A DNA stretch of 64,000 nucleotides from Lacinutrix sp. 5H-3-7-4. GTDB taxonomy: Bacteria > Bacteroidota > Bacteroidia > Flavobacteriales > Flavobacteriaceae. The notes beneath the pieces were generated by a model, which was not told where the DNA came from, searched no databases, and worked only from the letters and a program-made list of their open reading frames with translations. Below are positions 1 through 64,000 of this stretch, in pieces. The translations under genes and the position numbers were made by a program. Position 1 is the stretch's first letter; each line of letters starts with the position of its first letter. The stretch lies in the NCBI RefSeq assembly GCF_000211855.2, contig NC_015638.1:2205001-2269000 (forward strand), read 5' to 3'.

Positions 1-1442
1 TAGGCGAGTTAAAAAACGCTGGATATAAAAGTAAGTCTATTAAAGATGAACTTAGAGATAATTTAATAGAGAAAATTAAGAATAAAGAAACTACATTTAA
101 AGGTGTTCATGGTTACGAAAACACCGTAATACCAGAGTTAGAACGTGCAATTTTATCTAGACATAATATTAATTTATTAGGTTTACGTGGTCAAGCAAAA
201 ACACGTTTAGCACGCTTAATGCTAAATTTGTTAGACGAATATATTCCTGTAGTTGAAGGCAGCGAAATTAATGACGATCCTTTACAGCCTATTTCACGAT
301 TTGCAATAGAATTAATTAAGGAAAAAGGAGAAAAAACACCAATAATTTGGTTACATAGAAGTGAGCGTTTTGCCGAAAAACTAGCAACTCCAGATGTAAC
401 AGTGGCAGATTTAATAGGTGATGTAGACCCAATAAAAGCAGCGAATTTAAAGTTGAGTTATGCAGACGATCGTGTAATTCATTACGGAATGATTCCGCGT
501 GCTAACCGTTGTATTTTTGTTATAAATGAATTACCCGATTTACAAGCCAGAATTCAAGTGGCTTTATTTAATATTCTACAAGAAGGCGATATACAAATTC
601 GAGGTTTCAAACTTAGGTTAAACTTAGATATGCAGTTTATATTTACTGCAAATCCTGAAGATTATACTAACCGTGGTAGTATTGTAACGCCTTTAAAAGA
701 TAGAATTGGTTCTCAAATTTTAACGCATTATCCAGAAGATATTGAAACTGCAAAAATAATTACACAACAAGAAGCAAAACTAGATAAAAGACAAACAAAT
801 AGTGTCGCTATTCCAGAGTTGGCTAAAGATTTACTGGAACAAATTGTTTTTGAAGCCAGAGAAAGCGAATATATAGATGCTAAAAGTGGTGTAAGTGCAA
901 GATTAAGTATTACTGCATTCGAAAATTTATTGAGTACTGCAGAACTTCGCGCTTTAAAAACAGGAGACACAAAAACAATGGTACGTTTAAGTGACTTTTT
1001 AGGTATTATTCCTGCAATTACAGGAAAAGTAGAATTAGTTTATGAAGGAGAGCAAGAAGGTGCTGCAAAAGTTGCATTTAATTTAATAGGTGAAGCCGTA
1101 AAAAGTTTATTTCCAGAGTTTTTTCCTAAAATTGAGAAGCTACAAAAACAAGAAGAAGAAAGTCCTTATGACGATGTAGTATCATGGTTTTTTAATAATC
1201 GTGATGGATTTGAACTTTTAGACGATTTAAGAGATAAAGAGTACAAACATTTATTAGATGCTATTGCTCCATTAGATGATTTACTTGGAGAATACCAACC
1301 AAATTTAGATAAAACTGAAAGCTATTTTGTAAAAGAATTTGTTTTATGGGCTTTAGTAGAATATAAACAACTAAGTAAATACCGTTATACCGAAGGTATC
1401 CAGTTTAAAGATCCATACGGAAGTTTTATAAGCGGTTTATAA
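1..1442 (+). CDS. MoxR/magnesium-chelatase-type AAA+ ATPase, 5' end outside window
   Basis: The reading frame is open from base 3 to the stop at 1440-1442 (479 residues visible), so the gene begins upstream of the window. The ATG at 219 is internal, because the Walker A motif (LRGQAKTR, bases 183-206) lies before it. A Walker-B-like segment CIFVINELPD and a sensor-1-like FIFTANPED follow, then a helical C-terminal part. This arrangement is typical of ChlI/MoxR AAA+ ATPases. In Bacteroidota such proteins usually work as chaperone-like ATPases with a von Willebrand A-domain partner. No such partner lies downstream, since the next gene is convergent, so it would have to be upstream. Walker B has N-E instead of D-E. 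The cellular role is not known from the sequence. Confidence 0.85.
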   Translation, partial: GELKNAGYKSKSIKDELRDNLIEKIKNKETTFKGVHGYENTVIPELERAILSRHNINLLGLRGQAKTRLARLMLNLLDEYIPVVEGSEINDDPLQPISRFAIELIKEKGEKTPIIWLHRSERFAEKLATPDVTVADLIGDVDPIKAANLKLSYADDRVIHYGMIPRANRCIFVINELPDLQARIQVALFNILQEGDIQIRGFKLRLNLDMQFIFTANPEDYTNRGSIVTPLKDRIGSQILTHYPEDIETAKIITQQEAKLDKRQTNSVAIPELAKDLLEQIVFEARESEYIDAKSGVSARLSITAFENLLSTAELRALKTGDTKTMVRLSDFLGIIPAITGKVELVYEGEQEGAAKVAFNLIGEAVKSLFPEFFPKIEKLQKQEEESPYDDVVSWFFNNRDGFELLDDLRDKEYKHLLDAIAPLDDLLGEYQPNLDKTESYFVKEFVLWALVEYKQLSKYRYTEGIQFKDPYGSFISGL

Positions 1443-1453
1443 ATATTAAATAC

Positions 1454-1487
1454 AAAAGCGCAGTTAATTTTAATTGCGCTTTTTTTT
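1454..1487 (+). terminator. Rho-independent terminator after the AAA+ ATPase gene
   Basis: A 9-bp stem AAAAGCGCA / TGCGCTTTT with an AT-rich loop is followed by eight T. It lies between two convergent genes. The minus strand has only a short T tract, so it serves mainly the plus strand. Confidence 0.85.
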
Positions 1488-1500
1488 ATATAAAATGTAT

Positions 1501-2712
1501 TTAAATTAACTTAGTGATAACCTGTGTTTCGCTATGTAATGTTTTATGAACAGGACATTTATCTGCAATTTGAAGTACACGTTTTATTTGTTTTTCATCT
1601 AGATTACCAGTAAGTTTTATTTCTCTATGAAAAGTATCGATTTTTGCTGAAGTTGATTCGCAATTTTCACAATCCTCAGCATGAGTTTTTGAGTATTTAG
1701 TATGTACTTCAACATTTTCAATATCCCAACCTTTTCGTTTAGAATACATTTGAATAGTCATTGCTGTACAAGCAGATAGTCCTGCAGATACAAGCTCGTA
1801 TGGTGAAGGACCAAAATCATTTCCGCCAAAACTCGTTGGTTCGTCTGCTGTTATATAATGATTTCCTACTTTCATTTTAGTTGTAAATCCTTCAGAAGCA
1901 TCTAAACTTGCAACAACATCATGTACGGTATTGATGGTTTCATTTTCTGGTATATTTACATAGCGTATGGCCCAACTAGAAATTATTTTACCAACATAAT
2001 TAGAATCTTCTTTTTTCATTAATAAGTGATCTGCACCATCTATAGAAACAAAACTTTTTGGGTGTCTTGCTGCAACATATATTTCTTCAGCATTTTGAAT
2101 ACCTACAGTTGTATCTTGTGGAGAGTGAATCACTAATAAAGCTTTACGAAGTTTTTGTGCAACGTCTGGCAACGATTTTGTTTCAATATCGTCTAGAAAC
2201 TGTTTTTTAATTGTAAAAGGTCGTCCGCCAATATTAACTTTAGCAATACCATTAGTTTTTATTTCATCAACACTACTTTCTATTAAATGTTGAACATGTT
2301 TTGGATTTGAAGGCGCACCAATTGTAGCAACTGCTTTTATAGACTCTAATTTTGCTGCAGCAAAAATTGCAGCGGCGCCACCTAAGGAATGTCCAATAAT
2401 TAGTGTTGGAGCACTATAATTTTTTTCTAAATAATTTGAAGCATGAATTAAATCGTCAACATTACCAGAGAAATTAGTATTTTCAAAATCACCTTCACTA
2501 TCACCTAAACCTGTGAAATCGAAACGTAATACTCCAAAACCGTTTGCTGTAAGCTCTCTACTAATATTTTTTACAGCAGATAAGTTTTTATTACATGTAA
2601 AACAATGTGCAAAAATTACAAAGTTATGAGGATGTTGATTTACAGGAAGCTCTAAACGTCCAACTAAATTTTCGTTTTTAGCGTTGTTAAAGGTTACTTT
2701 TTGAATGTTCAT
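1501..2712 (-). CDS. alpha/beta hydrolase - OsmC fusion protein
   Basis: This 403-residue cytoplasmic protein has two domains. Residues 1 to about 250 are an alpha/beta hydrolase with nucleophile elbow GHSLGG (Ser109), probable acid Asp201 and His230. Residues from about 260 to the end are an OsmC/Ohr-type domain with the two redox cysteines, Cys316 (in LSACTAM) and Cys387 (in CPVHK). OsmC domains reduce organic hydroperoxides through such a cysteine pair. Fused hydrolase-OsmC proteins are known in Bacteroidota and Proteobacteria. The hydrolase substrate is unknown. The gene stands alone between a terminator and the YdeI-like gene, which is separated by 56 bp and may be co-transcribed. All catalytic residues expected for both domains are present. 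Confidence 0.9.
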   Translation of the reverse strand: MNIQKVTFNNAKNENLVGRLELPVNQHPHNFVIFAHCFTCNKNLSAVKNISRELTANGFGVLRFDFTGLGDSEGDFENTNFSGNVDDLIHASNYLEKNYSAPTLIIGHSLGGAAAIFAAAKLESIKAVATIGAPSNPKHVQHLIESSVDEIKTNGIAKVNIGGRPFTIKKQFLDDIETKSLPDVAQKLRKALLVIHSPQDTTVGIQNAEEIYVAARHPKSFVSIDGADHLLMKKEDSNYVGKIISSWAIRYVNIPENETINTVHDVVASLDASEGFTTKMKVGNHYITADEPTSFGGNDFGPSPYELVSAGLSACTAMTIQMYSKRKGWDIENVEVHTKYSKTHAEDCENCESTSAKIDTFHREIKLTGNLDEKQIKRVLQIADKCPVHKTLHSETQVITKLI

Positions 2713-2768
2713 TTGTTTTGTTTTTATAATCAGTCGTAAAATTGAAGCAGCCTTTCATAAAAGTATGT

Positions 2769-3347
2769 TTACCAGTTATCTCTCGACTTAATATTTGCTT
2801 CGCATAGTTTTATAATTTCGGTAATTCTTTTTTGTTTAGTGGTTTCTCTTTTCGCTTGGTTTAACCAATATAAGTAGCTTTTTCTGTAAGAAGGCGCTAA
2901 GTTTTTATAGTTTTTAAAAGCATTAGGATTGTTATTAAATGCTGTTTGTAGTTGCTCTGGAATAATACCTTTTTCAACAGCATCTAAAGCTGTCCAACTA
3001 CCATTTTTTTTTCCTATTTCAATACTATCAAATCCTTTTTGATGCATTAAATTTTTAGCAATTAAAACTTCTATATGCTTTTTATTTACAGCACTCCACA
3101 CACTTTTGGGTTTTCGTTTACAAAAGTATTGTCTACGTTTTCCGTTACCTAAACTTTTAACAGTACTATCAATCCAGCCATAGCATAAGGCAACTTTTAC
3201 CGCTTCTTCCCAACGCATGCTTTGCTTTTTGTGACTTACTTTATAAAAGATGAGGTAGATGCCTTCGTCATTTTCATGGTTTTTATGTAACCATTCTCGC
3301 CATTCTAAATCTGTTTTAAAATAAAGTTCTTGTTTTGCTAATGGCAT
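2769..3347 (-). CDS. YdeI/OmpD-associated family protein
   Basis: A 192-residue soluble protein of the YdeI family. The family hallmarks seen are the N-terminal WREWLHKNH segment, the ALCYGWIDS motif, the KRKPKSVWSAVNKKH block and a lysine-rich C-terminal helix (YWLNQAKRETTKQKR). YdeI-like proteins have been linked to bacteriocin or peptide resistance, but the biochemical role is unsettled. The start ATG follows the upstream M28 peptidase gene on the same strand by 12 bp, so the two probably form one transcript. There is no signal peptide or membrane segment. Confidence 0.8.
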   Translation of the reverse strand: MPLAKQELYFKTDLEWREWLHKNHENDEGIYLIFYKVSHKKQSMRWEEAVKVALCYGWIDSTVKSLGNGKRRQYFCKRKPKSVWSAVNKKHIEVLIAKNLMHQKGFDSIEIGKKNGSWTALDAVEKGIIPEQLQTAFNNNPNAFKNYKNLAPSYRKSYLYWLNQAKRETTKQKRITEIIKLCEANIKSRDNW

Positions 3348-3359
3348 ATTTAAAAATTT

Positions 3360-4688
3360 TTATCTAAATATTTTATTTGGAAACACAACCATACTTTCGG
3401 TTCCATCTTGCGCCACTGAAGCCACACCAAAAAAGAAATTATCTATAACAATGCCTTTTAATGTAAATGCTTTAACATCACCAACATAACGGCTATTATC
3501 CCAAGTTGGTGAAGTAGTATCTCTCCAATAAATTTTATAGCCTTTAGCTCCATTAACCTTATCCCATTTAAATTTAGCAGATGGCTCTACAATACCACCA
3601 ATAGCAACAGTTTTTGGTGCAGGTGGAGCAGATGCTAAACTAGCCAAATTTATTGCATTTACTGCAGTAAGTTTTTTTGCATAATCGAAATTAACATGCT
3701 CAACAACATCACCATATTTAGTACCGTTTTCTTCGCGAATATCTTGATGTTGCTGTGTGTAGTTTTCATGAGCTTCCATAATTCTAATACCTGCAAAACC
3801 TAAATCGTTAAACGGTCTATGGTGACCGCCACGACCAAAACGATCTAATCTATACACCATCATTGGATTCATTTCTGGCATATATGTTTTTACATTTTTG
3901 TGTATATATCTTGCTAATTGTCTAGAAATACCATCGACTTCACCACCATAAAAACGACGTAATTTGCGTTGACGTTCATTTTCGGTAGGTGGCACAGGTT
4001 CTGAAAATATTCTAAAAGTGCGATTGTCAATAACACCATCAACACCTTTAATATTTCCTATCATATCGTTGTTTAAAATGCCAATAACATCCCAATTATT
4101 ATCTTTTGCATATTTTGCTAGTCCAGCACCACCAAATAAGCCTTGCTCTTCTCCAGATAATCCAACATAAATTATACTACTTTCAAAGTTATATTTTGAA
4201 AGCACTCGAGCTGCTTCAATTGTTCCTGCCATACCCGAGGCATTGTCGTTTGCACCAGGAGCATCTGTAGTGAAATCCATAGTATCGCTGGCACGAGAAT
4301 CTATATCTCCACTCATTATTACGTATCGATTAGGATATTTAGTCCCTTTTTGTATAGCTACTACATTTACAATCCATGCATCATGTGGTACACGATTATT
4401 ACCTTCTTTTCTAACAAAATCTTTTTGATAAAAAACGTTTAAGCAGTTATTACATTCTTTAGAAATAGTTTGAAATTCACTTTTTATCCAGCGTCTTGCT
4501 GCGCCTATACCTCTTGTATTTGAAATGGTATCGCTAAATGTGTTTCTGGTTCCAAAATTAGCTAATGTATTAATATCTTTTTCTATACGTTCTGACGATA
4601 CAGCATCAATAATATCATATATTTTTTGATTGGTTTGTGCAGACAAGAAAGTTGTTAAAAGGAAAAAAGGAAATATTAGTAGTTTCAT
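3360..4688 (-). CDS. secreted M28-family metallopeptidase
   Basis: This 442-residue protein starts with a signal peptide (about residues 1-18, ending LSAQ). The catalytic domain fits the M28 aminopeptidase fold. It shows Asp130 in GDIDS, Asp148 in PGANDNAS, Glu180-Glu181 in SGEEQG, Asp208 in NNDMIGN and His307 in MEAHENY as metal and catalytic residues. The position of the usual first zinc-binding histidine (HxD) is aspartate here (Asp128). From about residue 358 a fibronectin-III-like domain follows, consistent with an exported enzyme that degrades peptides outside the cytoplasm. It lacks a recognisable T9SS sorting tail. The downstream YdeI-like gene begins 12 bp after the stop. Confidence 0.85.
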   Translation of the reverse strand: MKLLIFPFFLLTTFLSAQTNQKIYDIIDAVSSERIEKDINTLANFGTRNTFSDTISNTRGIGAARRWIKSEFQTISKECNNCLNVFYQKDFVRKEGNNRVPHDAWIVNVVAIQKGTKYPNRYVIMSGDIDSRASDTMDFTTDAPGANDNASGMAGTIEAARVLSKYNFESSIIYVGLSGEEQGLFGGAGLAKYAKDNNWDVIGILNNDMIGNIKGVDGVIDNRTFRIFSEPVPPTENERQRKLRRFYGGEVDGISRQLARYIHKNVKTYMPEMNPMMVYRLDRFGRGGHHRPFNDLGFAGIRIMEAHENYTQQHQDIREENGTKYGDVVEHVNFDYAKKLTAVNAINLASLASAPPAPKTVAIGGIVEPSAKFKWDKVNGAKGYKIYWRDTTSPTWDNSRYVGDVKAFTLKGIVIDNFFFGVASVAQDGTESMVVFPNKIFR

Positions 4689-4752
4689 AAAAAATATTTT
4701 TAACTAAAATAATGAAAATATAAGCATTAATTAACTAATACTTAATTAAGGT

Positions 4753-5280
4753 TTATGGTGTTTTTCTAACGCCTAAAAGTAAATCTTTATTAAATTCCTC
4801 ATCACTATTTGCTGTTTTATGAAGTACTGAAATGGCACCTGTAGATTCTAAAACGACTGCTACAACTTGATCATAGTTTAATACATTAGCTTCTCTAAGT
4901 TTAGCTATTAGTTGTTTTTTTTCTACACGAGCATGTTTTAAATTTTCTTCTAAAATAGTATTACCATCCATTAATAGTAATGGTGCATTAGATATTAATT
5001 TGCTTAATGGTTTTATTTTTCGTTGTAACAAGGAAAAAATATAAGTTAGTATTAGTAAACCTGCTATTGCCGTAAAACCATGAACAATAGAAGTAGAGGA
5101 TGTTAGTGTAGATGAAATTATACTACCTATAGCAATTGTAAAGGCAAAATCGTAAGCTGTAAATTTTGCAAACGATCTTAAACCAATAATTCGAGTAAGA
5201 AATATAATTATTATAAAAATTAAAATACAACCTATTAAGGTTTGTAAAATTGGATCACTATTACTGTATAGCCATTTCAT
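4753..5280 (-). CDS. DUF421 (YetF-type) membrane protein
   Basis: A 175-residue protein with three hydrophobic helices in the first 85 residues, followed by a soluble alpha/beta DUF421 domain. Family hallmarks seen are the RIIGLRSFAKFTAYDFAF segment after helix 1, PLLLMDGNTILEENL, and REANVLNYDQVVAVVLE. YetF-type proteins are inner-membrane proteins of unknown biochemical function, linked in Bacillus to sporulation or stress. Length is near the lower end of the family. The gene is separated by 64 bp from the M28 peptidase gene downstream. Confidence 0.85.
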   Translation of the reverse strand: MKWLYSNSDPILQTLIGCILIFIIIIFLTRIIGLRSFAKFTAYDFAFTIAIGSIISSTLTSSTSIVHGFTAIAGLLILTYIFSLLQRKIKPLSKLISNAPLLLMDGNTILEENLKHARVEKKQLIAKLREANVLNYDQVVAVVLESTGAISVLHKTANSDEEFNKDLLLGVRKTP

Positions 5281-5379
5281 ATAAAAGTTTTTTAGTTATT
5301 AGTAAATTGTTGTGGTATACTCAAATTTACAATTTTGAGTAGTTTATATCAATTCTCAAAAACTAAAGTTTAGTTAATA

Positions 5380-5412
5380 AAAAAAGCCAATACTTTGGGA
5401 GTATTGACTTTA
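5380..5412 (-). terminator. terminator of the fadNAE operon
   Basis: On the minus strand a 12-bp stem (AAAGTCAATACT / AGTATTGGCTTT, one G-T pair) with loop CCCAA runs into a T tract. It lies 27 bp after the fadE stop. Confidence 0.8.
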
Positions 5413-5438
5413 TTTCCTACTAAATAATTAAAACTAGA

Positions 5439-7247
5439 TTAAAAACAGTATTTATTTTCTGCTTTTACTTTTTCCGCGATTTCGTTACGTAGATCAACAA
5501 TATCCGGATAATTTGTATATTTCGTGAAACGTTTAAGTCCCATTAACATCATGCGTTGTTCATCACCTTCAGCAAAAGAAATGATACTTTCTTTTCCTTT
5601 ACCTTCAACAATACTTACTGCATTGTATAAGTATAATTTAGACATGGCAATTTGTACAGCTTGTTCTTTTTCACTTGTACGTTTAGCGTTTTTCTCAGTT
5701 CTTAAAATTGTAGATTCTGCCATGTAGATTTCAATTAAAATATCAGCAGCTGCAATTAATAACTGTTGGTGCTCTTCTAAATCTGGTCCAAATTTTTGAA
5801 CAGCGGCACCAGCAACCATTAAGAATACTTTTTTAAGTTTAGCTATCATTGCCTTCTCCTCAGAGAATAACTCAGAGTAATCTGGTGTATCAAAAGAAGG
5901 AATACCCATTAATTCTTGCTGTACAGCTTGTGCAGGATTTAATAAATCTACATGACCTTTCATTGCTTTTTTAACAAGCATACCAACAGAAAGCATTCTA
6001 TTAATTTCGTTTGTTCCTTCGTAAATACGAGCAATTCTAGCATCTCTCCATGCGGCTTCCATTGGAGTTTCTTCTGAGAATCCCATACCACCAAATATTT
6101 GAATACCTTCATCTGCACAACTTTGTACATCTTCAGATACAGCAACTTTTAAAATAGAGCATTCAATTGCATATTCTTCTACACCTTTAAGTTCTGCTTC
6201 TTGGTGCGTATTTCCTGCAGCTTCACGCATTGCAATACGATCTTCAATGTTTTTAGCAGCTCTATATGTTGCAGATTCTCCAGCATAAGCATTAGTTGCC
6301 ATTTCGGCTAACTTAACTTTAATTGCACCAAAGTCTGAAATAGGTGTTTTAAATTGTTTTCTTTCGTTTGCGTACTGTACGCCAGTTGTTAAAATTCTTC
6401 TTTGAGAATCTAAACAAGCAGCAGCTAATTTTATACGACCAACGTTTAATGCATTCATTGCGATTTTAAAACCTTCACCACGACCAGCTAACATATTTTC
6501 TACTGGTACTTTAGTATCGTTAAAAAATACCTGACGCGTAGAACTTGCACGAATACCTAATTTATGTTCTTCTTCGCCCAATGTTATTCCATTAGCATTT
6601 TCAGGATCGTATTCAACTATAAAACCAGTAATATTTTTATCGTCTTCAATACGAGCAAAAACAATCATCACACTACAGAATCCTGCATTTGAGATCCACA
6701 TTTTTTGCCCATTAATTTTATAAGACTTGCCATCTTCTGTAAGTTCTGCTGTAGTTTTTCCAGAGTTAGCATCAGATCCTGCACCTGGCTCTGTTAAACA
6801 ATAAGCACCAAACCATTCACCAGAGGCTAGTTTAGGTACATATTTTTGTTTTTGAGCTTCTGTACCATATAAAGTAATTGGCATAGTACCAATACCTGTA
6901 TGCGCTCCAAAAGCAGTACTAAAAGAACCTGTACCAGAAGAAATATAATCACAAGTTAAACAGGTAGAAACAAAGCCCATTCCTAATCCGCCATAAGCTT
7001 CAGGTACGGCTACGCCTAAAAATCCCATTTCTCCAGCTTTACGCATAACTTCTTCAGTTAAAGCATAATCTTTAGCTTCAAATCTTGGTTTGTGAGCAAT
7101 AATTTCACGTTCGTTGAATTCCATTACGGATTCTTTCATCATGTTTTGCTCTTCTGAAAAATCTTCAGGAGTAAAAACATCTTCGCATTTTGTTTCTTTT
7201 ACTAAGAATTGACCTCCACGTAGGATATCTTTTTCTGTATCTGCCAT
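5439..7247 (-). CDS. fadE: acyl-CoA dehydrogenase, FadE-type
   Basis: This 602-residue flavoenzyme catalyses the first oxidation of fatty-acid beta-oxidation (acyl-CoA to trans-2-enoyl-CoA). The N-terminal helical domain is followed by the FAD/substrate motif YCLTEPGAGSDANS and KMWISNAGF. The C-terminal helical domain holds RIYEGTNEINR with the catalytic glutamate. A C-terminal extension of about 150 residues beyond the 380-400-residue core matches the long FadE class seen in Bacillus (about 594 residues). It is the last gene of marR-fadN-fadA-fadE, 28 bp downstream of fadA and ending at a terminator. Confidence 0.93.
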   Translation of the reverse strand: MADTEKDILRGGQFLVKETKCEDVFTPEDFSEEQNMMKESVMEFNEREIIAHKPRFEAKDYALTEEVMRKAGEMGFLGVAVPEAYGGLGMGFVSTCLTCDYISSGTGSFSTAFGAHTGIGTMPITLYGTEAQKQKYVPKLASGEWFGAYCLTEPGAGSDANSGKTTAELTEDGKSYKINGQKMWISNAGFCSVMIVFARIEDDKNITGFIVEYDPENANGITLGEEEHKLGIRASSTRQVFFNDTKVPVENMLAGRGEGFKIAMNALNVGRIKLAAACLDSQRRILTTGVQYANERKQFKTPISDFGAIKVKLAEMATNAYAGESATYRAAKNIEDRIAMREAAGNTHQEAELKGVEEYAIECSILKVAVSEDVQSCADEGIQIFGGMGFSEETPMEAAWRDARIARIYEGTNEINRMLSVGMLVKKAMKGHVDLLNPAQAVQQELMGIPSFDTPDYSELFSEEKAMIAKLKKVFLMVAGAAVQKFGPDLEEHQQLLIAAADILIEIYMAESTILRTEKNAKRTSEKEQAVQIAMSKLYLYNAVSIVEGKGKESIISFAEGDEQRMMLMGLKRFTKYTNYPDIVDLRNEIAEKVKAENKYCF

Positions 7248-7275
7248 TTTATAGTATTGTATTAAGTTCTTTTAA

Positions 7276-8469
7276 TTAATTTAAAAATTCGAATAGTCCA
7301 CAAGCACCTTGACCTGTACCAACACACATAGTTACTGCTCCATATTTTCCTTTCATGTCTCGCTTACGCATTTCATCAAAAAGCTGAACAGAAAGTTTTG
7401 CTCCAGTACATCCTAATGGGTGACCAAGTGCAATAGCTCCACCATTTACATTTATAATATCTTGGTTAAGGTCTAATTCGCGAATTACAGCTAAAGATTG
7501 TGAAGCAAAAGCTTCGTTTAATTCTATTAATGCTAAATCGTCTTGTTTTAAACCAGCTTGTTTTAATGCTTTTGGAATTGCTTTTACTGGTCCAATTCCC
7601 ATGATACGAGGTTCAACTCCTGCAGCGGCATAATTTACCATTCTTGCTACTGGTTCAAGGCCTAACTCTTTAACCATATCTTCGCTCATAACCATTACAA
7701 ATGCAGCGCCATCACTCATTTGAGATGAGTTTCCTGCGGTAACACTTCCTCCAGCAGCAAATACTGCTCTTAGTTTTGCTAGTGCTTCTTTGTTTGTTCC
7801 TGCTCTTGGTCCTTCGTCTTTAGTTACAGTATAAGATTTTGTTGCTTTTTTACCGTTAGCATCTATATATGTTTGTTCTACATCTATAGGTACAATTTGA
7901 TCTTGAAAACGGTCTTCGGCTAAAGCTCTTAAAGCTTTCATATGTGAATTGTAAGCAAATTCATCTTGGTCTTCACGAGATACGTTAAATTGCTTTGCTA
8001 CTGCTTCAGCAGTGTTTCCCATTCCCCAATAGTAATCTTCATGACCTGCTTTTACAATGGCATCGTAATTTAATTCTGGTTTAAAACCTGTCATAGGAAC
8101 ACTACTCATACTTTCTGCTCCACCGGCAATAATACAATCTGCCATTCCAGCTTGTATTTTTGCAGTTGCCATACCAATAGTTTCTACTCCAGAAGAGCAA
8201 AAACGGTTTACAGTCACTCCAGGAACATCTACAACATCTAATCCCATTAAAGAGATTAGACGTGCCATATTTAATCCTTGAGATCCTTCTGGCATTGCAT
8301 TTCCAACAATAACATCGTCAATACGTTTAGGGTCTAAGTTTGGCAATTCTTTCATCATATATTTGATGGTTTCTGCTGCCAATTCATCTGTTCTTTTAAA
8401 ACGGAACACGCCTTTTGGTGCTTTACCAACTGCTGTTCTATATGCTTTTACTATATATGCTGTTTTCAT
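7276..8469 (-). CDS. fadA: acetyl-CoA acyltransferase (3-ketoacyl-CoA thiolase)
   Basis: This 397-residue thiolase cleaves 3-ketoacyl-CoA with CoA in the last step of beta-oxidation. The nucleophilic cysteine lies in VNRFCSSGVET, the active-site histidine in NGGAIALGHPLGCTGA, and the second cysteine in CVGTGQGACG. All three catalytic elements are intact and the length is standard. It starts 6 bp downstream of fadN and is followed by fadE, so the three enzymes of the cycle are translated from one message. Confidence 0.95.
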   Translation of the reverse strand: MKTAYIVKAYRTAVGKAPKGVFRFKRTDELAAETIKYMMKELPNLDPKRIDDVIVGNAMPEGSQGLNMARLISLMGLDVVDVPGVTVNRFCSSGVETIGMATAKIQAGMADCIIAGGAESMSSVPMTGFKPELNYDAIVKAGHEDYYWGMGNTAEAVAKQFNVSREDQDEFAYNSHMKALRALAEDRFQDQIVPIDVEQTYIDANGKKATKSYTVTKDEGPRAGTNKEALAKLRAVFAAGGSVTAGNSSQMSDGAAFVMVMSEDMVKELGLEPVARMVNYAAAGVEPRIMGIGPVKAIPKALKQAGLKQDDLALIELNEAFASQSLAVIRELDLNQDIINVNGGAIALGHPLGCTGAKLSVQLFDEMRKRDMKGKYGAVTMCVGTGQGACGLFEFLN

Positions 8470-8475
8470 TTTTTC

Positions 8476-10884
8476 TTAGTTTCTTAAAGGTTTACCTTTT
8501 GTTAACATGTGTTGAATTCTTTCTAATGTTTTACGTTCTGTACAAAGCGAAAGGAATGCTTCACGTTCTAAGTCTAATAAGTATTGTTCGCTTACTTTAG
8601 TTGGTTCAGATAAATCTCCACCAGCCATAACGTAAGCTAACTTATTAGCAATTTTCATGTCATGTTCACTAATGTAATTAGAGTCTTTCATAGAATCTGT
8701 TCCTACTAAAAACATACCTAATGCTTGTTTACCAAGTACTAATACATCGTTTCTTTTTACAGGTTGTGTGTATCCAGCATCTGCCATTATTTTAGCATGT
8801 GCTTTTGCTGTTGCTATTTGACGATCTTTATTTACTACAACTACATCTTTACCTTCTTGCATTATTCCTAAATCGAAAGCTTCGTAGGCTGAAGTTGATA
8901 CTTTAGCCATACCAATAGTTAAAAAGTATTCTTGTAGTGTATTTAATTGTACATCTCCTTTTTTGAAAGTGTCTGATGCTCTTAAGGCCATTTCTTTAGA
9001 ACCTCCACCACCAGGAATAACACCAACACCAAACTCTACAAGTCCCATATAAGTTTCTGCTGCAGCTACAATTTTATCTGCATGTAATGAAATTTCACAA
9101 CCACCACCAAGTGCCATACCGTGAGGTGCAGAAATTGTTGGTATTGCAGAATAACGCATACGCATCATTGTGTCTTGGAAATACTTAATAGCCATATTTA
9201 GCTCATCGTATTCTTGTTCTGCAGCCATCATGAAAATCATACCAATATTTGCTCCTACAGAAAAATTTGGTCCTTGATTACCTACTACTAAACCGGCAAA
9301 ATCTTTTTCTGCCATATCGATAGCCTTATTAATTCCTGCTAAAACATCGCCACCAATAGTGTTCATTTTAGATTGGAATTCTAAGTTTAATATACCATCT
9401 CCTAAATCTTGTACAGATACTCCAGAGTTTTTAAAGACTTCGGTAGTTTTTCTAATATTATCTAATATGATAAAGCTATCTTGTCCTGGTATTTTTACTT
9501 GTTCTTTTTTAGGAATATCGTAAAAGTATGTTGCGCCATCTTTAATAGAGTAGAAGCTATCGCTACCAGATTCTAACATATCTGCAACCCAATCTGCCGG
9601 TTTTAAACCTTCGGCTTGCATCATTTCAATACCTTTTTCAACACCAATGGCGTCCCAAATTTGGAATGGTCCATGTTCCCAACCAAAACCAGCTTTCATG
9701 GCGTCGTCAATTTTATATAACTCGTCAGTAATTTCAGGAATACGGTTTGAAACGTATGCAAAAAGGGCAGAGAAACTTTTTCTGTAAAATTCTCCGGCTT
9801 TATCTTTTCCTTTAATTAATACTTTAAAACGGTCTGCTACTTTATCAATCGTTTTCGTAAGTTCTAAAGTTGCAAATTTTGCTTTTTGAGCAGATCTATA
9901 TTCTAAGGTATTTAGGTCTAATGATAAAATTTCTTTTTTACCATCGGCTGATACTTGCTTTTTGTAGAAACCTTGACCTGTTTTGCTTCCTAACCATTTG
10001 TTTTCCATCATTGTATTGATGAAATCTGGTAATTCAAAGAGCTCTAAACGTTCGTCTTTTGGGCAGTTTTCTCTAATCCCGTTTGCTACGTGAACTAAAG
10101 TGTCTAATCCTACAACATCTACCGTTCGGAAAGTTGCCGATTTTGGTCTACCTATTACTGGTCCAGAAAGTTTATCTACTTCTTCTATAGTTAAGTCTAA
10201 ATCTTTAACTGTATGAAATAAACTTTGTATACTAAATATACCAATACGGTTTCCTATAAATGCAGGAGTATCTTTAGCTACAACCGAAGTTTTACCTAAG
10301 AATTTTTCACCGTAACCATTTAAAAACTCTAAAACAGAAGCATCTGTTTTTGGTCCTGGTATGATTTCAAATAATTTTAAATAACGTGCTGGATTAAAAA
10401 AGTGTGTTCCACAAAAATGTTTTTGGAAATCTTCACTTCTTCCTTCACTCATAAATTTAATAGGAATACCAGAAGTGTTTGATGTAATTAATGTTCCTGG
10501 TGTTCTATATTGTTCTAGTTTTTCGAAAACTTGTTGTTTAATATCAAGTCTTTCTACTACAACTTCCATAATCCAATCTACATCTGCTACTTTAGCAATA
10601 TCATCTTCTATGTTACCAGTAGTAATTCTATTGGCAAATGATGGGTGATAAATTGGTGATGGCTTAGATTTTAAAGATGCTGTTAAAGCATCGTTTACTA
10701 AGCGGTTTCTAACCACTTTGTCTTCTAATGTTAAGCCTTTAGCTTTTTCTTTTGCATTTAGTTCTCTTGGTACAATATCTAATAGTAAGACATCAACACC
10801 AATGTTTGCGAAATGACATGCAATACCAGATCCCATAATACCAGAACCTATAATTGCTATTTTTTTAATTCTACGTGTGCTCAT
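8476..10884 (-). CDS. fadN: 3-hydroxyacyl-CoA dehydrogenase / enoyl-CoA hydratase, FadN-type
   Basis: An 802-residue bifunctional enzyme for the two middle steps of beta-oxidation. The NAD-binding 3-hydroxyacyl-CoA dehydrogenase part is N-terminal (IIGSGIMGSGIACHFA at residues 10-25, then NRIGIFS and a second helical dehydrogenase domain). The enoyl-CoA hydratase part is C-terminal, with ALGGGCEISLHAD and VEFGVGVIPGGGG carrying the two catalytic glutamates. This order is reversed relative to E. coli FadB and agrees with Bacillus FadN, as does the gene order N-A-E. It begins 4 bp after the marR stop, so it is co-transcribed with the regulator. Confidence 0.94.
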   Translation of the reverse strand: MSTRRIKKIAIIGSGIMGSGIACHFANIGVDVLLLDIVPRELNAKEKAKGLTLEDKVVRNRLVNDALTASLKSKPSPIYHPSFANRITTGNIEDDIAKVADVDWIMEVVVERLDIKQQVFEKLEQYRTPGTLITSNTSGIPIKFMSEGRSEDFQKHFCGTHFFNPARYLKLFEIIPGPKTDASVLEFLNGYGEKFLGKTSVVAKDTPAFIGNRIGIFSIQSLFHTVKDLDLTIEEVDKLSGPVIGRPKSATFRTVDVVGLDTLVHVANGIRENCPKDERLELFELPDFINTMMENKWLGSKTGQGFYKKQVSADGKKEILSLDLNTLEYRSAQKAKFATLELTKTIDKVADRFKVLIKGKDKAGEFYRKSFSALFAYVSNRIPEITDELYKIDDAMKAGFGWEHGPFQIWDAIGVEKGIEMMQAEGLKPADWVADMLESGSDSFYSIKDGATYFYDIPKKEQVKIPGQDSFIILDNIRKTTEVFKNSGVSVQDLGDGILNLEFQSKMNTIGGDVLAGINKAIDMAEKDFAGLVVGNQGPNFSVGANIGMIFMMAAEQEYDELNMAIKYFQDTMMRMRYSAIPTISAPHGMALGGGCEISLHADKIVAAAETYMGLVEFGVGVIPGGGGSKEMALRASDTFKKGDVQLNTLQEYFLTIGMAKVSTSAYEAFDLGIMQEGKDVVVVNKDRQIATAKAHAKIMADAGYTQPVKRNDVLVLGKQALGMFLVGTDSMKDSNYISEHDMKIANKLAYVMAGGDLSEPTKVSEQYLLDLEREAFLSLCTERKTLERIQHMLTKGKPLRN

Positions 10885-10888
10885 TATA

Positions 10889-11338
10889 TTAAACAGATTG
10901 TTTTTGATTGTATATTTTTTTGTTTGAAATCAACTCGTTAATTGTTTCTGTAACTTCTTGGAAATGTTTTAACTTTTCTTCTGAGACGTGTTCTTTAATT
11001 TTATTATTAAAGGTTAATACACGATCACGTGAAAACTCTCTTTTTTCTCGTCCAAATTCGGTTAAATGAATAAGTACACCACGGCCATCTTCTGGATTTG
11101 GTTTACGTTCAATTAATCCTAATTCTTCCATTTTTTTTAAAATACGAGAAAGACTTGTTGCTTCCATTCCCATTATTGGGCCAAGAGAAGTTGAAGGTGT
11201 ACCGGTTTCTGGGTCGATACTTAATAATGTAAAACCAGTTGCCATTGTGGTATCAAATTTGGCAGCTTCTTCGTTGTACATTTTATTTACTGCTAACCAA
11301 GTGGTTCTAAGTAAATAATCGATTGTTTTGTCTTTCAT
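10889..11338 (-). CDS. MarR-family regulator of the fad operon
   Basis: A 149-residue winged-helix protein. The DNA-binding region shows GPIMGMEATSLSRILKKME (recognition helix) followed by the wing ERKPNPEDGRGVLIHLTEFG, the standard MarR signature. It is the first gene of the fadNAE transcript, 4 bp upstream of fadN. A 26-bp perfect palindrome lies just upstream of its promoter element. By analogy with other fad regulators I infer that it represses its own operon and is released by an acyl-CoA. The ligand is not shown by sequence. Confidence 0.9.
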   Translation of the reverse strand: MKDKTIDYLLRTTWLAVNKMYNEEAAKFDTTMATGFTLLSIDPETGTPSTSLGPIMGMEATSLSRILKKMEELGLIERKPNPEDGRGVLIHLTEFGREKREFSRDRVLTFNNKIKEHVSEEKLKHFQEVTETINELISNKKIYNQKQSV

Positions 11339-11366
11339 TAAATTGGTAAATCAATAATTTGAATTC

Positions 11367-11374
11367 CAAAGATA
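11367..11374 (-). promoter_or_regulatory. -7 promoter element of marR-fadNAE
   Basis: On the minus strand TATCTTTG matches the Bacteroidota -7 consensus TAnnTTTG, 28 bp before the marR ATG. The -33 region would fall inside the adjoining palindrome (11380-11405), so a protein bound there would block RNA polymerase. Confidence 0.65.
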
Positions 11375-11379
11375 ATAAA

Positions 11380-11405
11380 AATTTATTATGCATGCATAAT
11401 AAATT
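11380..11405. promoter_or_regulatory. 26-bp perfect palindrome, probable MarR operator
   Basis: Every base from 11380 to 11405 is part of one perfect inverted repeat centred on TTATGCATGCATAA. It has no T tract and lies between the fadD-like terminator and the marR promoter, so it fits an operator better than a terminator. MarR dimers typically bind palindromes of this size. No second copy is seen upstream of the acyl-CoA ligase gene. Confidence 0.7.
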
Positions 11406-11427
11406 AAGGAAAGTTTTTTATAAAATA

Positions 11428-11453
11428 AAAAACGCCTTTATTAAGGCGTTTTA
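11428..11453 (-). terminator. terminator of the acyl-CoA ligase gene
   Basis: On the minus strand AACGCCTT-AATAA-AGGCGTT is followed by a T tract. It separates the ligase transcript from marR-fadNAE. Confidence 0.85.
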
Positions 11454-11456
11454 GTA

Positions 11457-13232
11457 TTAGTTTCTATAAATTTTGTTGTAAAGTTCTTTGTATATGTCTT
11501 TTATAACGGTTCGTTTCATTTTCATGGTTGGTGTTAAATGACCGCTATCTATAGACCAAACGTCTGGTGTAAGTTCAAAACGTTTAATTTGTTCCCATTT
11601 ACCAAAGTGCTTATTACAAGCGTCTACTTCTTGTTGAATACGTAGTATAATTTCTTTTGAATTGGCAATATCTTCACCAGATTTTCCAATATTTTTCTTT
11701 TTTCTATCTATCCAATCTTCTATAAATTCAAAATTTGGTTGAATGATGGCTGCAGGCATTTTTTCACCTTCACCAATAACCATTACTTGTTCTATAAATC
11801 GAGATTGTTTTAATTCGTTCTCCAAAAGTGTTGGTATAACATATTTACCACCAGAGGTTTTAAACATTTCTTTTTTACGACCTGTTATTTTTAAAAAGCC
11901 TTCAGAATCTAAATTACCTTTATCTCCAGTATGAAAATATTCACCAGTCATAACGCTATCTGTTCTTTCTGGATCTTTATAATAGCCCATCATAACATTA
12001 GGGCCTTTTACTAGTATTTCTCCGTCTTCAGCAATTTTTACTTCAACGTTTTTTATAGGTTTACCTACGGTTCCAAGTTTAAAATGTTTGTTTCTGTACA
12101 TTTCTACAGAGATTACTGGAGAGGTTTCTGTTAACCCATAGCCTTGCATGACTTGCATTCCTGCTGCAGAAAAAATTCTAGAAAGCCTTACTTGTAATGC
12201 TGCAGAACCTGATACCATAGTGTTTAATTCTCCACCAAGTGCTTCACGCCATTTACTGAAAATAAGTTTGTTTGCAATTTTTAATTTAAACTCGTACCAT
12301 GCTCCATTAGCTCCATAAGGTTCCCATTTTTCAGCAAGGTTTACTGCCCAGAAAAATAATGCTTTTTTAACTCCTGATAGCTCTTCGGCTTTTGCAATAA
12401 TTTTATCGTAAACTTTTTCTAGTAGTCTAGGTACAACACTCATTAAATGAGGTTTTATTTCTTTTGCGTTATCACCAATTTTATCAATGCCTTCAGCAAA
12501 GTAAATTGAAGCTCCGGCATATTGGTATAAGTAAATTAGTACACGCTCGAATACATGACAAATAGGAAGAAAGCTTAATATTCTATTTTCTTTACTATTC
12601 ATAAATGGTAAACGATGCGATGCATCTAAAGCATTACTTGTTATATTATTATGCGATAGCATAACACCTTTGGGCTTACCTGTAGTTCCAGAAGTATAAA
12701 TTATGGTTGCTAAATCGTTTGGTGATACAGCGTCCATTCTTTCTTGAACTTCATTTTGATTAGTTTCATCTTTGCCAAGTTCAAATAACTCTGAGTAATG
12801 TTTGCAGCCTTCAATATGATTAAAAGAATAGACTTCTTTTAATTTAGTATTAGCTTTAATTTTATTGACTTTAGCTAAAACTTCTTCATCACTAACAAAA
12901 CAATAGATAGATTCACTATGGTTTAAAACATATTCGTAATCGTCTGATGATATTGTTGGATATATGGGAATGTTTTGTGCTCCTAATTGCAGAATACCAA
13001 TATCCATAATATTCCATTCAGTTCTATTAGTTGTTGAAATTACAGCGATTTTATCATTTTTTTGAATTCCCATTCTTAATAAAGCACGACTAACTGCGTT
13101 TGCTTTATCTACATATTCTTTTGTAGACATAGGCGTCCATTTACCGTTGTATTTAGTAACTAATGCGGCATCAAGATTATATTTTTCTAGCTGATAATAT
13201 GGAAAATCGAAAAGGCGTGTGATTTCTGTCAT
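11457..13232 (-). CDS. long-chain fatty acid-CoA ligase (AMP-forming)
   Basis: A 591-residue ANL-superfamily ligase that activates fatty acids to acyl-CoA through an acyl-adenylate. The P-loop-like A3 motif IIYTSGTTGKPKGVMLSH, the A5 motif GYGLTETSPV and the A7 motif FHTGDKGNLDSEGFLKITGRKKE are all present. Length and motifs place it with the bacterial and plastidial long-chain synthetases. It lies directly upstream of the fad operon but has its own promoter and terminator. It supplies the substrate for FadE, FadN and FadA. It is a FadD-type enzyme by function, and the exact chain-length range cannot be read from sequence. Confidence 0.92.
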   Translation of the reverse strand: MTEITRLFDFPYYQLEKYNLDAALVTKYNGKWTPMSTKEYVDKANAVSRALLRMGIQKNDKIAVISTTNRTEWNIMDIGILQLGAQNIPIYPTISSDDYEYVLNHSESIYCFVSDEEVLAKVNKIKANTKLKEVYSFNHIEGCKHYSELFELGKDETNQNEVQERMDAVSPNDLATIIYTSGTTGKPKGVMLSHNNITSNALDASHRLPFMNSKENRILSFLPICHVFERVLIYLYQYAGASIYFAEGIDKIGDNAKEIKPHLMSVVPRLLEKVYDKIIAKAEELSGVKKALFFWAVNLAEKWEPYGANGAWYEFKLKIANKLIFSKWREALGGELNTMVSGSAALQVRLSRIFSAAGMQVMQGYGLTETSPVISVEMYRNKHFKLGTVGKPIKNVEVKIAEDGEILVKGPNVMMGYYKDPERTDSVMTGEYFHTGDKGNLDSEGFLKITGRKKEMFKTSGGKYVIPTLLENELKQSRFIEQVMVIGEGEKMPAAIIQPNFEFIEDWIDRKKKNIGKSGEDIANSKEIILRIQQEVDACNKHFGKWEQIKRFELTPDVWSIDSGHLTPTMKMKRTVIKDIYKELYNKIYRN

Positions 13233-13259
13233 TCTTTTTATTGGAAGTTAAAAGTCTTG

Positions 13260-13289
13260 CAAAGTATGAATTTTTAAGTGCATTTCAAA
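13260..13289 (-). promoter_or_regulatory. candidate promoter of the acyl-CoA ligase gene
   Basis: On the minus strand TTTG, 19 bases, then TACTTTG resembles the Bacteroidota promoter TTTG-N19-TAnnTTTG with one base missing in the -7 box. It ends 27 bp before the ATG. Confidence 0.5.
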
Positions 13290-13295
13290 TAGAAA

Positions 13296-13325
13296 GAAAA
13301 AAAAGGAGCTGTTAAAAACAGCTCC
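13296..13325 (-). terminator. terminator, probably of the AraC-family gene
   Basis: A 9-bp perfect stem GGAGCTGTT / AACAGCTCC followed on the minus strand by eight T. It lies about 170 bp downstream of the AraC-family stop. The stretch 13326-13497 between them holds no reading frame I can support. Confidence 0.75.
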
Positions 13326-13497
13326 TCTGCTAATTGATTGATAGCATAAATTTATACATTACCTAAGTTTATTTAATAACTAACTATTTTTAAATGAATC
13401 CCTTAACTTTCATTTAATTAATTAAATAATGTGCATAAATTCTATGTAAATATAATTAGATTATGTTAATAATTGATGTAAAAAATCGTAATATCTA

Positions 13498-14298
13498 CTA
13501 TTTTAAGTATTTTTTTATGAATTCACTTTCATTACTAAAGTAACTTTTAGGCGACTTTTTCATAAAATATTTAAATTCTTTTGAAAAATGCGAACCATCA
13601 TGGAAATTATACATGCGCACTAAGTCTATAATTTTGAGTTCTTTTTCGTGGTACTTTCTCATTAATAAACTAAACCTGTATAAGCGAGCATATTTTTTAG
13701 GAGTTAAACCTACTATTTGCTTAAATTTTGTTTCTAAAGTTTTTTGGGAAGTTGGTATTTTTTCAATTAAATCATTAATGGAAATTTGTCCCTTTTTTTT
13801 GTTTATTATATAAATTGCCTTATCAATATTTTCTGTATGATTATCTATTTTTAATGGTAGTGTATTGATAAGTTCTTCTAAAGTATGAAGCGCTTTTTTT
13901 CCTTTATGTTTTTGTTGAAAAAATGAATTTAAAACTTCAAAAAGTGGTTGAGATACTTCATTTAAAGGTAGGTGCTTATCGTTAATTTTAGAAACATCTA
14001 CTTGTGTAAGTTTATAAAATGTTGTTGGGTGAAAGAGTACACCGCAACATTTTGTGTTTTCGTCTACATTTAACTTGTAAGACCTTGTTGTTTGTCCTGT
14101 AACAATAAGACCTTTGCCACTGTAATTTTTATTATTAACTGTTAATTTATTTTCTCCTTTGTATGTATATGCTAAAGAATGTTTACCTAAAGGAAGTACT
14201 ATACTTTGAAAAGGCAATGCTTTATTTGAGACTTTAAATTCAAAATACTCATCTATTAATTTTGATGGATTAGAGCTTTTATAAGCTTTGTAAGTCAT
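13498..14298 (-). CDS. AraC-family transcriptional regulator
   Basis: A 266-residue protein. The last 90 residues form a double helix-turn-helix AraC domain (IPTSQKTLETKFKQIVGLTP, then the second helix pair ending FHDGSHFSKEFKYFMKKSPK). The N-terminal 160 residues resemble the DUF6597-type or cupin-like sensing domain common in flavobacterial AraC proteins, but the ligand is unknown. It is a single-gene transcript with no obvious target beside it. It stands between purL and the fad genes without any functional link visible. Confidence 0.85.
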   Translation of the reverse strand: MTYKAYKSSNPSKLIDEYFEFKVSNKALPFQSIVLPLGKHSLAYTYKGENKLTVNNKNYSGKGLIVTGQTTRSYKLNVDENTKCCGVLFHPTTFYKLTQVDVSKINDKHLPLNEVSQPLFEVLNSFFQQKHKGKKALHTLEELINTLPLKIDNHTENIDKAIYIINKKKGQISINDLIEKIPTSQKTLETKFKQIVGLTPKKYARLYRFSLLMRKYHEKELKIIDLVRMYNFHDGSHFSKEFKYFMKKSPKSYFSNESEFIKKYLK

Positions 14299-14378
14299 GT
14301 TTGTTTAATTTATAGCTTTACAAAATATGATTTTTCTTACAATAAATTGTAACTGTTTTAAAAATTTGAATGTTTTGT

Positions 14379-14416
14379 AAAAAAAAAAGGAAGTAACATT
14401 TTACCGAAACTTCCTT
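14379..14416 (-). terminator. terminator of purL
   Basis: On the minus strand AAGGAAGT pairs with ACTTCCTT across a 14-base loop and is followed by a run of T, 22 bp after the purL stop. Confidence 0.8.
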
Positions 14417-14437
14417 GATAATTTTAATAGTTTTTTA

Positions 14438-17400
14438 TTACTGTTTTTCTATCCAGAGTCTCGCATTTACAAAAGCTTCAAGCCAAGGTGATACTTCATC
14501 TTTTCTACCTTCTGGATAGTTTGCCCAATTCCATTGAAAAGTTGAACGTTCTATATGTGGCATAGTTACTAAATGTCGTCCTGTTTTATCACAAAGCATT
14601 GCCGTGTTAAAGTCAGATCCATTTGGATTGTTTGGGTAACCTTCGTAACCATATTTTGCTACAATATTATATTGGTCTTCGGTTTTTGGTAAGTTAAATT
14701 TACCTTCTCCATGCGAAATCCAAACACCCAATTCTGTATCTTTTAAAGTAGAAAGCATTACAGAGTTGTTTTCTTGAATTTTTACAGAAGTAAAAGAACT
14801 TTCGTGTTTTTTAGAATCGTTATGAATCATTTTTCCATGCACATCATGGTCTGGATTTATAAGGTCTAACTCCATAAATAATTGGCAACCATTACAAATA
14901 CCAACCGAAAGTGTATCTTCACGACTAAAGAAATCGTTAATTACTTTATTTGCTTTTTCGTTGTATTTAATAGCTCCAGCCCAACCTTTTGCAGAGCCTA
15001 AAACATCAGAGTTAGAGAATCCACCAACTGCGCCTAAAAACTGTATGTCTTTTAAATCCTCACGACCAGAAATTAAATCGGTCATGTGTACATCTTTAAC
15101 ATCAAAACCAGCTAAATACATAGCATTTGCCATTTCGCGTTCAGAGTTACTTCCTTTTTCACGAAGTATTGCAGCTTTTGGTCTTGTGTTTCCTAGTGCT
15201 GGTAGTTTTCCTGTAAAATGTTTTGGGAATGTATATTTTAAAGGTTGTACAGCATAGTTTTTATAACGTGCTTCAGCAAGATTATTTGCTGTTTGTTTTT
15301 GGTCTAAAAGGAAAGACGTTTTGTACCATACATCTCGTAAACGAGAAACTGTCATAGTAAATACTTCAGCATTATTAATAACGCTTAAAACATCTGTATC
15401 TGTAACTTTTCCTATGTTGAAAAACTCAATATTCGCTTCCTTTAAAACGGCTTCTATTGATGCGTCTTTTGACTGAAAAACAATACCTGCGTTTTCTGCA
15501 AATAATACTTTATGTGAATCTTTTTGATTTAAAGCAGTAATATCTAATTCTGCTCCAATATTAGTATCTGCAAAACATAACTCTAATAAAGTAGTAATTA
15601 AGCCACCAGAAGCAACATCGTGTCCTGCAACAATTTGTTCGTCTTTTATTAATTTTTGAATAGTATTAAAAACCGTTTTAACAAATGCCGAATCGTTTAC
15701 ATTTGGTGCATCATTACCAACTTTATTTAAAATTTGAGCGAAAGAACTTCCGCCTAACTTATAATGATCTTGAGATAGGTTTATGTAATAAATATCTCCA
15801 GCATTTTTCTTAAATAATGGTTCTACAACTTTAGAGATTGCATTACAGTTTCCTGCTGCAGAAATAATTACTGTTCCAGGAGAAATAACCTCTTCGTTAG
15901 GATATTTTTGTTTCATAGATAACGAATCTTTTCCTGTTGGAACATTGATTCCTAAATCTATAGCGTATTTTGAAATGGCTTGTACTGCTTCGTATAATCG
16001 TGCGTCTTCGCCCTCATTTTTACAAGGCCACATCCAGTTTGCAGATAGTGAAACACTTTGTAAACCATCCTTTAATGGCGCCCAAATAATATTGGTTAAA
16101 GCTTCTGTAATACTATTACGACTACCGGCAACAGGATTAATTAATCCAGAAATAGGCGAGTGGCCAATTGAGGTTGCAACACCTTCTTTACCATTATAAT
16201 CTAACGCCATTACACCAACATTATTAAGTGGTATTTGTAATTGACCAACACATTGTTGTTTGGCTACTTTTCCACCAACACAACGGTCTACTTTATTTGT
16301 TAACCAATCTTTACAAGCAACAGCTTCTAGTTGTAATACTTGGTCTAAATAGTTATAAAAATTATCTGTATTATATGAAATGCCTCCGTAGTTTCTATCT
16401 ACAGTAACATCGTTCATTATTGTTTTTGGAGAGCTTCCAAACATATCTTCCAGAGCTAAATCCATAGGTTTATCTCCTTTGGTTTTAGACTCGAAAGTAA
16501 AGCGATTGTTTCCTGTTACATCTCCAACAGTATACATTGGAGAACGTTCGCGGTCTGCTATTTTGTTTAAAGTTTCTAAGTGTTTTTCGGCAATTACTAA
16601 TCCCATGCGTTCTTGAGACTCGTTACCAATAATTTCTTTCGACGATAAGGTTGGATCACCAACAGGTAGCTTATCTAAATCTATATTTCCACCAGTATCT
16701 TCAACAAGTTCGCTTAAGCAATTTAAATGTCCACCAGCACCATGATCGTGGATAGAAACAATATAATTTTCATCACTTTCTACCATACCTCGAACCGCAT
16801 TTGCAGCACGTTTTTGCATTTCTGGATTAGAACGTTGTACGGCACTAAGCTCGATGCCAGAAGCAAATTCTCCAGTATCTGCACTAGATACAGCAGCGCC
16901 ACCCATTCCAATACGGTAATTTTCACCACCAAGAATTACAATTTTATCTCCAGCTTCTGGAGTTGCTTTTATAGCTTGTTCTGCTTTACCATAACCAATT
17001 CCGCCGGCTTGCATAATTACTTTATCGAAACCTAATTTACGTGCATCTTGCTCGTGCTCGAAAGTTAATACCGAACCGCAAATTAAAGGTTGCCCAAATT
17101 TGTTTCCAAAGTCTGAAGCTCCATTACTCGCTTTTATTAAAATATCTACAGGTGTTTGGTATAACCAATCTCTGGCTTCCATTTTTTGTTCCCAAGGTCT
17201 ATTTTCTTCTAAACGAGAATACGAGGTCATGTAAACAGCTGTTCCTGCTAATGGTAAAGATCCTTTTCCTCCAGCTAATCTATCTCTTATTTCTCCACCA
17301 GAACCAGTTGCAGCTCCGTTAAAAGGCTCTACAGTTGTTGGGAAATTATGAGTTTCTGCTTTTAAAGATATTACAGAATCGTAATCTTTAGTTTCGTAAA

Positions 17401-18094
17401 AATCTGGTTTATCTGCGGTTTTAGGTGCAAATTGTTCTACTCGAGGACCTTTTATAAAAGCAACATTATCTTTATATGCCGAAACAATATCGTTAGGATG
17501 TTGTTTTGAAGTTTCTTTTATTAATTTAAAAAGAGAGGTTTCTTTTTCTTCACCATCAATTATAAAGGTACCGTTGAAAATTTTATGACGACAGTGCTCT
17601 GAGTTTACTTGTGAAAATCCAAAAACTTCTGAGTCTGTTAACGGTCTTCCTATTTTTTTTGAAACTCCTTCTAAATATTCAATTTCTTCATCGTTTAAAG
17701 CTAAACCTTCTTGTTGGTTATATGCCGAAATATCTTCGATGTTAAGAATAGATTCTGGTTTAATTTCAATAGTAAATGATTCTTGATTTAAACCGTTATA
17801 TTTTTCAGAAATCATAGGGTCGTAGTCCTTGAAATCTTTAGTTGAAGCAATAAACTCTTCAATTCTAATAATGCCTTCAATTCCCATATTTTGGGTAATT
17901 TCAACAGCATTTGTACTCCAAGGCGTTATCATTGCAGCTCTTGGTCCAACAAAAAAAGCATCTAACGATGCTTGTTCTATTTTTGGCTGGTTGCCAAATA
18001 ACCATGTCAATTTAGAGATGGTTTGGGTTGATAATTCTTTTGTTGCTTGAACAGCAAAAACCTTACTGTTTTGGTTTCCGAAGAAATGAATCAT
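14438..18094 (-). CDS. purL: phosphoribosylformylglycinamidine synthase
   Basis: This 1218-residue single-chain enzyme makes FGAM from FGAR, glutamine and ATP, the fourth step of purine synthesis. The order is the large-PurL one: an N-terminal PurS-like part, two AIRS-type ATP-binding halves (SEHCRHKIFNG, SLKAETHNFPTTVEPFNGAATG) and a C-terminal class-I glutamine amidotransferase (GVCGN-like element SVGICNGCQL with the nucleophilic cysteine, and a late PHIERS histidine). The length agrees with the gammaproteobacterial and Bacteroidota form rather than the split PurSQL form. It is transcribed alone. purB, another purine gene, lies at the far end of the window. Confidence 0.96.
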   Translation of the reverse strand: MIHFFGNQNSKVFAVQATKELSTQTISKLTWLFGNQPKIEQASLDAFFVGPRAAMITPWSTNAVEITQNMGIEGIIRIEEFIASTKDFKDYDPMISEKYNGLNQESFTIEIKPESILNIEDISAYNQQEGLALNDEEIEYLEGVSKKIGRPLTDSEVFGFSQVNSEHCRHKIFNGTFIIDGEEKETSLFKLIKETSKQHPNDIVSAYKDNVAFIKGPRVEQFAPKTADKPDFYETKDYDSVISLKAETHNFPTTVEPFNGAATGSGGEIRDRLAGGKGSLPLAGTAVYMTSYSRLEENRPWEQKMEARDWLYQTPVDILIKASNGASDFGNKFGQPLICGSVLTFEHEQDARKLGFDKVIMQAGGIGYGKAEQAIKATPEAGDKIVILGGENYRIGMGGAAVSSADTGEFASGIELSAVQRSNPEMQKRAANAVRGMVESDENYIVSIHDHGAGGHLNCLSELVEDTGGNIDLDKLPVGDPTLSSKEIIGNESQERMGLVIAEKHLETLNKIADRERSPMYTVGDVTGNNRFTFESKTKGDKPMDLALEDMFGSSPKTIMNDVTVDRNYGGISYNTDNFYNYLDQVLQLEAVACKDWLTNKVDRCVGGKVAKQQCVGQLQIPLNNVGVMALDYNGKEGVATSIGHSPISGLINPVAGSRNSITEALTNIIWAPLKDGLQSVSLSANWMWPCKNEGEDARLYEAVQAISKYAIDLGINVPTGKDSLSMKQKYPNEEVISPGTVIISAAGNCNAISKVVEPLFKKNAGDIYYINLSQDHYKLGGSSFAQILNKVGNDAPNVNDSAFVKTVFNTIQKLIKDEQIVAGHDVASGGLITTLLELCFADTNIGAELDITALNQKDSHKVLFAENAGIVFQSKDASIEAVLKEANIEFFNIGKVTDTDVLSVINNAEVFTMTVSRLRDVWYKTSFLLDQKQTANNLAEARYKNYAVQPLKYTFPKHFTGKLPALGNTRPKAAILREKGSNSEREMANAMYLAGFDVKDVHMTDLISGREDLKDIQFLGAVGGFSNSDVLGSAKGWAGAIKYNEKANKVINDFFSREDTLSVGICNGCQLFMELDLINPDHDVHGKMIHNDSKKHESSFTSVKIQENNSVMLSTLKDTELGVWISHGEGKFNLPKTEDQYNIVAKYGYEGYPNNPNGSDFNTAMLCDKTGRHLVTMPHIERSTFQWNWANYPEGRKDEVSPWLEAFVNARLWIEKQ

Positions 18095-18205
18095 TCTATT
18101 ATAGTTTGTGTGTTGTTTTTAAACCACAAATTTAAGTTTTTTTAATCTAATAATAACATATAAAATCAAGCTATAATTTTATAGTTATTCACGTGGTTAT
18201 TAACC

Positions 18206-18239
18206 AAAAAAAAGCGACTCAATAAAGAATCGCTTTTTT
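18206..18239 (-). terminator. terminator of the endonuclease gene
   Basis: A stem built on AAAAAAGCGA / TCGCTTTTTT lies 23 bp after the stop of the endonuclease gene, with T runs on both strands. Confidence 0.8.
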
Positions 18240-18261
18240 AAAATTATAGGTTTGTAAAATA

Positions 18262-20061
18262 TTAACTTTTAATTAATTTTTTAGTTATGCTTCCATTAGG
18301 TGTATGAAGTTTTAAAAGATAAACACCTTTGTTTAATGTTGAAACACTAACTTGATTGTTTGTTTGAGTAACATTTCCATTTAAAATTTTCTTTCCTAAA
18401 ATATCATAAATTTCAAAACGTGTGTTTTGTTTTACTTCAATAGTTAAAAGATTTCCTTTAATAGGATTTGGATATATTTTAAATTCTGTATGCCTTACTT
18501 CATCTACACTTAAAGTAGAATAGCAAGTCCAAGATAAATCGTCAATTCTTACTCTATTTGAATCAAGACTCTCTATTGTAACGATTACATTATTTTCAAT
18601 ATTAATATTTGAAATTGTTGTTGTAATAGCTGATCCACTATTATCATTATAAGGTATAGTACCAACAGATGTGCCATTAACAAGTAAATTCATGTTTCCT
18701 GCAGAATCTGCGCCAAAAGTTGCTTGTGCAGTAACTGTTAAATTGCCAATACCACCATTAATATTTGGAGAGGTTAATGTACCATTTCTAACTGTAATTG
18801 CTCTACCATTTAAAGTTTGGTCTGTTCTTGCATCTGTAGCAGTCCATTGTCCTGCAGAAGTAGTCCAAGTTCTAGTATCGTAAGAGCCACTATTAGATGG
18901 GATAGTTTCAAAATCTTCGTTAACACAGTCTGAACCGGCAGGAGTTCCTGCTAAAGTTGTTTCGCTAGAAGAAGCACTTTGTGCAGAGGCATTTCCAGAA
19001 TCATCATTTGCTAAAATTGTAAATGTATAGCTTGTTTCTGGCGACAAACCTGTAACCGTAAAAGTAGTTGCATTAGAGTTTGTAGAAACATAGAATACTC
19101 CATCTACATATACGTCATAACTTGTAACTGCTACATTATCTGTAGAAGCTGTCCAGCTTAAATCTACAGAGCTAGATGTTGGATTAGAAGCTGTTAGATT
19201 TGTTGGTGTTGTTGGTGCTTGAGTATCTGGATTAGGATTCCAAATTAAATTAGCATATTCTGGATGATCTACAAATGGATTTGCATTTCCTTGAAAGTTA
19301 TAAGCTGCATTATTTCTATCAATTTCTTTTTGACTAACAGGATCAACATTATAATGCCAATCTAATAACAAGTCTATTGCCCAATCTTGAAAAACTTGGT
19401 CGTTTGTTCCATTAAACATATCAAAACTAGTATAGTTATCAACGTTATTCTCGTATCTAGTTGCAAAATATAGTAAAGCTCTTGCTATATCTCCTTTAAA
19501 TTCATCAATTGGCTCAAACACAGTTCCTGAATATCCAGAAACTAAGCTACTACCTTTTTTAGAGCCGTTTGTATAACTAGTTCCTCCAGAAGCGGCTATT
19601 CCAAAAGGAAAACTACCACGTCCACCATTTACATAACCATCTGTAGGATAAACATGATGAACATCGTTTTTCATAGGAGAAGCTTCTCCAAAACTAGATT
19701 GAGGTACAAGGTGTTCTCTATTATAACAGTCACCTTCACTGTTATAATTTCCACATTGGTCTGATGAGTATGTAAAATTTAGATATGTAGGTTCTGGGTT
19801 GTCTGGATCTTCAGAATAAATATCTAAAATAAAACCATCATTGTCATATTGATTTGTGTTATCAATATCAGTTGTTTGGTAAGCAGTCCATAAACCACCA
19901 TAACCTTGGTCACTATGCCCAGAAGTTATTATGTTTTTTAATTCTGTTTTTAAAGCATATCCATCTAAACCATTTGCACTATCATAATAGTTTGCAGGAA
20001 TTTGTGCAAACCCTATAAAAGTTACTAGTAAAAAAGATAGTGATAAGTAAATGTGTTTCAT
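18262..20061 (-). CDS. T9SS-exported endonuclease I family nuclease with FN3 domain
   Basis: A 599-residue secreted protein. A signal peptide (residues 1-19, ending IGFAQ) precedes an endonuclease I (EndA/NucM-type) domain to about residue 270, with the catalytic stretch CYNREHLVPQSSFG and DVHHVYPTDG. A fibronectin-III domain follows (about 283-370, from PTTPTNLTAS), then a jelly-roll-like region of about 130 residues. A C-terminal T9SS type A sorting domain comes last (FKIYPNPIKGN ... GVYLLKL ... KKLIKS). It probably degrades extracellular DNA or RNA for nutrients. The RNA methyltransferase gene ends 13 bp upstream on the same strand, so the two may share a transcript. Confidence 0.9.
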   Translation of the reverse strand: MKHIYLSLSFLLVTFIGFAQIPANYYDSANGLDGYALKTELKNIITSGHSDQGYGGLWTAYQTTDIDNTNQYDNDGFILDIYSEDPDNPEPTYLNFTYSSDQCGNYNSEGDCYNREHLVPQSSFGEASPMKNDVHHVYPTDGYVNGGRGSFPFGIAASGGTSYTNGSKKGSSLVSGYSGTVFEPIDEFKGDIARALLYFATRYENNVDNYTSFDMFNGTNDQVFQDWAIDLLLDWHYNVDPVSQKEIDRNNAAYNFQGNANPFVDHPEYANLIWNPNPDTQAPTTPTNLTASNPTSSSVDLSWTASTDNVAVTSYDVYVDGVFYVSTNSNATTFTVTGLSPETSYTFTILANDDSGNASAQSASSSETTLAGTPAGSDCVNEDFETIPSNSGSYDTRTWTTSAGQWTATDARTDQTLNGRAITVRNGTLTSPNINGGIGNLTVTAQATFGADSAGNMNLLVNGTSVGTIPYNDNSGSAITTTISNINIENNVIVTIESLDSNRVRIDDLSWTCYSTLSVDEVRHTEFKIYPNPIKGNLLTIEVKQNTRFEIYDILGKKILNGNVTQTNNQVSVSTLNKGVYLLKLHTPNGSITKKLIKS

Positions 20062-20074
20062 AAAAAAAAATAAA

Positions 20075-21295
20075 TTAATTTGAGGTTTTTCTTTCTAATA
20101 AAGCCATGTAGAATCCGTCGAACCCAGATTCGTGAGACAGTATTTTTTTCTCTTTAACAAAGGTAAAGTCTTTTCCTGATTCTGATGTTAAAAAATGTTT
20201 AACTTGCTCTTGGTTTTCTGATGGTAATATAGAACACGTTGCATAAACTAATTTTCCTCCTGGTTTTACCATTCTAGAATAGCTGCTTAAAATCTCACGT
20301 TGTGTATTTTTAATACGGTCTAAAAATGAGGCTTCAAGTTTCCATTTAGCATCTGGGTTTCTACGTAAAACGCCTAAGCCAGAGCATGGTGCATCTATAA
20401 GTACACGATCTGCTTTGTCGTATAATTTTTTAATTGGCTTTGTAGAATCAATAGTTCTCATTTCTATGTTATGAGCACCAGCACGTTTAGCACGACGTTT
20501 TAGTTCTCTTAATTTATTTTCATAAATATCCATAGCAATTACTTGCCCTTTATTTTCCATTAAAGCTGCAATGTGTAATGTTTTACCACCAGCACCTGCG
20601 CAAGTATCTACAACTTTCATTCCGCTTTTCACGTCTAAAAACTCTGCAACTAGTTGAGATGAAGCGTCTTGTACTTCAAACCATCCTTTTTTAAAGGCAT
20701 CTGTTGTAAAAACATTAGCTCTTTCTTTTAGTTTTAATGCATCTGGGTAGCCTTTAATTTCTTCAGTATCAAAATCTAAATCAAATAATTCTGATTTTAA
20801 TTTTTCTTTTGTAGTTTTAAGAGTGTTTGTTCTTAAAATAACATCAGCTTGTTCGTTAAGTGCAGCGGCTTCTTTATTCCATAAGTTTTCACCTAATTCT
20901 TTTGCAGCTAATTCATCTATCCAATCTGGAAAAGATTCTTTAATTTTTCTAATTTTTGATAACTCATCAAAACGACCTTTAATTTTTCTAGTAGGTGTGT
21001 TTTCAAAGTATTTCCAGTCTGGTAATTTTATACCTTTTAAAGTTGCCCAAACAGCAAATAAACGCCAAATGTCATCTCTTGAAAAAGGTTCTTTTACGTT
21101 TGCAATTTCAGCATATAATCGTTTCCATCGTACAATGTCGTAAGTTGTTTCGGCAACAAAACCTCTATCTCGGCTTCCCCAACGTTTATCGCGTTTAAGT
21201 AATTGCTGTACTACTTTATCTGCATAATTACCTTCGTTAAAGATTAGTAATAATCCATCAACTGTGGCAAAGCATAAATTTCTATGTAATCTCAT
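20075..21295 (-). CDS. RsmB/NOP2-type RNA (cytosine-5) methyltransferase
   Basis: A 406-residue enzyme with an N-terminal NusB-like RNA-binding region and a C-terminal Rossmann methyltransferase. The SAM-binding motif is VVDTCAGAGGKTLH. The two catalytic cysteines are in DAPCSGLGVLRRNP (motif IV) and LVYATCSILPSENQ (motif VI). It methylates cytosine C5 in RNA, most likely 16S rRNA, but whether it matches RsmB (C967) or RsmF cannot be fixed from sequence alone. The gene is divergent from the ECF sigma gene across 212 bp. Confidence 0.9.
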   Translation of the reverse strand: MRLHRNLCFATVDGLLLIFNEGNYADKVVQQLLKRDKRWGSRDRGFVAETTYDIVRWKRLYAEIANVKEPFSRDDIWRLFAVWATLKGIKLPDWKYFENTPTRKIKGRFDELSKIRKIKESFPDWIDELAAKELGENLWNKEAAALNEQADVILRTNTLKTTKEKLKSELFDLDFDTEEIKGYPDALKLKERANVFTTDAFKKGWFEVQDASSQLVAEFLDVKSGMKVVDTCAGAGGKTLHIAALMENKGQVIAMDIYENKLRELKRRAKRAGAHNIEMRTIDSTKPIKKLYDKADRVLIDAPCSGLGVLRRNPDAKWKLEASFLDRIKNTQREILSSYSRMVKPGGKLVYATCSILPSENQEQVKHFLTSESGKDFTFVKEKKILSHESGFDGFYMALLERKTSN

Positions 21296-21451
21296 TTTAT
21301 GTATTTAATTGAATTATAAATCAACTTATTATGACCCATAATTCGGCGTGCAAAGGTACGGTTTTATATAGAATAATTTGGTATAAATAGGATGAGTTAT
21401 TCATTTGTTAACAGTAAAATGTTATCTTTTTAAAATTATTTCAAAATAAAC

Positions 21452-21480
21452 GCAAGTTTTTAATATAATTGGCATCTAAA
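21452..21480 (+). promoter_or_regulatory. ECF promoter P1, in front of the sigma factor gene
   Basis: GCAAGT, 15 bases, then CATCTAAA. The same arrangement recurs four more times up to 25181. The element ends 27 bp before the sigma factor start, so the sigma factor most likely drives its own gene. No other promoter-like element stands out in 21296-21507. Confidence 0.8.
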
Positions 21481-21507
21481 TTATATTAGAATAAAATTTA
21501 GAATTTT

Positions 21508-22086
21508 TTGTCGGAAACCGAATTTATAGAAGAACTTAGGAGCAAAAGCGAAAAGGCTTACAGTAGATTACTAGATGATTTTCAACAGAAAGTCTATGCT
21601 ACATGTATTTCTTTTGTGCCAAATACCGAGGATGCCGAAGATATTGCACAAGACGTTTTTGTTGAAGTGTTTAATGCTATACATAAATTTAAAGGACAGT
21701 CTAAACTATCAACCTGGATTTATAAAATTACAACAAATAAATGTTTGGAATTTATACGTAAAAAAAATACTAAAAAACGTTTTGCTTTTCTACAGTCTAT
21801 AACAGGAAATGTTATTCCTATGGATATGACAAATTATTTTACAGAGATGAATCATCCTGGTGTATTACTAGAAAATAAAGAAACAAGTAAAACGCTTTTT
21901 TATGCAATAAATCAATTACCAGAAGCACAACGCACTGTTTTTACGTTGCATAAAATAGATGGTAAAAGTTATAATGAAATAAGTGAAATTATAGATAAAA
22001 GTTTATCATCTGTAGAATCTTTAATGTTTAGATCTAAAAAAAATCTACAGAAAATATTAGAGAACTTTTATAAGAATAATATTTAG
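21508..22086 (+). CDS. ECF-type RNA polymerase sigma factor (module 1)
   Basis: A 192-residue sigma-70-family protein of the extracytoplasmic-function class. Region 2 is seen in NTEDAEDIAQDVFVEVF and KLSTWIYKITTNKCLEFIR. Region 4 is seen in LPEAQRTVFTLHKIDGKSY followed by the helix-turn-helix EISEIIDKSLSSVESLMFRS. The start is the TTG at 21508. An in-frame stop (TAG at 21499) lies just upstream and no ATG occurs before the middle of region 2. Promoter P1 lies directly upstream, and the anti-sigma candidate follows after 39 bp that hold promoter P2. It probably responds to an envelope signal relayed by the next two genes. Confidence 0.92.
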   Translation: MSETEFIEELRSKSEKAYSRLLDDFQQKVYATCISFVPNTEDAEDIAQDVFVEVFNAIHKFKGQSKLSTWIYKITTNKCLEFIRKKNTKKRFAFLQSITGNVIPMDMTNYFTEMNHPGVLLENKETSKTLFYAINQLPEAQRTVFTLHKIDGKSYNEISEIIDKSLSSVESLMFRSKKNLQKILENFYKNNI

Positions 22087-22087
22087 C

Positions 22088-22116
22088 GCAAGTTTTGTTG
22101 AGAATTTGCATCTAAA
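22088..22116 (+). promoter_or_regulatory. ECF promoter P2, in front of the anti-sigma candidate
   Basis: GCAAGT-N15-CATCTAAA, identical in layout to P1. The element overlaps nothing but the 39-bp gap between two genes. Its -10 ends only 9 bp before the ATG at 22126, so transcription would start almost on that codon. This favours the second ATG at 22138 as the used start when transcribed from P2. Confidence 0.8.
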
Positions 22117-22125
22117 ATAATACAA

Positions 22126-22446
22126 ATGAAAATAAATATGAACATAGACGAAAAGGTATCAAAGACTTTAGAAGCCTTTGACACAATGGACACTGTAAAA
22201 ACACCTCCTTTTTTTAAGGATAAAACCATGCAGCTTTTATTTACAGAGAAAGAAGAAAAAGTGGCAGCATCTTTTTGGAGTTGGTTTACACCACAATTAC
22301 AACTGGCTACTTTAGTATGTGTGGTATTGGTTAATTTTTATGCCATCAAAGAAATAAATAATTCTGAATATGAATCGTCAATTTCAACTTTTGCGTCAGA
22401 TTATGGGATTTCTACAGAGCAAGAAACATCAATTTTCAATTTATAA
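22126..22446 (+). CDS. small membrane protein, putative anti-sigma factor (module 1)
   Basis: A 106-residue protein with an acidic and basic cytoplasmic N-terminal half of about 45 residues, one membrane helix (about residues 55-70, LATLVCVVLVNFYAI) and a short outer tail. I do not recognise a named family. Its position right after the ECF sigma gene, its single helix and its size are what one expects of a short anti-sigma factor that holds the sigma at the membrane. An alternative start at 22138 (MNIDEK) fits promoter P2 better. The next gene starts 3 bp after the stop. Confidence 0.65.
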   Translation: MKINMNIDEKVSKTLEAFDTMDTVKTPPFFKDKTMQLLFTEKEEKVAASFWSWFTPQLQLATLVCVVLVNFYAIKEINNSEYESSISTFASDYGISTEQETSIFNL

Positions 22447-22449
22447 GAG

Positions 22450-22917
22450 ATGAAAAAAAATACAGTTTTATATGTATTGCTTATTGTTTTAATAGTAATA
22501 AATGGATTTTTTTTATTCAACTATTTAGGACGACCACAGCATAATGGAGCTAAGGAGTCTAGTAATTTTATTGTAAAAGAATTAAATTTTAATGAGTCTC
22601 AATTAGCGGAATTTAAACAGTTGGAAGAAAATCATCATATAGCTATGCAAAGCATTGGAGATGATATAAAAGTAAATAAAGATAAATTGTTTAAAAAAAT
22701 TACAGCACCTACAATTGATAGGGTTAAGGTAGATAGTTTAATTCATGAAATTTCTAAAACAGATGTGTTAAGAGAAAAAGAACTTTTTAATAAACTTAGA
22801 GGGATTTATGAGATTTGTAACGAAAATCAAAAAAAACAATTTACAGACATTTTAAAAAAAGCAAGACGTTTTGATGGTAATAGGCCAAACGGACCAAGAA
22901 GACCAGATAGACCTTAA
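22450..22917 (+). CDS. CpxP/Spy-like periplasmic sensor protein (module 1)
   Basis: A 155-residue protein with one N-terminal hydrophobic helix (residues 6-26) that anchors or exports it, then a helical periplasmic domain. The pattern ELNFNESQLAEFKQLEENHH and IYEICNENQKKQFTDIL matches the CpxP/Spy and heavy-metal-resistance (CnrX-like) family, whose members sense misfolded proteins or metals outside the membrane. It starts 3 bp after the putative anti-sigma gene and ends at a terminator. The tail NRPNGPRRPDRP is arginine- and proline-rich. I infer that it modulates the sigma/anti-sigma pair. Confidence 0.8.
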   Translation: MKKNTVLYVLLIVLIVINGFFLFNYLGRPQHNGAKESSNFIVKELNFNESQLAEFKQLEENHHIAMQSIGDDIKVNKDKLFKKITAPTIDRVKVDSLIHEISKTDVLREKELFNKLRGIYEICNENQKKQFTDILKKARRFDGNRPNGPRRPDRP

Positions 22918-22943
22918 AAAAATAGCAAATAATTTTATAAAAA

Positions 22944-22970
22944 GACCTTAAGTAATTAAGGTTTTTTTTT
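22944..22970 (+). terminator. terminator after the sensor gene
   Basis: ACCTTAA-GTAA-TTAAGGT followed by nine T, 27 bp after the stop. Confidence 0.85.
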
Positions 22971-22994
22971 GTGTTTTATTTAACAAAACAAAGC

Positions 22995-23023
22995 ACAAGT
23001 TATTTTCAATTACATCATCTAAA
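22995..23023 (+). promoter_or_regulatory. ECF promoter P3, in front of the two-EF-hand gene
   Basis: ACAAGT-N15-CATCTAAA. It has one base change in the -35 element (A for G) and keeps the same 15-base spacer. It ends 34 bp before the ATG and sits after a terminator, so the downstream gene depends on it. Confidence 0.78.
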
Positions 23024-23057
23024 ATTATATAACAAAATAATTTTAAAAATTTAGATT

Positions 23058-23342
23058 ATGAAAAGCAACACAATCAAAACAGCAATATTAACATTTGGAA
23101 TAGCAGTATTAGTTTCAAATAGTTCATTTGGTCAATCTGAAAAAAGAGAACAAAAAACGCCGCCAACATTTAGTGAGTTATTAAAAGAACTAGATAAGGA
23201 TGAAGATGGCTTACTTTCTAAAACAGAAGTTAAAGGTCCATTGAAAGAAGGTTTTTCTGAAATTGATACAGATGAAGATGGTTTTATTTCTGAAGAAGAG
23301 TTTAAAAAAGCACCAAAGCCTAAAAGAAGAGAAAGAAGATAA
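23058..23342 (+). CDS. exported protein with two EF-hands
   Basis: A 94-residue protein. The first 25 residues form a signal peptide (TAILTFGIAVLVSNSSFG). The mature part is one pair of canonical EF-hands with loops DKDEDGLLSKTE (46-57) and DTDEDGFISEEE (70-81). It ends in a basic tail KPKRRERR. Both loops carry the Asp, Asp, Gly and Glu residues needed to bind calcium. The segment LSKTEVKGPLKEGFS is identical to one in the YHYH protein at 24010, so the two share an origin. It is a single-gene transcript between promoter P3 and a terminator. It is probably a periplasmic calcium sensor or buffer. Confidence 0.85.
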   Translation: MKSNTIKTAILTFGIAVLVSNSSFGQSEKREQKTPPTFSELLKELDKDEDGLLSKTEVKGPLKEGFSEIDTDEDGFISEEEFKKAPKPKRRERR

Positions 23343-23369
23343 AATAAAATTTTTGGTTGGTTAGTAGTT

Positions 23370-23405
23370 AAAAGCTTTGTGATGTAAAAGTCATGAGGCT
23401 TTTTT
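23370..23405 (+). terminator. terminator after the two-EF-hand gene
   Basis: A 13-bp stem with several G-T pairs (AAAAGCTTTGTGA / TCATGAGGCTTTT) and a following T run. Confidence 0.75.
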
Positions 23406-23426
23406 CAAGTTTCAAACTTTAAAATC

Positions 23427-23455
23427 GCAAGTATTTATAAAAAAAGTCATCTAAA
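23427..23455 (+). promoter_or_regulatory. ECF promoter P4, in front of the four-EF-hand gene
   Basis: GCAAGT-N15-CATCTAAA, ending 23 bp before the ATG at 23479. It lies right after a terminator, so it is the only visible promoter for 23479-25140. Confidence 0.8.
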
Positions 23456-23478
23456 CATTAAATCAAAACCATATCAAT

Positions 23479-24006
23479 ATGAAAAACAAAAACTTAAAAT
23501 TAGTATTCTCAATATTTATTTTACTATTAACAACAAGTGTTTATGCACAAGGTCGTGGTGGCGGAAGAGGTCAAGGTGGAGGAAGAGGTCAACAAAGAGC
23601 ACAGCCAGACGCATCAGAAATATTATCAAAGTTAGATACCGATAACGACGATAAAATTTCTGCAGAAGAAGCTTCTCAAGATCAAAGAGGAAAAATTTCT
23701 GAAAATTTTGATGAGATAGATAGTAACGCAGATGGGTTTATCGATTTAGAAGAATTAAGCGATTCATTAAATAATAAAAGCTCTAAAAAGAAAGAAAAAA
23801 AAATAGCTCCTAAAAAGTTAATAAAGCAAATAGACGATAATGGAGATGAAACTTTAAATGAACTCGAAATAGCGGCAAAAGATAACCGTCAATTAATGAA
23901 AGATTTTAGTAAAATTGATCGAAATGCAGATGGTGAATTAGATTTGGAAGAACTGGAAGCTTTTTATGCAAATGAAGAACATTTAAAACCTAAAAGAAAA
24001 AACTAG
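23479..24006 (+). CDS. exported protein with four EF-hands
   Basis: A 175-residue protein with a signal peptide (residues 1-24, ending SVYAQ), a Gly/Arg/Gln-rich linker (25-42) and two EF-hand pairs. The loops are DTDNDDKISAEE (53-64), DSNADGFIDLEE (81-92), DDNGDETLNELE (119-130) and DRNADGELDLEE (147-158). Loops 1 and 3 lack the glycine at position 6 and may bind weakly, while loops 2 and 4 are canonical. A lysine-rich hinge separates the pairs. The YHYH lipoprotein gene starts 3 bp after the stop, so the two are co-expressed from P4. The function is likely calcium-dependent binding outside the inner membrane. No enzyme domain is visible. Confidence 0.85.
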   Translation: MKNKNLKLVFSIFILLLTTSVYAQGRGGGRGQGGGRGQQRAQPDASEILSKLDTDNDDKISAEEASQDQRGKISENFDEIDSNADGFIDLEELSDSLNNKSSKKKEKKIAPKKLIKQIDDNGDETLNELEIAAKDNRQLMKDFSKIDRNADGELDLEELEAFYANEEHLKPKRKN

Positions 24007-24009
24007 ATT

Positions 24010-25140
24010 ATGAAAAATAGATTAATTATAACTTTACTTGTTACTGTTTTTGTTGGCTGTAAAAGTAACAATAAGTCTCACAGTCATGATGGCTCTGTGG
24101 CACATAATCATGACCACGAAGCTGCTAATACAACAAACAATTATTTTGGGAATTATTCTTTAATAAATGAAGAATACGGTACAAAAACAGTGGTAACTGT
24201 AGATTCAAACTCGCGTAAAATGGAAACTAATGCGTTGCCAAATCATGAAACAGGAACATTTCCAAATCCTGGTAACCCAAATACTATAAAAGCTCAAAAT
24301 AGAACATATACATTTCCGTTAAACCCTAAAAAAGGAGAAAAAGCACAATGGATTAGAGAACCAGGAGTAGCATTAAATGGTATAAAATTCGAGCCAGGAA
24401 CAGCAGAGGTTGTACAATGCGAAACTGGAGAAAATTATCGAGTAGAAGCTTTGCAAGATGTTATTGATTTAGGTTTAGATTTTAATCATGCACACGTACA
24501 ACCAACAGGAGCTTACCATTATCACGGCACTCCAACATCTGTTATACAAAAATTCGATTCTGGAGAAGATTTAGTGCACGTTGGTTTTGCTCACGATGGA
24601 TTCCCGATGTATTATTCTAAAAGTGGAAAATATAAACCAAGCTATAAGCTATTAGATGGAAATCGTGAAGGCGAAGATTGTAGTTACGATAATCCGCACC
24701 AATCTATAGACATTTCGGTTGGAGGACACCACGATGGTACTTATGGTTCAGATTTCGAGTTTGTTGATGGTTATGGAGATTTAGATGAATGTAACGGGAT
24801 TACCATAAACGGAAACTATATGTATTTAGTAACAAAAGAGTTTCCATACATAAGCCGTTGCCTTATGGGAGAAGTTAATGAGAGTGAAAAAAGAGCATTG
24901 GGAATGCAAGGTAGTGGAGATGGTAGACCACAAAATAGACCAGGAGGAAGACCTAATGCAACTCAAATAATAAAAGAAATGGATACTAATAATGATGGAA
25001 AATTATCTAAAACCGAAGTTAAAGGACCTTTAAAAGAAGGTTTCTCTAAAATCGATGCCAATAACAATGGTTTTCTCTCTAAAGAGGAATTAGAAAAAGG
25101 AGGAGAAAAAAACAAGCAAAAACCACCAAAACATAATTAA
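24010..25140 (+). CDS. YHYH-domain lipoprotein with His-rich segment and C-terminal EF-hands
   Basis: A 376-residue lipoprotein (signal with lipobox cysteine at residue 17, VFVGC). Residues 24-36 are a histidine-rich stretch (HSHDGSVAHNHDH), a likely metal-binding patch. The YHYH domain follows, with the name motif at 169-172 and AHDGFPMY at 194-201. A Gly/Pro/Arg linker leads to two EF-hand loops, DTNNDGKLSKTE (325-336) and DANNNGFLSKEE (349-360). YHYH proteins are of unknown function, and the fusion to EF-hands is seen in marine bacteria. The EF-hand unit is closely related to the gene at 23058. It shares promoter P4 with the four-EF-hand gene. Confidence 0.85.
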   Translation: MKNRLIITLLVTVFVGCKSNNKSHSHDGSVAHNHDHEAANTTNNYFGNYSLINEEYGTKTVVTVDSNSRKMETNALPNHETGTFPNPGNPNTIKAQNRTYTFPLNPKKGEKAQWIREPGVALNGIKFEPGTAEVVQCETGENYRVEALQDVIDLGLDFNHAHVQPTGAYHYHGTPTSVIQKFDSGEDLVHVGFAHDGFPMYYSKSGKYKPSYKLLDGNREGEDCSYDNPHQSIDISVGGHHDGTYGSDFEFVDGYGDLDECNGITINGNYMYLVTKEFPYISRCLMGEVNESEKRALGMQGSGDGRPQNRPGGRPNATQIIKEMDTNNDGKLSKTEVKGPLKEGFSKIDANNNGFLSKEELEKGGEKNKQKPPKHN

Positions 25141-25152
25141 TTTAAAAAAAGC

Positions 25153-25181
25153 GCAAGTTTATTTTTTAATAAGCATCTAAA
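25153..25181 (+). promoter_or_regulatory. ECF promoter P5, in front of the second YHYH gene
   Basis: GCAAGT-N15-CATCTAAA, ending 27 bp before the ATG at 25209. No terminator separates it from the preceding gene, so this operon may also receive readthrough from P4. Confidence 0.8.
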
Positions 25182-25208
25182 TAGATAAACACATTAAAAA
25201 TATAAAAA

Positions 25209-25967
25209 ATGAAAAACCTATTTAAACTAATATTATTAATGGTAGCGGTGTTTACATTAAATATTGCGTGTACTTCAGATGATGATGCTGCAAGCACAAC
25301 CACTGTTACAGAAGATGAAGTTGTAACAGAGCTTCATGCAGCATACTCGGCTTTTAATACAGATGCTACAACAATTTATATAGACGATACGGGAACAAAT
25401 GTTGTTATAGAAACTACAGGTTTACCAGATCACCAAACCGTTTATTGGGGAGAAGGACATCCGCTTTACATAGAAGAGCCAGATGTACAAGTAACACCTA
25501 GTATAATGTCAAGTAACAATAATGCTGTAACTATCACAGTAGATGCTACACCAAATTTATCAGGCAATACAGTATCTACAACATTTAATACTATTGGTAT
25601 AGCAGTTAGTGGCGCTTCAATTTTTAATGATCAAGAAGGTGGCGGACCTTTAGACCAAGCAGCAGCAAGTTTAGATTATACAGGTGCACATATTGGGCCA
25701 GGTGTCTATCACTATCATTTAGAGCCCAAAGCTTTTTCTAATGATGATGACGCCTTAGTTGGTGTATTATTAGATGGTGTTTTCCTTTACGGTAGAAAAT
25801 GTAATACAACTGGTACATACCCAGACGATTTAGATGCTTCAGGAGGTCATACTTCTACAACACAATATACAGATGGAGAAGAAGAATACCACTATCATAT
25901 AATAAACGAAGTATATTCTAATACAGGATCTTACTTAGCATTCGCAGGACCATATCAAGGGTACTAA
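25209..25967 (+). CDS. YHYH-domain lipoprotein
   Basis: A 252-residue lipoprotein (lipobox cysteine in TLNIACTS, followed by an acidic DDDAA). The domain has GVYHYHLEPKA, the LDGVFLYGRKC turn and a second EYHYH near the C-terminus, which marks the YHYH family. It lacks EF-hands, unlike its paralogue at 24010. It is the first gene of a three-gene run with the YwqK-type and SCO genes (4-bp gap, then a 26-bp overlap), expressed from P5. The clustered histidines and acidic residues suggest metal binding, but this is inference. Confidence 0.82.
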   Translation: MKNLFKLILLMVAVFTLNIACTSDDDAASTTTVTEDEVVTELHAAYSAFNTDATTIYIDDTGTNVVIETTGLPDHQTVYWGEGHPLYIEEPDVQVTPSIMSSNNNAVTITVDATPNLSGNTVSTTFNTIGIAVSGASIFNDQEGGGPLDQAAASLDYTGAHIGPGVYHYHLEPKAFSNDDDALVGVLLDGVFLYGRKCNTTGTYPDDLDASGGHTSTTQYTDGEEEYHYHIINEVYSNTGSYLAFAGPYQGY

Positions 25968-25971
25968 AATT

Positions 25972-26592
25972 ATGAAAGCATTTTTAACTGTTATAATCGT
26001 TATTTTCTTTTTGAGTTGTAAGCAATCTTCAGAAACAAATACTTCCGAAGAAAAAAAAGTAATTAAAACCGAAAATGCTATAAATATTAAAAATGTTGAA
26101 GTACCAAAATCTGAGTTGATTTTAAATCAGCTACAAGGTGTTTGGTATTATAAAGAGGAACCTTACAACGGTTATGCTTTAAAGTATCATGAAAATAATA
26201 CTATAAAAGAAAAACTTGGTTTTTATAACGGAAAACGTCAAGGTGTAGCCAAAACATGGTCAGAGCATGGAGTACTTCGTATAGAATCATATTATAACCA
26301 AAACAAATTGGTTGGTTCTTATAGAAGTTTTTGGGAAAATGGAAACTTAGCTTTAGAGGTTAATTATGTAAATGGAAAAAAGCAGGGAGAAGAAAAACAA
26401 TGGTATTCTAACGGAAAACTATCAAAGTTAAGACTGTTAAAGGATGGGAAAGAAAATGGTATTCAAAAAGCCTGGTTGCCAACAGGACAACTTTATGTTA
26501 ATTACGAAGCTAAAAACGGTAGAACCTTTGGTTTAATGCGAGCAAACTCATGTTATAAATTAGAAAATGAAAAAGTTATTAAAACAAAATAA
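25972..26592 (+). CDS. YwqK-type MORN-variant repeat lipoprotein
   Basis: A 206-residue lipoprotein (signal ending FFLSCKQ). About five repeats of the MORN_2 type follow, each like YHENNTIKEKLGFYNGKRQG, YWENGNLALEVNYVNGKKQG and YSNGKLSKLRLLKDGKENG. Databases often name such proteins 'YwqK family antitoxin', but nothing toxin-like is nearby, so I do not adopt that role. The C-terminal coding region overlaps the start of the SCO gene by 26 bp, which suggests translational coupling. Confidence 0.8.
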   Translation: MKAFLTVIIVIFFLSCKQSSETNTSEEKKVIKTENAINIKNVEVPKSELILNQLQGVWYYKEEPYNGYALKYHENNTIKEKLGFYNGKRQGVAKTWSEHGVLRIESYYNQNKLVGSYRSFWENGNLALEVNYVNGKKQGEEKQWYSNGKLSKLRLLKDGKENGIQKAWLPTGQLYVNYEAKNGRTFGLMRANSCYKLENEKVIKTK

Positions 26593-27262
26593 AACGTTAT
26601 TGGGTTTACTGTGTTTTGCTTTAGTGCTAGCTAGTTGTAAAAAAACTGTAACAAAAGAAATTAGTAAAGCAGAAGAAACCAGTAGAGTAGAGTATTTACC
26701 ATATTATAACGAAGAGTCTTTTACACCAAAATGGTTAACACCAGGAACAGAAGAAGAAAAAACGTTTCATAAAATACCAGACTTTTCGTTAACAAACCAA
26801 CTAGGTAATGAAGTGTCGCAAAAAACGTTTGAAAATAAAATATATATCACCGATTTCTTTTTTGCTAGTTGTCCTGGTATTTGTCCGCAAATGACGGGAA
26901 ACATGTTTAAATTACAAGAAGAGTTTTTAAACGATGATGAGGTGTTGTTTTTATCGCACACCGTAACACCAACAAAAGACTCTGTTCCAGTTTTAAAAAA
27001 TTATGCCGAAAAAAATGGTGTAATAGATAACAAATGGCATTTAGTAACAGGAGATAAAGAAACTATCTATAATCTTGGAAGAGATGAATATTTTGTGGAA
27101 AATGATTTAGGAGAACCCAAAACTATTAATGATTTTTTACATACCGAAAACTTCCTACTTATAGACAAAAATAAACATATAAGAGGTATTTATAATGGTT
27201 TAAATAGAGCCTCAATAGCACAATTAATTGTTGATGTTAAAACCTTGAAGAAACAAGGTTAA
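26567..27262 (+). CDS. SCO1/SenC-family thioredoxin-like lipoprotein
   Basis: A 231-residue lipoprotein (lipobox LASC, Cys24). The thioredoxin-like SCO domain carries the copper-binding CPGIC motif (Cys102 and Cys106) and the conserved histidine His192 in FLHTENF, so all three SCO copper ligands are present. SCO proteins deliver copper to cytochrome oxidase or act as thiol reductases. No oxidase gene is in the window. It is the last gene of the P5 transcript and is followed by a strong terminator. Membership in the ECF-controlled group hints at a link to envelope copper or redox stress. Confidence 0.9.
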   Translation: MKKLLKQNKTLLGLLCFALVLASCKKTVTKEISKAEETSRVEYLPYYNEESFTPKWLTPGTEEEKTFHKIPDFSLTNQLGNEVSQKTFENKIYITDFFFASCPGICPQMTGNMFKLQEEFLNDDEVLFLSHTVTPTKDSVPVLKNYAEKNGVIDNKWHLVTGDKETIYNLGRDEYFVENDLGEPKTINDFLHTENFLLIDKNKHIRGIYNGLNRASIAQLIVDVKTLKKQG

Positions 27263-27282
27263 ATTTGGTTTGTTTGATTTGG

Positions 27283-27317
27283 AAAAAAGCTTTGCGATTT
27301 TGTCGTAAAGCTTTTTT
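27283..27317 (+). terminator. terminator of the YHYH-YwqK-SCO operon
   Basis: AAAAAGCTTT and AAAGCTTTTT pair around an inner CGA/TCG stem with loop TTTTG, then a T run. It marks the end of the ECF-controlled block. Confidence 0.88.
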
Positions 27318-27339
27318 ACTTTTATAAAAAATAAAACTC

Positions 27340-28440
27340 ATGAGAAAACTAACTATTACTTTACTCTGTTTACTTATAATTATAACTTTAAATAATTGTG
27401 GAAGTACTCAAGAACAAACATTAAAAACAAAGGCTTCGGTAAAAACTTTTTCTAAAATAGAAATTGAAACTCTAGTAGAAAAAAATGATTTAAACGTACG
27501 CGCTATAGAGGTCTTTAAAAATGTAGGTTTAGCCTATTTAACTTCAAAGGGAGAGTTTGGTATGCTTTTTAACAAAGAAGCTAATGTATTGCCAGCTGTA
27601 AAAGAACAATTTCCAATTAACATAAAGCATGATACAATAGTTCCAAATTTTAGAGCCTTAGCACTTACAAGTAATAGAGCGTTTGGTGTAAGTATTGGTT
27701 CGCCTGGTTTGATTTTTAATTTAGATAATGATGCACATAGAAATAAAGTAGTCTACCAAGAAAATCATGAAAAAGCATTTTACGATGCAATAGAGTTTTG
27801 GAATGACGAAGAAGGTATTGCAATGGGAGATCCAACAAATGGTTGTATAAGTGTTGTAATTACAAGAGATAGAGGAAAAAACTGGACTAAAGTGCCTTGC
27901 GATGTTTTACCAAAAGCTATAGAAGGTGAAGCAGCTTTTGCAGCAAGCGATACTAATATTGCTATTATAGGAGATAAAACTTGGATTGCTACAGGAGGAA
28001 AAGCAAGTAGAATATTATTCTCTCCAGATAAAGGGAAAACTTGGGAAGTTTTTAATACACCAATAACTCAAGGTATAGAAACTGCTGGTATGTATTCTTT
28101 AGATTTTTATGATGAGAATAACGGTTTTGCAATTGGTGGTGATTATACAAAACCTGGAGATAGTACTGCTAATAAAATTAGAACAAATGATGGTGGGAAA
28201 ACTTGGGAATTAGTAGCTAAAAATGAAAACCCTGGTTATAGAAGTTGTGTGCAATATGTACCAAACAGCAATGCAAAGGCATTAGTAACTGTTGGTTTTA
28301 AAGGTATAGACTATTCTAGCGATGCGGGCGAAAGCTGGACACATTTAAGCGATGAAGGTTTTTATACAATTAGGTTTGTTAATGATAGTATTGCCTATGT
28401 GGCTGGAAATAAAAGGATAGCTAAATTACTATTTAGATAA
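27340..28440 (+). CDS. Ycf48/BNR-like beta-propeller lipoprotein
   Basis: A 366-residue lipoprotein (signal with lipobox LNNC). The mature part is built of repeated blades with the BNR signature SxDxGxTW in degenerate form: RDRGKNWTK, SPDKGKTWEV, TNDGGKTWEL, SSDAGESWTH. This matches the Ycf48/photosystem-II-assembly-like and sortilin-type propeller proteins that databases often call 'oxidoreductase'. I see no catalytic site for that. It lies between two terminators, 78 bp after the SCO gene, with no ECF promoter motif upstream, so it is probably outside that regulon. Confidence 0.8.
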   Translation: MRKLTITLLCLLIIITLNNCGSTQEQTLKTKASVKTFSKIEIETLVEKNDLNVRAIEVFKNVGLAYLTSKGEFGMLFNKEANVLPAVKEQFPINIKHDTIVPNFRALALTSNRAFGVSIGSPGLIFNLDNDAHRNKVVYQENHEKAFYDAIEFWNDEEGIAMGDPTNGCISVVITRDRGKNWTKVPCDVLPKAIEGEAAFAASDTNIAIIGDKTWIATGGKASRILFSPDKGKTWEVFNTPITQGIETAGMYSLDFYDENNGFAIGGDYTKPGDSTANKIRTNDGGKTWELVAKNENPGYRSCVQYVPNSNAKALVTVGFKGIDYSSDAGESWTHLSDEGFYTIRFVNDSIAYVAGNKRIAKLLFR

Positions 28441-28443
28441 AAC

Positions 28444-28473
28444 AAAAAAAGCAGCTATAAAGCTGCTTTTTTT
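28444..28473. terminator. bidirectional terminator between convergent genes
   Basis: AAAAAGCAGCT-ATAA-AGCTGCTTTTT with A and T runs on both sides serves the propeller gene and the ECF module 2 operon. Confidence 0.88.
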
Positions 28474-28918
28474 ATTTTTTAGATTTCCCACGGTGTCTTT
28501 GTTTAAACTCCTGTATCATTTTGCGTCTAAAAGAACGCTCTGCATTCATGAGTTTTAAAATCTTTTTAGCAGAAAGTATATTTTTAAGTTTTGTATAATA
28601 TTCTTTTTGTATTTTCTGTTTAGTTAATTCCATTTTAATAAGCGTATCTAAATAGTCTTTTGCCTCAGTTTCAGAGATGGCATCAAAGTCATTTATACGT
28701 TTTAAGCCAGAGTTTTCTCTAATATTATCTTCAGCTTCTTCTTTATGGTTGTAAATTGGCCAAAAGGCTTGTGCTTCTTTAGCTGTTAAATCTAACTCTT
28801 CTGTAATATGAGCTACTTTTAGAGCATTTATCTTTTCCTTATCGTGTTTTTGTGCATTTATATTCGCCGATAAAAGAAAAATAAAAATAGGGACAAGTAT
28901 GTGTTTTATATTTTTCAT
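28472..28918 (-). CDS. CpxP/Spy-like 'sensor of ECF sigma factor' protein (module 2)
   Basis: A 148-residue exported protein (signal peptide 1-22, ending SANINAQ) that is almost entirely helical and highly charged. The segment ITEELDLTAKEAQAFWPIYN and the later YYTKLKNILSAKKILKLMNAE match the periplasmic CpxP-like proteins that accompany flavobacterial ECF sigma genes. It is the third gene of the sigma/membrane-protein/sensor operon, 18 bp after the preceding stop. It likely senses envelope folding state. Confidence 0.82.
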   Translation of the reverse strand: MKNIKHILVPIFIFLLSANINAQKHDKEKINALKVAHITEELDLTAKEAQAFWPIYNHKEEAEDNIRENSGLKRINDFDAISETEAKDYLDTLIKMELTKQKIQKEYYTKLKNILSAKKILKLMNAERSFRRKMIQEFKQRHRGKSKK

Positions 28919-28936
28919 TGTAATTTTTTTAAATGT

Positions 28937-29407
28937 TTATTCTGAATATAAATCATCAAGATCTTCTATAAAGCTATCTAAAGCTTCATCACTTAATGTG
29001 TAATCAATAAATTGTGCTTCACTTAAATCTGAATCTTGAAATAAGGTTGTTAGTTCACTAATTTCTGTTTCATTTAATATATAATCATCTACAGATGCTG
29101 TATCTATATCATCTAAAGTTGTTGTTGAGGTATTAAAAATATTTAAACTAAAAAATAATATAATTGCAGCAGCAATACTAGATACAAATATTATATTTTT
29201 TTTGTTAAATATAGAAATGACTTTTGTCTCTTCTTTAACAGAAACATTAAAATTATCTAAGTAGCCTTTTGGTGCTTTTAAACCAGATTCGCTAACAATA
29301 CTTTTTAATTTTACCTCATTTAAAATAGTATCTTCAAGTGCTTCAAAATAGTTTTGAGGTACTTTAAATCCTGTTTCTTTAATATTATGTAAGTTTTTGT
29401 TTTCCAT
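28937..29407 (-). CDS. membrane protein, putative anti-sigma factor (module 2)
   Basis: A 156-residue protein with a cytoplasmic half of about 70 residues that contains two similar short elements (TGFKVPQNYFEALEDTIL and SGLKAPKGYLDNFNVSV). One membrane helix follows (about residues 72-92, IIFVSSIAAAIILFFSLNIF), then a very acidic outer part. I do not recognise a named domain beyond this pattern. Placement between an ECF sigma gene and a sensor gene argues for an anti-sigma role. Confidence 0.7.
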   Translation of the reverse strand: MENKNLHNIKETGFKVPQNYFEALEDTILNEVKLKSIVSESGLKAPKGYLDNFNVSVKEETKVISIFNKKNIIFVSSIAAAIILFFSLNIFNTSTTTLDDIDTASVDDYILNETEISELTTLFQDSDLSEAQFIDYTLSDEALDSFIEDLDDLYSE

Positions 29408-29440
29408 CTTAATACTTTGACTGTAAAAACCTTAAATGGT

Positions 29441-29983
29441 TTAATTCTCTTTTAAATAGGATTCAATTTTTTTTGCTGCTATATGGTATGATGCCTTTAA
29501 TGCACCTTCGCTAGTTTCTAAAATCTCTGCCATGTCTTTGTATTTAATATCTTGAAAATATTTCATATTAAAAACTAACTGTTGTTTCTCTGGTAATGTT
29601 GCTATGGCTTTTTGTAGCTTTATTTGTATGGCATCACCTTCAAAATAAACATCAGATTCTAGATTGTTTATTGCTATATTCTGTGCTTCTTCGTTTGTAA
29701 TTTGTAAGCGTTTAGCATTTTTATTTATTTGGGTAATGGCTTCGTTAGTTGCAATTCTATATAACCATGAATATAATTTACTATCGCCTTTAAAACCACT
29801 AATACCTTTGTAGACTTTTATAAATGTATTTTGTAAAACATCATCTGCATCGTCATGAGATTTTACAATATTTCTTATATGCCAATACAAACGCTCTTTA
29901 TAGAGCGCAACTAATTCTTTGAAGGCTGCATCTTTATAATCTGGCGATTGTAGTTTTAATATAAGTTTTTTATCGTCTACCAC
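29441..29983 (-). CDS. ECF-type RNA polymerase sigma factor (module 2)
   Basis: A 180-residue sigma factor. Region 2 shows HDDADDVLQNTFIKVYKGI and SWLYRIATNEAITQINK. Region 4 shows LPEKQQLVFNMKYFQDIKYKDMAEIL and SEGALKASYHIAAKKI. The start codon is GTG at 29983, which is preceded directly by an in-frame TAA, so no ATG start is possible. The operon order sigma, membrane protein, CpxP-like sensor repeats that of module 1. A candidate own promoter is at 29997-30025. The rest of the 281-bp upstream gap holds no reading frame. Confidence 0.92.
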   Translation of the reverse strand: MVDDKKLILKLQSPDYKDAAFKELVALYKERLYWHIRNIVKSHDDADDVLQNTFIKVYKGISGFKGDSKLYSWLYRIATNEAITQINKNAKRLQITNEEAQNIAINNLESDVYFEGDAIQIKLQKAIATLPEKQQLVFNMKYFQDIKYKDMAEILETSEGALKASYHIAAKKIESYLKEN

Positions 29984-29996
29984 TTATTGTTTTTTA

Positions 29997-30025
29997 TTTA
30001 GACCATAGTTTTATTGTAAAGTTTA
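29997..30025 (-). promoter_or_regulatory. candidate ECF promoter of module 2
   Basis: On the minus strand TAAACT, 15 bases, then GGTCTAAA. Spacing and the TCTAAA core match the module 1 promoters, but the -35 element differs (TAAACT against GCAAGT). It ends only 13 bp before the GTG start. Confidence 0.5.
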
Positions 30026-30221
30026 ATGCGATTTTATTAAAAAAATGCTAAAACGTTAAAGCGTTCATTAACAGCAATTTATACTCAAAAATATCGATAA
30101 AGTGTATTTTTATATCGATTAAATGTGTTTTTTATTTGTTTACTACAATTATTTTAAATAAATTTGATGTAACAAAATACTATATGTTATTAGATTTAGC
30201 CCCAAATCTATTTATAGAACT

Positions 30222-30255
30222 AAAAAAGGATAAACATTTGTTTATCCTTTTTTTT
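30222..30255 (-). terminator. terminator of the ABC exporter operon
   Basis: A long stem AAAGGATAAACA / TGTTTATCCTTT with a 2-base loop and A and T runs on both sides, 9 bp after the exporter stop. Confidence 0.88.
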
Positions 30256-30264
30256 ATTTAATAT

Positions 30265-32094
30265 TTACTCGAAACTTTGCATGTCTACAAGTTTCTTATA
30301 GATTCCGTTTTTAGCAATTAGTGTTTCGTGTTTACCTTGCTCGGCAATTTCTCCTTTTTGCATAACAATAATTTCGTCTGCATTTTGAATAGTAGATAAT
30401 CTATGCGCAATTACAATTGATGTTCTGTTTTTCATCATGTTTTCTAATGCGTCTTGTACTAGTCTTTCGCTTTCTGTATCTAAAGCAGAAGTTGCTTCAT
30501 CTAATATCATAATTGGAGGATTTTTAAGTACAGCTCTAGCAATACTTAAACGTTGTTTTTGTCCGCCAGAAAGTTTGTTTCCAGAATCACCAATGTTTGT
30601 TTCTAGAACTTTAGGTAAATCTTTTACAAATTCCCAGGCATTTGCAATTTTTAATGCTTCAATTATTTCTTGATCTTTAGCGTTTGGTTTTCCAACTAAT
30701 ATGTTATTTTTTATAGAGTCGTTAAATAGTATAGAGTCTTGAGTAACCAATCCCATTGTGCTTCTTAAAGAGTTTTTAGTAAGGTCTTTAATATTTTGTC
30801 CATCAATACTTATGCTTCCTTTGTTTACATCGTAAAAGCGTGTTACTAGGTTTGCTATTGTACTTTTTCCACTTCCAGATTGGCCTACTAATGCTACAGT
30901 TTTTCCTTTAGGTACTTTTATAGAAAAGTCTTTTAGTACGTAGTCGTCTTCATATTTAAAATAAATATTGTCTATAGATATAGCTTCATTAAAACCATTT
31001 AAAGTTTTAGCATTTGGAGCATCTTCAATTGGGCTTTTAGTTTCAATAATTTCTAAAACACGTTCTGCTGCTGCGTTGCCTTGCTTTACTGCATAAGATG
31101 CTTTGCTTATGGCTTTGGCAGGAGTTAAAATATTATAGGCTAAACCCATAAAAGTTAAAAATGAAGCACTGTCTAGTGAGTTTTCTAATAATACCATACG
31201 GCCTCCAAACCATAATAATACAGAAATGGTTACAATACCTAAAATTTCACTAACGGGAGAAGATAGGTTTTGCCTGTTTAATAGAATATTTGAAAAATGA
31301 AAGTAACGTTTGGTAGAGTCTTGAAATTTGCTGTTAAATATACCTTCTGCATTAAATCCTTTTATAACTTTAAGTCCGTTTAAAGTTTCTTCAACAGTAG
31401 AAAGAAATATACCTTGCTCGTTTTGTACAGCTGCCGATTGGCGCTTTAAGCGCTTACCTATTGCCGAAATTATAAAACCAGACACAGGAATAAATATAAA
31501 TACAAAAATGGTAAGTTTTACGCTAATAATTAGCATACCTCCAATACTAAAAACAATACTTAAAGGTTCTTTTATTATCATTTCTAAGACAGCTAAAAAG
31601 GAATTTTTTACTTGAGCCACATCATTAGAAATTCTGGCAATAATATCTCCTTTTCGTTTTTCAGAATAAAAAGAAATAGGTAGGTTTATGGTTTTATCGT
31701 ATAAATCGTCTCGTAAATCTTTTAAAATACCGTTACGTAAAAATGTGCCAAAATATAGGCCTAAATAATTAAATAAATTTTTGAGTAAAAATGTAACTAC
31801 TACTAAAACTATAACAAAAACTAATGCTTTAGATTTATCATCTTGAGCAAAATATTGAATTTGGTAGGCTAGCGTATCATTAAAATAATCGCCCAAAGTT
31901 CTTATTCCGGTATATACAGGTTTATTTACAACTTTTACTTCACCATCTTTAGGGAATAATACGTTAAGCATTGGCATTAAAGCAAAGAATGATAATGCTC
32001 CAAATAGTGCGTAAAATATATTACTTATAATATTTAATATGGCATACTTTTTATACGGTAAGGCGTAGGTTAAAATCTTTTTTAAATAATTCAT
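30265..32094 (-). CDS. MsbA-like ABC exporter, fused permease and ATPase
   Basis: A 609-residue half-transporter with six membrane helices in about residues 15-320 and a C-terminal nucleotide-binding domain. The domain carries Walker A GQSGSGKST, signature LSGGQKQRLSIARA, Walker B PIMILDEATSALD and the H-loop IVIAHRLST. It would act as a homodimer exporting a lipid or drug-like substrate. The MsbA/lipid A role is common for such genes but is not proven by sequence. It is the last gene of a run with phosphoglucomutase (3-bp gap), glycosyltransferase and DUF4199 genes, which fits envelope glycolipid work. Confidence 0.9.
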   Translation of the reverse strand: MNYLKKILTYALPYKKYAILNIISNIFYALFGALSFFALMPMLNVLFPKDGEVKVVNKPVYTGIRTLGDYFNDTLAYQIQYFAQDDKSKALVFVIVLVVVTFLLKNLFNYLGLYFGTFLRNGILKDLRDDLYDKTINLPISFYSEKRKGDIIARISNDVAQVKNSFLAVLEMIIKEPLSIVFSIGGMLIISVKLTIFVFIFIPVSGFIISAIGKRLKRQSAAVQNEQGIFLSTVEETLNGLKVIKGFNAEGIFNSKFQDSTKRYFHFSNILLNRQNLSSPVSEILGIVTISVLLWFGGRMVLLENSLDSASFLTFMGLAYNILTPAKAISKASYAVKQGNAAAERVLEIIETKSPIEDAPNAKTLNGFNEAISIDNIYFKYEDDYVLKDFSIKVPKGKTVALVGQSGSGKSTIANLVTRFYDVNKGSISIDGQNIKDLTKNSLRSTMGLVTQDSILFNDSIKNNILVGKPNAKDQEIIEALKIANAWEFVKDLPKVLETNIGDSGNKLSGGQKQRLSIARAVLKNPPIMILDEATSALDTESERLVQDALENMMKNRTSIVIAHRLSTIQNADEIIVMQKGEIAEQGKHETLIAKNGIYKKLVDMQSFE

Positions 32095-32097
32095 TTA

Positions 32098-33825
32098 CTA
32101 TAACTGCATATCTTTAATAATAGCATCAATCTTAGCTTCCAATTGTTGTTCCGTAGCAGTAAAGTCTGCCACATTGTCTAAAGTTGTATTTACGCTTATG
32201 TAGAATTTAATTTTTGGTTCTGTTCCACTAGGGCGTAAAGCTATTTTACTTCCATCTTGCGTATAGTAAATTAAAACATTAGATTTTGGTATATTAATTT
32301 TAGAGATTTCTCCTGTGGTTATATTATTAGAGGTAGATAGTTGATAATCTTCTATTAAAGTAACTTTAGAGCCATTCACTTCTTTTAAAGGATTTTCTCG
32401 TGCATCAACCATCATTTGTTTTATTGCTTTAGCGCCTTCAATTCCTTTTTTTGTAATAGATATTAAACGTTCTTTATAAAAGCCATGTTCTATATATAAA
32501 TTTATTAATTCTTGATACATAGAGCTATTGTTAGCTTTTGCCTGCGCAGCAATTTCACAAGCTAATAAAGCAGATGTGTTTGCATCTTTATCACGTACAA
32601 AATCGCCAACCATAAAACCAAAACTTTCTTCGCCACCACCAATAAAATCAAGCTCTGGAAAATCTTTTATCATTTTGGCTATCCATTTAAAACCGGTTAA
32701 GCCAATTTTACATTCTACCTTATAGGCTTGTGCTAATACAGACATCATTGGAGTTGATACAATAGTACTGCCTATAAATTGGTTGTTATTAATTTTATTA
32801 TTGTTTTTCCATTGTTTTAATAAAAAATTGGTCATTAAAAGCATGGCTTGATTACCGTTTAAAATAACCATTTCGTTATTTAAATCTCTAACGGCTATAC
32901 CAACACGATCACTATCTGGATCTGTACCAATTACAATATCTCCATTAACTTTGTTGGCCAGTTCTATTGCCATTTTTAAAGCTTCTGGTTCTTCGGGATT
33001 TGGAGAAACAACTGTTGGGAAATCGCCATTGGGTTCACGTTGCTCTTCAACAATATTTACGTTTGTATAACCAGCGCGTTTAAAAGTTTCTGGTATTGTT
33101 GTAATCGATGTGCCATGTAAGGATGTAAATACAATGTTTAAATTTTCTCTTGCTTCTTTTGGCGTATTAAAACTTCCGTTTTTTACTGATGCATCTATAA
33201 AAACATCATCAACACCTTTACCTATATAATTAATTAAATTGTTGTTTGCTGTAAATTTAATTTCAGCATAATCTAAATTATTAATCATTTTTATTATTTC
33301 GGCATCTTGTGGTGGTACTAATTGTCCGCCATCTTGCCAATATACTTTATAGCCGTTGTATTCTGGAGGATTGTGTGATGCAGTTAACACAATACCACAA
33401 TGGCAATTAAGATGTTTTAAAGCAAAAGATAACTCTGGAGTAGGACGTAAGTCTTCAAATAAAAAGACTTCTATATTATTTGCAGAAAATACGTTAGCTA
33501 CTACTTTTGCAAGTGTTTTACTATTATGTCTACAATCAAAAGCAATGGCTACTTTTAGTTTTTCACCAGAAAACACTTTGTGCATATAATCGCTAAGTCC
33601 TTGTGTGTTTTTGCCTAATGTGTATTTATTTATTCTGTTAGTTCCAATACCCATAACACCGCGCATGCCACCTGTACCAAACTCTAAATCTTTGTAAAAA
33701 CTTTCTTTTAATTCTTCTGGATTTGTACCAATTAAATCTTTAATATGAGTTTGAGTTTCTTGATCAAATGCAGGTGTTAACCATGTGTTAACACGTTCTA
33801 GTAATTTTGGTTCTATATAAATCAT
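32098..33825 (-). CDS. phosphoglucomutase / phosphomannomutase
   Basis: A 575-residue alpha-D-phosphohexomutase. The phosphoserine loop is [12 protein letters not shown], the magnesium loop is [10 protein letters not shown], the sugar-specificity loop is [12 protein letters not shown] and the phosphate-binding loop is [13 protein letters not shown]. All four active-site elements are intact. It interconverts glucose-1-phosphate and glucose-6-phosphate or the mannose forms. The GEES loop favours glucose but this is not decisive. The length agrees with the PgcA-type long form. It is 3 bp upstream of the exporter gene. Confidence 0.93.
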
Positions 33826-33888
33826 ATCGCAAGGTGGTGTTTAGTAACAAAAATACACAATAAAAAAAAGTTTAAAAAGTATTAATCT

Positions 33889-34833
33889 TTAATTTAATTC
33901 TTCTTTTATAAGGTAGCGTTTTTTGTTTTGTTTTGAGCGTAATATTATTTCACCTAAAAAGCCTGCGATAAAAAATTGGGTACCTATTATCATGGTTGTT
34001 AGGGCGATATAAAATTGTGGTCGTTGTGTAATTAGTCTACCATGAATGTTAAAAAACAGTTTGTCTATACCTAAGTATGCAGCGAAAATAAAGCCTGTAG
34101 CAAACATTATAACTCCAAGCGCACCAAAAAGATGCATTGGGCGTTTTCCAAATTTAGTTATAAACCAAATGGTAATTAAGTCTAAAAAACCATTTATAAA
34201 ACGATCCATTCCAAACTTAGTTTCACCATATTTTCTTGCTTGGTGCTGTACAACTTGTTCTCCAATTTTTGTAAAACCTGCATTTTTGGCAAGTACAGGA
34301 ATGTAACGGTGCATTTCTCCATTTACATCTATGTTTTTTACAACATTATTTCTGTATGCTTTTAGCCCGCAATTAAAGTCGTTAAGTTTTACTCCAGAAG
34401 TTTTTCTTGCAGCCCAATTAAAGAGTTTAGATGGTAGATTTTTTGTAAGTTTATTATCAAAACGTTTCTTTTTCCATCCAGAGATTAAATCGAAATTGTC
34501 TTGAGTTATTTTTTTATAGAGTTCTGGTATTTCTTCAGGATTGTCTTGTAAATCTGCATCCATGGTAATTACAACTTCGCCAGTTGCTTTTTCAAAACCC
34601 GCATGAAGTGCTTGTGATTTCCCAAAGTTTTTTAAAAATTTAATACCTTTTACATTACTATCTTTTTGAGATAAGTCTTGTATGGTTTGCCAAGAAGCAT
34701 CGGTACTACCATCATCTATAAAAATAATTTCATAAGAAAAACGATTGGATTGCATAACTTTTGCAATCCAATCGTGTAATTCTGTAAGCGACTCTTCTTC
34801 GTTAAGTAGTGGTATGACTACTGATATATTCAT
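33889..34833 (-). CDS. membrane-bound family 2 glycosyltransferase (DPM1-like)
   Basis: A 314-residue enzyme. The N-terminal GT-A domain starts VVIPLLNEEESLTEL, followed by IIFIDDGSTDASW and the DxD motif MDADLQDNPEEIP. Two C-terminal membrane helices follow (about 230-255 and 275-300). This is the layout of polyprenyl-phosphate sugar transferases such as ArnC/GtrB-type enzymes. The sugar and the lipid carrier cannot be read from sequence. It is 63 bp upstream of the phosphoglucomutase gene. Confidence 0.88.
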   Translation of the reverse strand: MNISVVIPLLNEEESLTELHDWIAKVMQSNRFSYEIIFIDDGSTDASWQTIQDLSQKDSNVKGIKFLKNFGKSQALHAGFEKATGEVVITMDADLQDNPEEIPELYKKITQDNFDLISGWKKKRFDNKLTKNLPSKLFNWAARKTSGVKLNDFNCGLKAYRNNVVKNIDVNGEMHRYIPVLAKNAGFTKIGEQVVQHQARKYGETKFGMDRFINGFLDLITIWFITKFGKRPMHLFGALGVIMFATGFIFAAYLGIDKLFFNIHGRLITQRPQFYIALTTMIIGTQFFIAGFLGEIILRSKQNKKRYLIKEELN

Positions 34834-34869
34834 ATTATTATTTCAAAATGAAATTCAAATATAAAACTA

Positions 34870-35400
34870 TTATGCGTTTTCTGGGTTTCTTTTCACTATT
34901 AAAGCTACAATTAGTCCAATTACTGCCTGAATTACTAAAAATATAACGTTAGATTGTAATTGAGGACCAATAGAAAATTGATTTTTTTGAGCTTCCATTT
35001 GTTCTACAGTTTGAGCAACAGCATCTTCTGGAGCGTTAAAGTTACGCATCATTTGTACTGTAGTTTCAATTGTTTTTTCTTTTAAAGTAATAGCAGCTTC
35101 TGGATCTACAAAATTAAAAATTACAATACTAATTACCATACTTATAAGTATACCAATAGCAACTGTTATAAAATAAGAGCTAAAGGCTTCTTTAAAAGTA
35201 ATAAATCCTCCTTGCATTTTTTTAGATTTAATGGCAGATACTATTCCTGCAATAATAATTACTATTAAAAATATGATACCAAGCCACCATTTAGTAAGTA
35301 AATCAAGGTATAGCGCGTAGCCTAAAATTGTTACAAGTGCTAAAAAACCACCTAAATAAAGGCCGTGATTAATAGCTGAAGATTTTGTTGAAGTTTCCAT
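34870..35400 (-). CDS. DUF4199 membrane protein
   Basis: A 176-residue protein with four predicted membrane helices (about residues 14-30, 38-57, 73-95 and 150-170). The DUF4199 signature GGFITFKEAFSSYF lies between helices 2 and 3, and an amphipathic stretch (VQMMRNFNAPEDAVAQTVEQ) lies before helix 4. The family is found in Bacteroidota and its function is unknown. It often precedes a family 2 glycosyltransferase gene, as here (36-bp gap). Confidence 0.85.
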   Translation of the reverse strand: METSTKSSAINHGLYLGGFLALVTILGYALYLDLLTKWWLGIIFLIVIIIAGIVSAIKSKKMQGGFITFKEAFSSYFITVAIGILISMVISIVIFNFVDPEAAITLKEKTIETTVQMMRNFNAPEDAVAQTVEQMEAQKNQFSIGPQLQSNVIFLVIQAVIGLIVALIVKRNPENA

Positions 35401-35493
35401 AAATATTGGTTTAATTTGTTAATTACTATTGTTAGTATTCAAATATAGAAAAACGTTACATAAAATAAGTTTTAATATTTTTAATAAAAAAGA

Positions 35494-35523
35494 TTGCTCA
35501 TTTATAAAATTTGGTTAAATTTG
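35494..35523 (+). promoter_or_regulatory. promoter of the L31 gene
   Basis: TTG, 19 bases, then TAAATTTG, a full match to the Bacteroidota vegetative promoter, 37 bp before the ATG. Confidence 0.75.
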
Positions 35524-35560
35524 CACCTCGAAAATAGAATACATAATAAAGCAATTAGCG

Positions 35561-35812
35561 ATGAAAAAAGATATACATCCACAAAATTACAGAGTAGTAG
35601 CATTTAAAGACATGTCTAATGACGATGTTTTTTTAACAAAATCTACTGCTAATACAAGTGAAACTATTGAAGTTGATGGTGTTGAGTATCCAGTAGTAAA
35701 AATGGAAATATCTCGTACATCTCACCCTTTTTACACAGGTAAATCTAAATTAATTGATACGGCTGGTCGTATTGATAAATTTAAGAACAAGTATGCTAAG
35801 TTTAAAAAATAA
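35561..35812 (+). CDS. rpmE2: 50S ribosomal protein L31, type B
   Basis: An 83-residue L31 of the long, cysteine-free (type B) kind: [20 protein letters not shown] at the start, [13 protein letters not shown] in the middle and [18 protein letters not shown] at the end. The zinc-binding cysteines of type A L31 are absent, so it does not need zinc. It is transcribed alone from a strong promoter and closed by a terminator. Confidence 0.95.
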
Positions 35813-35833
35813 TTTAGTATTACTATAATATTT

Positions 35834-35867
35834 AAAAGCCTTTCAGTTTTAATTGAAAGGCTTTTTT
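35834..35867 (+). terminator. terminator of the L31 gene
   Basis: AAAAGCCTTTCA and TGAAAGGCTTTT pair around an 8-base loop, followed by T. Confidence 0.9.
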
Positions 35868-35885
35868 AGTTTTCTTCATTTACAC

Positions 35886-35893
35886 TACATTTG
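35886..35893 (+). promoter_or_regulatory. candidate -7 element of the GlmU-like gene
   Basis: TACATTTG matches TAnnTTTG 48 bp before the ATG. The -33 position falls in the T run of the L31 terminator and has no clear TTTG. Confidence 0.4.
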
Positions 35894-35941
35894 TTTTAGC
35901 TATTTAAACAAGAAGCTAAACTTCTAAACCTTTTATTGCTT

Positions 35942-37117
35942 ATGAATTATATTCTTTTTGATGGGCCTGCTAGAAATCAATTATTACCATTTACATATAC
36001 AAGGCCAGTTGCAGATATTAGAGTTGGTATTTTAACCATTAGAGAAAAATGGGAAAAGTATTTACAAACTACTACAACTACAATAACCGAAGATTATTTA
36101 TCTAATAAATGGCCAATGGTAGAATTAGAAGAAAATATAATGATAAATGCTTCTTTTTGTCCAAATCAAGATTTGGTTGAAGTTATAAAAGGTCTTAAAG
36201 AAAAGCAGGCAATTTTTAATGACGAAGATTTAATTGCATTTTATGCGAAAGAAGCTCAAGAAGATATAAATTTTGATGAGTTTGAAGCTATAGAATACAA
36301 TAAAGAAGTTTTTAAAATTGAAAATACCTGGGATATTTTTTCTAAAAATGGAGAAGCAATTACTCAAGATTTCGATTTAATAACAGAAGACAGAAAATCT
36401 CAACCAATTTCTAATACTAATAATATATTAGGAGGAGAAAATATTTTTGTAGAAGAAGGCGCAACTTTAGAGTTTGCAACTTTAAATGCAAAAAACGGTC
36501 CTATTTATATTGGAAAAAATGCTGAAATAATGGAAGGTGCTATTGTGCGAGGTCCATTAGCACTATGTGATAATGCAACTTTAAAGTTAGGAGCAAAAAT
36601 TTACGGACCAACAACTGTTGGACCACATAGTAAAGTTGGTGGTGAAGTAAATAACTCGGTAATATTTGGATACTCTAATAAAGGTCATGATGGTTTTTTA
36701 GGAAACTCTGTTTTGGGCGAATGGTGTAATTTGGGTGCAGATACCAATAATTCTAATCTTAAAAATAATTATGCAGAAGTAAGACTCTGGAATTATGAAA
36801 CAGAAGGTTTTGCAAAAACAGGTTTACAATTTTGTGGCTTAATGATGGGAGATCATAGTAAATGCGGTATAAATACTATGTTTAATACAGGAACAGTTGT
36901 AGGTGTTAATGCTAATATATTTGGAAGCGGTTTTCCAAGAAATTTTGTGCCAAGTTATAGTTGGGGTGGAAGCGCTGGCTTTTCAACTTATTTAACTAAA
37001 AAAGCTTTTGAAGTATGTAAAGTTGTAATGGCAAGACGTGATATTGAATTTACAGCTACAGATAAAGAGATATTAGAACACATTTTTGAAGAAACCAAAA
37101 GATTTAGACGTGATTAA
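35942..37117 (+). CDS. GlmU-family sugar-phosphate nucleotidyltransferase-like protein
   Basis: About 391 residues. The N-terminal part resembles a nucleotidyltransferase (YILFDGPARNQLLPFTYTRP, IRVGILTIREKWEKY). The C-terminal part is a left-handed beta-helix of hexapeptide repeats (NAKNGPIYIGKNAEIMEG onward), as in the acetyltransferase half of GlmU. The usual GlmU pyrophosphorylase loop (GxGTRM) is replaced, so the nucleotidyl-transfer activity may be altered. I place the start at the ATG 35942. The alternative TTG at 35936 adds only two residues. The Bacteroidota version is conserved but its substrate is not established. Confidence 0.85.
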   Translation: MNYILFDGPARNQLLPFTYTRPVADIRVGILTIREKWEKYLQTTTTTITEDYLSNKWPMVELEENIMINASFCPNQDLVEVIKGLKEKQAIFNDEDLIAFYAKEAQEDINFDEFEAIEYNKEVFKIENTWDIFSKNGEAITQDFDLITEDRKSQPISNTNNILGGENIFVEEGATLEFATLNAKNGPIYIGKNAEIMEGAIVRGPLALCDNATLKLGAKIYGPTTVGPHSKVGGEVNNSVIFGYSNKGHDGFLGNSVLGEWCNLGADTNNSNLKNNYAEVRLWNYETEGFAKTGLQFCGLMMGDHSKCGINTMFNTGTVVGVNANIFGSGFPRNFVPSYSWGGSAGFSTYLTKKAFEVCKVVMARRDIEFTATDKEILEHIFEETKRFRRD

Positions 37118-37161
37118 ATATATTTAAAATAGATTATATTGTATATCTCAAGTTTAAAATA

Positions 37162-37857
37162 ATGATGAAGATAATTAAAAGTAGCCGCTATTTTGCTATA
37201 CTTTTTCTTTTTTTACTATTGGTAGATGTGTATATAAAAACACATTTAGAAAACGTACCATATCGCTATATATCTAAGTTTGCAGTTATAATAAGTCTAT
37301 TGTTTTATTATAATATTAATAAGAAACACAATAGCTTTAAATATCAAGCAATAACTATTGGTTTGTGTTTTTTCTTGTTAGGAGACCTTCTTATTATAAA
37401 TTATTTTGAAACTGTATTTTTTGTTATAGCAATGATTTCGTTTGTTATTGGGAAAATAATGTACTGTATAAAGTTTTCAAATAATAGAGATTTTAATTTA
37501 ATACGATTATTGCCATTTTCCTTCTTTAGTTTTCTTTTAATGGTGCTAATTTTAATGTTAGTTATTAATAAGTTAGGTAACTTTTTTATACCTGTTTTAT
37601 TATACTTTTTTGTTTCTTTATTAATGTTCTTGTTTGCTTATTTAAGAAAAAACGATGTTAATAAAATGAGCTATTACTTAGTTTTTTTAGGTATGTTTTC
37701 TTTCTTAATATCTGAAACTGTTATGGTTTTAAAAACATTTTATATACATATACCATATAACCAAACAGTAATAATGTTATCTTACGGTCTAGCGCAGTAT
37801 TTAATTGTATTGGGTATTATTAATGAAAAAAAACAACCAAATTTTTACGAGATTTAA
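37162..37857 (+). CDS. multi-pass membrane protein, YhhN/lysoplasmalogenase-like
   Basis: A 231-residue protein with about eight membrane helices. The GDLLIINYF motif in helix 3, the KIMYC segment in helix 4 and the late GMFSFLISETVM motif (SE where the family often has SD) resemble the YhhN family that includes lysoplasmalogenases. The match is by motif only, and activity on lysoplasmalogen is not certain. It lies 44 bp after the GlmU-like gene on the same strand and 4 bp before the convergent end of the peptide-binding lipoprotein gene, with no terminator between. Confidence 0.55.
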   Translation: MMKIIKSSRYFAILFLFLLLVDVYIKTHLENVPYRYISKFAVIISLLFYYNINKKHNSFKYQAITIGLCFFLLGDLLIINYFETVFFVIAMISFVIGKIMYCIKFSNNRDFNLIRLLPFSFFSFLLMVLILMLVINKLGNFFIPVLLYFFVSLLMFLFAYLRKNDVNKMSYYLVFLGMFSFLISETVMVLKTFYIHIPYNQTVIMLSYGLAQYLIVLGIINEKKQPNFYEI

Positions 37858-37861
37858 TTTT

Positions 37862-39490
37862 TTAAAGTTTACTAACGTATTTAAGTTTAAGTAAATTTAT
37901 TGGGTTACTTGTTAAGCCTTTTACTTCTTTTTTTGTAAACCTTATGGCCTCATCATAATATAGAGGTACAACAGGTGTTTTACTCATTATTAAACTATCC
38001 ATTTTAGTATATAATAACTCTCTTTTTCTAGTATTAGTTTCTAAAAAAGATTGTGCATACCACTTATCAAAAGTACTGTTTTTAAAATGTGTGTAATTTG
38101 GACCATTTGGAGCAAAATTGCCACTATAATAAAGCGATAAATAATTTTGAGCATCAGGATAATCTGCAACCCAACTTGCTCTAAAAAAATCTAACTTACC
38201 GTTAGCTTTAGCACTTTTTAAAGTAGAAGCAGGTACAACATCTACATTAACTATAAGTCCAGTTTTTTGTAATTCGCGTTGTATGTATTCACAAAAATTT
38301 AAATAATTACCAGTAGTTGTAATAGTTATCTCTGGAGTTTTATTATTACTCTCCTTTTTGTATTCATTAATTAATAGTTTTGCTTTTTCAGGATTGTATT
38401 TAAAACCAATATTGGCATTATACCCAGGTAAACCTTTTGGTATAAAACCACCATTTGCAGGTATACCTATACCGTTTCGCAAATAAGTCATCATTTTTTT
38501 TCTGTCAAACCCATAATTAATCGCTTGTCTTATAAGTTGCGATTGTACTTCTGGGATATTAGAATCTAAATAAAATGCCAAATACTCTGTGTTTAAATAA
38601 GGGCCGCGAAGCATATTTATATTATTTGAATACTTCTTTCTTAGTATACCGCTACTTGTTAAAATATCATCTTGATAAGAAGCATCAAGCGAGTTTAAAA
38701 AATCTAAATTGCCTTGTATAAATTGTAAAAATTCACTCTGTTTATCTGGTAAAAAGGTAATAGCAATAGCCTCGAGATATGGTAATTGTACACCATTTTC
38801 ATCATATTCAAAATAATTGTTGTTTTTTCTAAAAACCAATTTAATATTTTCTTCCCAACGTTTAAATTTAAAAGGACCAGTTCCAATTGGGTTTGCTCTA
38901 AAGGCAGTGCCATAATGTTTAACAATTTCTTGTGGTACAACAGCGCAATATTTCATAGATAGTTTACCTAAAAAGGAAGGATCTGTTGATTTTAAAATAA
39001 TAACTAAAGAGTCTTTTTTTACTGCTTTAATATCCCATATGTTATTTACAACCCAACTACCAGGAGAAGCTAGCTTTTCGTCACAATTTCTAAATAAACT
39101 ATACTCAAAATCTCTTGCAGTCACTGTACGTGTAGAATCTTTTCCAAACAATTTGTGTTTATGAAAATAAACATCATCACGCAATGAAAACGAGTAGGTA
39201 AGTGCATCGTTACTAATACTCCAGCGTTTTGCAATACTTGGTTGTGCATTTAAATTATCGTCCATTTGTACTAAACCATCAAAAAGTTGATTTACAGCCC
39301 AAATATCTGCATTGTCTTTTGCAAAAGCAGGATCTAAAGAACCAATGTTTTTATGCTCGTTGTATCTAAAAACAAGGGTATCATCAATCGTATTTTTTTT
39401 GTTAGAACATGAAAAAAACAAAAATAAAAGGCAAGCTATTGGTAAATAGTTAATTAAACTAGAATATTGCTTGTTTTTCAATTTTATCAT
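37862..39490 (-). CDS. peptide/nickel-type ABC solute-binding lipoprotein
   Basis: A family 5 solute-binding protein. I place the start at the ATG 39490 (542 residues). From there a lipoprotein signal with lipobox FFSC follows at once, whereas an upstream ATG at 39646 would overlap the divergent mtaB gene and give a non-signal N-terminus. Family hallmarks are FDGLVQMDDNLNAQPSIAKRW, GTGPFKFKRWEENIKL, the QAINYGFDRKKMM helix and SWVADYPDAQNYL. Such proteins bind oligopeptides, nickel or similar ligands for an ABC importer. No permease or ATPase gene is adjacent, so it is an orphan component here. Confidence 0.88.
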   Translation of the reverse strand: MIKLKNKQYSSLINYLPIACLLFLFFSCSNKKNTIDDTLVFRYNEHKNIGSLDPAFAKDNADIWAVNQLFDGLVQMDDNLNAQPSIAKRWSISNDALTYSFSLRDDVYFHKHKLFGKDSTRTVTARDFEYSLFRNCDEKLASPGSWVVNNIWDIKAVKKDSLVIILKSTDPSFLGKLSMKYCAVVPQEIVKHYGTAFRANPIGTGPFKFKRWEENIKLVFRKNNNYFEYDENGVQLPYLEAIAITFLPDKQSEFLQFIQGNLDFLNSLDASYQDDILTSSGILRKKYSNNINMLRGPYLNTEYLAFYLDSNIPEVQSQLIRQAINYGFDRKKMMTYLRNGIGIPANGGFIPKGLPGYNANIGFKYNPEKAKLLINEYKKESNNKTPEITITTTGNYLNFCEYIQRELQKTGLIVNVDVVPASTLKSAKANGKLDFFRASWVADYPDAQNYLSLYYSGNFAPNGPNYTHFKNSTFDKWYAQSFLETNTRKRELLYTKMDSLIMSKTPVVPLYYDEAIRFTKKEVKGLTSNPINLLKLKYVSKL

Positions 39491-39505
39491 TTTGTAATTT
39501 AGTTG

Positions 39506-39513
39506 TAAATTTG
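39506..39513 (+). promoter_or_regulatory. candidate -7 element of mtaB
   Basis: TAAATTTG fits TAnnTTTG and lies in the gap between the divergent lipoprotein gene and mtaB, 75 bp before the mtaB ATG. No clear -33 TTTG is seen at 19 bases. Confidence 0.4.
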
Positions 39514-39588
39514 CGCTTCCTTTTAAAAGAGAGTTAATTGGTAAATATAATGAGATTTCTTTCTGTAAGGAAAAGATAAAACTATAAA

Positions 39589-40911
39589 ATGAATAAAAAA
39601 GTCGCATTTTACACTTTAGGCTGTAAGCTAAATTTTTCTGAAACATCTACTATTGCTAGAAGTTTTAAAGAAGAAGGATTTAGCCGTGTTGAATTTAATG
39701 AAACAGCAGATATTTATGTTATTAACACATGTTCTGTTACAGAAAATGCCGACAAACGTTTTAAAACTATAGTAAAACAAGCTCAAAAAGCAAATCCTGA
39801 AGCTTTTGTGGCAGCAGTTGGTTGTTATGCGCAATTAAAGCCAGAAGAATTAGCAGATGTTAATGGTGTAGATTTGGTATTAGGCGCAACCGAAAAATTT
39901 AAAATTACAGATTACCTTAACGATCTTACAAAAAACGATTTTGGAGAAGTACACTCTTGCGATATTAATGATGCAGATTTTTATGTTGGTAGTTACTCAA
40001 TAGGCGATAGAACACGAGCGTTTTTAAAAGTACAAGATGGTTGTGATTATAAATGTACATACTGTACTATTCCATTAGCAAGAGGAATTTCAAGAAGTGA
40101 TAAGTTAGACAATGTACTTAATAATGCTAAAGAAATTTCAGCAAAAGGTATAAAAGAAATAGTACTAACTGGTGTAAATATTGGCGATTATGGTAAAGGT
40201 GAATTTGGAAATAAAAAACACGAGCATACCTTTTTAGAACTCGTAGAAGCTTTAGATAAAGTAGAAGGAATAGAGCGTTTACGTATCTCGTCTATAGAGC
40301 CAAATTTATTAAAAAACGAAACCATAGAAGTGGTAAGTAAATCTAGAGCATTTGTACCACATTTTCATATTCCTTTACAAAGCGGTCATAACGATATTTT
40401 AAAATTAATGAAACGTCGTTACATGCGAGAATTGTATGTAGATCGCGTTGCAAAAATTAAAGAAGTTATGCCACATGCATGTATTGGAGTAGATGTTATT
40501 GTTGGCTTTCCAGGAGAAACAGATGAGCACTTTTTAGAAACTTATAATTTTTTAAACACTTTAGATATTTCTTATTTACATGTTTTTACATACTCTGAAA
40601 GAGATAATACAGAGGCAGCAAGTTTTAAAAACGTAGTGCCAAAAAATATAAGAAGCAAGCGAAGTAAAATGTTACGTGGCTTAAGTGCTAAAAAGCGTCG
40701 TGCTTACTACGAAAAACAAATAGGAACTTCACGAAGTGTTTTATTTGAAGGTGAAAATAAAGAAGGTTATATACACGGTTTTACAGAAAACTATGTAAAG
40801 GTAAAAGCGCCTTGGAATCCAGAATTAGTAAACACAATACATCAAGTTAATTTAACCAAGATTGATGATGATGGTTTAGTGCGTTTTGAATTTGAAAACG
40901 TATTAGTATAA
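39589..40911 (+). CDS. mtaB: tRNA (t6A37) methylthiotransferase MtaB
   Basis: A 440-residue radical-SAM methylthiotransferase that adds a methylthio group to t6A at tRNA position 37. The N-terminal UPF0004 domain has its three cluster cysteines (Cys12 in LGCKLN, Cys48 in NTCSVT, Cys79 in VGCYAQ). The radical-SAM cluster is CDYKCTYC (Cys152, 156, 159). A TRAM-like RNA-binding tail ends the protein. The YTLGCKLNFSE start and the gene length separate it from MiaB and RimO. All cluster ligands are intact. It is a single-gene transcript. Confidence 0.93.
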   Translation: MNKKVAFYTLGCKLNFSETSTIARSFKEEGFSRVEFNETADIYVINTCSVTENADKRFKTIVKQAQKANPEAFVAAVGCYAQLKPEELADVNGVDLVLGATEKFKITDYLNDLTKNDFGEVHSCDINDADFYVGSYSIGDRTRAFLKVQDGCDYKCTYCTIPLARGISRSDKLDNVLNNAKEISAKGIKEIVLTGVNIGDYGKGEFGNKKHEHTFLELVEALDKVEGIERLRISSIEPNLLKNETIEVVSKSRAFVPHFHIPLQSGHNDILKLMKRRYMRELYVDRVAKIKEVMPHACIGVDVIVGFPGETDEHFLETYNFLNTLDISYLHVFTYSERDNTEAASFKNVVPKNIRSKRSKMLRGLSAKKRRAYYEKQIGTSRSVLFEGENKEGYIHGFTENYVKVKAPWNPELVNTIHQVNLTKIDDDGLVRFEFENVLV

Positions 40912-40943
40912 AAAAAAGCCGAAACATTTGTTTCGGCTTTTTT
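40911..40943. terminator. bidirectional terminator between mtaB and the acetyltransferase-like gene
   Basis: AAAAGCCGAAAC-ATTT-GTTTCGGCTTTT with A and T runs on both sides. Confidence 0.9.
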
Positions 40944-40948
40944 CTTAA

Positions 40949-41245
40949 TTAAATTCTTAAACCAACAGGAAGTAATTTTTTATACTGTCTATTGCGTCGT
41001 ATAAACTTTGCAATTTCTGGACTAGTAGGAACAATACTTAAATTACGCTCCTCAATATGTTGAAATACAATTTTTAAAAAATCACTCGTAAAATTTTCAT
41101 CATTTATCGCTTCAGGAATTATAAGTTTTGTTAAAAAAATTTTTCGTTCTTGAAGAGAATATTCAATTTTAGCAAAATGATCTTCGGTCTTAATCTCAAA
41201 TTGACGTTGAAATTCATTGTCAACTAACTCGGCAGCATCAATCAT
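40949..41245 (-). CDS. small GNAT-like acetyltransferase (YjdJ/Gtn10-type)
   Basis: A 98-residue protein with the layout of the minimal GNAT acetyltransferases (PF14542 type): FEIKTEDHFAKIEYSLQERKIFLTKLIIPE, a helix, and IVPTSPEIAKFIRRNRQYKKLL at the end. The pattern 'P-x-IAKFIRRN' matches the family's C-terminal CoA-binding helix. Substrate unknown. It is a single gene facing the mtaB terminator. Confidence 0.72.
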   Translation of the reverse strand: MIDAAELVDNEFQRQFEIKTEDHFAKIEYSLQERKIFLTKLIIPEAINDENFTSDFLKIVFQHIEERNLSIVPTSPEIAKFIRRNRQYKKLLPVGLRI

Positions 41246-41367
41246 AATTTATGGGTTTTAATTTATTCTAAGGGATTCAAAAATAGTGCCAACTATTTTA
41301 TAGCTTTACACTTTACAAAAGTACGACAATTAAACGTCATTAAGTTTCTAATTATTGTTAAAACCTT

Positions 41368-42030
41368 ATGATTCAAGAAGTAATACATGTTTATTTAATG
41401 CCAGGAATGGCGGCTAATCCATCAATTTTTGATAATCTTTCATTAGACGAGAATATATTTAAATTACATCCATTATCCTGGGAAATTCCTTTTAAAAACG
41501 AAACGCTTAGTGATTATGCTTTACGTATGACCCAAAAAATTAAACATGAAAATGTTGTTTTATTAGGTGTTTCATTTGGAGGTATTTTAGTTCAGGAGAT
41601 GAGTAAACATATAAAAGTGAGAAAACTTTTTGTAGTATCTAGTGTGAAAACTAAACACGAATTACCAAAACGATTTAAAGTTTTAAAAGCAACAAAAGCC
41701 TATAAATTACTACCAACGCAACTAGCTGGAAATTTAGACTTATTAGCAAAATTTGCTTTTAGAAATTTAATTAAAAGAAGAATAGAACTTTATAAAAAAT
41801 ACCTATCGGTTAACGATAAGTATTATCTAGATTGGTCTATAGAGCAAATAATTAACTGGAGTCAAGAAAAAGTAATAGAACAAGCTATCCATATTCATGG
41901 AGAAAAAGATATTGTTTTTCCACACCAATATTTAGGTGAATGTATTACCATAAAAAACGGAACACATATAATGATTATCGATAAGTATAAGTGGTTTAAC
42001 AAGAATTTACCTAAATTAATTTTAGAATAA
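41368..42030 (+). CDS. alpha/beta hydrolase
   Basis: A 220-residue protein with an alpha/beta-hydrolase pattern: the oxyanion-hole region YLMPGMAANP, the nucleophile elbow LLGVSFGGIL (serine in GVSFG), the acid region HGEKDIVFP and a late histidine in GTHIMI. No signal peptide. The substrate is unknown. The lytic transglycosylase gene follows after 47 bp. Confidence 0.78.
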   Translation: MIQEVIHVYLMPGMAANPSIFDNLSLDENIFKLHPLSWEIPFKNETLSDYALRMTQKIKHENVVLLGVSFGGILVQEMSKHIKVRKLFVVSSVKTKHELPKRFKVLKATKAYKLLPTQLAGNLDLLAKFAFRNLIKRRIELYKKYLSVNDKYYLDWSIEQIINWSQEKVIEQAIHIHGEKDIVFPHQYLGECITIKNGTHIMIIDKYKWFNKNLPKLILE

Positions 42031-42077
42031 TATTAACTGTAATTCATTAAATTATTTTAATTTTATAAAAAAAGAAA

Positions 42078-43013
42078 ATGATGATGAAACATGTTCAAAA
42101 AATACTAGCAGGAATAGGCTTAATTTGCTTAGCTGCTTTATTTATAAATGCTTTTCAAGAAGCACCAACAGATGAAAATTTACAAAAGAAAATAATAAAC
42201 GATTATAATGTTTATGCCTTACAAGTTCCAGATTACTTAGATTTTGCTGGCGAACCTGTACCATTAGAAAATCCAGATATTTTAGAACGTATGGATAAAG
42301 AACTTTTAGTAAATACCTATTGGCAATCTAATGGTTTATTAATGTTTAAACGTGCTCAAAAATACTTTCCTATTATAGAGCCTATTTTAGCAAAAAATGG
42401 GATACCAGACGATTTTAAATACCTAGCAGTAATAGAAAGTGGTTTAACAAATGCAAAATCTCCAGCAGGAGCAAGTGGCTTTTGGCAAATAATGAAAACT
42501 ACAGGAAGAGAAAATGGCCTAGAGGTAAACAGTAATGTAGATGAGCGTTACCATTTAGAGAAAGCAACACAAGTAGCTTGCGATTATTTAAAAAAATCTA
42601 AAGAGCGTTTAGGATCTTGGACTAATGCTGCAGCTGCATACAATGCAGGAAATTACGGTATATCAAAACGTTTAGAAGCACAACAAGTAAAAAACTATTA
42701 CGATTTACTTTTAGGAGAAGAAACAGGACGTTATGTATTTAGAATTATAGCGCTAAAAGAAATTTTATCTAACCCAAGTAAATATGGGTTTAACTTTAGA
42801 AGTAAAGATCTGTATTCTAATATACCAACCTACCAAGTACCTGTTGATACGGTAGTAAAAGATTTTGCATCTTTTGCTAAACAATTTGGCATTAATTATA
42901 AAATTTTAAAAATCCATAATCCATGGTTAAGAGAAAGTAAACTTAATAACGCCTCTAGAAAGCAATACTTTATAGACATTCCTGAAAAAGGTTATTATGA
43001 GACACAACCTTAG
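42078..43013 (+). CDS. lytic transglycosylase (SLT domain)
   Basis: A 311-residue exported protein. An N-terminal hydrophobic segment (about residues 8-25) is followed by a soluble lytic transglycosylase domain with the catalytic glutamate in VIESGLTNAKSPAGASGFWQ and the motifs AAAYNAGNYG and YVFRIIALKEI. A C-terminal tail of about 60 residues (PVDTVVKDFASFAKQFGINY) looks like a LysM-like peptidoglycan-binding segment. It cleaves glycan strands in the periplasm. It ends one base before the ATG of the cardiolipin synthase gene, so the two are translated together. Confidence 0.9.
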   Translation: MMMKHVQKILAGIGLICLAALFINAFQEAPTDENLQKKIINDYNVYALQVPDYLDFAGEPVPLENPDILERMDKELLVNTYWQSNGLLMFKRAQKYFPIIEPILAKNGIPDDFKYLAVIESGLTNAKSPAGASGFWQIMKTTGRENGLEVNSNVDERYHLEKATQVACDYLKKSKERLGSWTNAAAAYNAGNYGISKRLEAQQVKNYYDLLLGEETGRYVFRIIALKEILSNPSKYGFNFRSKDLYSNIPTYQVPVDTVVKDFASFAKQFGINYKILKIHNPWLRESKLNNASRKQYFIDIPEKGYYETQP

Positions 43014-44474
43014 ATGATAGAGTTTTTTAAAAACAATTGGTTTGCAATAATTATTGGAGTTAACTACCTACTGGCAATCTCTGCAGTAATTACAATATTA
43101 TTACGAAACATAAACCCAACAAAAACACTAACGTATATTATTACGTTAGTGTTTTTTCCGTTTTTAGGATTATTAATTTATTATTTGTTTGGCCAGGAAT
43201 ACCGAAAAAATAAAATGTTTAACCGAAAAAACATTTTAAACCAAAGCATAATAAAAGAATTAAATGAAGATTTAGAAAAAACCAAACAAGAATTAGATGA
43301 GCTTGAAGATGATTTTTTAAACGATAAAGTAAGACTTGTAAAACTGCTTCAAAAAAGTGATAAAGCACCATTAACGCGATGTAATAAAGTTGAAATTTTA
43401 AAAAATGGTGAAATAAAATTTAAAAAATTATTTCAGGATTTAGAAAAAGCAAAGCATCACATACATGTAGAATACTATATTGTTAAAGATGATAAAATAG
43501 GCTCACAATTATTAAATATTTTATGTAAAAAAGCTAAAGAAGGAATAGAAGTACGTTTAAGTGTAGATGATGTTGGAGCAGATATTTCGCGTAAGATGAA
43601 ACACAAATTAAAAAATTGTGGCGTGGAGTTTTTCTCGTTTATGCCAGTGCTTTTTCCAAAATTTACAGGTAGAATGAACTACCGAAACCATAGAAAAATA
43701 GCAATAATTGATGGTTTGGTAGGCTATGTTGGCGGTATAAATGTATCAGACAACTATGTAAATAAAGCAGATAGAGATTTTTATTGGAGAGATACAAGCA
43801 TTAGAGTAGAAGGCGAAGCTGTAATAACTCTACAAGTCCAATTTTTAACCAATTGGCAGTTTGTGTCAAATTCTAAAATTGAAAACATTTCAAAAGAATA
43901 TTTTCCTAATAAACCTTGTGATGACGATGTAGCAGTACAAATTGCAGCCAGTGGTCCAGATACAGATTGGGCAAATATTATGGATGCTATGTTTAGTGCA
44001 ATATCATCGGCAGACGATTATATATATTTAACTACGCCATACTTTATTCCAAACGACGAAATTATTATGGCCTTACAAATAGCCTCACGAAGCGGTATAG
44101 ATGTAAGAGTTTTAATACCAGATGAGAGTGATTCTAAAATAGCCAAATATGCTACTAATTCATATTTACAGCGTTTATTTAATGCAAACATAAAAGTATA
44201 TCGTTATACAAAAGGTTTTATTCATGCAAAAACAATGGTTATTGACGATGTATTCTCTACAATAGGAACAGCAAATACAGATTATAGAAGTTTTAATATT
44301 AACTTTGAAATTAATGCAATTATATATCATAAAGAAAGAAGTAAAGAACTGAAATCTATTTTTATGGAAGATTTAAAAGATGCAGAAGAAATGAATCCCG
44401 AAAAATGGGAACATAGGCCTAAAATCGAAAAGTTAAAAGAAGCTTTTTGTAAACTTTGGGCACCTTTACTATAA
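43014..44474 (+). CDS. cls: cardiolipin synthase
   Basis: A 486-residue phospholipase-D-superfamily enzyme that condenses two phosphatidylglycerols to cardiolipin. Two N-terminal membrane helices (about 8-28 and 38-58) are followed by two HKD motifs, YRNHRKIAIIDG with YVGGINVSD, and FIHAKTMVIDD with IGTANTDYRSF. Both motifs are complete. Length and layout match bacterial ClsA. It is joined to the lytic transglycosylase gene without any spacer. Confidence 0.93.
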   Translation: MIEFFKNNWFAIIIGVNYLLAISAVITILLRNINPTKTLTYIITLVFFPFLGLLIYYLFGQEYRKNKMFNRKNILNQSIIKELNEDLEKTKQELDELEDDFLNDKVRLVKLLQKSDKAPLTRCNKVEILKNGEIKFKKLFQDLEKAKHHIHVEYYIVKDDKIGSQLLNILCKKAKEGIEVRLSVDDVGADISRKMKHKLKNCGVEFFSFMPVLFPKFTGRMNYRNHRKIAIIDGLVGYVGGINVSDNYVNKADRDFYWRDTSIRVEGEAVITLQVQFLTNWQFVSNSKIENISKEYFPNKPCDDDVAVQIAASGPDTDWANIMDAMFSAISSADDYIYLTTPYFIPNDEIIMALQIASRSGIDVRVLIPDESDSKIAKYATNSYLQRLFNANIKVYRYTKGFIHAKTMVIDDVFSTIGTANTDYRSFNINFEINAIIYHKERSKELKSIFMEDLKDAEEMNPEKWEHRPKIEKLKEAFCKLWAPLL

Positions 44475-44514
44475 AATAAATTAGAATAATATCGCAAGCG
44501 CGAAAAATAAAAAG

Positions 44515-44901
44515 ATGAAAACAAAAATGGATTTACAAATAATACTTATATTAATAATTGTTGGCCTTTTAGCTGGAGTTTTTAGCGGTATGTTTGGTGT
44601 TGGTGGAGGTGTAATTATGGTGCCGTTAATGGTTTTTGCATTAGGGTATACACAACATCAAGCACAAGGTACAAGTTTAGCCGTTTTGGCAGTTCCTGTT
44701 ACTTTTTTAGCAGCATATACTTATCATACTACTGGAGACAACCCAATTAATTTTAAGTACGCCCTTATAATAGCAGTTTGCTTTGTTTTGGGAGGATATT
44801 TTGGAACCAAAATAGCTATTTCTATAAACGAAACATTATTAAAAAAGATTTTTAGTGTACTATTAGTAATAGTTGCAGTAAAAATGTTTTTTAGCAAATA
44901 G
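44515..44901 (+). CDS. half-size TSUP/TauE-family transporter protein
   Basis: A 128-residue protein with about four membrane helices. It shows the TSUP signature GVFSGMFGVGGGVIMVPLMV and GYTQHQAQGTSLAVLAVP. Full-length TauE/SafE proteins have a duplicated unit of about 250 residues, and only one unit is present, so it would act as a dimer. It may export sulfite or another organic anion. It lies 40 bp after cls and ends at a terminator. Confidence 0.8.
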   Translation: MKTKMDLQIILILIIVGLLAGVFSGMFGVGGGVIMVPLMVFALGYTQHQAQGTSLAVLAVPVTFLAAYTYHTTGDNPINFKYALIIAVCFVLGGYFGTKIAISINETLLKKIFSVLLVIVAVKMFFSK

Positions 44902-44910
44902 TTTTAAATA

Positions 44911-44940
44911 AAAAAAGGCTCACAAACGTGAGCCTTTTTT
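44911..44940 (+). terminator. terminator after the TSUP gene
   Basis: AAAGGCTCAC-AAAC-GTGAGCCTTT followed by T, also usable for the convergent gene at 44959. Confidence 0.9.
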
Positions 44941-44958
44941 ATTTACTAGAATTCCTTA

Positions 44959-45543
44959 TTATCTTCTTGAAGCTCTACGTTGTGCACGCATACTTCCGCC
45001 TTGACCAAAATGTTGGTTTGGAGCGCCTTGTGCACGTTTCATATTAGCTTTCATTTCTTTAATTTGCTCCTTAAGCATGCCTTGCTTGTCTAGTTTTTGA
45101 GCTTCATTAATAAGTATTGTTGCTTCTTGTTTTCTGCGTTTAGAGAAAGCAATACCAGCTAAGTTTAGTTTTGCCATTGCCATATCCTGGTCCATACTTA
45201 AACCAAGAGCAACCGCTTTTTTAAAAAACTTTTCAGCTTTATTCATATCGGTTTGAGATACCATAATACCTTGTAAATAATTATAATATCCTTGTTGTTT
45301 AGTTACCAAAGCAGCTTCAGGATTAGAAATTTTATTTAACCATTTTTGAGCACCAGGAAAATCTTGTTTTCTTAACCTTAAAAAAGCCAGTAAAATCATT
45401 TCATTTTTAAAATATAAAAACACAAAAATTAAAGCTAAGAAAATAAGCATAATGCCATTACCAATGTTACCTTCAATAAATTGCCATACAGCAGTAGCTA
45501 AAATTAAACCAGCTATTATTAATTTAAATACTTTATTATACAT
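44959..45543 (-). CDS. membrane protein with TPR-like helical domain
   Basis: A 194-residue protein with two close N-terminal membrane helices (about 7-23 and 30-50) and a cytoplasmic part with TPR-like helices (LQGIMVSQTDMNKAEKFFKK, LNLAGIAFSKRRKQEATILI). It ends in a basic, glycine-rich tail (QHFGQGGSMRAQRRASRR). The exact family and function are not known to me. The long gap upstream (45544-45736) holds no gene. Confidence 0.6.
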   Translation of the reverse strand: MYNKVFKLIIAGLILATAVWQFIEGNIGNGIMLIFLALIFVFLYFKNEMILLAFLRLRKQDFPGAQKWLNKISNPEAALVTKQQGYYNYLQGIMVSQTDMNKAEKFFKKAVALGLSMDQDMAMAKLNLAGIAFSKRRKQEATILINEAQKLDKQGMLKEQIKEMKANMKRAQGAPNQHFGQGGSMRAQRRASRR

Positions 45544-45736
45544 TTTATATTATTTTTAATTATCGCCTCATGTAAATTGGCGTTCATTTTGTTAAATTAG
45601 ACTGCAAAGAAACTCAATTTTTATTAAATATGCTGTGTAAAAAAACTGTTTTGTACTTTCGCTAAGCCTAATTTTATTATAAATAGCTTTAATTTTTAGA
45701 TAAAATCAATTCTAAAGAAAAAATTTTAAAATAAGG

Positions 45737-45767
45737 TTTGTGAAATTAAAAAGTCGTTGTATATTTG
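45737..45767 (+). promoter_or_regulatory. promoter of rpmH
   Basis: TTTG, 19 bases, then TATATTTG, an exact match to the Bacteroidota vegetative promoter, 64 bp before the rpmH ATG. Confidence 0.82.
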
Positions 45768-45831
45768 CGCTCAGTTTTAGAGAAGACTAAAACATTAAAA
45801 TAATTACAATTCAGATTTAAAACATAAGACA

Positions 45832-45993
45832 ATGCCAAAAAGAACGTTTCAGCCATCAAAGAGAAAGAGAAGAAATAAACATGGTTTTAGAGAAAGAATG
45901 GCTTCTGCTAACGGTAGAAAGGTATTAGCGCGTCGTCGTGCTAAAGGAAGAAAGAAATTATCTGTTTCATCTGAAACTAGACATAAAAAATAA
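45832..45993 (+). CDS. rpmH: 50S ribosomal protein L34
   Basis: A 53-residue, highly basic protein: [20 protein letters not shown] at the start, then [19 protein letters not shown] and the tail [13 protein letters not shown]. This is the L34 signature from end to end. It is too short for usual reading-frame cut-offs. The gene has a strong promoter upstream and a terminator downstream. In many bacteria rpmH neighbours rnpA and dnaA, but here it is followed by carB. Confidence 0.97.
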
Positions 45994-46018
45994 TGATTAA
46001 CAATTGTTAATATTTTGG

Positions 46019-46048
46019 AGGCGTTACTTAGGTGTAACGCCTTTTTTT
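46019..46048 (+). terminator. terminator of rpmH
   Basis: AGGCGTTAC-TTAGGT-GTAACGCCT followed by a run of T. Confidence 0.9.
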
Positions 46049-46063
46049 ATATTCAAGTTTTAC

Positions 46064-46071
46064 TATTTTTG
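46064..46071 (+). promoter_or_regulatory. candidate -7 element of carB
   Basis: TATTTTTG matches TAnnTTTG, 23 bp before the carB ATG. Its -33 position falls on the T run of the rpmH terminator, so the terminator and promoter overlap. Confidence 0.5.
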
Positions 46072-46094
46072 CACCACACAATTCAACTATTAAA

Positions 46095-48947
46095 ATGCCA
46101 AAAAATTCTAAATTAAAATCAATACTAATTATAGGCTCAGGTCCTATTGTTATTGGTCAAGCTTGTGAGTTTGATTACTCTGGAACACAAGCATTACGTT
46201 CACTTAGAGAAGATGGAATTGAAACCATACTAATCAATTCTAATCCTGCAACTATCATGACAGATCCTTCAATGGCAGATCATGTTTACTTGTTACCTCT
46301 AACTACAAAATCACTAATAGAAATCCTTAAAAAACATCCGCAAATTGATGCTGTTTTACCTACTATGGGAGGACAAACTGCACTTAATTTGTGTATTGAA
46401 GCAGATGAAAAAGGAATCTGGAAGGATTTTGATGTAGAAATTATTGGTGTTAATATCGATGCCATAAATATTACCGAAGATAGAGAGAAGTTTAGAGAAT
46501 TAATGCTTGATATTGGTATCCCAATGGCACCACAAGCAACAGCCACTTCGTATTTAAAAGGTAAAGAAATTGCACAAGAGTTTGGTTTCCCATTAATTAT
46601 TAGAGCCTCATTTACTTTAGGTGGAGCAGGAGCTTCTTTTGTTTATAAAGAAGAAGATTTTGATGAACTTTTAACACGTGGTTTAGAGATTTCTCCAATC
46701 CATGAAGTCATGATTGATAAAGCCTTAATTGGATGGAAAGAATATGAGTTAGAGCTTCTTAGAGACTCTAACGACAATGTTGTTATTATTTGTGCTATTG
46801 AAAATATGGATCCTATTGGAATTCATACAGGAGACTCTATTACTGTTGCTCCAGCAATGACATTAAGTGATAAAACATACCAAAAAATGCGTGATATGGC
46901 AATACATATGATGCGTAATATTGGAGATTTTGCAGGTGGTTGTAACGTACAATTTGCTGTAAGTCCAGACGAGAAAGAAGACATTATTGCTATCGAGATT
47001 AATCCTCGTGTATCACGTTCATCTGCATTAGCAAGTAAAGCAACAGGTTATCCAATTGCAAAAGTAGCTGCTAAATTAGCTTTAGGTTATCATTTAGATG
47101 AACTAGAAAACCAAATTACAAAATCTACATCTGCTTTATTCGAGCCAACTTTAGATTATGTAATTGTAAAAATTCCTCGTTGGAATTTTGATAAATTTGA
47201 AGGATCAGACAGAACTTTAGGTTTACAAATGAAATCTGTTGGAGAAGTTATGGGAATTGGACGTAGTTTCCAAGAAGCCTTACACAAAGCAACACAATCG
47301 CTTGAAATTAAACGTAATGGTTTAGGTGCAGATGGAAAAGGTTATAAAAATTACGACCAAATTATAGATAAATTAACACATGCAAGTTGGGATCGTGTAT
47401 TTGCTATATATGATGCCATACAAATGGGAATTCCATTAAGTCGTATTCATGAAATCACAAAAATTGATATGTGGTTTTTAAAGCAATATGAAGAGTTATA
47501 TTTCATTGAAAAAGAAATCTCAACCTTTACAATAGACACTATACAAAAGGATTTATTACTTGAAGCGAAACAAAAAGGATATGGAGATAGACAAATAGCA
47601 CACATGCTAGGTTGCCTTGAAAGTGAAGTTTATAATAAGCGAGAAGAATTAAATATTAACCGTGTTTATAAATTAGTAGATACTTGTGCAGCAGAGTTTG
47701 AAGCAAAAACACCTTACTATTACTCAACATTTGAAAACGATGTTGAAACAGCAGATGGTGTACGTCAAGCAGATAACGAAAGTATAGTTACAGACAAGAA
47801 AAAAGTAATAGTTTTAGGTTCTGGTCCAAACCGTATTGGTCAAGGTATCGAGTTCGATTATTGTTGTGTTCACGGTGTTTTAGCTGCAGCAGAATGCGGT
47901 TATGAAACCATCATGATTAACTGTAATCCAGAAACAGTTTCTACAGATTTTGATACAGCAGATAAATTATATTTCGAACCAGTATTCTGGGAACATATTT
48001 ACGATATTATTAAACACGAAAAGCCAGAAGGTGTCATAGTACAACTTGGTGGACAAACGGCTTTAAAATTAGCCGAAAAGCTAGAGCGTTATGGTGTAAA
48101 AATATTAGGAACTAGTTTTGAAGCTTTAGATTTAGCCGAAGATAGAGGTCGTTTTTCTACGTTATTAAAAGAATTAGAAATTCCTTATCCAGAATTTGAT
48201 ATTGCTACAACAGCAGACGAAGCTTCTGCAATTGCAGATGTTTTAGATTTTCCAATATTAGTTAGACCATCTTACGTACTTGGAGGTCAAGGTATGAAGA
48301 TTGTTATTAATAAAGAAGAACTTGAAAAGCATGTAGTAGACTTGTTAAGTCGTATGCCAGGAAACCAATTACTTTTAGATCATTATCTAGATGGTGCAAT
48401 AGAAGCTGAAGCAGATGCTATTTGCGATGGTGAAAATGTGTATATAATTGGTATTATGGAGCATATTGAGCCTTGCGGTATTCACTCTGGTGATAGTAAC
48501 TCTTTACTACCTCCTTTTAACTTAGGAGATTTAGTAATGCAACAAATTAAAGATCATACTAAAAAAATTGCTTTAGCATTAAATACAGTAGGTTTAATAA
48601 ACATACAGTTTGCTGTTAAAGATGATAAGGTTTATATAATTGAAGCCAATCCAAGAGCCTCAAGAACGGTTCCGTTTATAGCAAAAGCTTATGGAGAACC
48701 TTATGTAAACTATGCAACTAAAGTGATGCTAGGTGAGAAGAAGGTTACAGATTTTAACTTTAATCCAAAGTTAAACGGTTATGCTATTAAGCAACCAGTA
48801 TTTTCTTTCAATAAGTTTCATAATGTAAATAAAAAATTAGGTCCAGAAATGAAGAGTACTGGAGAAAGCATCTTATTTATTGATGATTTAAAAGACGATG
48901 AATTTTACAATTTATACTCAAGACGTAAAATGTATTTGAGTAAGTAA
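46095..48947 (+). CDS. carB: carbamoyl-phosphate synthase large subunit, without allosteric domain
   Basis: A 950-residue enzyme that makes carbamoyl phosphate from bicarbonate, ammonia from the small subunit and two ATP. Both ATP-grasp halves are complete: the N-terminal half starts ILIIGSGPIVIGQACEFDYS and the second VIVLGSGPNRIGQGIEFDYC. Each half has its own metal-binding EINPRVSRSSALASKATGYP or EANPRASRTVPFIAKAYG block. The protein ends at about the point where the methylglyoxal-synthase-like allosteric domain of the 1073-residue E. coli enzyme begins, so that domain is absent. This short form is usual in Bacteroidota. carA is not in the window. Confidence 0.94.
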   Translation: MPKNSKLKSILIIGSGPIVIGQACEFDYSGTQALRSLREDGIETILINSNPATIMTDPSMADHVYLLPLTTKSLIEILKKHPQIDAVLPTMGGQTALNLCIEADEKGIWKDFDVEIIGVNIDAINITEDREKFRELMLDIGIPMAPQATATSYLKGKEIAQEFGFPLIIRASFTLGGAGASFVYKEEDFDELLTRGLEISPIHEVMIDKALIGWKEYELELLRDSNDNVVIICAIENMDPIGIHTGDSITVAPAMTLSDKTYQKMRDMAIHMMRNIGDFAGGCNVQFAVSPDEKEDIIAIEINPRVSRSSALASKATGYPIAKVAAKLALGYHLDELENQITKSTSALFEPTLDYVIVKIPRWNFDKFEGSDRTLGLQMKSVGEVMGIGRSFQEALHKATQSLEIKRNGLGADGKGYKNYDQIIDKLTHASWDRVFAIYDAIQMGIPLSRIHEITKIDMWFLKQYEELYFIEKEISTFTIDTIQKDLLLEAKQKGYGDRQIAHMLGCLESEVYNKREELNINRVYKLVDTCAAEFEAKTPYYYSTFENDVETADGVRQADNESIVTDKKKVIVLGSGPNRIGQGIEFDYCCVHGVLAAAECGYETIMINCNPETVSTDFDTADKLYFEPVFWEHIYDIIKHEKPEGVIVQLGGQTALKLAEKLERYGVKILGTSFEALDLAEDRGRFSTLLKELEIPYPEFDIATTADEASAIADVLDFPILVRPSYVLGGQGMKIVINKEELEKHVVDLLSRMPGNQLLLDHYLDGAIEAEADAICDGENVYIIGIMEHIEPCGIHSGDSNSLLPPFNLGDLVMQQIKDHTKKIALALNTVGLINIQFAVKDDKVYIIEANPRASRTVPFIAKAYGEPYVNYATKVMLGEKKVTDFNFNPKLNGYAIKQPVFSFNKFHNVNKKLGPEMKSTGESILFIDDLKDDEFYNLYSRRKMYLSK

Positions 48948-48973
48948 TATTTTATTTTTAATTATAAATTATT

Positions 48974-49015
48974 GAGGTACAGGTTTTTATTTTTTTAATC
49001 TGTACCTCTTTTTTT
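48974..49015 (+). terminator. terminator of carB
   Basis: GAGGTACAG and CTGTACCTC pair across an AT-only loop and are followed by T. Confidence 0.85.
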
Positions 49016-49072
49016 ATTTATTTTTTTCTATGAGTGTCGATTTTTTTTGTACTTTTAAATAAATCTACTTAT

Positions 49073-49696
49073 ATGATGAAAAAATTACTCTTTATTTTAT
49101 GCATAAGTTTATCATTAAGCTTATCTGCACAAGTCGAAACAATCACTATAGATTGGAGTTTTGGATCAGATCCAACTGCATCAGGAAATGCAAATACAAA
49201 TAGAACTATAGAAGTAGGAGATACGGTAGAGTGGAATTGGTATGCTTCAGGTACTCACAATGTTGCTTCTACAGGAGGAACCGAAACCTTTAACAGTGGA
49301 GCTCCAACTAGTACACCAGGTGTAAATTTTTCTCATACATTTACAAGTGTTGGTACAACAGATTTTGTTTGTCAACCACACTCAACAAATATGTTTGGAA
49401 CAATAACAGTTGTTTCTGAAGGCTCTTTAGGAACTCAACAATTTGATTCACCAACAAAGTTTTCAATTTTTCCAAATCCAGGAAATAATGAAATGAATAT
49501 TAATATTCCCACTTTAAGTGATGAAAGCTTAAGTTTGGAAGTTTTTGATGTTCTTGGCAAAAGAGTATTAAATGAAAATTTAAGTGGTTTACAAACTACA
49601 ATAGATATTTCTAAATGGAAAAGTGGTATGTATTTGGTACGATTAGCATCACAAAATCAAGATGTAAAATTAACTAAGCGTTTTGTAAAACTCTAG
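49073..49696 (+). CDS. T9SS-exported cupredoxin-like protein
   Basis: About 207 residues from the ATG at 49073. A GTG at 49034 is in frame but would place 13 residues before a normal signal peptide, so I reject it. A signal peptide (MMKKLLFILCISLSLSLSAQ) is followed by a plastocyanin/azurin-like domain with all four type-1 copper ligands in order: His in SGTHNVAS, Cys and His in FVCQPHST, and Met in NMFG. A T9SS type A sorting domain closes the protein (FSIFPNPGNNE ... SGMYLVRL ... KRFVKL). It is probably a surface or secreted electron carrier or copper binder. It is transcribed alone. Confidence 0.87.
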   Translation: MMKKLLFILCISLSLSLSAQVETITIDWSFGSDPTASGNANTNRTIEVGDTVEWNWYASGTHNVASTGGTETFNSGAPTSTPGVNFSHTFTSVGTTDFVCQPHSTNMFGTITVVSEGSLGTQQFDSPTKFSIFPNPGNNEMNINIPTLSDESLSLEVFDVLGKRVLNENLSGLQTTIDISKWKSGMYLVRLASQNQDVKLTKRFVKL

Positions 49697-49711
49697 TTTA
49701 AAACATACAAT

Positions 49712-49745
49712 AAAAAAAGAGCTTTAAATTTAAAGCTCTTTTTTT
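49712..49745. terminator. bidirectional terminator between the cupredoxin and thioesterase genes
   Basis: A nearly perfect palindrome built on AAAGAGCTTTAAATTT with A and T runs on both sides. It sits directly between convergent genes. Confidence 0.9.
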
Positions 49746-49746
49746 A

Positions 49747-50301
49747 TTAATAATTATCAGGTAATTCTATTTTAACTTTTAAATCTTTTAATTGATCTAA
49801 ATAATGGTGATGCGAAAAATTTTGGTCATTAAACTCTGCTTGCCTGGTTCTTTTAGTTTCATTTCGTTTAATGGCTTTTAAATAGCGTTTCACTTCGGTT
49901 TTATCGTTTAAAATTAAACCAGGAACTTCAACAGATTTTCCGTTTTCATCTTTTGCAACCATTGTAAAATAAGAAGAGTTACAGTGTTTTTTGGCTCCTG
50001 TTTGTATATTTTCTGCTTCAACACGAATACCAACAACCATAGAAGTTCTACCAACATAATTAACAGAAGCTTTCATAGTAACCAACTCGCCAACCTCTAT
50101 TGGGTTTAAAAAATCTACAGTATCTACAGATGCCGTTACGCAATAGGTTTTAGAGTGTTTACTGGCACAAGCAAATGCTATTTGGTCCATTAAGCTTAAT
50201 ATATAACCACCGTGAACTTTTCCACTAAAATTTGAATGCGATGGTAACATTAATTCAGATATGGAGATGCGTGAACCATCTACGGTTTTATAATTAGGCA
50301 T
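49747..50301 (-). CDS. hotdog-fold acyl-CoA thioesterase
   Basis: A 184-residue enzyme that hydrolyses acyl-CoA to free acid and CoA. The hotdog helix shows NFSGKVHGGYILSLMDQIAF, and the later motif is DTVDFLNPIEVGELVTMKAS. The catalytic Asp and Gly-Gly of the YciA/Acot class are present. It begins 4 bp after the stop of the small membrane protein upstream, so the two share a message with rmuC. Confidence 0.9.
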   Translation of the reverse strand: MPNYKTVDGSRISISELMLPSHSNFSGKVHGGYILSLMDQIAFACASKHSKTYCVTASVDTVDFLNPIEVGELVTMKASVNYVGRTSMVVGIRVEAENIQTGAKKHCNSSYFTMVAKDENGKSVEVPGLILNDKTEVKRYLKAIKRNETKRTRQAEFNDQNFSHHHYLDQLKDLKVKIELPDNY

Positions 50302-50305
50302 AATT

Positions 50306-50662
50306 TTATGGGTTTTCTGTTGTGTTAAGCTCTACTTTAGTTACAAAATAATGTGTGTCTCCTAACCAAAATAAGGTTTTATAACGTTCAAAATAACTTA
50401 ACTTTACTAAACGACCTTGGTATTTGTTTAAATCTTCAATTACTTGTGTTTCTCCATCTTCTACAGAGAATTTAAATATTTGTGCTTCACTAACACCTTG
50501 GCTAATTTCGCCTTCCCAGGTTTTAAACAATACACCTTTTTTACTAAACTTAACTAATTCTCCAGCTCTAACGCCTTCACTGTAAGTTACAAAATAGACA
50601 AAGGCAAAATAGCCAGCTATTAGTAGTAATATAACGATAAAGGTTTTAATTAAAAATTTCAT
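50306..50662 (-). CDS. small single-helix membrane protein
   Basis: A 118-residue protein with one N-terminal membrane helix (about residues 5-25) and a beta-rich outer part (SEGVRAGELVKFSKKGVLFK, then KLSYFERYKTLFWLGDTHYF). Databases often label relatives '6-phosphogluconate dehydrogenase', but I see no dehydrogenase motif. Function unknown. It sits between rmuC and the thioesterase gene. Confidence 0.6.
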   Translation of the reverse strand: MKFLIKTFIVILLLIAGYFAFVYFVTYSEGVRAGELVKFSKKGVLFKTWEGEISQGVSEAQIFKFSVEDGETQVIEDLNKYQGRLVKLSYFERYKTLFWLGDTHYFVTKVELNTTENP

Positions 50663-50698
50663 AAAATATATATTAGAGTAAGTTAGTTTTTTATGTGT

Positions 50699-52084
50699 TT
50701 ATTCTTGGTCTGTTGCACGTTTAATAAATGCTTCTGGTAAAGACTTTTTTGCTTTTGCTCCTAATTTTTTAATTTTTTCGACACTCCTAATTAGGTTTCC
50801 ACGACCATCTACTAATTTATTCATAGCAGCAGTATAATCTGTTTTTGCAGCATCTATTTTTTTTCCAACACCAGTCAAATCAGATACTAATCCTTCAAAC
50901 TTATCGTATAAAGCTCCAGCTTGACGCGCAATTTCTATGGCATTTTGTTGTTGCTTTTCGTTATTCCACATGGTATCAATAGTACGTAAAGTGGCTAGTA
51001 GAGTAGAAGGTGTTACAATAACAATATTACGCTCGAAGGCTTTATTGTAAAGTGAGTTGTCTTCGTTTATTGCAATTGCAAATGCAGGTTCTATTGGGAT
51101 AAAAAGCAATACAAAATCTGGAGAATCTATATCATACAAATCTTGATAATTTTTAGCTGAAAGCTGCTCTACATGTTTTTTAATAGAGTTTATGTGTGCT
51201 TTTAAATGTTGACTTCTATCTTCCATTTCGGCATTTACAAAACGCTCGTAATCAATTAAAGATACTTTACTATCTATAATCATGCGTTTATTGTTAGGTA
51301 AATGCAACACAACATCTGGCAGTACTCTTGTGCCATCTTCTCGTGTGAAACTTTGTTGTACGTAATATTCTCTATCTTTTTCTAAGCCAGATTTTTCAAG
51401 CACGCGTTCTAAAACAAGTTCTCCCCAATTACCTTGCATTTTATTGTCTCCTTTTAAGGCTTTGGTAAGGTTAGTGGCTTCTTTTGTCATTTGTTGGTTA
51501 AGCTCTTTTAAACCTTCTAACTGGGTTTTTAAAGCAGAATGTAAACCAAAGTTTTCTTTGTGTGTATCGTCCACTTTCTTTTCGAAAATTTGTATTTTCT
51601 CTTGTAGCGGATTTAATATATTCTTTATGTTTTCTTTATTCTGAAGTGTGAATTTTTCAGATTTAGCATCTAGAATTTTATTTGCTAAATTTTCAAAATC
51701 TGTACGCAGTTGCTTTTGGCGTTCTTCTAACTCTTCATCTCTTTTTAAATTAAGCTTTTGAAGATTTTCATATTCTGAATTTCTTCTCGTTAACTCAGTA
51801 CTTAAAAAATCTTTTTCACGCCTAATGTCTTCACGTTCGGTTTCAATTTTAGAAAGCGATGTTTTTAACTCTTCTATTTTATTTTCGAAATTCTGGTTTT
51901 GTTTTTGGTTTTCAGTTTCCGAAAACTGTTTAAAATCATTAAACTGTTGCTGTAAATTGGCATTTCGTTCTTCTAAAGTACTTTTTTCACTTTTACTTTT
52001 TAGTTTAGTAAATAGCATACCTAAATACGCACCAATGGCAGCTGCAATTAATATGGCAATAATGAGGATGATGTTGTCGTTCAT
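50699..52084 (-). CDS. rmuC: DNA recombination protein RmuC
   Basis: A 461-residue protein with an N-terminal membrane helix (about 4-22), a long coiled coil (about 25-195, e.g. ENKIEELKTSLSKIETERED) and the RmuC domain. That domain holds GNWGELVLERVLEKSGLEK, VLPDVVLHLPNNKRMIIDSK and FVLLFIPIEPAFA. RmuC limits inversions at short repeats and is thought to be nuclease-like. It is the first gene of the run with the small membrane protein and thioesterase genes. Confidence 0.92.
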   Translation of the reverse strand: MNDNIILIIAILIAAAIGAYLGMLFTKLKSKSEKSTLEERNANLQQQFNDFKQFSETENQKQNQNFENKIEELKTSLSKIETEREDIRREKDFLSTELTRRNSEYENLQKLNLKRDEELEERQKQLRTDFENLANKILDAKSEKFTLQNKENIKNILNPLQEKIQIFEKKVDDTHKENFGLHSALKTQLEGLKELNQQMTKEATNLTKALKGDNKMQGNWGELVLERVLEKSGLEKDREYYVQQSFTREDGTRVLPDVVLHLPNNKRMIIDSKVSLIDYERFVNAEMEDRSQHLKAHINSIKKHVEQLSAKNYQDLYDIDSPDFVLLFIPIEPAFAIAINEDNSLYNKAFERNIVIVTPSTLLATLRTIDTMWNNEKQQQNAIEIARQAGALYDKFEGLVSDLTGVGKKIDAAKTDYTAAMNKLVDGRGNLIRSVEKIKKLGAKAKKSLPEAFIKRATDQE

Positions 52085-52156
52085 TTATTTTATTTGAATT
52101 TTATCAAAGATAATTTTTTTAGACGTAAGACTAAGAAACAAGCAAATAGTTTTCTC

Positions 52157-52951
52157 TTATTTCTTTACTCTAAAGCTTTTAGTTTTGCTATCGAAAACAA
52201 TTAAATCGTCTGGAAATAATGTATTAAATGCACCTTGATTTATAAGATTATCTGGTGTGTTTTGGATACAGTTTTTATTACTCATTACAATTAAACTATC
52301 ACAAAGCTGAATGGCTAAATCTATTTCGTGAGACGAAAATAAAATAGTTTTATTGGTTTCCTTAGCTAGTTTTTGAAGCAGTTTTAAAATGTATGCTTTG
52401 TGGTACATGTCTAAATGCGACGTTGGTTCGTCTAGAATAATCAAATTGGTATCTTGTGCTAAAGCTCGCGCAATCATTACTTTTTGTAATTGTCCGTCAC
52501 TTAATTCGAAGCATTTTTTATTTTTTAAATCTTCAATATTTGTTTGTGATATGGCTTTATCTATAGTAGCTATATCGCTATTAGATAAATTACCAACCCA
52601 ATTTGTATAAGGTTGCCTACCAAGTGCAATAAGCTCGAAAACGGAAAGATTTTTAGACGATACTGTTTCGGTTAAAACCAAACTTAATACTTTTGCTAAT
52701 TCAACTGAACCATACTTAATTAAAGTCTTAGAGTTAATATTTATTTCACCATTTAATTTTGGTTGTACATTAGTTAACGTTCTTAGTAATGTAGATTTGC
52801 CAATGCCGTTTGCACCAACTAAAGCTATTAATTCGCCTTGTTTTAGTTCGATATTTATATTTGAAGCAATAACAGATGTCTTCTTTTTGGTTTTATAACC
52901 AATAGAAAGTTGTTCTGTTTTTAAGATTATATGTTTGCTTTTTTCTTTCAT
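52157..52951 (-). CDS. btuD: ABC transporter ATPase, BtuD-like
   Basis: A 264-residue ATPase of the FecE/BtuD class. Walker A is GANGIGKST, the signature ELSDGQLQKVMIARA (LSDGQ rather than LSGGQ), and Walker B NLIILDEPTSHLD. The H-loop is LFSSHEIDLA. It is the last gene of the SBP-permease-ATPase operon and is separated from the permease by 89 bp that contain an inverted-repeat element. A B12 role is inferred from the neighbouring riboswitch-controlled receptor. Iron-siderophore uptake is the alternative. Confidence 0.85.
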   Translation of the reverse strand: MKEKSKHIILKTEQLSIGYKTKKKTSVIASNINIELKQGELIALVGANGIGKSTLLRTLTNVQPKLNGEININSKTLIKYGSVELAKVLSLVLTETVSSKNLSVFELIALGRQPYTNWVGNLSNSDIATIDKAISQTNIEDLKNKKCFELSDGQLQKVMIARALAQDTNLIILDEPTSHLDMYHKAYILKLLQKLAKETNKTILFSSHEIDLAIQLCDSLIVMSNKNCIQNTPDNLINQGAFNTLFPDDLIVFDSKTKSFRVKK

Positions 52952-52965
52952 TAATTTTTATTGCT

Positions 52966-53025
52966 TTGTCATGCTGAAATTGATTCAGGATCCATGTGGA
53001 TTCCGCATCAAGTGCGGAATGACAA
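52966..53025. repeat. 60-bp interspersed repeat with nested hairpins
   Basis: Outer ends TTGTCAT and ATGACAA are inverted. Inside are three small hairpins (CTGAA-ATTGA-TTCAG, ATCCA-TG-TGGAT and ATTCCGCA-TCAAG-TGCGGAAT), giving a cloverleaf-like fold. Repeats of this kind (ATTCCGCACTTGATGCGGAA type) are scattered through Bacteroidota genomes, as far as I recall. It fills most of the gap between the permease and ATPase genes. I see no second copy in this window. Confidence 0.6.
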
Positions 53026-53040
53026 TGGTGTTTTTTTTAT

Positions 53041-54057
53041 TTAAAATATCATTTTACGCTTTCTCACTAACAACCATATTACTACAGGAGCGCCAATTAA
53101 ACTTGTAATAGCGTTTATTGGTAATGTATAATCTGTATTTGGTAATTGTGCAATGCTATCGCAAATAAGCATAATTATAGCGCCAAATAAAAATACGGCC
53201 GGCAATAATATTTTATGGTTTGATGTATTAAAAACTTGCCTAGTAATATGTGGTATTGCTAAACCAATAAAAGCAATTGGTCCTGCAAAAGCTGTAATTG
53301 TTCCTGCAAGTAAACTTGTTGCAATTATAATTATTAAGCGACTTTGTTTAATATTTAAACCTAAACTTTTTGCATAGTTTTCTCCTAATAATAATGTGTT
53401 TAATGCTTTTATAGATGCTATACTAAATAGTAAGCCTACACTATAAATTAATGCAAATATTTTGAGTTCGTTCCATTGTAAATCGCCAAGACTTCCAAAA
53501 CCCCAAAAAATGTATTGTTGTAACTCTTCGGCAGAACTAAAATACGACAGTACACTAACTACCGCAGCTGTAATACTACCAAACATAAGCCCGATAATTA
53601 AAATCGCCATAGTATCGCGCACACGAGAAGATACTATTAAAACCGTAAGTAAAACTAAAAAACTACCTAAACTTGCGGAGATAACTAAACTCCATTTAGA
53701 GATAAGTAATGTTGCAAAAAAGCCACCTAAAACCGATGATCCCATAATAATAAGTGCAACACCTAAACTTGCACCAGACGTTATGCCTAAAACAAATGGT
53801 CCTGCTAATGGATTGCGAAATAAGGTTTGCATTAATAAACCAGATATGCCTAAACCTGAACCAACTAATATGGCTGTTATGGCTTTTGGTAATCTATAGT
53901 TTAGAATAATGTAATTATCTGCATTACCTGTTAAGCTATTAAATACAGTATTAAAAGGTATAGAAATAGAACCTAAACTAACATTCGCAAAAAAGAGTAT
54001 AATTAATACAATTATTAGAATGATAAAAGAAAGTTTATATGATTTTGATGTTACCAA
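53041..54057 (-). CDS. btuC: FecCD/BtuC-type ABC transporter permease
   Basis: A 338-residue permease with about ten membrane helices and the family motifs NYRLPKAITAILVGSGLGIS, LAGPFVLGITSGASLGVAL, GPIAFIGLAIPHITRQVF and the final LPINAITSLIGAPVVIWLL. It starts at a TTG (54055-54057) that follows the stop of the binding-protein gene without any spacer. No in-frame ATG exists near it. It imports B12 or a siderophore together with its two neighbours. Confidence 0.9.
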   Translation of the reverse strand: MVTSKSYKLSFIILIIVLIILFFANVSLGSISIPFNTVFNSLTGNADNYIILNYRLPKAITAILVGSGLGISGLLMQTLFRNPLAGPFVLGITSGASLGVALIIMGSSVLGGFFATLLISKWSLVISASLGSFLVLLTVLIVSSRVRDTMAILIIGLMFGSITAAVVSVLSYFSSAEELQQYIFWGFGSLGDLQWNELKIFALIYSVGLLFSIASIKALNTLLLGENYAKSLGLNIKQSRLIIIIATSLLAGTITAFAGPIAFIGLAIPHITRQVFNTSNHKILLPAVFLFGAIIMLICDSIAQLPNTDYTLPINAITSLIGAPVVIWLLVRKRKMIF

Positions 54058-55212
54058 TTAGTCTAATTTTTTAAAGAAAAAAGGCTCGTAATTTTCTAAT
54101 AATTCTGGATGACAAACTTTAATAATATCTTTTAAAACTAGATCTGGTCTTGCAGTGCCTAACTCATAATATAAAACACCTCCGTTTTTTCCCGTAGTGT
54201 TAGTAAATGAATATACTTGCTTGTTTTTAAAGGCATCAAATTTAGTGTAATGTTGGCTAGCTTCTTCTAAGGCTTCAAGACTTGTGTAATACGAAGGACT
54301 CAACCATAAATCGGCAGTTTTAGCTTTTTCATAAACCACTTCAAAATTTAAGGCAATACTTCCTTTTTCGGTTGTGTCGCTCCATAAGTAGTTTGTATTA
54401 GCATCTTTTAAAAACTGTGCTTCTGTACTTGTTCCGTTTGGTAAATACCATACATCTTTATGCATAGCTCCAGATAAAATAGTAGGTTTATTTTTTGCAT
54501 TTAAGGCTAGTTTTTTAGCTTGAGTGTAATCTTTTTCAATTTTATTAAAAATAGAATCGGCCTGTTTTTCTTTGTTATATAAAGCACCAAAAAACTTAAT
54601 CCATTCGGCTTTTGCCAATGGCGATTTTTCTACCCAATCACCATTATAAATTACTGGTATATTAGCTTTTTTAATAGTTTCTAAAGATTTACTTTTTCCA
54701 TCTACACCAAAAGCGACTACAACATTAGGGTTAATATCTAAAAGTACTTCGGTGTTTATACCTTCATTTTTTCCTAATTCTCTAACAAAACTACTATCAA
54801 TTCTAGTTCTTGTTTTTTCAGATGAAATATAATCTGTTCCCGGAAAACCAATTAGGGTTTCTTCAACATTTAAAAGCTCTAAAGCAGGAATGTGCGTTGT
54901 AGAGGTTACTACAATTTTTTCAATAGGTGTTATTAAAATACCATCGTACTCCTCTTTCATAAACGTAGTTTTAGCGGCTTCTTCTGCTGAAATTAGAACG
55001 TATTTAAAAGTTTGTGTACTGTTTGGCCATGGGCTTTTAATCTCTAAAATAGAATAGTTGCCGTTTTTTGTAATTGTAAAACCTTCAGCATAGGTATTTG
55101 TTTTGTTTTCACTTTTTTCAACATTTACGGGAGGTAATTTACGGTTAATGCTTTTATCTTCTTTACATGAGAATATTGAAATGGCAATAAAAAGGAATAG
55201 TATATTTTTCAA
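54058..55212 (-). CDS. btuF: ABC transporter substrate-binding lipoprotein, BtuF-like
   Basis: A 384-residue lipoprotein (lipobox FSCK) of the class III helical-backbone binding proteins. It contains GFPGTDYISSEKTRTRIDS, the TEVLLDINPNVVVAFGVDG lobe motif and the ALEEASQHYTKFDAFKNKQV end of the family. Such proteins deliver B12 or siderophore to a BtuC-type permease. The operon runs divergently from the riboswitch and btuB. This placement, rather than any residue, is the reason for naming B12. The 321-bp gap upstream holds the riboswitch for the other strand. Confidence 0.85.
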   Translation of the reverse strand: MKNILFLFIAISIFSCKEDKSINRKLPPVNVEKSENKTNTYAEGFTITKNGNYSILEIKSPWPNSTQTFKYVLISAEEAAKTTFMKEEYDGILITPIEKIVVTSTTHIPALELLNVEETLIGFPGTDYISSEKTRTRIDSSFVRELGKNEGINTEVLLDINPNVVVAFGVDGKSKSLETIKKANIPVIYNGDWVEKSPLAKAEWIKFFGALYNKEKQADSIFNKIEKDYTQAKKLALNAKNKPTILSGAMHKDVWYLPNGTSTEAQFLKDANTNYLWSDTTEKGSIALNFEVVYEKAKTADLWLSPSYYTSLEALEEASQHYTKFDAFKNKQVYSFTNTTGKNGGVLYYELGTARPDLVLKDIIKVCHPELLENYEPFFFKKLD

Positions 55213-55281
55213 AAGCTTTGGTTTTTACAGTTCAAAAATAAGATTATTTAATCTTTTGTGTGTTAGATTAAACAAAAAGAG

Positions 55282-55289
55282 TAGATTTG
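55282..55289 (+). promoter_or_regulatory. -7 element of the riboswitch transcript
   Basis: TAGATTTG fits TAnnTTTG and ends 5 bp before the first paired base of the riboswitch. A TTTG lies 23 bases upstream, a wider spacer than usual. Confidence 0.5.
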
Positions 55290-55293
55290 CGTT

Positions 55294-55494
55294 GAATTTT
55301 GGTTCGACTTTGCAATTAAGCATGGTTGATTAAAAGGGAATCAAGTGCAAAACTTGAGCTGTTCCCGCAACTGTAATTTTATACTCAACTTGTTTGAGTA
55401 CCTTTTTTAAGGGTGTTACTAACTTCAAAACCACTGGAAAACATTTCTGGGAAGGTATGGTAGCATTAAAAAAGTCAGGAGACCTGCCAAATTC
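55294..55494 (+). promoter_or_regulatory. cobalamin (B12) riboswitch
   Basis: The core shows the conserved blocks in order: AAAAGGGAATCAAGTGCAAA, GAGCTGTTCCCGCAACTGTA, ACCACTGG, GGGAAGGT and the B12 box GTCAGGAGACCTGCC (55474-55488). The closing P1 helix pairs GAATTTTGG (55294-55302) with CCAAATTC (55487-55494). In this aptamer class, coenzyme B12 binding turns off the downstream gene, here btuB, so uptake is expressed when B12 is scarce. Confidence 0.93.
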
Positions 55495-55503
55495 ATTATC
55501 AAA

Positions 55504-55526
55504 AAAATCTTCGGGAGAAAGATTTT
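55504..55526 (+). promoter_or_regulatory. hairpin next to the btuB start, likely expression platform
   Basis: AAAATCTT and AAGATTTT form a perfect 8-bp stem with loop CGGGAGA, 7 bp before the ATG. A second AAGATTT abuts the ATG (55527-55533) and could pair with the same AAATCTT, which would cover the start region. There is no long T tract, so control at translation is more likely than termination. Confidence 0.5.
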
Positions 55527-55533
55527 AAGATTT

Positions 55534-57384
55534 ATGAAAAAACGTATTCTATTTTTATTTGCAATTTTTTGTGGTTTAAGCTGTTTGGCTCAAACTAAGC
55601 TAGACTCTATTCAAAATTTAGATGAAGTTGTTTTAAATGATAATAAACTTATAGAAAATGGTAAAGGTTTTAAAATAACTGTTTTAAACGATTCTGTTTT
55701 AAGTAAAAACAATACCTCGTTTACAAACTTATTGCGTTTTAATTCTAATATTTATTTTAAAGAAAATGGTTTTGGAATGGTTTCTTCGCCATCTTTTAGA
55801 GGTACAAATGCATCTCAAACAGCAGTGATTTGGAATGGAATTTCTATTAACTCTCAACTTAATGGGCAAACCGATTTTAATACCATAAATACAAATAACA
55901 TAAATAAAGTTGTTATTAGAAATGGCGGTGGAAGTGTACAATATGGAAGTGGCGCTATTGGCGGAAGTATTCACTTAGATAATACACTAAGTTTTAGTTC
56001 ACATTTAAAAAATGATGTTAAACTTAATTACGGCAGTTTTGATAGTAAAAATGTAAGTCTTGTTACAGATTATGGAAGTGATAAATTCGCCTTTAATGTT
56101 GGAGTAAATTATATAGAATCTGACAATGATTATAAATATTTAGGTTTAGATCAAGTTAATGAAAACGGAGCTTTTAACAATTTAAGTTTTAGCGCTAATT
56201 TGGGATATTTTATTTCTGATAATGATGTAATTAAACTTTATCATCAGTCGTATTTGTCAGATAGAGAATTTTCTGGTACAACAGTAACTCCATCTAATAG
56301 TAAATATGAAGATAAAAACTCGAGATCTATGTTGGAGTGGTTTAGAACTGCATCTGCATATAAATCTTCGTTTAAAGTCGCATATTTAAAAGAACATTTT
56401 GAATATTACCAAAATAAAGATTCAGAATTCTTTTCTTTTGGAAAAGTTAATACGCTTGTGTTAAAACATAGTTTAGATTTTAATTTATCTAAAACACTGT
56501 CTGTAAAAAGTATTTTAGATTACAATTATTTTCAAGGTGAAGGCAGTAGTTTTGGTGAGCCAAATAGAAACGCATTTTCTGCTACAGGATTACTACAATA
56601 CAACCCAAATAGTAAACTAAATATAGGCTTAAATATACGTCAAGACGTAACGTCTAATTTTAAAAGTCCATTATTGTTTTCTATTGATGGCGTTTATGGT
56701 TTTTCTAAATATTATAAGTTAAAAATTAATGCTTCAAAAAATTATAGAGTACCTACTTTTAATGATTTGTATTGGCAACCTGGAGGCAATTTAGATTTAG
56801 TTCCAGAGTCTTCTTACCAAATAGATTTAGGTCATGTACTTAATTATAAAGCCTTTCAATTTAACTTAAATACGTATTATATTTCTACTGAAGATTTAAT
56901 ACAATGGCAACCAGGCGCATCTGGTATTTGGTCACCAGAAAATATAGCAAAATCTCAAAGTTATGGAGTAGAAGCAGGATTAAATATTACAAAGACTTTT
57001 AATAAACAAGAGTTTATTTTTTCTTCTAATTATTCTTATACAGTATCTGAAAACGTTGAAACTAATAAGCAATTAATCTATGTGCCTTTTCATAAAGCAA
57101 ACGCATCTATTGCTTATCGTTTTAAAAGGTTTTCTATGTTTTATCAGCATATGTTTAATGGCGAAGTATTTACAACTGCCGATAATTTAAAAGGTTCTTT
57201 TTATAGCTTAGAACCTTACGATGTTGCTAATTTAGGACTTAACTATAAAGTAATTAAAACAACAAAAAACCAATTGGATTTAAGAGTAAACATTGATAAT
57301 CTTTTTAATGAAATTTATCAAAATGTAGCTTTTAGACCAATGCCAAACAGAAACTTTAATATTCAATTACACTATAAATTTTAA
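55534..57384 (+). CDS. btuB: TonB-dependent outer-membrane cobalamin receptor
   Basis: A 616-residue receptor with a signal peptide (residues 1-20, ending LSCLAQ). A plug domain follows (FTNLLRFNSNIYFKENGFG, SFRGTNASQTAVIWNGIS, VVIRNGGGSVQYGSGAIGGS), then a 22-strand barrel that ends in aromatic phenylalanine (NRNFNIQLHYKF). A riboswitch for B12 stands directly in front, which fixes the substrate with high likelihood. The size fits BtuB rather than the 1000-residue SusC type. The BtuG-like lipoprotein gene starts 7 bp after the stop. Confidence 0.93.
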   Translation: MKKRILFLFAIFCGLSCLAQTKLDSIQNLDEVVLNDNKLIENGKGFKITVLNDSVLSKNNTSFTNLLRFNSNIYFKENGFGMVSSPSFRGTNASQTAVIWNGISINSQLNGQTDFNTINTNNINKVVIRNGGGSVQYGSGAIGGSIHLDNTLSFSSHLKNDVKLNYGSFDSKNVSLVTDYGSDKFAFNVGVNYIESDNDYKYLGLDQVNENGAFNNLSFSANLGYFISDNDVIKLYHQSYLSDREFSGTTVTPSNSKYEDKNSRSMLEWFRTASAYKSSFKVAYLKEHFEYYQNKDSEFFSFGKVNTLVLKHSLDFNLSKTLSVKSILDYNYFQGEGSSFGEPNRNAFSATGLLQYNPNSKLNIGLNIRQDVTSNFKSPLLFSIDGVYGFSKYYKLKINASKNYRVPTFNDLYWQPGGNLDLVPESSYQIDLGHVLNYKAFQFNLNTYYISTEDLIQWQPGASGIWSPENIAKSQSYGVEAGLNITKTFNKQEFIFSSNYSYTVSENVETNKQLIYVPFHKANASIAYRFKRFSMFYQHMFNGEVFTTADNLKGSFYSLEPYDVANLGLNYKVIKTTKNQLDLRVNIDNLFNEIYQNVAFRPMPNRNFNIQLHYKF

Positions 57385-57391
57385 AACAATT

Positions 57392-58435
57392 ATGAAAAAG
57401 ATTATTTATTCAGTTTTAACATTAGCATTATTAGTAACTTCTTGCTCTAATGATGATGATTTAGCAACACCTTCTGAGCCTTTAGGAGCTTATGAAGATG
57501 GAATTATTGTAAGTTCTGAAGGTGGTCCATCTTCAATTTCTTATGTGTCTAACGATTTTTCTACTTCAGAAAATCAAGTATATTTTAATGTTAACGGTGA
57601 AAACTTAGGTGTGTATTTACAATCTGTTGGTTTTCATGAAGATAAAGCATATATAGTAGTAGATGCAGGAACCATTTCTGTAGTTAACCGTTATACTTTT
57701 GAAAATCTTGGAACGATTTCTACAGGTTTAAGTTTACCAAGATATATAGCGTTTAATGGAGATACAGCTTATGTGTCTGATTGGGCAGACCCAAATAATG
57801 CTACAGATGATTATATTGCTGTTGTAGATTTAAATTCTAATACTGTTACCAGTTCAATAGCTGTGTCTGAAGGTCCAGAACAAGTATTAGTAAACTCTAA
57901 TAAATTATATGTTTCTCACAAAGGTGGATATAATACTAATAATGTAGTAACTGTAGTAAATACTGAAGACAATACAACAGAAACAATAACTGTAGATTCT
58001 AAGCCAGATGAAATGGCAATTAATAATGATGGAGATTTAATTGTATTATCTGGAGGAAACGAAAGTTGGACAGGTAATGAAACACAAGCATCAATTACAA
58101 AAATTGATATGTCTAATAATTCTATTATATCTTCTTTAGCTTTTGAAACAGGTTTACATCCAGGTTTAATGGCTTATAATAATGGTATGGCTTATTATAT
58201 TGTAAATAATGAAGTGTTTGGATTAACAGATGATGCTACAACTTTACCAGCAACTCCATTATTCTCGGTATCTGCAGCTTATGCTTATGGATTATCTATT
58301 AAGGATAATAATTTATTTGTAACAGATGCAAGCTTTACAGAAAACAGTACTTTATTAATTTACGATATATTAACAGGAGCAGAGACAAATAGTTTTCCTG
58401 TAGGAATAGGTGCTTCAAAAATATATTTTAACTAA
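57392..58435 (+). CDS. btuG: surface beta-propeller lipoprotein, BtuG-like
   Basis: A 347-residue lipoprotein. The signal ends in TSCSNDDD, whose acidic run after the cysteine is typical of surface-exported Bacteroidota lipoproteins. The rest is built of YncE/YVTN-type propeller blades, for example AYIVVDAGTISVVNRYTFEN, DYIAVVDLNSNTVTSSIAV and KLYVSHKGGYNTNNVVTVVN. In Bacteroides thetaiotaomicron BtuG is a surface propeller lipoprotein that binds B12 tightly and hands it to BtuB. The position 7 bp after btuB under the same riboswitch supports that role here. Confidence 0.85.
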   Translation: MKKIIYSVLTLALLVTSCSNDDDLATPSEPLGAYEDGIIVSSEGGPSSISYVSNDFSTSENQVYFNVNGENLGVYLQSVGFHEDKAYIVVDAGTISVVNRYTFENLGTISTGLSLPRYIAFNGDTAYVSDWADPNNATDDYIAVVDLNSNTVTSSIAVSEGPEQVLVNSNKLYVSHKGGYNTNNVVTVVNTEDNTTETITVDSKPDEMAINNDGDLIVLSGGNESWTGNETQASITKIDMSNNSIISSLAFETGLHPGLMAYNNGMAYYIVNNEVFGLTDDATTLPATPLFSVSAAYAYGLSIKDNNLFVTDASFTENSTLLIYDILTGAETNSFPVGIGASKIYFN

Positions 58436-58476
58436 TTGTTTTTTTTTAAACGATTAGAGTATAAAACCTATACTTT

Positions 58477-58506
58477 AAAAAAGCCTGCTATTTAGCAGGC
58501 TTTTTT
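58477..58506. terminator. bidirectional terminator after the btuB-btuG unit
   Basis: AAAAAGCCTGCTA and TAGCAGGCTTTTT form a long stem with a short loop, between convergent genes. Confidence 0.9.
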
Positions 58507-58507
58507 A

Positions 58508-59206
58508 TTATTCAGTAATTAAATCACAAAACCAAAAACCAGATTTTTCATTTTTGGTATTTGGTGTATTATATTCTCGATAAATTTTCTCTCCTATTGT
58601 AAAAGAAACAGGTGCTTTAAAAATTGGGCCATCGTAACAAAAGGTATGAAACTCTCCATTTTCGCCACAAGGATCTACTGCTTCAGGTAAGTTTTCAATT
58701 AATTCTTTAGTAATAATTTTACCAACAAAATCTTCAGAAAAATACTTAGTACTAGCACATACAATTATAGCTTTAAAACCTAAGTCTAAAAATTCTGTTA
58801 TTAATTGTTTGGTGTCTTTTTTCCAAAGTGGAAATACCGTATTTATATTTTGCTTTGCTAAGTTGTTTTCTCGGTATTGTTTTAAATCTTCTAAAAAAAT
58901 ATCACCAAAAACACTATGTGTAAAACCTTCAGTTTTTAAAGAGTTTACAGCTTTTGTCATAATTTCTTCATAATCTTCCATGCTTGGTTGCTCAGTAAGA
59001 TTTATGGTTTGTAAAGTAATACCAATGGCTTCGGTTTGCTTTTTTAGTAATGTAACAGGTAAACCATGCATTGTAACTCTATTATAATGAGTGTTTATGC
59101 TAGTCACTAGCTTTTCAACCGAAAAATTTGAGTTTTTTAATAAATAATGTAATGCTAAAGCAGAGTCTTTTCCTGTACTCCAATTAAAATAAGTTTTAGC
59201 GCTCAA
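58508..59206 (-). CDS. DUF71/Dph6-family PP-loop ATPase, possibly B12 salvage
   Basis: A 232-residue protein of the COG2102 (diphthine-ammonia-ligase-like) family. The ATP-binding PP-loop is NWSTGKDSALALHYLL at the N-terminus, and the family core VFGDIFLEDLKQYRE and DPCGENGEFHTFCYDGP are present. Bacteria lack diphthamide. A comparative study of the family predicted a B12-salvage role for a bacterial subgroup, and this gene lies convergent to btuB-btuG. The start is a TTG at 59206, eleven bases inside the end of the S41 peptidase gene, so the two are translationally coupled. Confidence 0.8.
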   Translation of the reverse strand: MSAKTYFNWSTGKDSALALHYLLKNSNFSVEKLVTSINTHYNRVTMHGLPVTLLKKQTEAIGITLQTINLTEQPSMEDYEEIMTKAVNSLKTEGFTHSVFGDIFLEDLKQYRENNLAKQNINTVFPLWKKDTKQLITEFLDLGFKAIIVCASTKYFSEDFVGKIITKELIENLPEAVDPCGENGEFHTFCYDGPIFKAPVSFTIGEKIYREYNTPNTKNEKSGFWFCDLITE

Positions 59207-60614
59207 TGTACATGTCTTTAGCGTGAGGTTTTAGGTCGTTACTATCAAAAATAGGTTTAATTATTTTACCAGGCGTTGTGTTTGCTGGTCTATTTGTAGC
59301 AGCGATGTTTGCTAAAGCTTCAGCTAAAAGTGGTTCGTTTTCATCACCTAAAATTCCTAAATTATTTATTTCTTCGCTAATAGTAATATCTGGCGTTAAA
59401 CCGTTTGCAGGCACAACATCTTCATTTACATTAACACTTATAGCAACTAATGGTTGTAAAGCATAAGTGTGAATTGGGTTTACACCATTTCTCGTATAGT
59501 CTTCAGAATCGTATAAAGTTATTGAGGCTTGCGATTTTCCTACAGTTTCTGTACCAACATGTACAACATCGATATAAGAACTTAAACTATTAATAACCAA
59601 TTCGCTTGCAGAGGCAGAAGCACTTGTGGCTAAAACGTAGACTTTATCTAAATTTAAGTTGTTAATTGTACCGCCATCAAAACTGTTAGTAAAATTAAAA
59701 TCTGTATTATTAGCTTGTAACTGATCATTATAAATAAGTTTTGTAAAAGTTTGCCCATTAAATTGTCCTGTTACCATACTACCCATTAAAGTTGCCGTGT
59801 TAACCGAGCCACCTGGATTATAACGTAAATCTATAACTAAATGCTGTATAGCATTGGCTTGAAAGGTTGCAAAAGCATTATTTAAAGCTTGGTCAAAACT
59901 TCCTGTAAATCCATTGTACATTAAATACCCAACGTTTTCACCTTCTACTTGAAGAATTTCGGTTTTAAAAACTGGGTTTTCTGTGTATGGCGCTTTGCTT
60001 AAAGCAATACTTTCTGTTGTTTGCTCTATAGTATCATCATCTGTTTCTGGCGTTCCATTATCGTTATAGTTTGCTAAGTTTATTGTGTAGTTATCTTGGC
60101 TTAATAAACTTCTAAAATTGTTAACGGTTAGCGGTGTACCATCAATACCATAAAATAAATCGCCACGTTGTACGCCAGCATCTTCGGCACTTGTGTTTGG
60201 TAAAACATAACGTACGTAACCAAAAACATCGTCACTACCTTCAGTATATCTCAATAGGCCATATTCCATTCCGTTAGCAACACTTACACCTTGTTGTTGT
60301 TGCTCGAATGCAATATAATCACTTAAAATAAAGCTAAACCTATCAACATTTTGGCGATCAAAAATAAGGCTTTCAAATAGTGTTTCAGGAGTACTAAAAC
60401 TATTTAAATACTCTGTATAATTGGCGCTGTTTCTTTTGTCTTCTACCAAAGCTGGCACTTCATCTCTATAAAGGTAAAATATATCCATAGCTCTATATAC
60501 AAAGTCGTTAATAGATGAAGTTGATACATCATTATCATCAAAATCATCATTAAAACAACTAGTAATGTTAATAGTTATGAATGCTAAAAACAGAAGTCTT
60601 GCAATTTTTTTCAT
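59196..60614 (-). CDS. S41-family C-terminal processing peptidase lipoprotein
   Basis: A 472-residue lipoprotein (lipobox TSCFNDDFDDND). It has a helical N-terminal region, a PDZ-like domain (YVRYVLPNTSAEDAGVQRGD) and an S41 peptidase domain. The active-site region is TSASASASELVINSL with a Ser nucleophile, and HLVIDLRYNPGGSVNTA carries the conserved strand. A lysine would be expected as general base and is likely the one in GTETVGKSQASI. The gene overlaps the DUF71 gene by 11 bp. Its target is unknown. Confidence 0.87.
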   Translation of the reverse strand: MKKIARLLFLAFITINITSCFNDDFDDNDVSTSSINDFVYRAMDIFYLYRDEVPALVEDKRNSANYTEYLNSFSTPETLFESLIFDRQNVDRFSFILSDYIAFEQQQQGVSVANGMEYGLLRYTEGSDDVFGYVRYVLPNTSAEDAGVQRGDLFYGIDGTPLTVNNFRSLLSQDNYTINLANYNDNGTPETDDDTIEQTTESIALSKAPYTENPVFKTEILQVEGENVGYLMYNGFTGSFDQALNNAFATFQANAIQHLVIDLRYNPGGSVNTATLMGSMVTGQFNGQTFTKLIYNDQLQANNTDFNFTNSFDGGTINNLNLDKVYVLATSASASASELVINSLSSYIDVVHVGTETVGKSQASITLYDSEDYTRNGVNPIHTYALQPLVAISVNVNEDVVPANGLTPDITISEEINNLGILGDENEPLLAEALANIAATNRPANTTPGKIIKPIFDSNDLKPHAKDMYIER

Positions 60615-60648
60615 AGTATAATCTTTCTTTTCTTTAAATAGTCGTCCT

Positions 60649-60666
60649 TAAAAGTAATTACTTTTA
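60649..60666. promoter_or_regulatory. 18-bp perfect palindrome between the S41 and ECF genes
   Basis: TAAAAGTAATTACTTTTA (60649-60666) is a perfect inverted repeat 35 bp upstream of the S41 ATG. It has no T tract on either strand, so it may be an operator. The rest of 60615-60820 is AT-rich, apart from the ECF promoter candidate. Confidence 0.35.
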
Positions 60667-60768
60667 TTTAAATACCATAAAATATCTGTATTTACTAGAT
60701 TAAAACCCTTTGTTTTATAGTAGATGTAAGTATAAATGTATTTATTAATAATAAAATTTAAAAAAGAT

Positions 60769-60798
60769 TGTAACAAAATAATAAGTAGGTCGTCGTAA
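60769..60798 (+). promoter_or_regulatory. candidate ECF promoter of module 3
   Basis: TGTAAC, 16 bases, then CGTCGTAA. TGTAAC/TGAAAC with CGTC/CGTA at 16-17 bases is the classic ECF promoter pattern in Bacillus (SigX, SigM, SigW). It ends 22 bp before the sigma factor ATG. Confidence 0.55.
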
Positions 60799-60820
60799 TA
60801 ACATAAACCAACCATAATTA

Positions 60821-61330
60821 ATGACACAGTCAGAATTTATAAATATTGTGACGCCTTTTAAAGATAAAGTTTTTAGGCTAGCCAAGCGTCTTTTAGTTTC
60901 TACTGAAGAAGCAGAAGATGCAACGCAAGAAGTATTAATTAAACTTTGGAAGAATAAAAAAAAGATAAAAGAATATAATAATATAGAAGCGTTTTCTATG
61001 ACTATGACAAAAAACTTTTGTTTTGATAAGTTAAAATCTAAGCAAGCGCAAAATTTAAAAATTGTACATAGTAACTATCAAGACCATAATGTTGCTTTAC
61101 AAAAGCAAGTAGAGTTAAATGATAGTTTAGATTGGATAGGTAAGATTATGGAAGACTTACCAGAACAACAAAAAATGGTAGTGCAATTAAGAGACATTGA
61201 ACAATACGATTTTAAAGAAATAGCAAAAATGCTTGATATGAATGAAACCGCAGTGCGTGTAACCTTATCAAGAGCTAGAAAAACAATAAGAGAAAAATTA
61301 ACTAAAACCCACAATTACGGTGTTAAATAA
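60821..61330 (+). CDS. ECF-type RNA polymerase sigma factor (module 3)
   Basis: A 169-residue sigma factor. Region 2 is STEEAEDATQEVLIKLWKNK and NIEAFSMTMTKNFCFDKLK. Region 4 is LPEQQKMVVQLRDIEQYDFK and IAKMLDMNETAVRVTLSRAR. Its last 11 bases overlap the next gene, which suggests a coupled anti-sigma partner. The operon then adds two DUF4252 genes, unlike modules 1 and 2, where a CpxP-like sensor follows. Confidence 0.92.
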   Translation: MTQSEFINIVTPFKDKVFRLAKRLLVSTEEAEDATQEVLIKLWKNKKKIKEYNNIEAFSMTMTKNFCFDKLKSKQAQNLKIVHSNYQDHNVALQKQVELNDSLDWIGKIMEDLPEQQKMVVQLRDIEQYDFKEIAKMLDMNETAVRVTLSRARKTIREKLTKTHNYGVK

Positions 61331-61805
61331 TATAGAACATTTATTAGAAAAGTACGAAAATGGTGAAACATCACTAAAGGAAGAAGCACAGTTAAAAAAC
61401 TATTTTTCGCAAGAAACTGTCGCTCCACATTTAGAAATGTACAAACCAATGTTTCAATATTTTATAGTAAATAAAAAAGAACAGTTTACTAAAGATATTT
61501 CACTTCTTGAAGTTAATACAACAAAAAAGAAATTTAATTTTAAGTGGTTATCTATTGCAGCAGTAGCAGTTCTTATGCTATCAATCTTTGTATTTAATCC
61601 TACACAAAGTCAAGAAGATTTAATTACAGAGGCAGATAGAGCAGACTATGAAAATGCTAAAGCCGCTTTAGCTTTAGTCTCACAACATTTAAATAAAGCA
61701 ACAGCGCAGGTAAGCTACTTAAAAGTAATTAATACAGCTGGCACGCAGGTTGATTATTTAAAAGAAATTAATGATCCTATGGGTCGCATATTTAATAATA
61801 ACTAA
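61320..61805 (+). CDS. membrane protein, putative anti-sigma factor (module 3)
   Basis: A 161-residue protein. A cytoplasmic half (ENGETSLKEEAQLKNYFSQE, matching the conserved start of many Bacteroidota anti-sigma-like proteins) precedes one membrane helix (about residues 76-92, WLSIAAVAVLMLSIFVF) and a periplasmic helical tail. The start is a GTG at 61320 that overlaps the sigma gene by 11 bp. No in-frame ATG is close. Anti-sigma function is inferred from this placement. Confidence 0.7.
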   Translation: MLNNIEHLLEKYENGETSLKEEAQLKNYFSQETVAPHLEMYKPMFQYFIVNKKEQFTKDISLLEVNTTKKKFNFKWLSIAAVAVLMLSIFVFNPTQSQEDLITEADRADYENAKAALALVSQHLNKATAQVSYLKVINTAGTQVDYLKEINDPMGRIFNNN

Positions 61806-61821
61806 TTAAAAAAATAAAATT

Positions 61822-62406
61822 ATGTACACAATAAATAAATTAAACACAATGAAAAAGTCCCTTTTAGTTTTCGCTTTCGCAATATTAATTATGCCATTTA
61901 CAGCAATGGCTCAAAGCGATATTTTTAGTAAATACAGCGATAATAATGCAGTAACTTATGTCTCTATAAAGCCTAAAATGTTTCAAATGTTGGCTAAAAT
62001 GGATATTAATACAGATGATAAAGAATCTCAAGAGTATATAAACATGGTAAATAGTATTACCAGTTTTAAAACCATCGCTACAGATAATAAAGCTATATCT
62101 GCAGATATTGCTAAATGGGTAAAATCTCGTTCAAATTCTTTAGAAGAGTTAATGGAAGTTAAAGATGATGGAATGCTTGTTAAATTCTATGTGAAAGAAG
62201 GAAAAGATAGCGATCACGTAGCAGAGCTTTTAATGTTTGTTAATGGTTTAGAAGGTATGATGAAAGATGGCGTAACTGTTAATGGTAAAAAAAGAACTAT
62301 TGAAACTGTTGTAATTTCTTTAACGGGAGATATAGACTTAAATCAAATTTCTAAATTAACAAAGCAAATGGATTTACCAGGAGGCGATAAAATTGATAAA
62401 AAATAA
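61822..62406 (+). CDS. DUF4252 exported protein (module 3, first copy)
   Basis: A 194-residue protein with a signal peptide. The ATG at 61849 gives the shorter, more usual signal (MKKSLLVFAFAILIM...AMAQ), so the nine residues before it may not be translated. The DUF4252 domain starts AVTYVSIKPKMFQMLAKMDI. The family is exported, occurs in Bacteroidota and has no known function. It follows the putative anti-sigma gene by 16 bp and precedes its paralogue by 14 bp. Confidence 0.78.
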   Translation: MYTINKLNTMKKSLLVFAFAILIMPFTAMAQSDIFSKYSDNNAVTYVSIKPKMFQMLAKMDINTDDKESQEYINMVNSITSFKTIATDNKAISADIAKWVKSRSNSLEELMEVKDDGMLVKFYVKEGKDSDHVAELLMFVNGLEGMMKDGVTVNGKKRTIETVVISLTGDIDLNQISKLTKQMDLPGGDKIDKK

Positions 62407-62420
62407 AAACCACAATAACT

Positions 62421-62966
62421 ATGAACACTAAATTTAAGACCATATTAGCTGTGTTTTTTTTAACTTTAGCTTTAGTAAGCTGTAAAGATGAAAAATCTAT
62501 ACAAACCTATGTTGTAGAGCACCAAGATAAACCAGAGTTTTTATCTTTAGATTTATCACCTAAAATGATAGATGTCTCTAAAATAGAGTTAGACGAAGAT
62601 CAAGAAAAAGTATATAACTCATTCAAGAAAGTTAATATTATAGCATATAAAGCTATTGATGGAAACCAAGAACAATATACTCAGGAATTAGAAAAAGCAA
62701 AAGCTGTTTTTAAAAATGAAAAGTATAATGAGTTAATGGAGTTTAGCGATAATGGTATGAAATTTAGAGTTAATACTATTGGAGATAATGATACGGTAGA
62801 TGAGTTTTTAGTATTAGCAAGTTCTAGCGATTTAGGTTTTGCGGTTGTTCGCGTATTAGGAGATGATATGCAACCAGAAAAACTATATAAATTAATATCG
62901 CAAATGCAAAATGCAGATGTAGACGAAAGTCAGCTGCAAAAGGTTATGGATTATTTTAAACAATAA
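62421..62966 (+). CDS. DUF4252 lipoprotein (module 3, second copy)
   Basis: A 181-residue lipoprotein (lipobox LVSCKD). Its DUF4252 pattern FLSLDLSPKMIDVSKIELDE and VDEFLVLASSSDLGFAVVRVLGDD is clearly related to the gene just upstream, so the pair arose by tandem duplication and diverged into a soluble and a lipid-anchored form. It ends the operon at a terminator. Function unknown. Control by the sigma factor at 60821 is inferred. Confidence 0.78.
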   Translation: MNTKFKTILAVFFLTLALVSCKDEKSIQTYVVEHQDKPEFLSLDLSPKMIDVSKIELDEDQEKVYNSFKKVNIIAYKAIDGNQEQYTQELEKAKAVFKNEKYNELMEFSDNGMKFRVNTIGDNDTVDEFLVLASSSDLGFAVVRVLGDDMQPEKLYKLISQMQNADVDESQLQKVMDYFKQ

Positions 62967-63008
62967 TTCATGTTTATATATTAGAGTTTATATGTTAATA
63001 TATAAACA

Positions 63009-63039
63009 GAAAAAAGGACTGTTGGCGCAGTCCTTTTTT
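63009..63039 (+). terminator. terminator of the module 3 operon
   Basis: AAAAAGGACTG-TTGGCG-CAGTCCTTTTT followed by T, 43 bp after the second DUF4252 stop. Confidence 0.9.
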
Positions 63040-63052
63040 AATTTTTTATACT

Positions 63053-63076
63053 TCTAAATCTAAATCTAAATCTAAA
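63053..63076. repeat. four tandem TCTAAA units
   Basis: Four head-to-tail hexamers lie between the convergent transcripts. The ends CTTCTA and TAGAAG are inverted to each other, so the tract could also fold as a weak hairpin. Such tracts can change length by slippage. Confidence 0.7.
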
Positions 63077-63102
63077 TATAGAAGCCTATTTAAAATTTGT
63101 TT

Positions 63103-63309
63103 TTACTTTAAAGAATCTTCTTGAGAATCTTTTAAATCTTCTTCATCCACATTCTTTTTTACTAAAAATAAATTTAAAATAACTAATATAACCAAACCAC
63201 CTAAAACTAATTTAGTTATTATATGGTCTAATATATTTAAAAGACCACCAATAAAAAAAACAATGGCAATTACACCACATATTAGTAAAGATTGTGTGTT
63301 TGAAAACAT
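63103..63309 (-). CDS. small two-helix membrane protein
   Basis: A 68-residue protein with two membrane helices (about 8-25 and 30-49) and an acidic, lysine-containing tail. Its stop lies 29 bp after the four-unit TCTAAA repeat, and it begins 1 bp after the purB stop, so it is co-transcribed with purB. I do not recognise a family and give no function. Confidence 0.6.
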   Translation of the reverse strand: MFSNTQSLLICGVIAIVFFIGGLLNILDHIITKLVLGGLVILVILNLFLVKKNVDEEDLKDSQEDSLK

Positions 63310-63310
63310 T

Positions 63311-64000
63311 TTAGATACCTGTATAATTACTTGGTGATATAGCTTTTAATTCACTCTTAATAGCATCACTAACCTCTAAGGTATCAATAAAATTTGATAT
63401 AGACGTTTTTGTAATTGCTTCGTTAGTTCTAGTTAATCCTTTTAATGCTTCGTATGGATTAGGGTAAGCTTCACGACGCAAAATAGTCTGTATAGCTTCT
63501 GCAACGACAGCCCAGTTATTTTCTAAATCTTGAGCAAATTTTGATGCGTTTAATAATAATTTACCTAAACCTTTAATTGTAGATTTAAAACCAATAAGTG
63601 TATGCCCAAAAGGGACACCAACATTACGTAAAACAGTACTATCTGTTAAATCGCGTTGTAGACGAGAAATAGGTAACTTGGCAGATAAATGCTCAAAAAT
63701 AGCATTGGCTATACCTAAGTTTCCTTCAGAGTTTTCAAAGTCTATTGGGTTTACTTTGTGTGGCATTGCGCTACTTCCTACTTCGCCAGCCTTAATTTTT
63801 TGTTTAAAGTAGTCCATAGAAACATACGTCCAGATATCACGGTCTAAATCTATAATAATAGTATTTATACGTTTTAAGCCATCAAACAAAGCAGCCATAT
63901 GGTCATAATGCTCAATTTGTGTTGTTGGAAACGAGTGATGTAGTCCTAGTTTTTCTTGAACAAAATTACTACCAAAAGTTTTCCAGTCTATATTTGGGTA
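63311..64000 (-). CDS. purB: adenylosuccinate lyase, 5' end outside window
   Basis: The frame stays open to the right edge, so the gene starts beyond 64000 and 229 residues of the C-terminal half are visible. The superfamily signature GSSAMPHKVNPIDFENSEG is intact, including the catalytic-loop serine, with the YPNIDWKTFG region upstream. It splits SAICAR and adenylosuccinate in purine synthesis. The Met near 63898 is internal. The small membrane protein gene follows directly. Confidence 0.93.
   Translation of the reverse strand, partial: YPNIDWKTFGSNFVQEKLGLHHSFPTTQIEHYDHMAALFDGLKRINTIIIDLDRDIWTYVSMDYFKQKIKAGEVGSSAMPHKVNPIDFENSEGNLGIANAIFEHLSAKLPISRLQRDLTDSTVLRNVGVPFGHTLIGFKSTIKGLGKLLLNASKFAQDLENNWAVVAEAIQTILRREAYPNPYEALKGLTRTNEAITKTSISNFIDTLEVSDAIKSELKAISPSNYTGI

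Follow-up and report, generated by a model that had tools for sequence, protein, structure and literature searches.

Five identically spaced promoter-like elements and the predicted regulon of an ECF sigma factor in Lacinutrix sp. 5H-3-7-4

We propose, with a probability of roughly 0.82, that five elements in the genome of Lacinutrix sp. 5H-3-7-4 are promoters read by the ECF sigma factor encoded at 21508–22086, that this factor is controlled by a membrane anti-sigma factor and a sensor, and that the promoters serve its own gene, the feedback pair and three effector units. Coordinates refer to the window, that is, the whole stretch of 64,000 nucleotides that was analysed.

The elements and their genes

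Exact matching in the 64-kb window located five copies of RCAAGT-N15-CATCTAAA, all on the + strand and each with a 15-base gap; the chance expectation for this pattern was 0 (100 shuffles). Site 1 (21452–21480; -35 GCAAGT, -10 CATCTAAA) is found upstream of the sigma gene, and site 2 (22088–22116) begins two bases past the sigma stop codon, ahead of a gene for an anti-sigma candidate. Sites 3 (22995–23023) and 4 (23427–23455) precede, respectively, a first EF-hand gene and a second EF-hand gene followed by a YHYH/EF-hand gene, while site 5 (25153–25181) lies upstream of YHYH, MORN and SCO genes. All are intergenic, and the distance from the end of sites 1 to 5 to a start codon is 27, 9, 34, 23 and 27 bp, respectively. 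The preliminary description of this region, which had reported these positions, a common pattern with exactly 15 bases between the boxes, intergenic placement 9–34 bp before a start codon and a first element in front of the ECF sigma gene, is borne out in each respect. With CAAGT-N15-CATCTAA no further match with 0 or 1 mismatch was found in the window, and the seven matches with two mismatches are about what chance would give (12 in total vs 9.26 expected). Only three of the five sites have an upstream tract free of G and C.

The gene content described for the cluster was confirmed by Pfam family matches. The sigma gene (21508–22086, + strand, TTG start) specifies a 192 amino acid protein with Sigma70_r2 and Sigma70_r4_2 above the Pfam cut-off; region 2 and region 4 families were the only ones matched, as expected of an ECF sigma factor, and TIGR02937 also scored above its cut-off. 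Among the predicted effectors, all on the + strand, are two exported EF-hand proteins (23058–23342 and 23479–24006), both with EF-hand families and a hydrophobic N-terminal segment, a lipoprotein-like YHYH protein with C-terminal EF-hands (24010–25140; YHYH 1.3e-56) and a second YHYH protein (25209–25967; above cut-off). These two genes are the only YHYH matches in the whole genome. They are followed by a lipoprotein-like MORN_2/YwqK-like gene (25972–26592; Pfam family match), a gene for a SCO1/SenC family protein (26567–27262; 2.7e-23) and a BNR/YCF48-like gene (27340–28440; Pfam match). The last is an uncertain member of its unit, and is part of a predicted site-driven unit in 17 of 81 orthologous loci.

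Distribution of the motif

The preliminary description had proposed a genome-wide scan as a check. In the 3.30 Mb genome the exact pattern occurs five times, each time in the cluster, rather than at random positions or in coding sequence, and a control pattern was absent; at up to two mismatches there were 69 forward and 37 reverse matches, vs 38 and 41 for the control. Six one-mismatch matches lie outside the cluster, five within genes and one intergenic by our own ORF caller. The one-mismatch match at 310015 is 33 bp upstream of a DUF4197 gene, which may possibly be a sixth target. In 15 other loci (L205 among them taken from a wrong start, L212 left out), this site has one or two mismatches in three and at least four in the rest. 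The CotH gene and the four MauG-type genes of this genome have no site upstream, the best match having five mismatches, and were dropped as hidden targets.

We surveyed 299 Flavobacteriaceae genomes, 35 with an orthologue of the sigma factor and 264 without. At least three exact sites were present in 22 of the 35, vs none of the 264. Four orthologue-bearing genomes have no exact site, and each of these has a one-mismatch site behind sigma; L058 and L066 lack a site behind sigma at up to one mismatch. Across 81 orthologous loci, which are related sequences whose counts are not independent, 268 exact matches fall on the sigma strand and none on the opposite strand or to the control; allowing one mismatch, the numbers are 314, 3 and 1. 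Of these 314 sites, 272 sit within 150 bp before a start and five in coding sequence (own ORF caller). Strand, spacing and position are kept in the related genomes, a comparison that had also been suggested at the outset. Among 235 sites, bases outside the search pattern are conserved as well, the C preceding R in 93% and the A at +6 in 77%. A 9-base tract without G or C accompanies 181 of 272 sites, the frequency of such tracts among intergenic 9-mers being 4.9%.

Conservation is highest for the site between the sigma stop codon and the anti-sigma candidate, which is present in 80 of 81 loci at up to one mismatch. The sigma factor had been described as autoregulated; positive autoregulation is a frequent but not obligatory trait of ECF sigma factors. 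A site does precede its gene here, but such a site was found in only 46 of 81 loci (up to one mismatch), with background level in 34. Similarly, the notion that all local targets lie in a row fits the Lacinutrix genome, apart from one possible sixth site elsewhere, but the relatives also carry dispersed sites ahead of genes.

We regard it as very probable that the local ECF sigma factor uses the five sites as its promoters. At the sequence level, the preliminary view of a dedicated ECF sigma regulon finds strong support in the co-occurrence of sites and orthologue, in strand, spacing and position at the 81 loci, and in the conserved bases outside the pattern. What can be read directly from the genomes is where the sites lie, how they are laid out and that they co-occur with sigma; from this we infer binding and transcription by this factor. 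According to the available portion of PMC8103513, AAC at -35 and CGT at -10 were an earlier hallmark of ECF promoters and are no longer defining. The boxes of the present predicted promoters are AAG and CAT, unlike that hallmark, CAAGT and CATCTAAA being present at 268 sites.

The anti-sigma and sensor candidates

The gene at 22126–22446 (+ strand) encodes a small single-pass membrane protein of 106 amino acids, which we regard as an anti-sigma candidate from its position and a low-confidence model (pLDDT 63) of two helices, a transmembrane helix and a short helix. It matched no Pfam family above cut-off, and profile searches gave no match to RseA-type or zinc-type anti-sigma families. Similarity to CnrY was undetectable (hhalign probability 0.5%), and CnrY was absent from the four matches at E ≤ 10 in a PDB sequence search, the best of which was a photosystem I chain (1.5e-4, no stretch passing by itself); these two methods thus found no direct homology to CnrY, and the idea was dropped.

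The adjacent gene (22450–22917, + strand) specifies a membrane-anchored protein of 155 amino acids with the CpxP/Spy/CnrX fold, our sensor candidate. LTXXQ scored above cut-off and Metal_resist under it (26 vs 29.2 bits). The model has a CnrX-type fold with a single N-terminal anchoring helix, and Foldseek matched it to CnrX, Spy and CpxP, all with E-values > 0.001; TM scores against CnrX reached 0.82 target-normalised and 0.58 query-normalised at such E-values. The CnrX metal ligands were not found in the window's sensor and a conserved CnrX-type metal site was rejected; the position aligned with H119 is K here and H in 58 of 75 sensors. Both proteins appear to resemble CnrY and CnrX by architecture and modelled fold, not by sequence or metal ligands, which strengthens the initial guess at an anti-sigma factor and a sensor.

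Comparison with known systems

The CnrYXH system of Cupriavidus metallidurans (pMOL28) likewise combines, in three adjacent genes, an ECF sigma factor (hhalign 98% probability, 22% identity), a small membrane anti-sigma factor, here a candidate, and a membrane-anchored helical-hairpin sensor that the model suggests is of the same fold. It differs in gene order (Y-X-H, as against sigma, anti-sigma, sensor), in an anti-sigma sequence unrelated to ours, in H42 and H46, which we take to be CnrX ligands and which the Lacinutrix sensor has not kept, and in its efflux pump targets, in place of EF-hand, YHYH and SCO genes. In CnrYXH-type modules the anti-sigma factor wraps around sigma, which is set free once the sensor binds metal. 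The available part of PMC9045368 places a CnrH-dependent promoter before cnrY, as predicted site 2 precedes the anti-sigma candidate.

The sigma factors of the RpoE/SigW type share both sigma domains and were the top-scoring relatives in profile and PDB sequence searches. The sigma-E -10 consensus includes TCTAA, which also lies within the -10 of our sites, but those promoters have AAC and CGT in place of AAG and CAT, and no anti-sigma family of the RseA or zinc type was matched in Lacinutrix. As far as the accessible text of PMC9723704 goes, the SM6 promoters of Flavobacterium psychrophilum were mapped experimentally and are of ECF type. They resemble the Lacinutrix sites, which are promoters predicted from sequence, in being flavobacterial and ECF-type. 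Their box is CGT and their targets include T9SS genes, whereas ours have CATCTAAA and other targets. No description of the present module or motif was recognised in the literature searched, mostly titles and abstract openings.

Proposed regulation and alternatives

Each promoter would consist of an AT-rich upstream tract, a -35 CRCAAGTTTT, a -10 GCATCTAAA and a start about 6 nt beyond, and would be read by RNA polymerase carrying the sigma factor 21508–22086. It is most improbable that another regulator reads the sites, whether an activator on a direct two-block element or another ECF sigma factor. A second one is encoded in the same window (29441–29983), and a sigma paralogue (25–33%), not necessarily the same gene, occurs in the surrounding stretch of 25 of 37 loci. 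The second ECF sigma is matched in 262 of 299 genomes, however, and was rejected since the sites follow the orthologue of the first and not this distribution. Because the sites are asymmetric and oriented, an operator of another kind is disfavoured; the single strand, fixed spacer, nearby start codons, AT tract and conserved A at the expected start argue likewise.

At rest, the sigma factor is probably kept inactive at the membrane. There, judging from the modelled architecture, the cytosolic helices of the 22126–22446 protein may bind it while the CpxP/CnrX-fold protein (22450–22917) would tune this hold from the periplasm. Alternatively, the 106 and 155 amino acid proteins could be effectors of a sigma factor controlled otherwise. 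We consider this unlikely: the low model confidence of the 106 amino acid protein and its lack of a sequence link to known anti-sigma factors speak for it, but the two genes stand behind sigma, predicted to be site-driven, in 77 of 81 loci, their homologues recur outside the family, and their architecture fits CnrY/CnrX.

Once freed by a periplasmic signal, the sigma factor would transcribe the sigma gene itself, the anti-sigma/sensor pair by way of the internal promoter, as negative feedback through the most conserved site, and the three units whose products are exported EF-hand, YHYH, MORN and SCO proteins. The weakest step of this scheme is the signal, perhaps a metal such as copper, or the envelope state. 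There is a real, if lesser, chance that the regulon is correct and the sensor registers envelope protein that is misfolded or disturbed, as do Spy and CpxP, with metal uninvolved. Spy is its best profile and fold match, and the CnrX ligands are missing. Against this, of 75 sensors, 72 retain H62 and 65 retain M66, and the targets include copper-linked families, namely SCO (in site-driven units of 41 of 81 loci), MauG-type proteins (several loci) and one MbnP/MbnH-like pair.

Occurrence in the class and significance

Other families of the class Bacteroidia also carry the three-gene module, sometimes adjoined by YHYH, CotH or MauG-type genes. Profile searches of 35 outgroup loci found a sensor homologue behind sigma in 31 (E < 1e-12) and an anti-sigma homologue in 27 (E < 1e-3). 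Outgroup sites pair CGCAAGT with CAT, CGT or CTT, and 18 of the 35 loci have at least three mismatches at the site. The ATG of the anti-sigma candidate is 8–9 nt past the -10, where the start is expected at about 6, and the effector ATG about 26 nt past it. We tentatively suggest, as something rather less than probable, a class-wide module of an ECF sigma factor, a CnrY-like (class II type) anti-sigma factor of unrelated sequence and a CpxP/CnrX-fold sensor. Just past the sigma stop codon, a sigma-dependent promoter reserved for the anti-sigma factor would yield a leaderless or nearly leaderless mRNA, the effector mRNAs having longer leaders, and the module would govern secreted YHYH, CotH, MauG/MbnP, SCO and EF-hand proteins as a programme of metal/redox functions and protein modification.

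The available portion of PMC7406223 gives only 6% of Bacteroidetes ECF sigma factors as having a class I anti-sigma nearby, for which its authors propose broken synteny or other anti-sigma classes. The module, with its CnrY-like membrane protein and periplasmic CnrX-fold partner, is a conserved candidate answer to this scarcity. Its predicted promoter motif is sharply defined, testable and outside the usual AAC/CGT code, and the module offers a way into the study of the YHYH, CotH and MauG-type proteins, which are poorly understood.

Probable promoter sites in the window and the genome

The preliminary description had listed five promoter-like elements of identical spacing, and a pattern search returned precisely these: exact matches to RCAAGT-N15-CATCTAAA lie at 21452, 22088, 22995, 23427 and 25153, all on the + strand, with 0 expected (100 shuffles). 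The genome is a single contig of 3,296,168 bases, in which the window spans 2205001–2269000; its nearest named relatives are Lacinutrix, and the sigma is 98% identical to that of Lacinutrix sp. MedPE-SW. The genome-wide scan that the description had proposed found the same five exact matches and no others, with 0 for the reversed control pattern. At up to two mismatches the two strands held 69 and 37 matches versus 38 and 41 for the control. Six one-mismatch matches lie outside the cluster, five of them inside genes (custom ORF caller). The sixth, at genome position 310015 (L092:2016-2044), lies 33 bp upstream of a DUF4197 lipoprotein-like gene and is, from its sequence, a possible sixth site; of 15 other loci read at this position, 3 have one or two mismatches.

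Genes of the cluster

The cluster encodes, in order, the ECF sigma factor (21508–22086, +), a 106 amino acid anti-sigma candidate with one transmembrane segment (22126–22446), a 155 amino acid sensor candidate (22450–22917) with LTXXQ above the Pfam cut-off and Metal_resist just under it, the EF-hand proteins EF1 (23058–23342) and EF2 (23479–24006), a YHYH protein with EF-hands (YHYH-EF, 24010–25140), YHYH2 (25209–25967), and MORN_2, SCO1/SenC and BNR/YCF48-like proteins. A hydrophobic N-terminal segment is present in all seven proteins encoded downstream of the sensor, and a simple pattern picks out a lipobox-like match in four of them; YHYH-EF and YHYH2 are the only YHYH matches in the genome. 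The sigma start codon (21508) is a TTG within a run of T, a weak start that may limit sigma synthesis; TTG in like context was also seen in the relatives compared. EF-hand loops are paired in EF1 and YHYH-EF, 24 residues from start to start with 12 between the loops. Short spacing of this sort is a trait of lanmodulin; lanmodulin profile matches were far under the cut-off.

Co-occurrence of sites and sigma factor

Among 299 genomes taken from the family, CAAGT-N15-CATCTAAA is present at least once in 74, and 35 have a clear orthologue of the sigma (E ≤ 2e-72, with four weaker matches left out). At least three sites occur in 22 of the 35 genomes with an orthologue versus none of the 264 without, at least two in 26/35 versus 5/264, and at least one in 31/35 versus 43/264; the mean is 2.97 sites per genome versus 0.18. 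Each of the four orthologue-bearing genomes without an exact site has a one-mismatch site behind sigma, and at two other orthologue loci (L058, L066) no site was found there at up to one mismatch. This distribution supports the sigma regulon proposed in the preliminary description, and sites and sigma very likely form one. A second ECF sigma (29441–29983, −) was considered as the factor that the sites follow, and was rejected because it is matched at 1e-40 in 262 of the 299 genomes, a distribution unlike that of the sites. This gene and two downstream genes, neither with a Pfam family above cut-off, occupy 28472–29983 (−).

Form and position of the sites in related loci

A profile search of genome contigs with the sigma alignment gave 230 loci, of which the best 80 were retained and named; with the window they make 81 loci (1.33 Mb in all). 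In this comparison with related genomes, also proposed earlier, the pattern held: the loci, which are akin to each other so that counts are not independent, have 268 exact matches along the sigma strand. The opposite strand has 0, as does a control pattern in which both halves were reversed, while spacers of 14 and 16 gave 2 and 3. Allowing one mismatch raised the counts to 314 (sigma strand), 3 (opposite strand) and 1 (control). By the custom ORF caller, 272 of the 314 lie no more than 150 bp before a start, 18 at 150–260 bp, 19 elsewhere between genes and 5 within coding sequence. Among 235 exact sites with distinct flanks, the base before CAAGT is always a purine (235/235), preceded by C in 93%; a run of T follows CAAGT, G stands ahead of CATC in 60%, and the sixth base past CATCTAAA is A in 77% (4 of the 5 window sites). 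A G/C-free tract of 9 bases, 12–20 bases upstream, accompanies 181 of 272 sites (3 of 5 in the window) versus 4.9% of intergenic 9-mers, as expected of an UP element. Loci L064 and L067 have an exact opposite-strand site near the sigma start, just upstream of sigma, which perhaps serves a divergent target gene.

In 80 of the 81 loci the sigma stop codon is followed by an exact (68) or one-mismatch (12) site; in the remaining locus this site has two mismatches. Before the sigma gene the distribution was bimodal, with at most one mismatch in 46 loci (44 under a narrower position rule), two in one, and four to six in 34, which matches the level seen in 810 shuffles, where one mismatch was never reached. 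Because of this difference, feedback on the anti-sigma/sensor pair would appear to be the constant part of the circuit and autoregulation the variable part. The autoregulation proposed in the preliminary description would fit the window and the other loci among the 46, but not the 34 at background. The anti-sigma ATG lies a median of 9 nt past the −10 (at most 10 nt in 55 of 76), compared with 26 for EF1 and medians of 22.5–33 for other effector groups. The anti-sigma mRNA is predicted to be leaderless or nearly so, provided that the conserved A six nt past the −10 is the transcription start; in F. psychrophilum, 5.5% of mRNAs are reported to be leaderless (PMC9723704).

Probable target genes

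The first genes behind sites with at most one mismatch in the 81 loci were anti-sigma (77), EF1 (54), sigma (46), YHYH2 (43) and EF2 (21), less commonly YHYH-EF (11), another YHYH, CotH and CotH-LTD (8 each), and rarely VTC (3), BNR (2), sulfatase and sensor (1 each); 7 had no assignment. SCO lies within a site-driven unit in 41/81. The description had all local targets laid out in a row, which holds for exact sites in the window's own genome, where neither the single CotH gene nor the four MauG-type genes has a site, but not for relatives: of 20 stretches picked around other matches, the site precedes a gene in 11 and falls in coding sequence in 7, while 1 was the main cluster again and 1 could not be clearly classed.

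A Pfam search of 20 selected proteins of site-driven units returned CotH, VTC, DUF4956, DUF2490, YHYH, di-haem CCP_MauG, sulfatase, MbnP and DUF3500, together with a TonB-type barrel, PAP2 and a T9SS-sorting domain protein; two had no family, and DUF6702 fell just below cut-off. A dispersed site in genome G188 stands before an MbnP gene (by Pfam), which is followed by a MauG-type gene whose closest match is MbnH, albeit under NCBIfam cut-offs. A VTC (polyphosphate polymerase)-DUF4956-DUF2490 unit stands behind a site in L046 (Pfam-tested) and, by likeness, L053 and L082; in L046 and L082 the gene that comes after it is CotH-like, as judged by eye. A CotH/polyphosphate polymerase/DUF4956 gene set has been described next to Pel exopolysaccharide loci (PMC7112168).

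Probable membrane control and likeness to Cnr

The sensor model (72-sequence alignment, pLDDT 86) consists of an N-terminal helix of transmembrane type and a helical hairpin. Its Foldseek matches were Spy, ZraP, CnrX, CpxP and NccX, all with E above 0.001; with CnrX, sensor of the Cupriavidus metallidurans CnrYXH system, TM was 0.55–0.58 by query and up to 0.82 by target. A profile search gave Spy at 2.7e-4 and CnrX at 0.44. The metal ligands of CnrX are absent from the candidate. Among 75 sensors H62 is kept in 72, M66 in 65 and C123 in 54, and the position aligned with CnrX H119 is H in 58 and K in the window's. Confidence in the anti-sigma model is low (pLDDT 63). The model places two helices in the cytosol, one across the membrane and a short one at the tail, a predicted layout resembling that of the anti-sigma CnrY, two helices of which are described as embracing the sigma factor CnrH (PMC4598750); sequence similarity to CnrY was looked for and not found. 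On pMOL28, cnrY adjoins a small gene (L195:12905-13027) whose annotation reads YHYH domain-containing protein. CnrYX-like control of the sigma is likely, and metal (copper) or envelope state is the favoured candidate for the signal.

Breadth beyond the family

The sigma is matched at ≤1e-45 in 9 of 296 genomes of the order and at ≤1e-38 in 91 of 395 of the class. From these searches came an outgroup of 35 loci (34 from other families, plus L192, a distant homologue from the same family). Close to the end of sigma, RCAAGT-N15-C(A/G)TCTAAA, its A/G option set after some of these loci had been looked at, was found with at most one mismatch in 12/35, two in 5/35 and at least three in 18/35; a nearby control stretch gave four to six in 34/35 and one in L240, which has a cut flank. 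CGCAAGT is the steadier half and the −10 varies (CATCTAAA, CGTCTAAA, CGTCAAAA, CTTCTAAA). Downstream of sigma, 31/35 have a sensor homologue (E < 1e-12) and 27/35 an anti-sigma homologue (E < 1e-3). A third open frame is present in 26 loci, and in 14 of these it matches YHYH (8), CotH (3) or CCP_MauG (3) by BLAST at 1e-3, in some cases weakly. We read this as an old module with related output.

In literature searches, no description of the module or motif was recognised among titles and starts of abstracts. The kind of system is known; what is new is promoter boxes out of the usual, a different anti-sigma candidate, and the tie to YHYH, CotH and MauG-type genes across several families.
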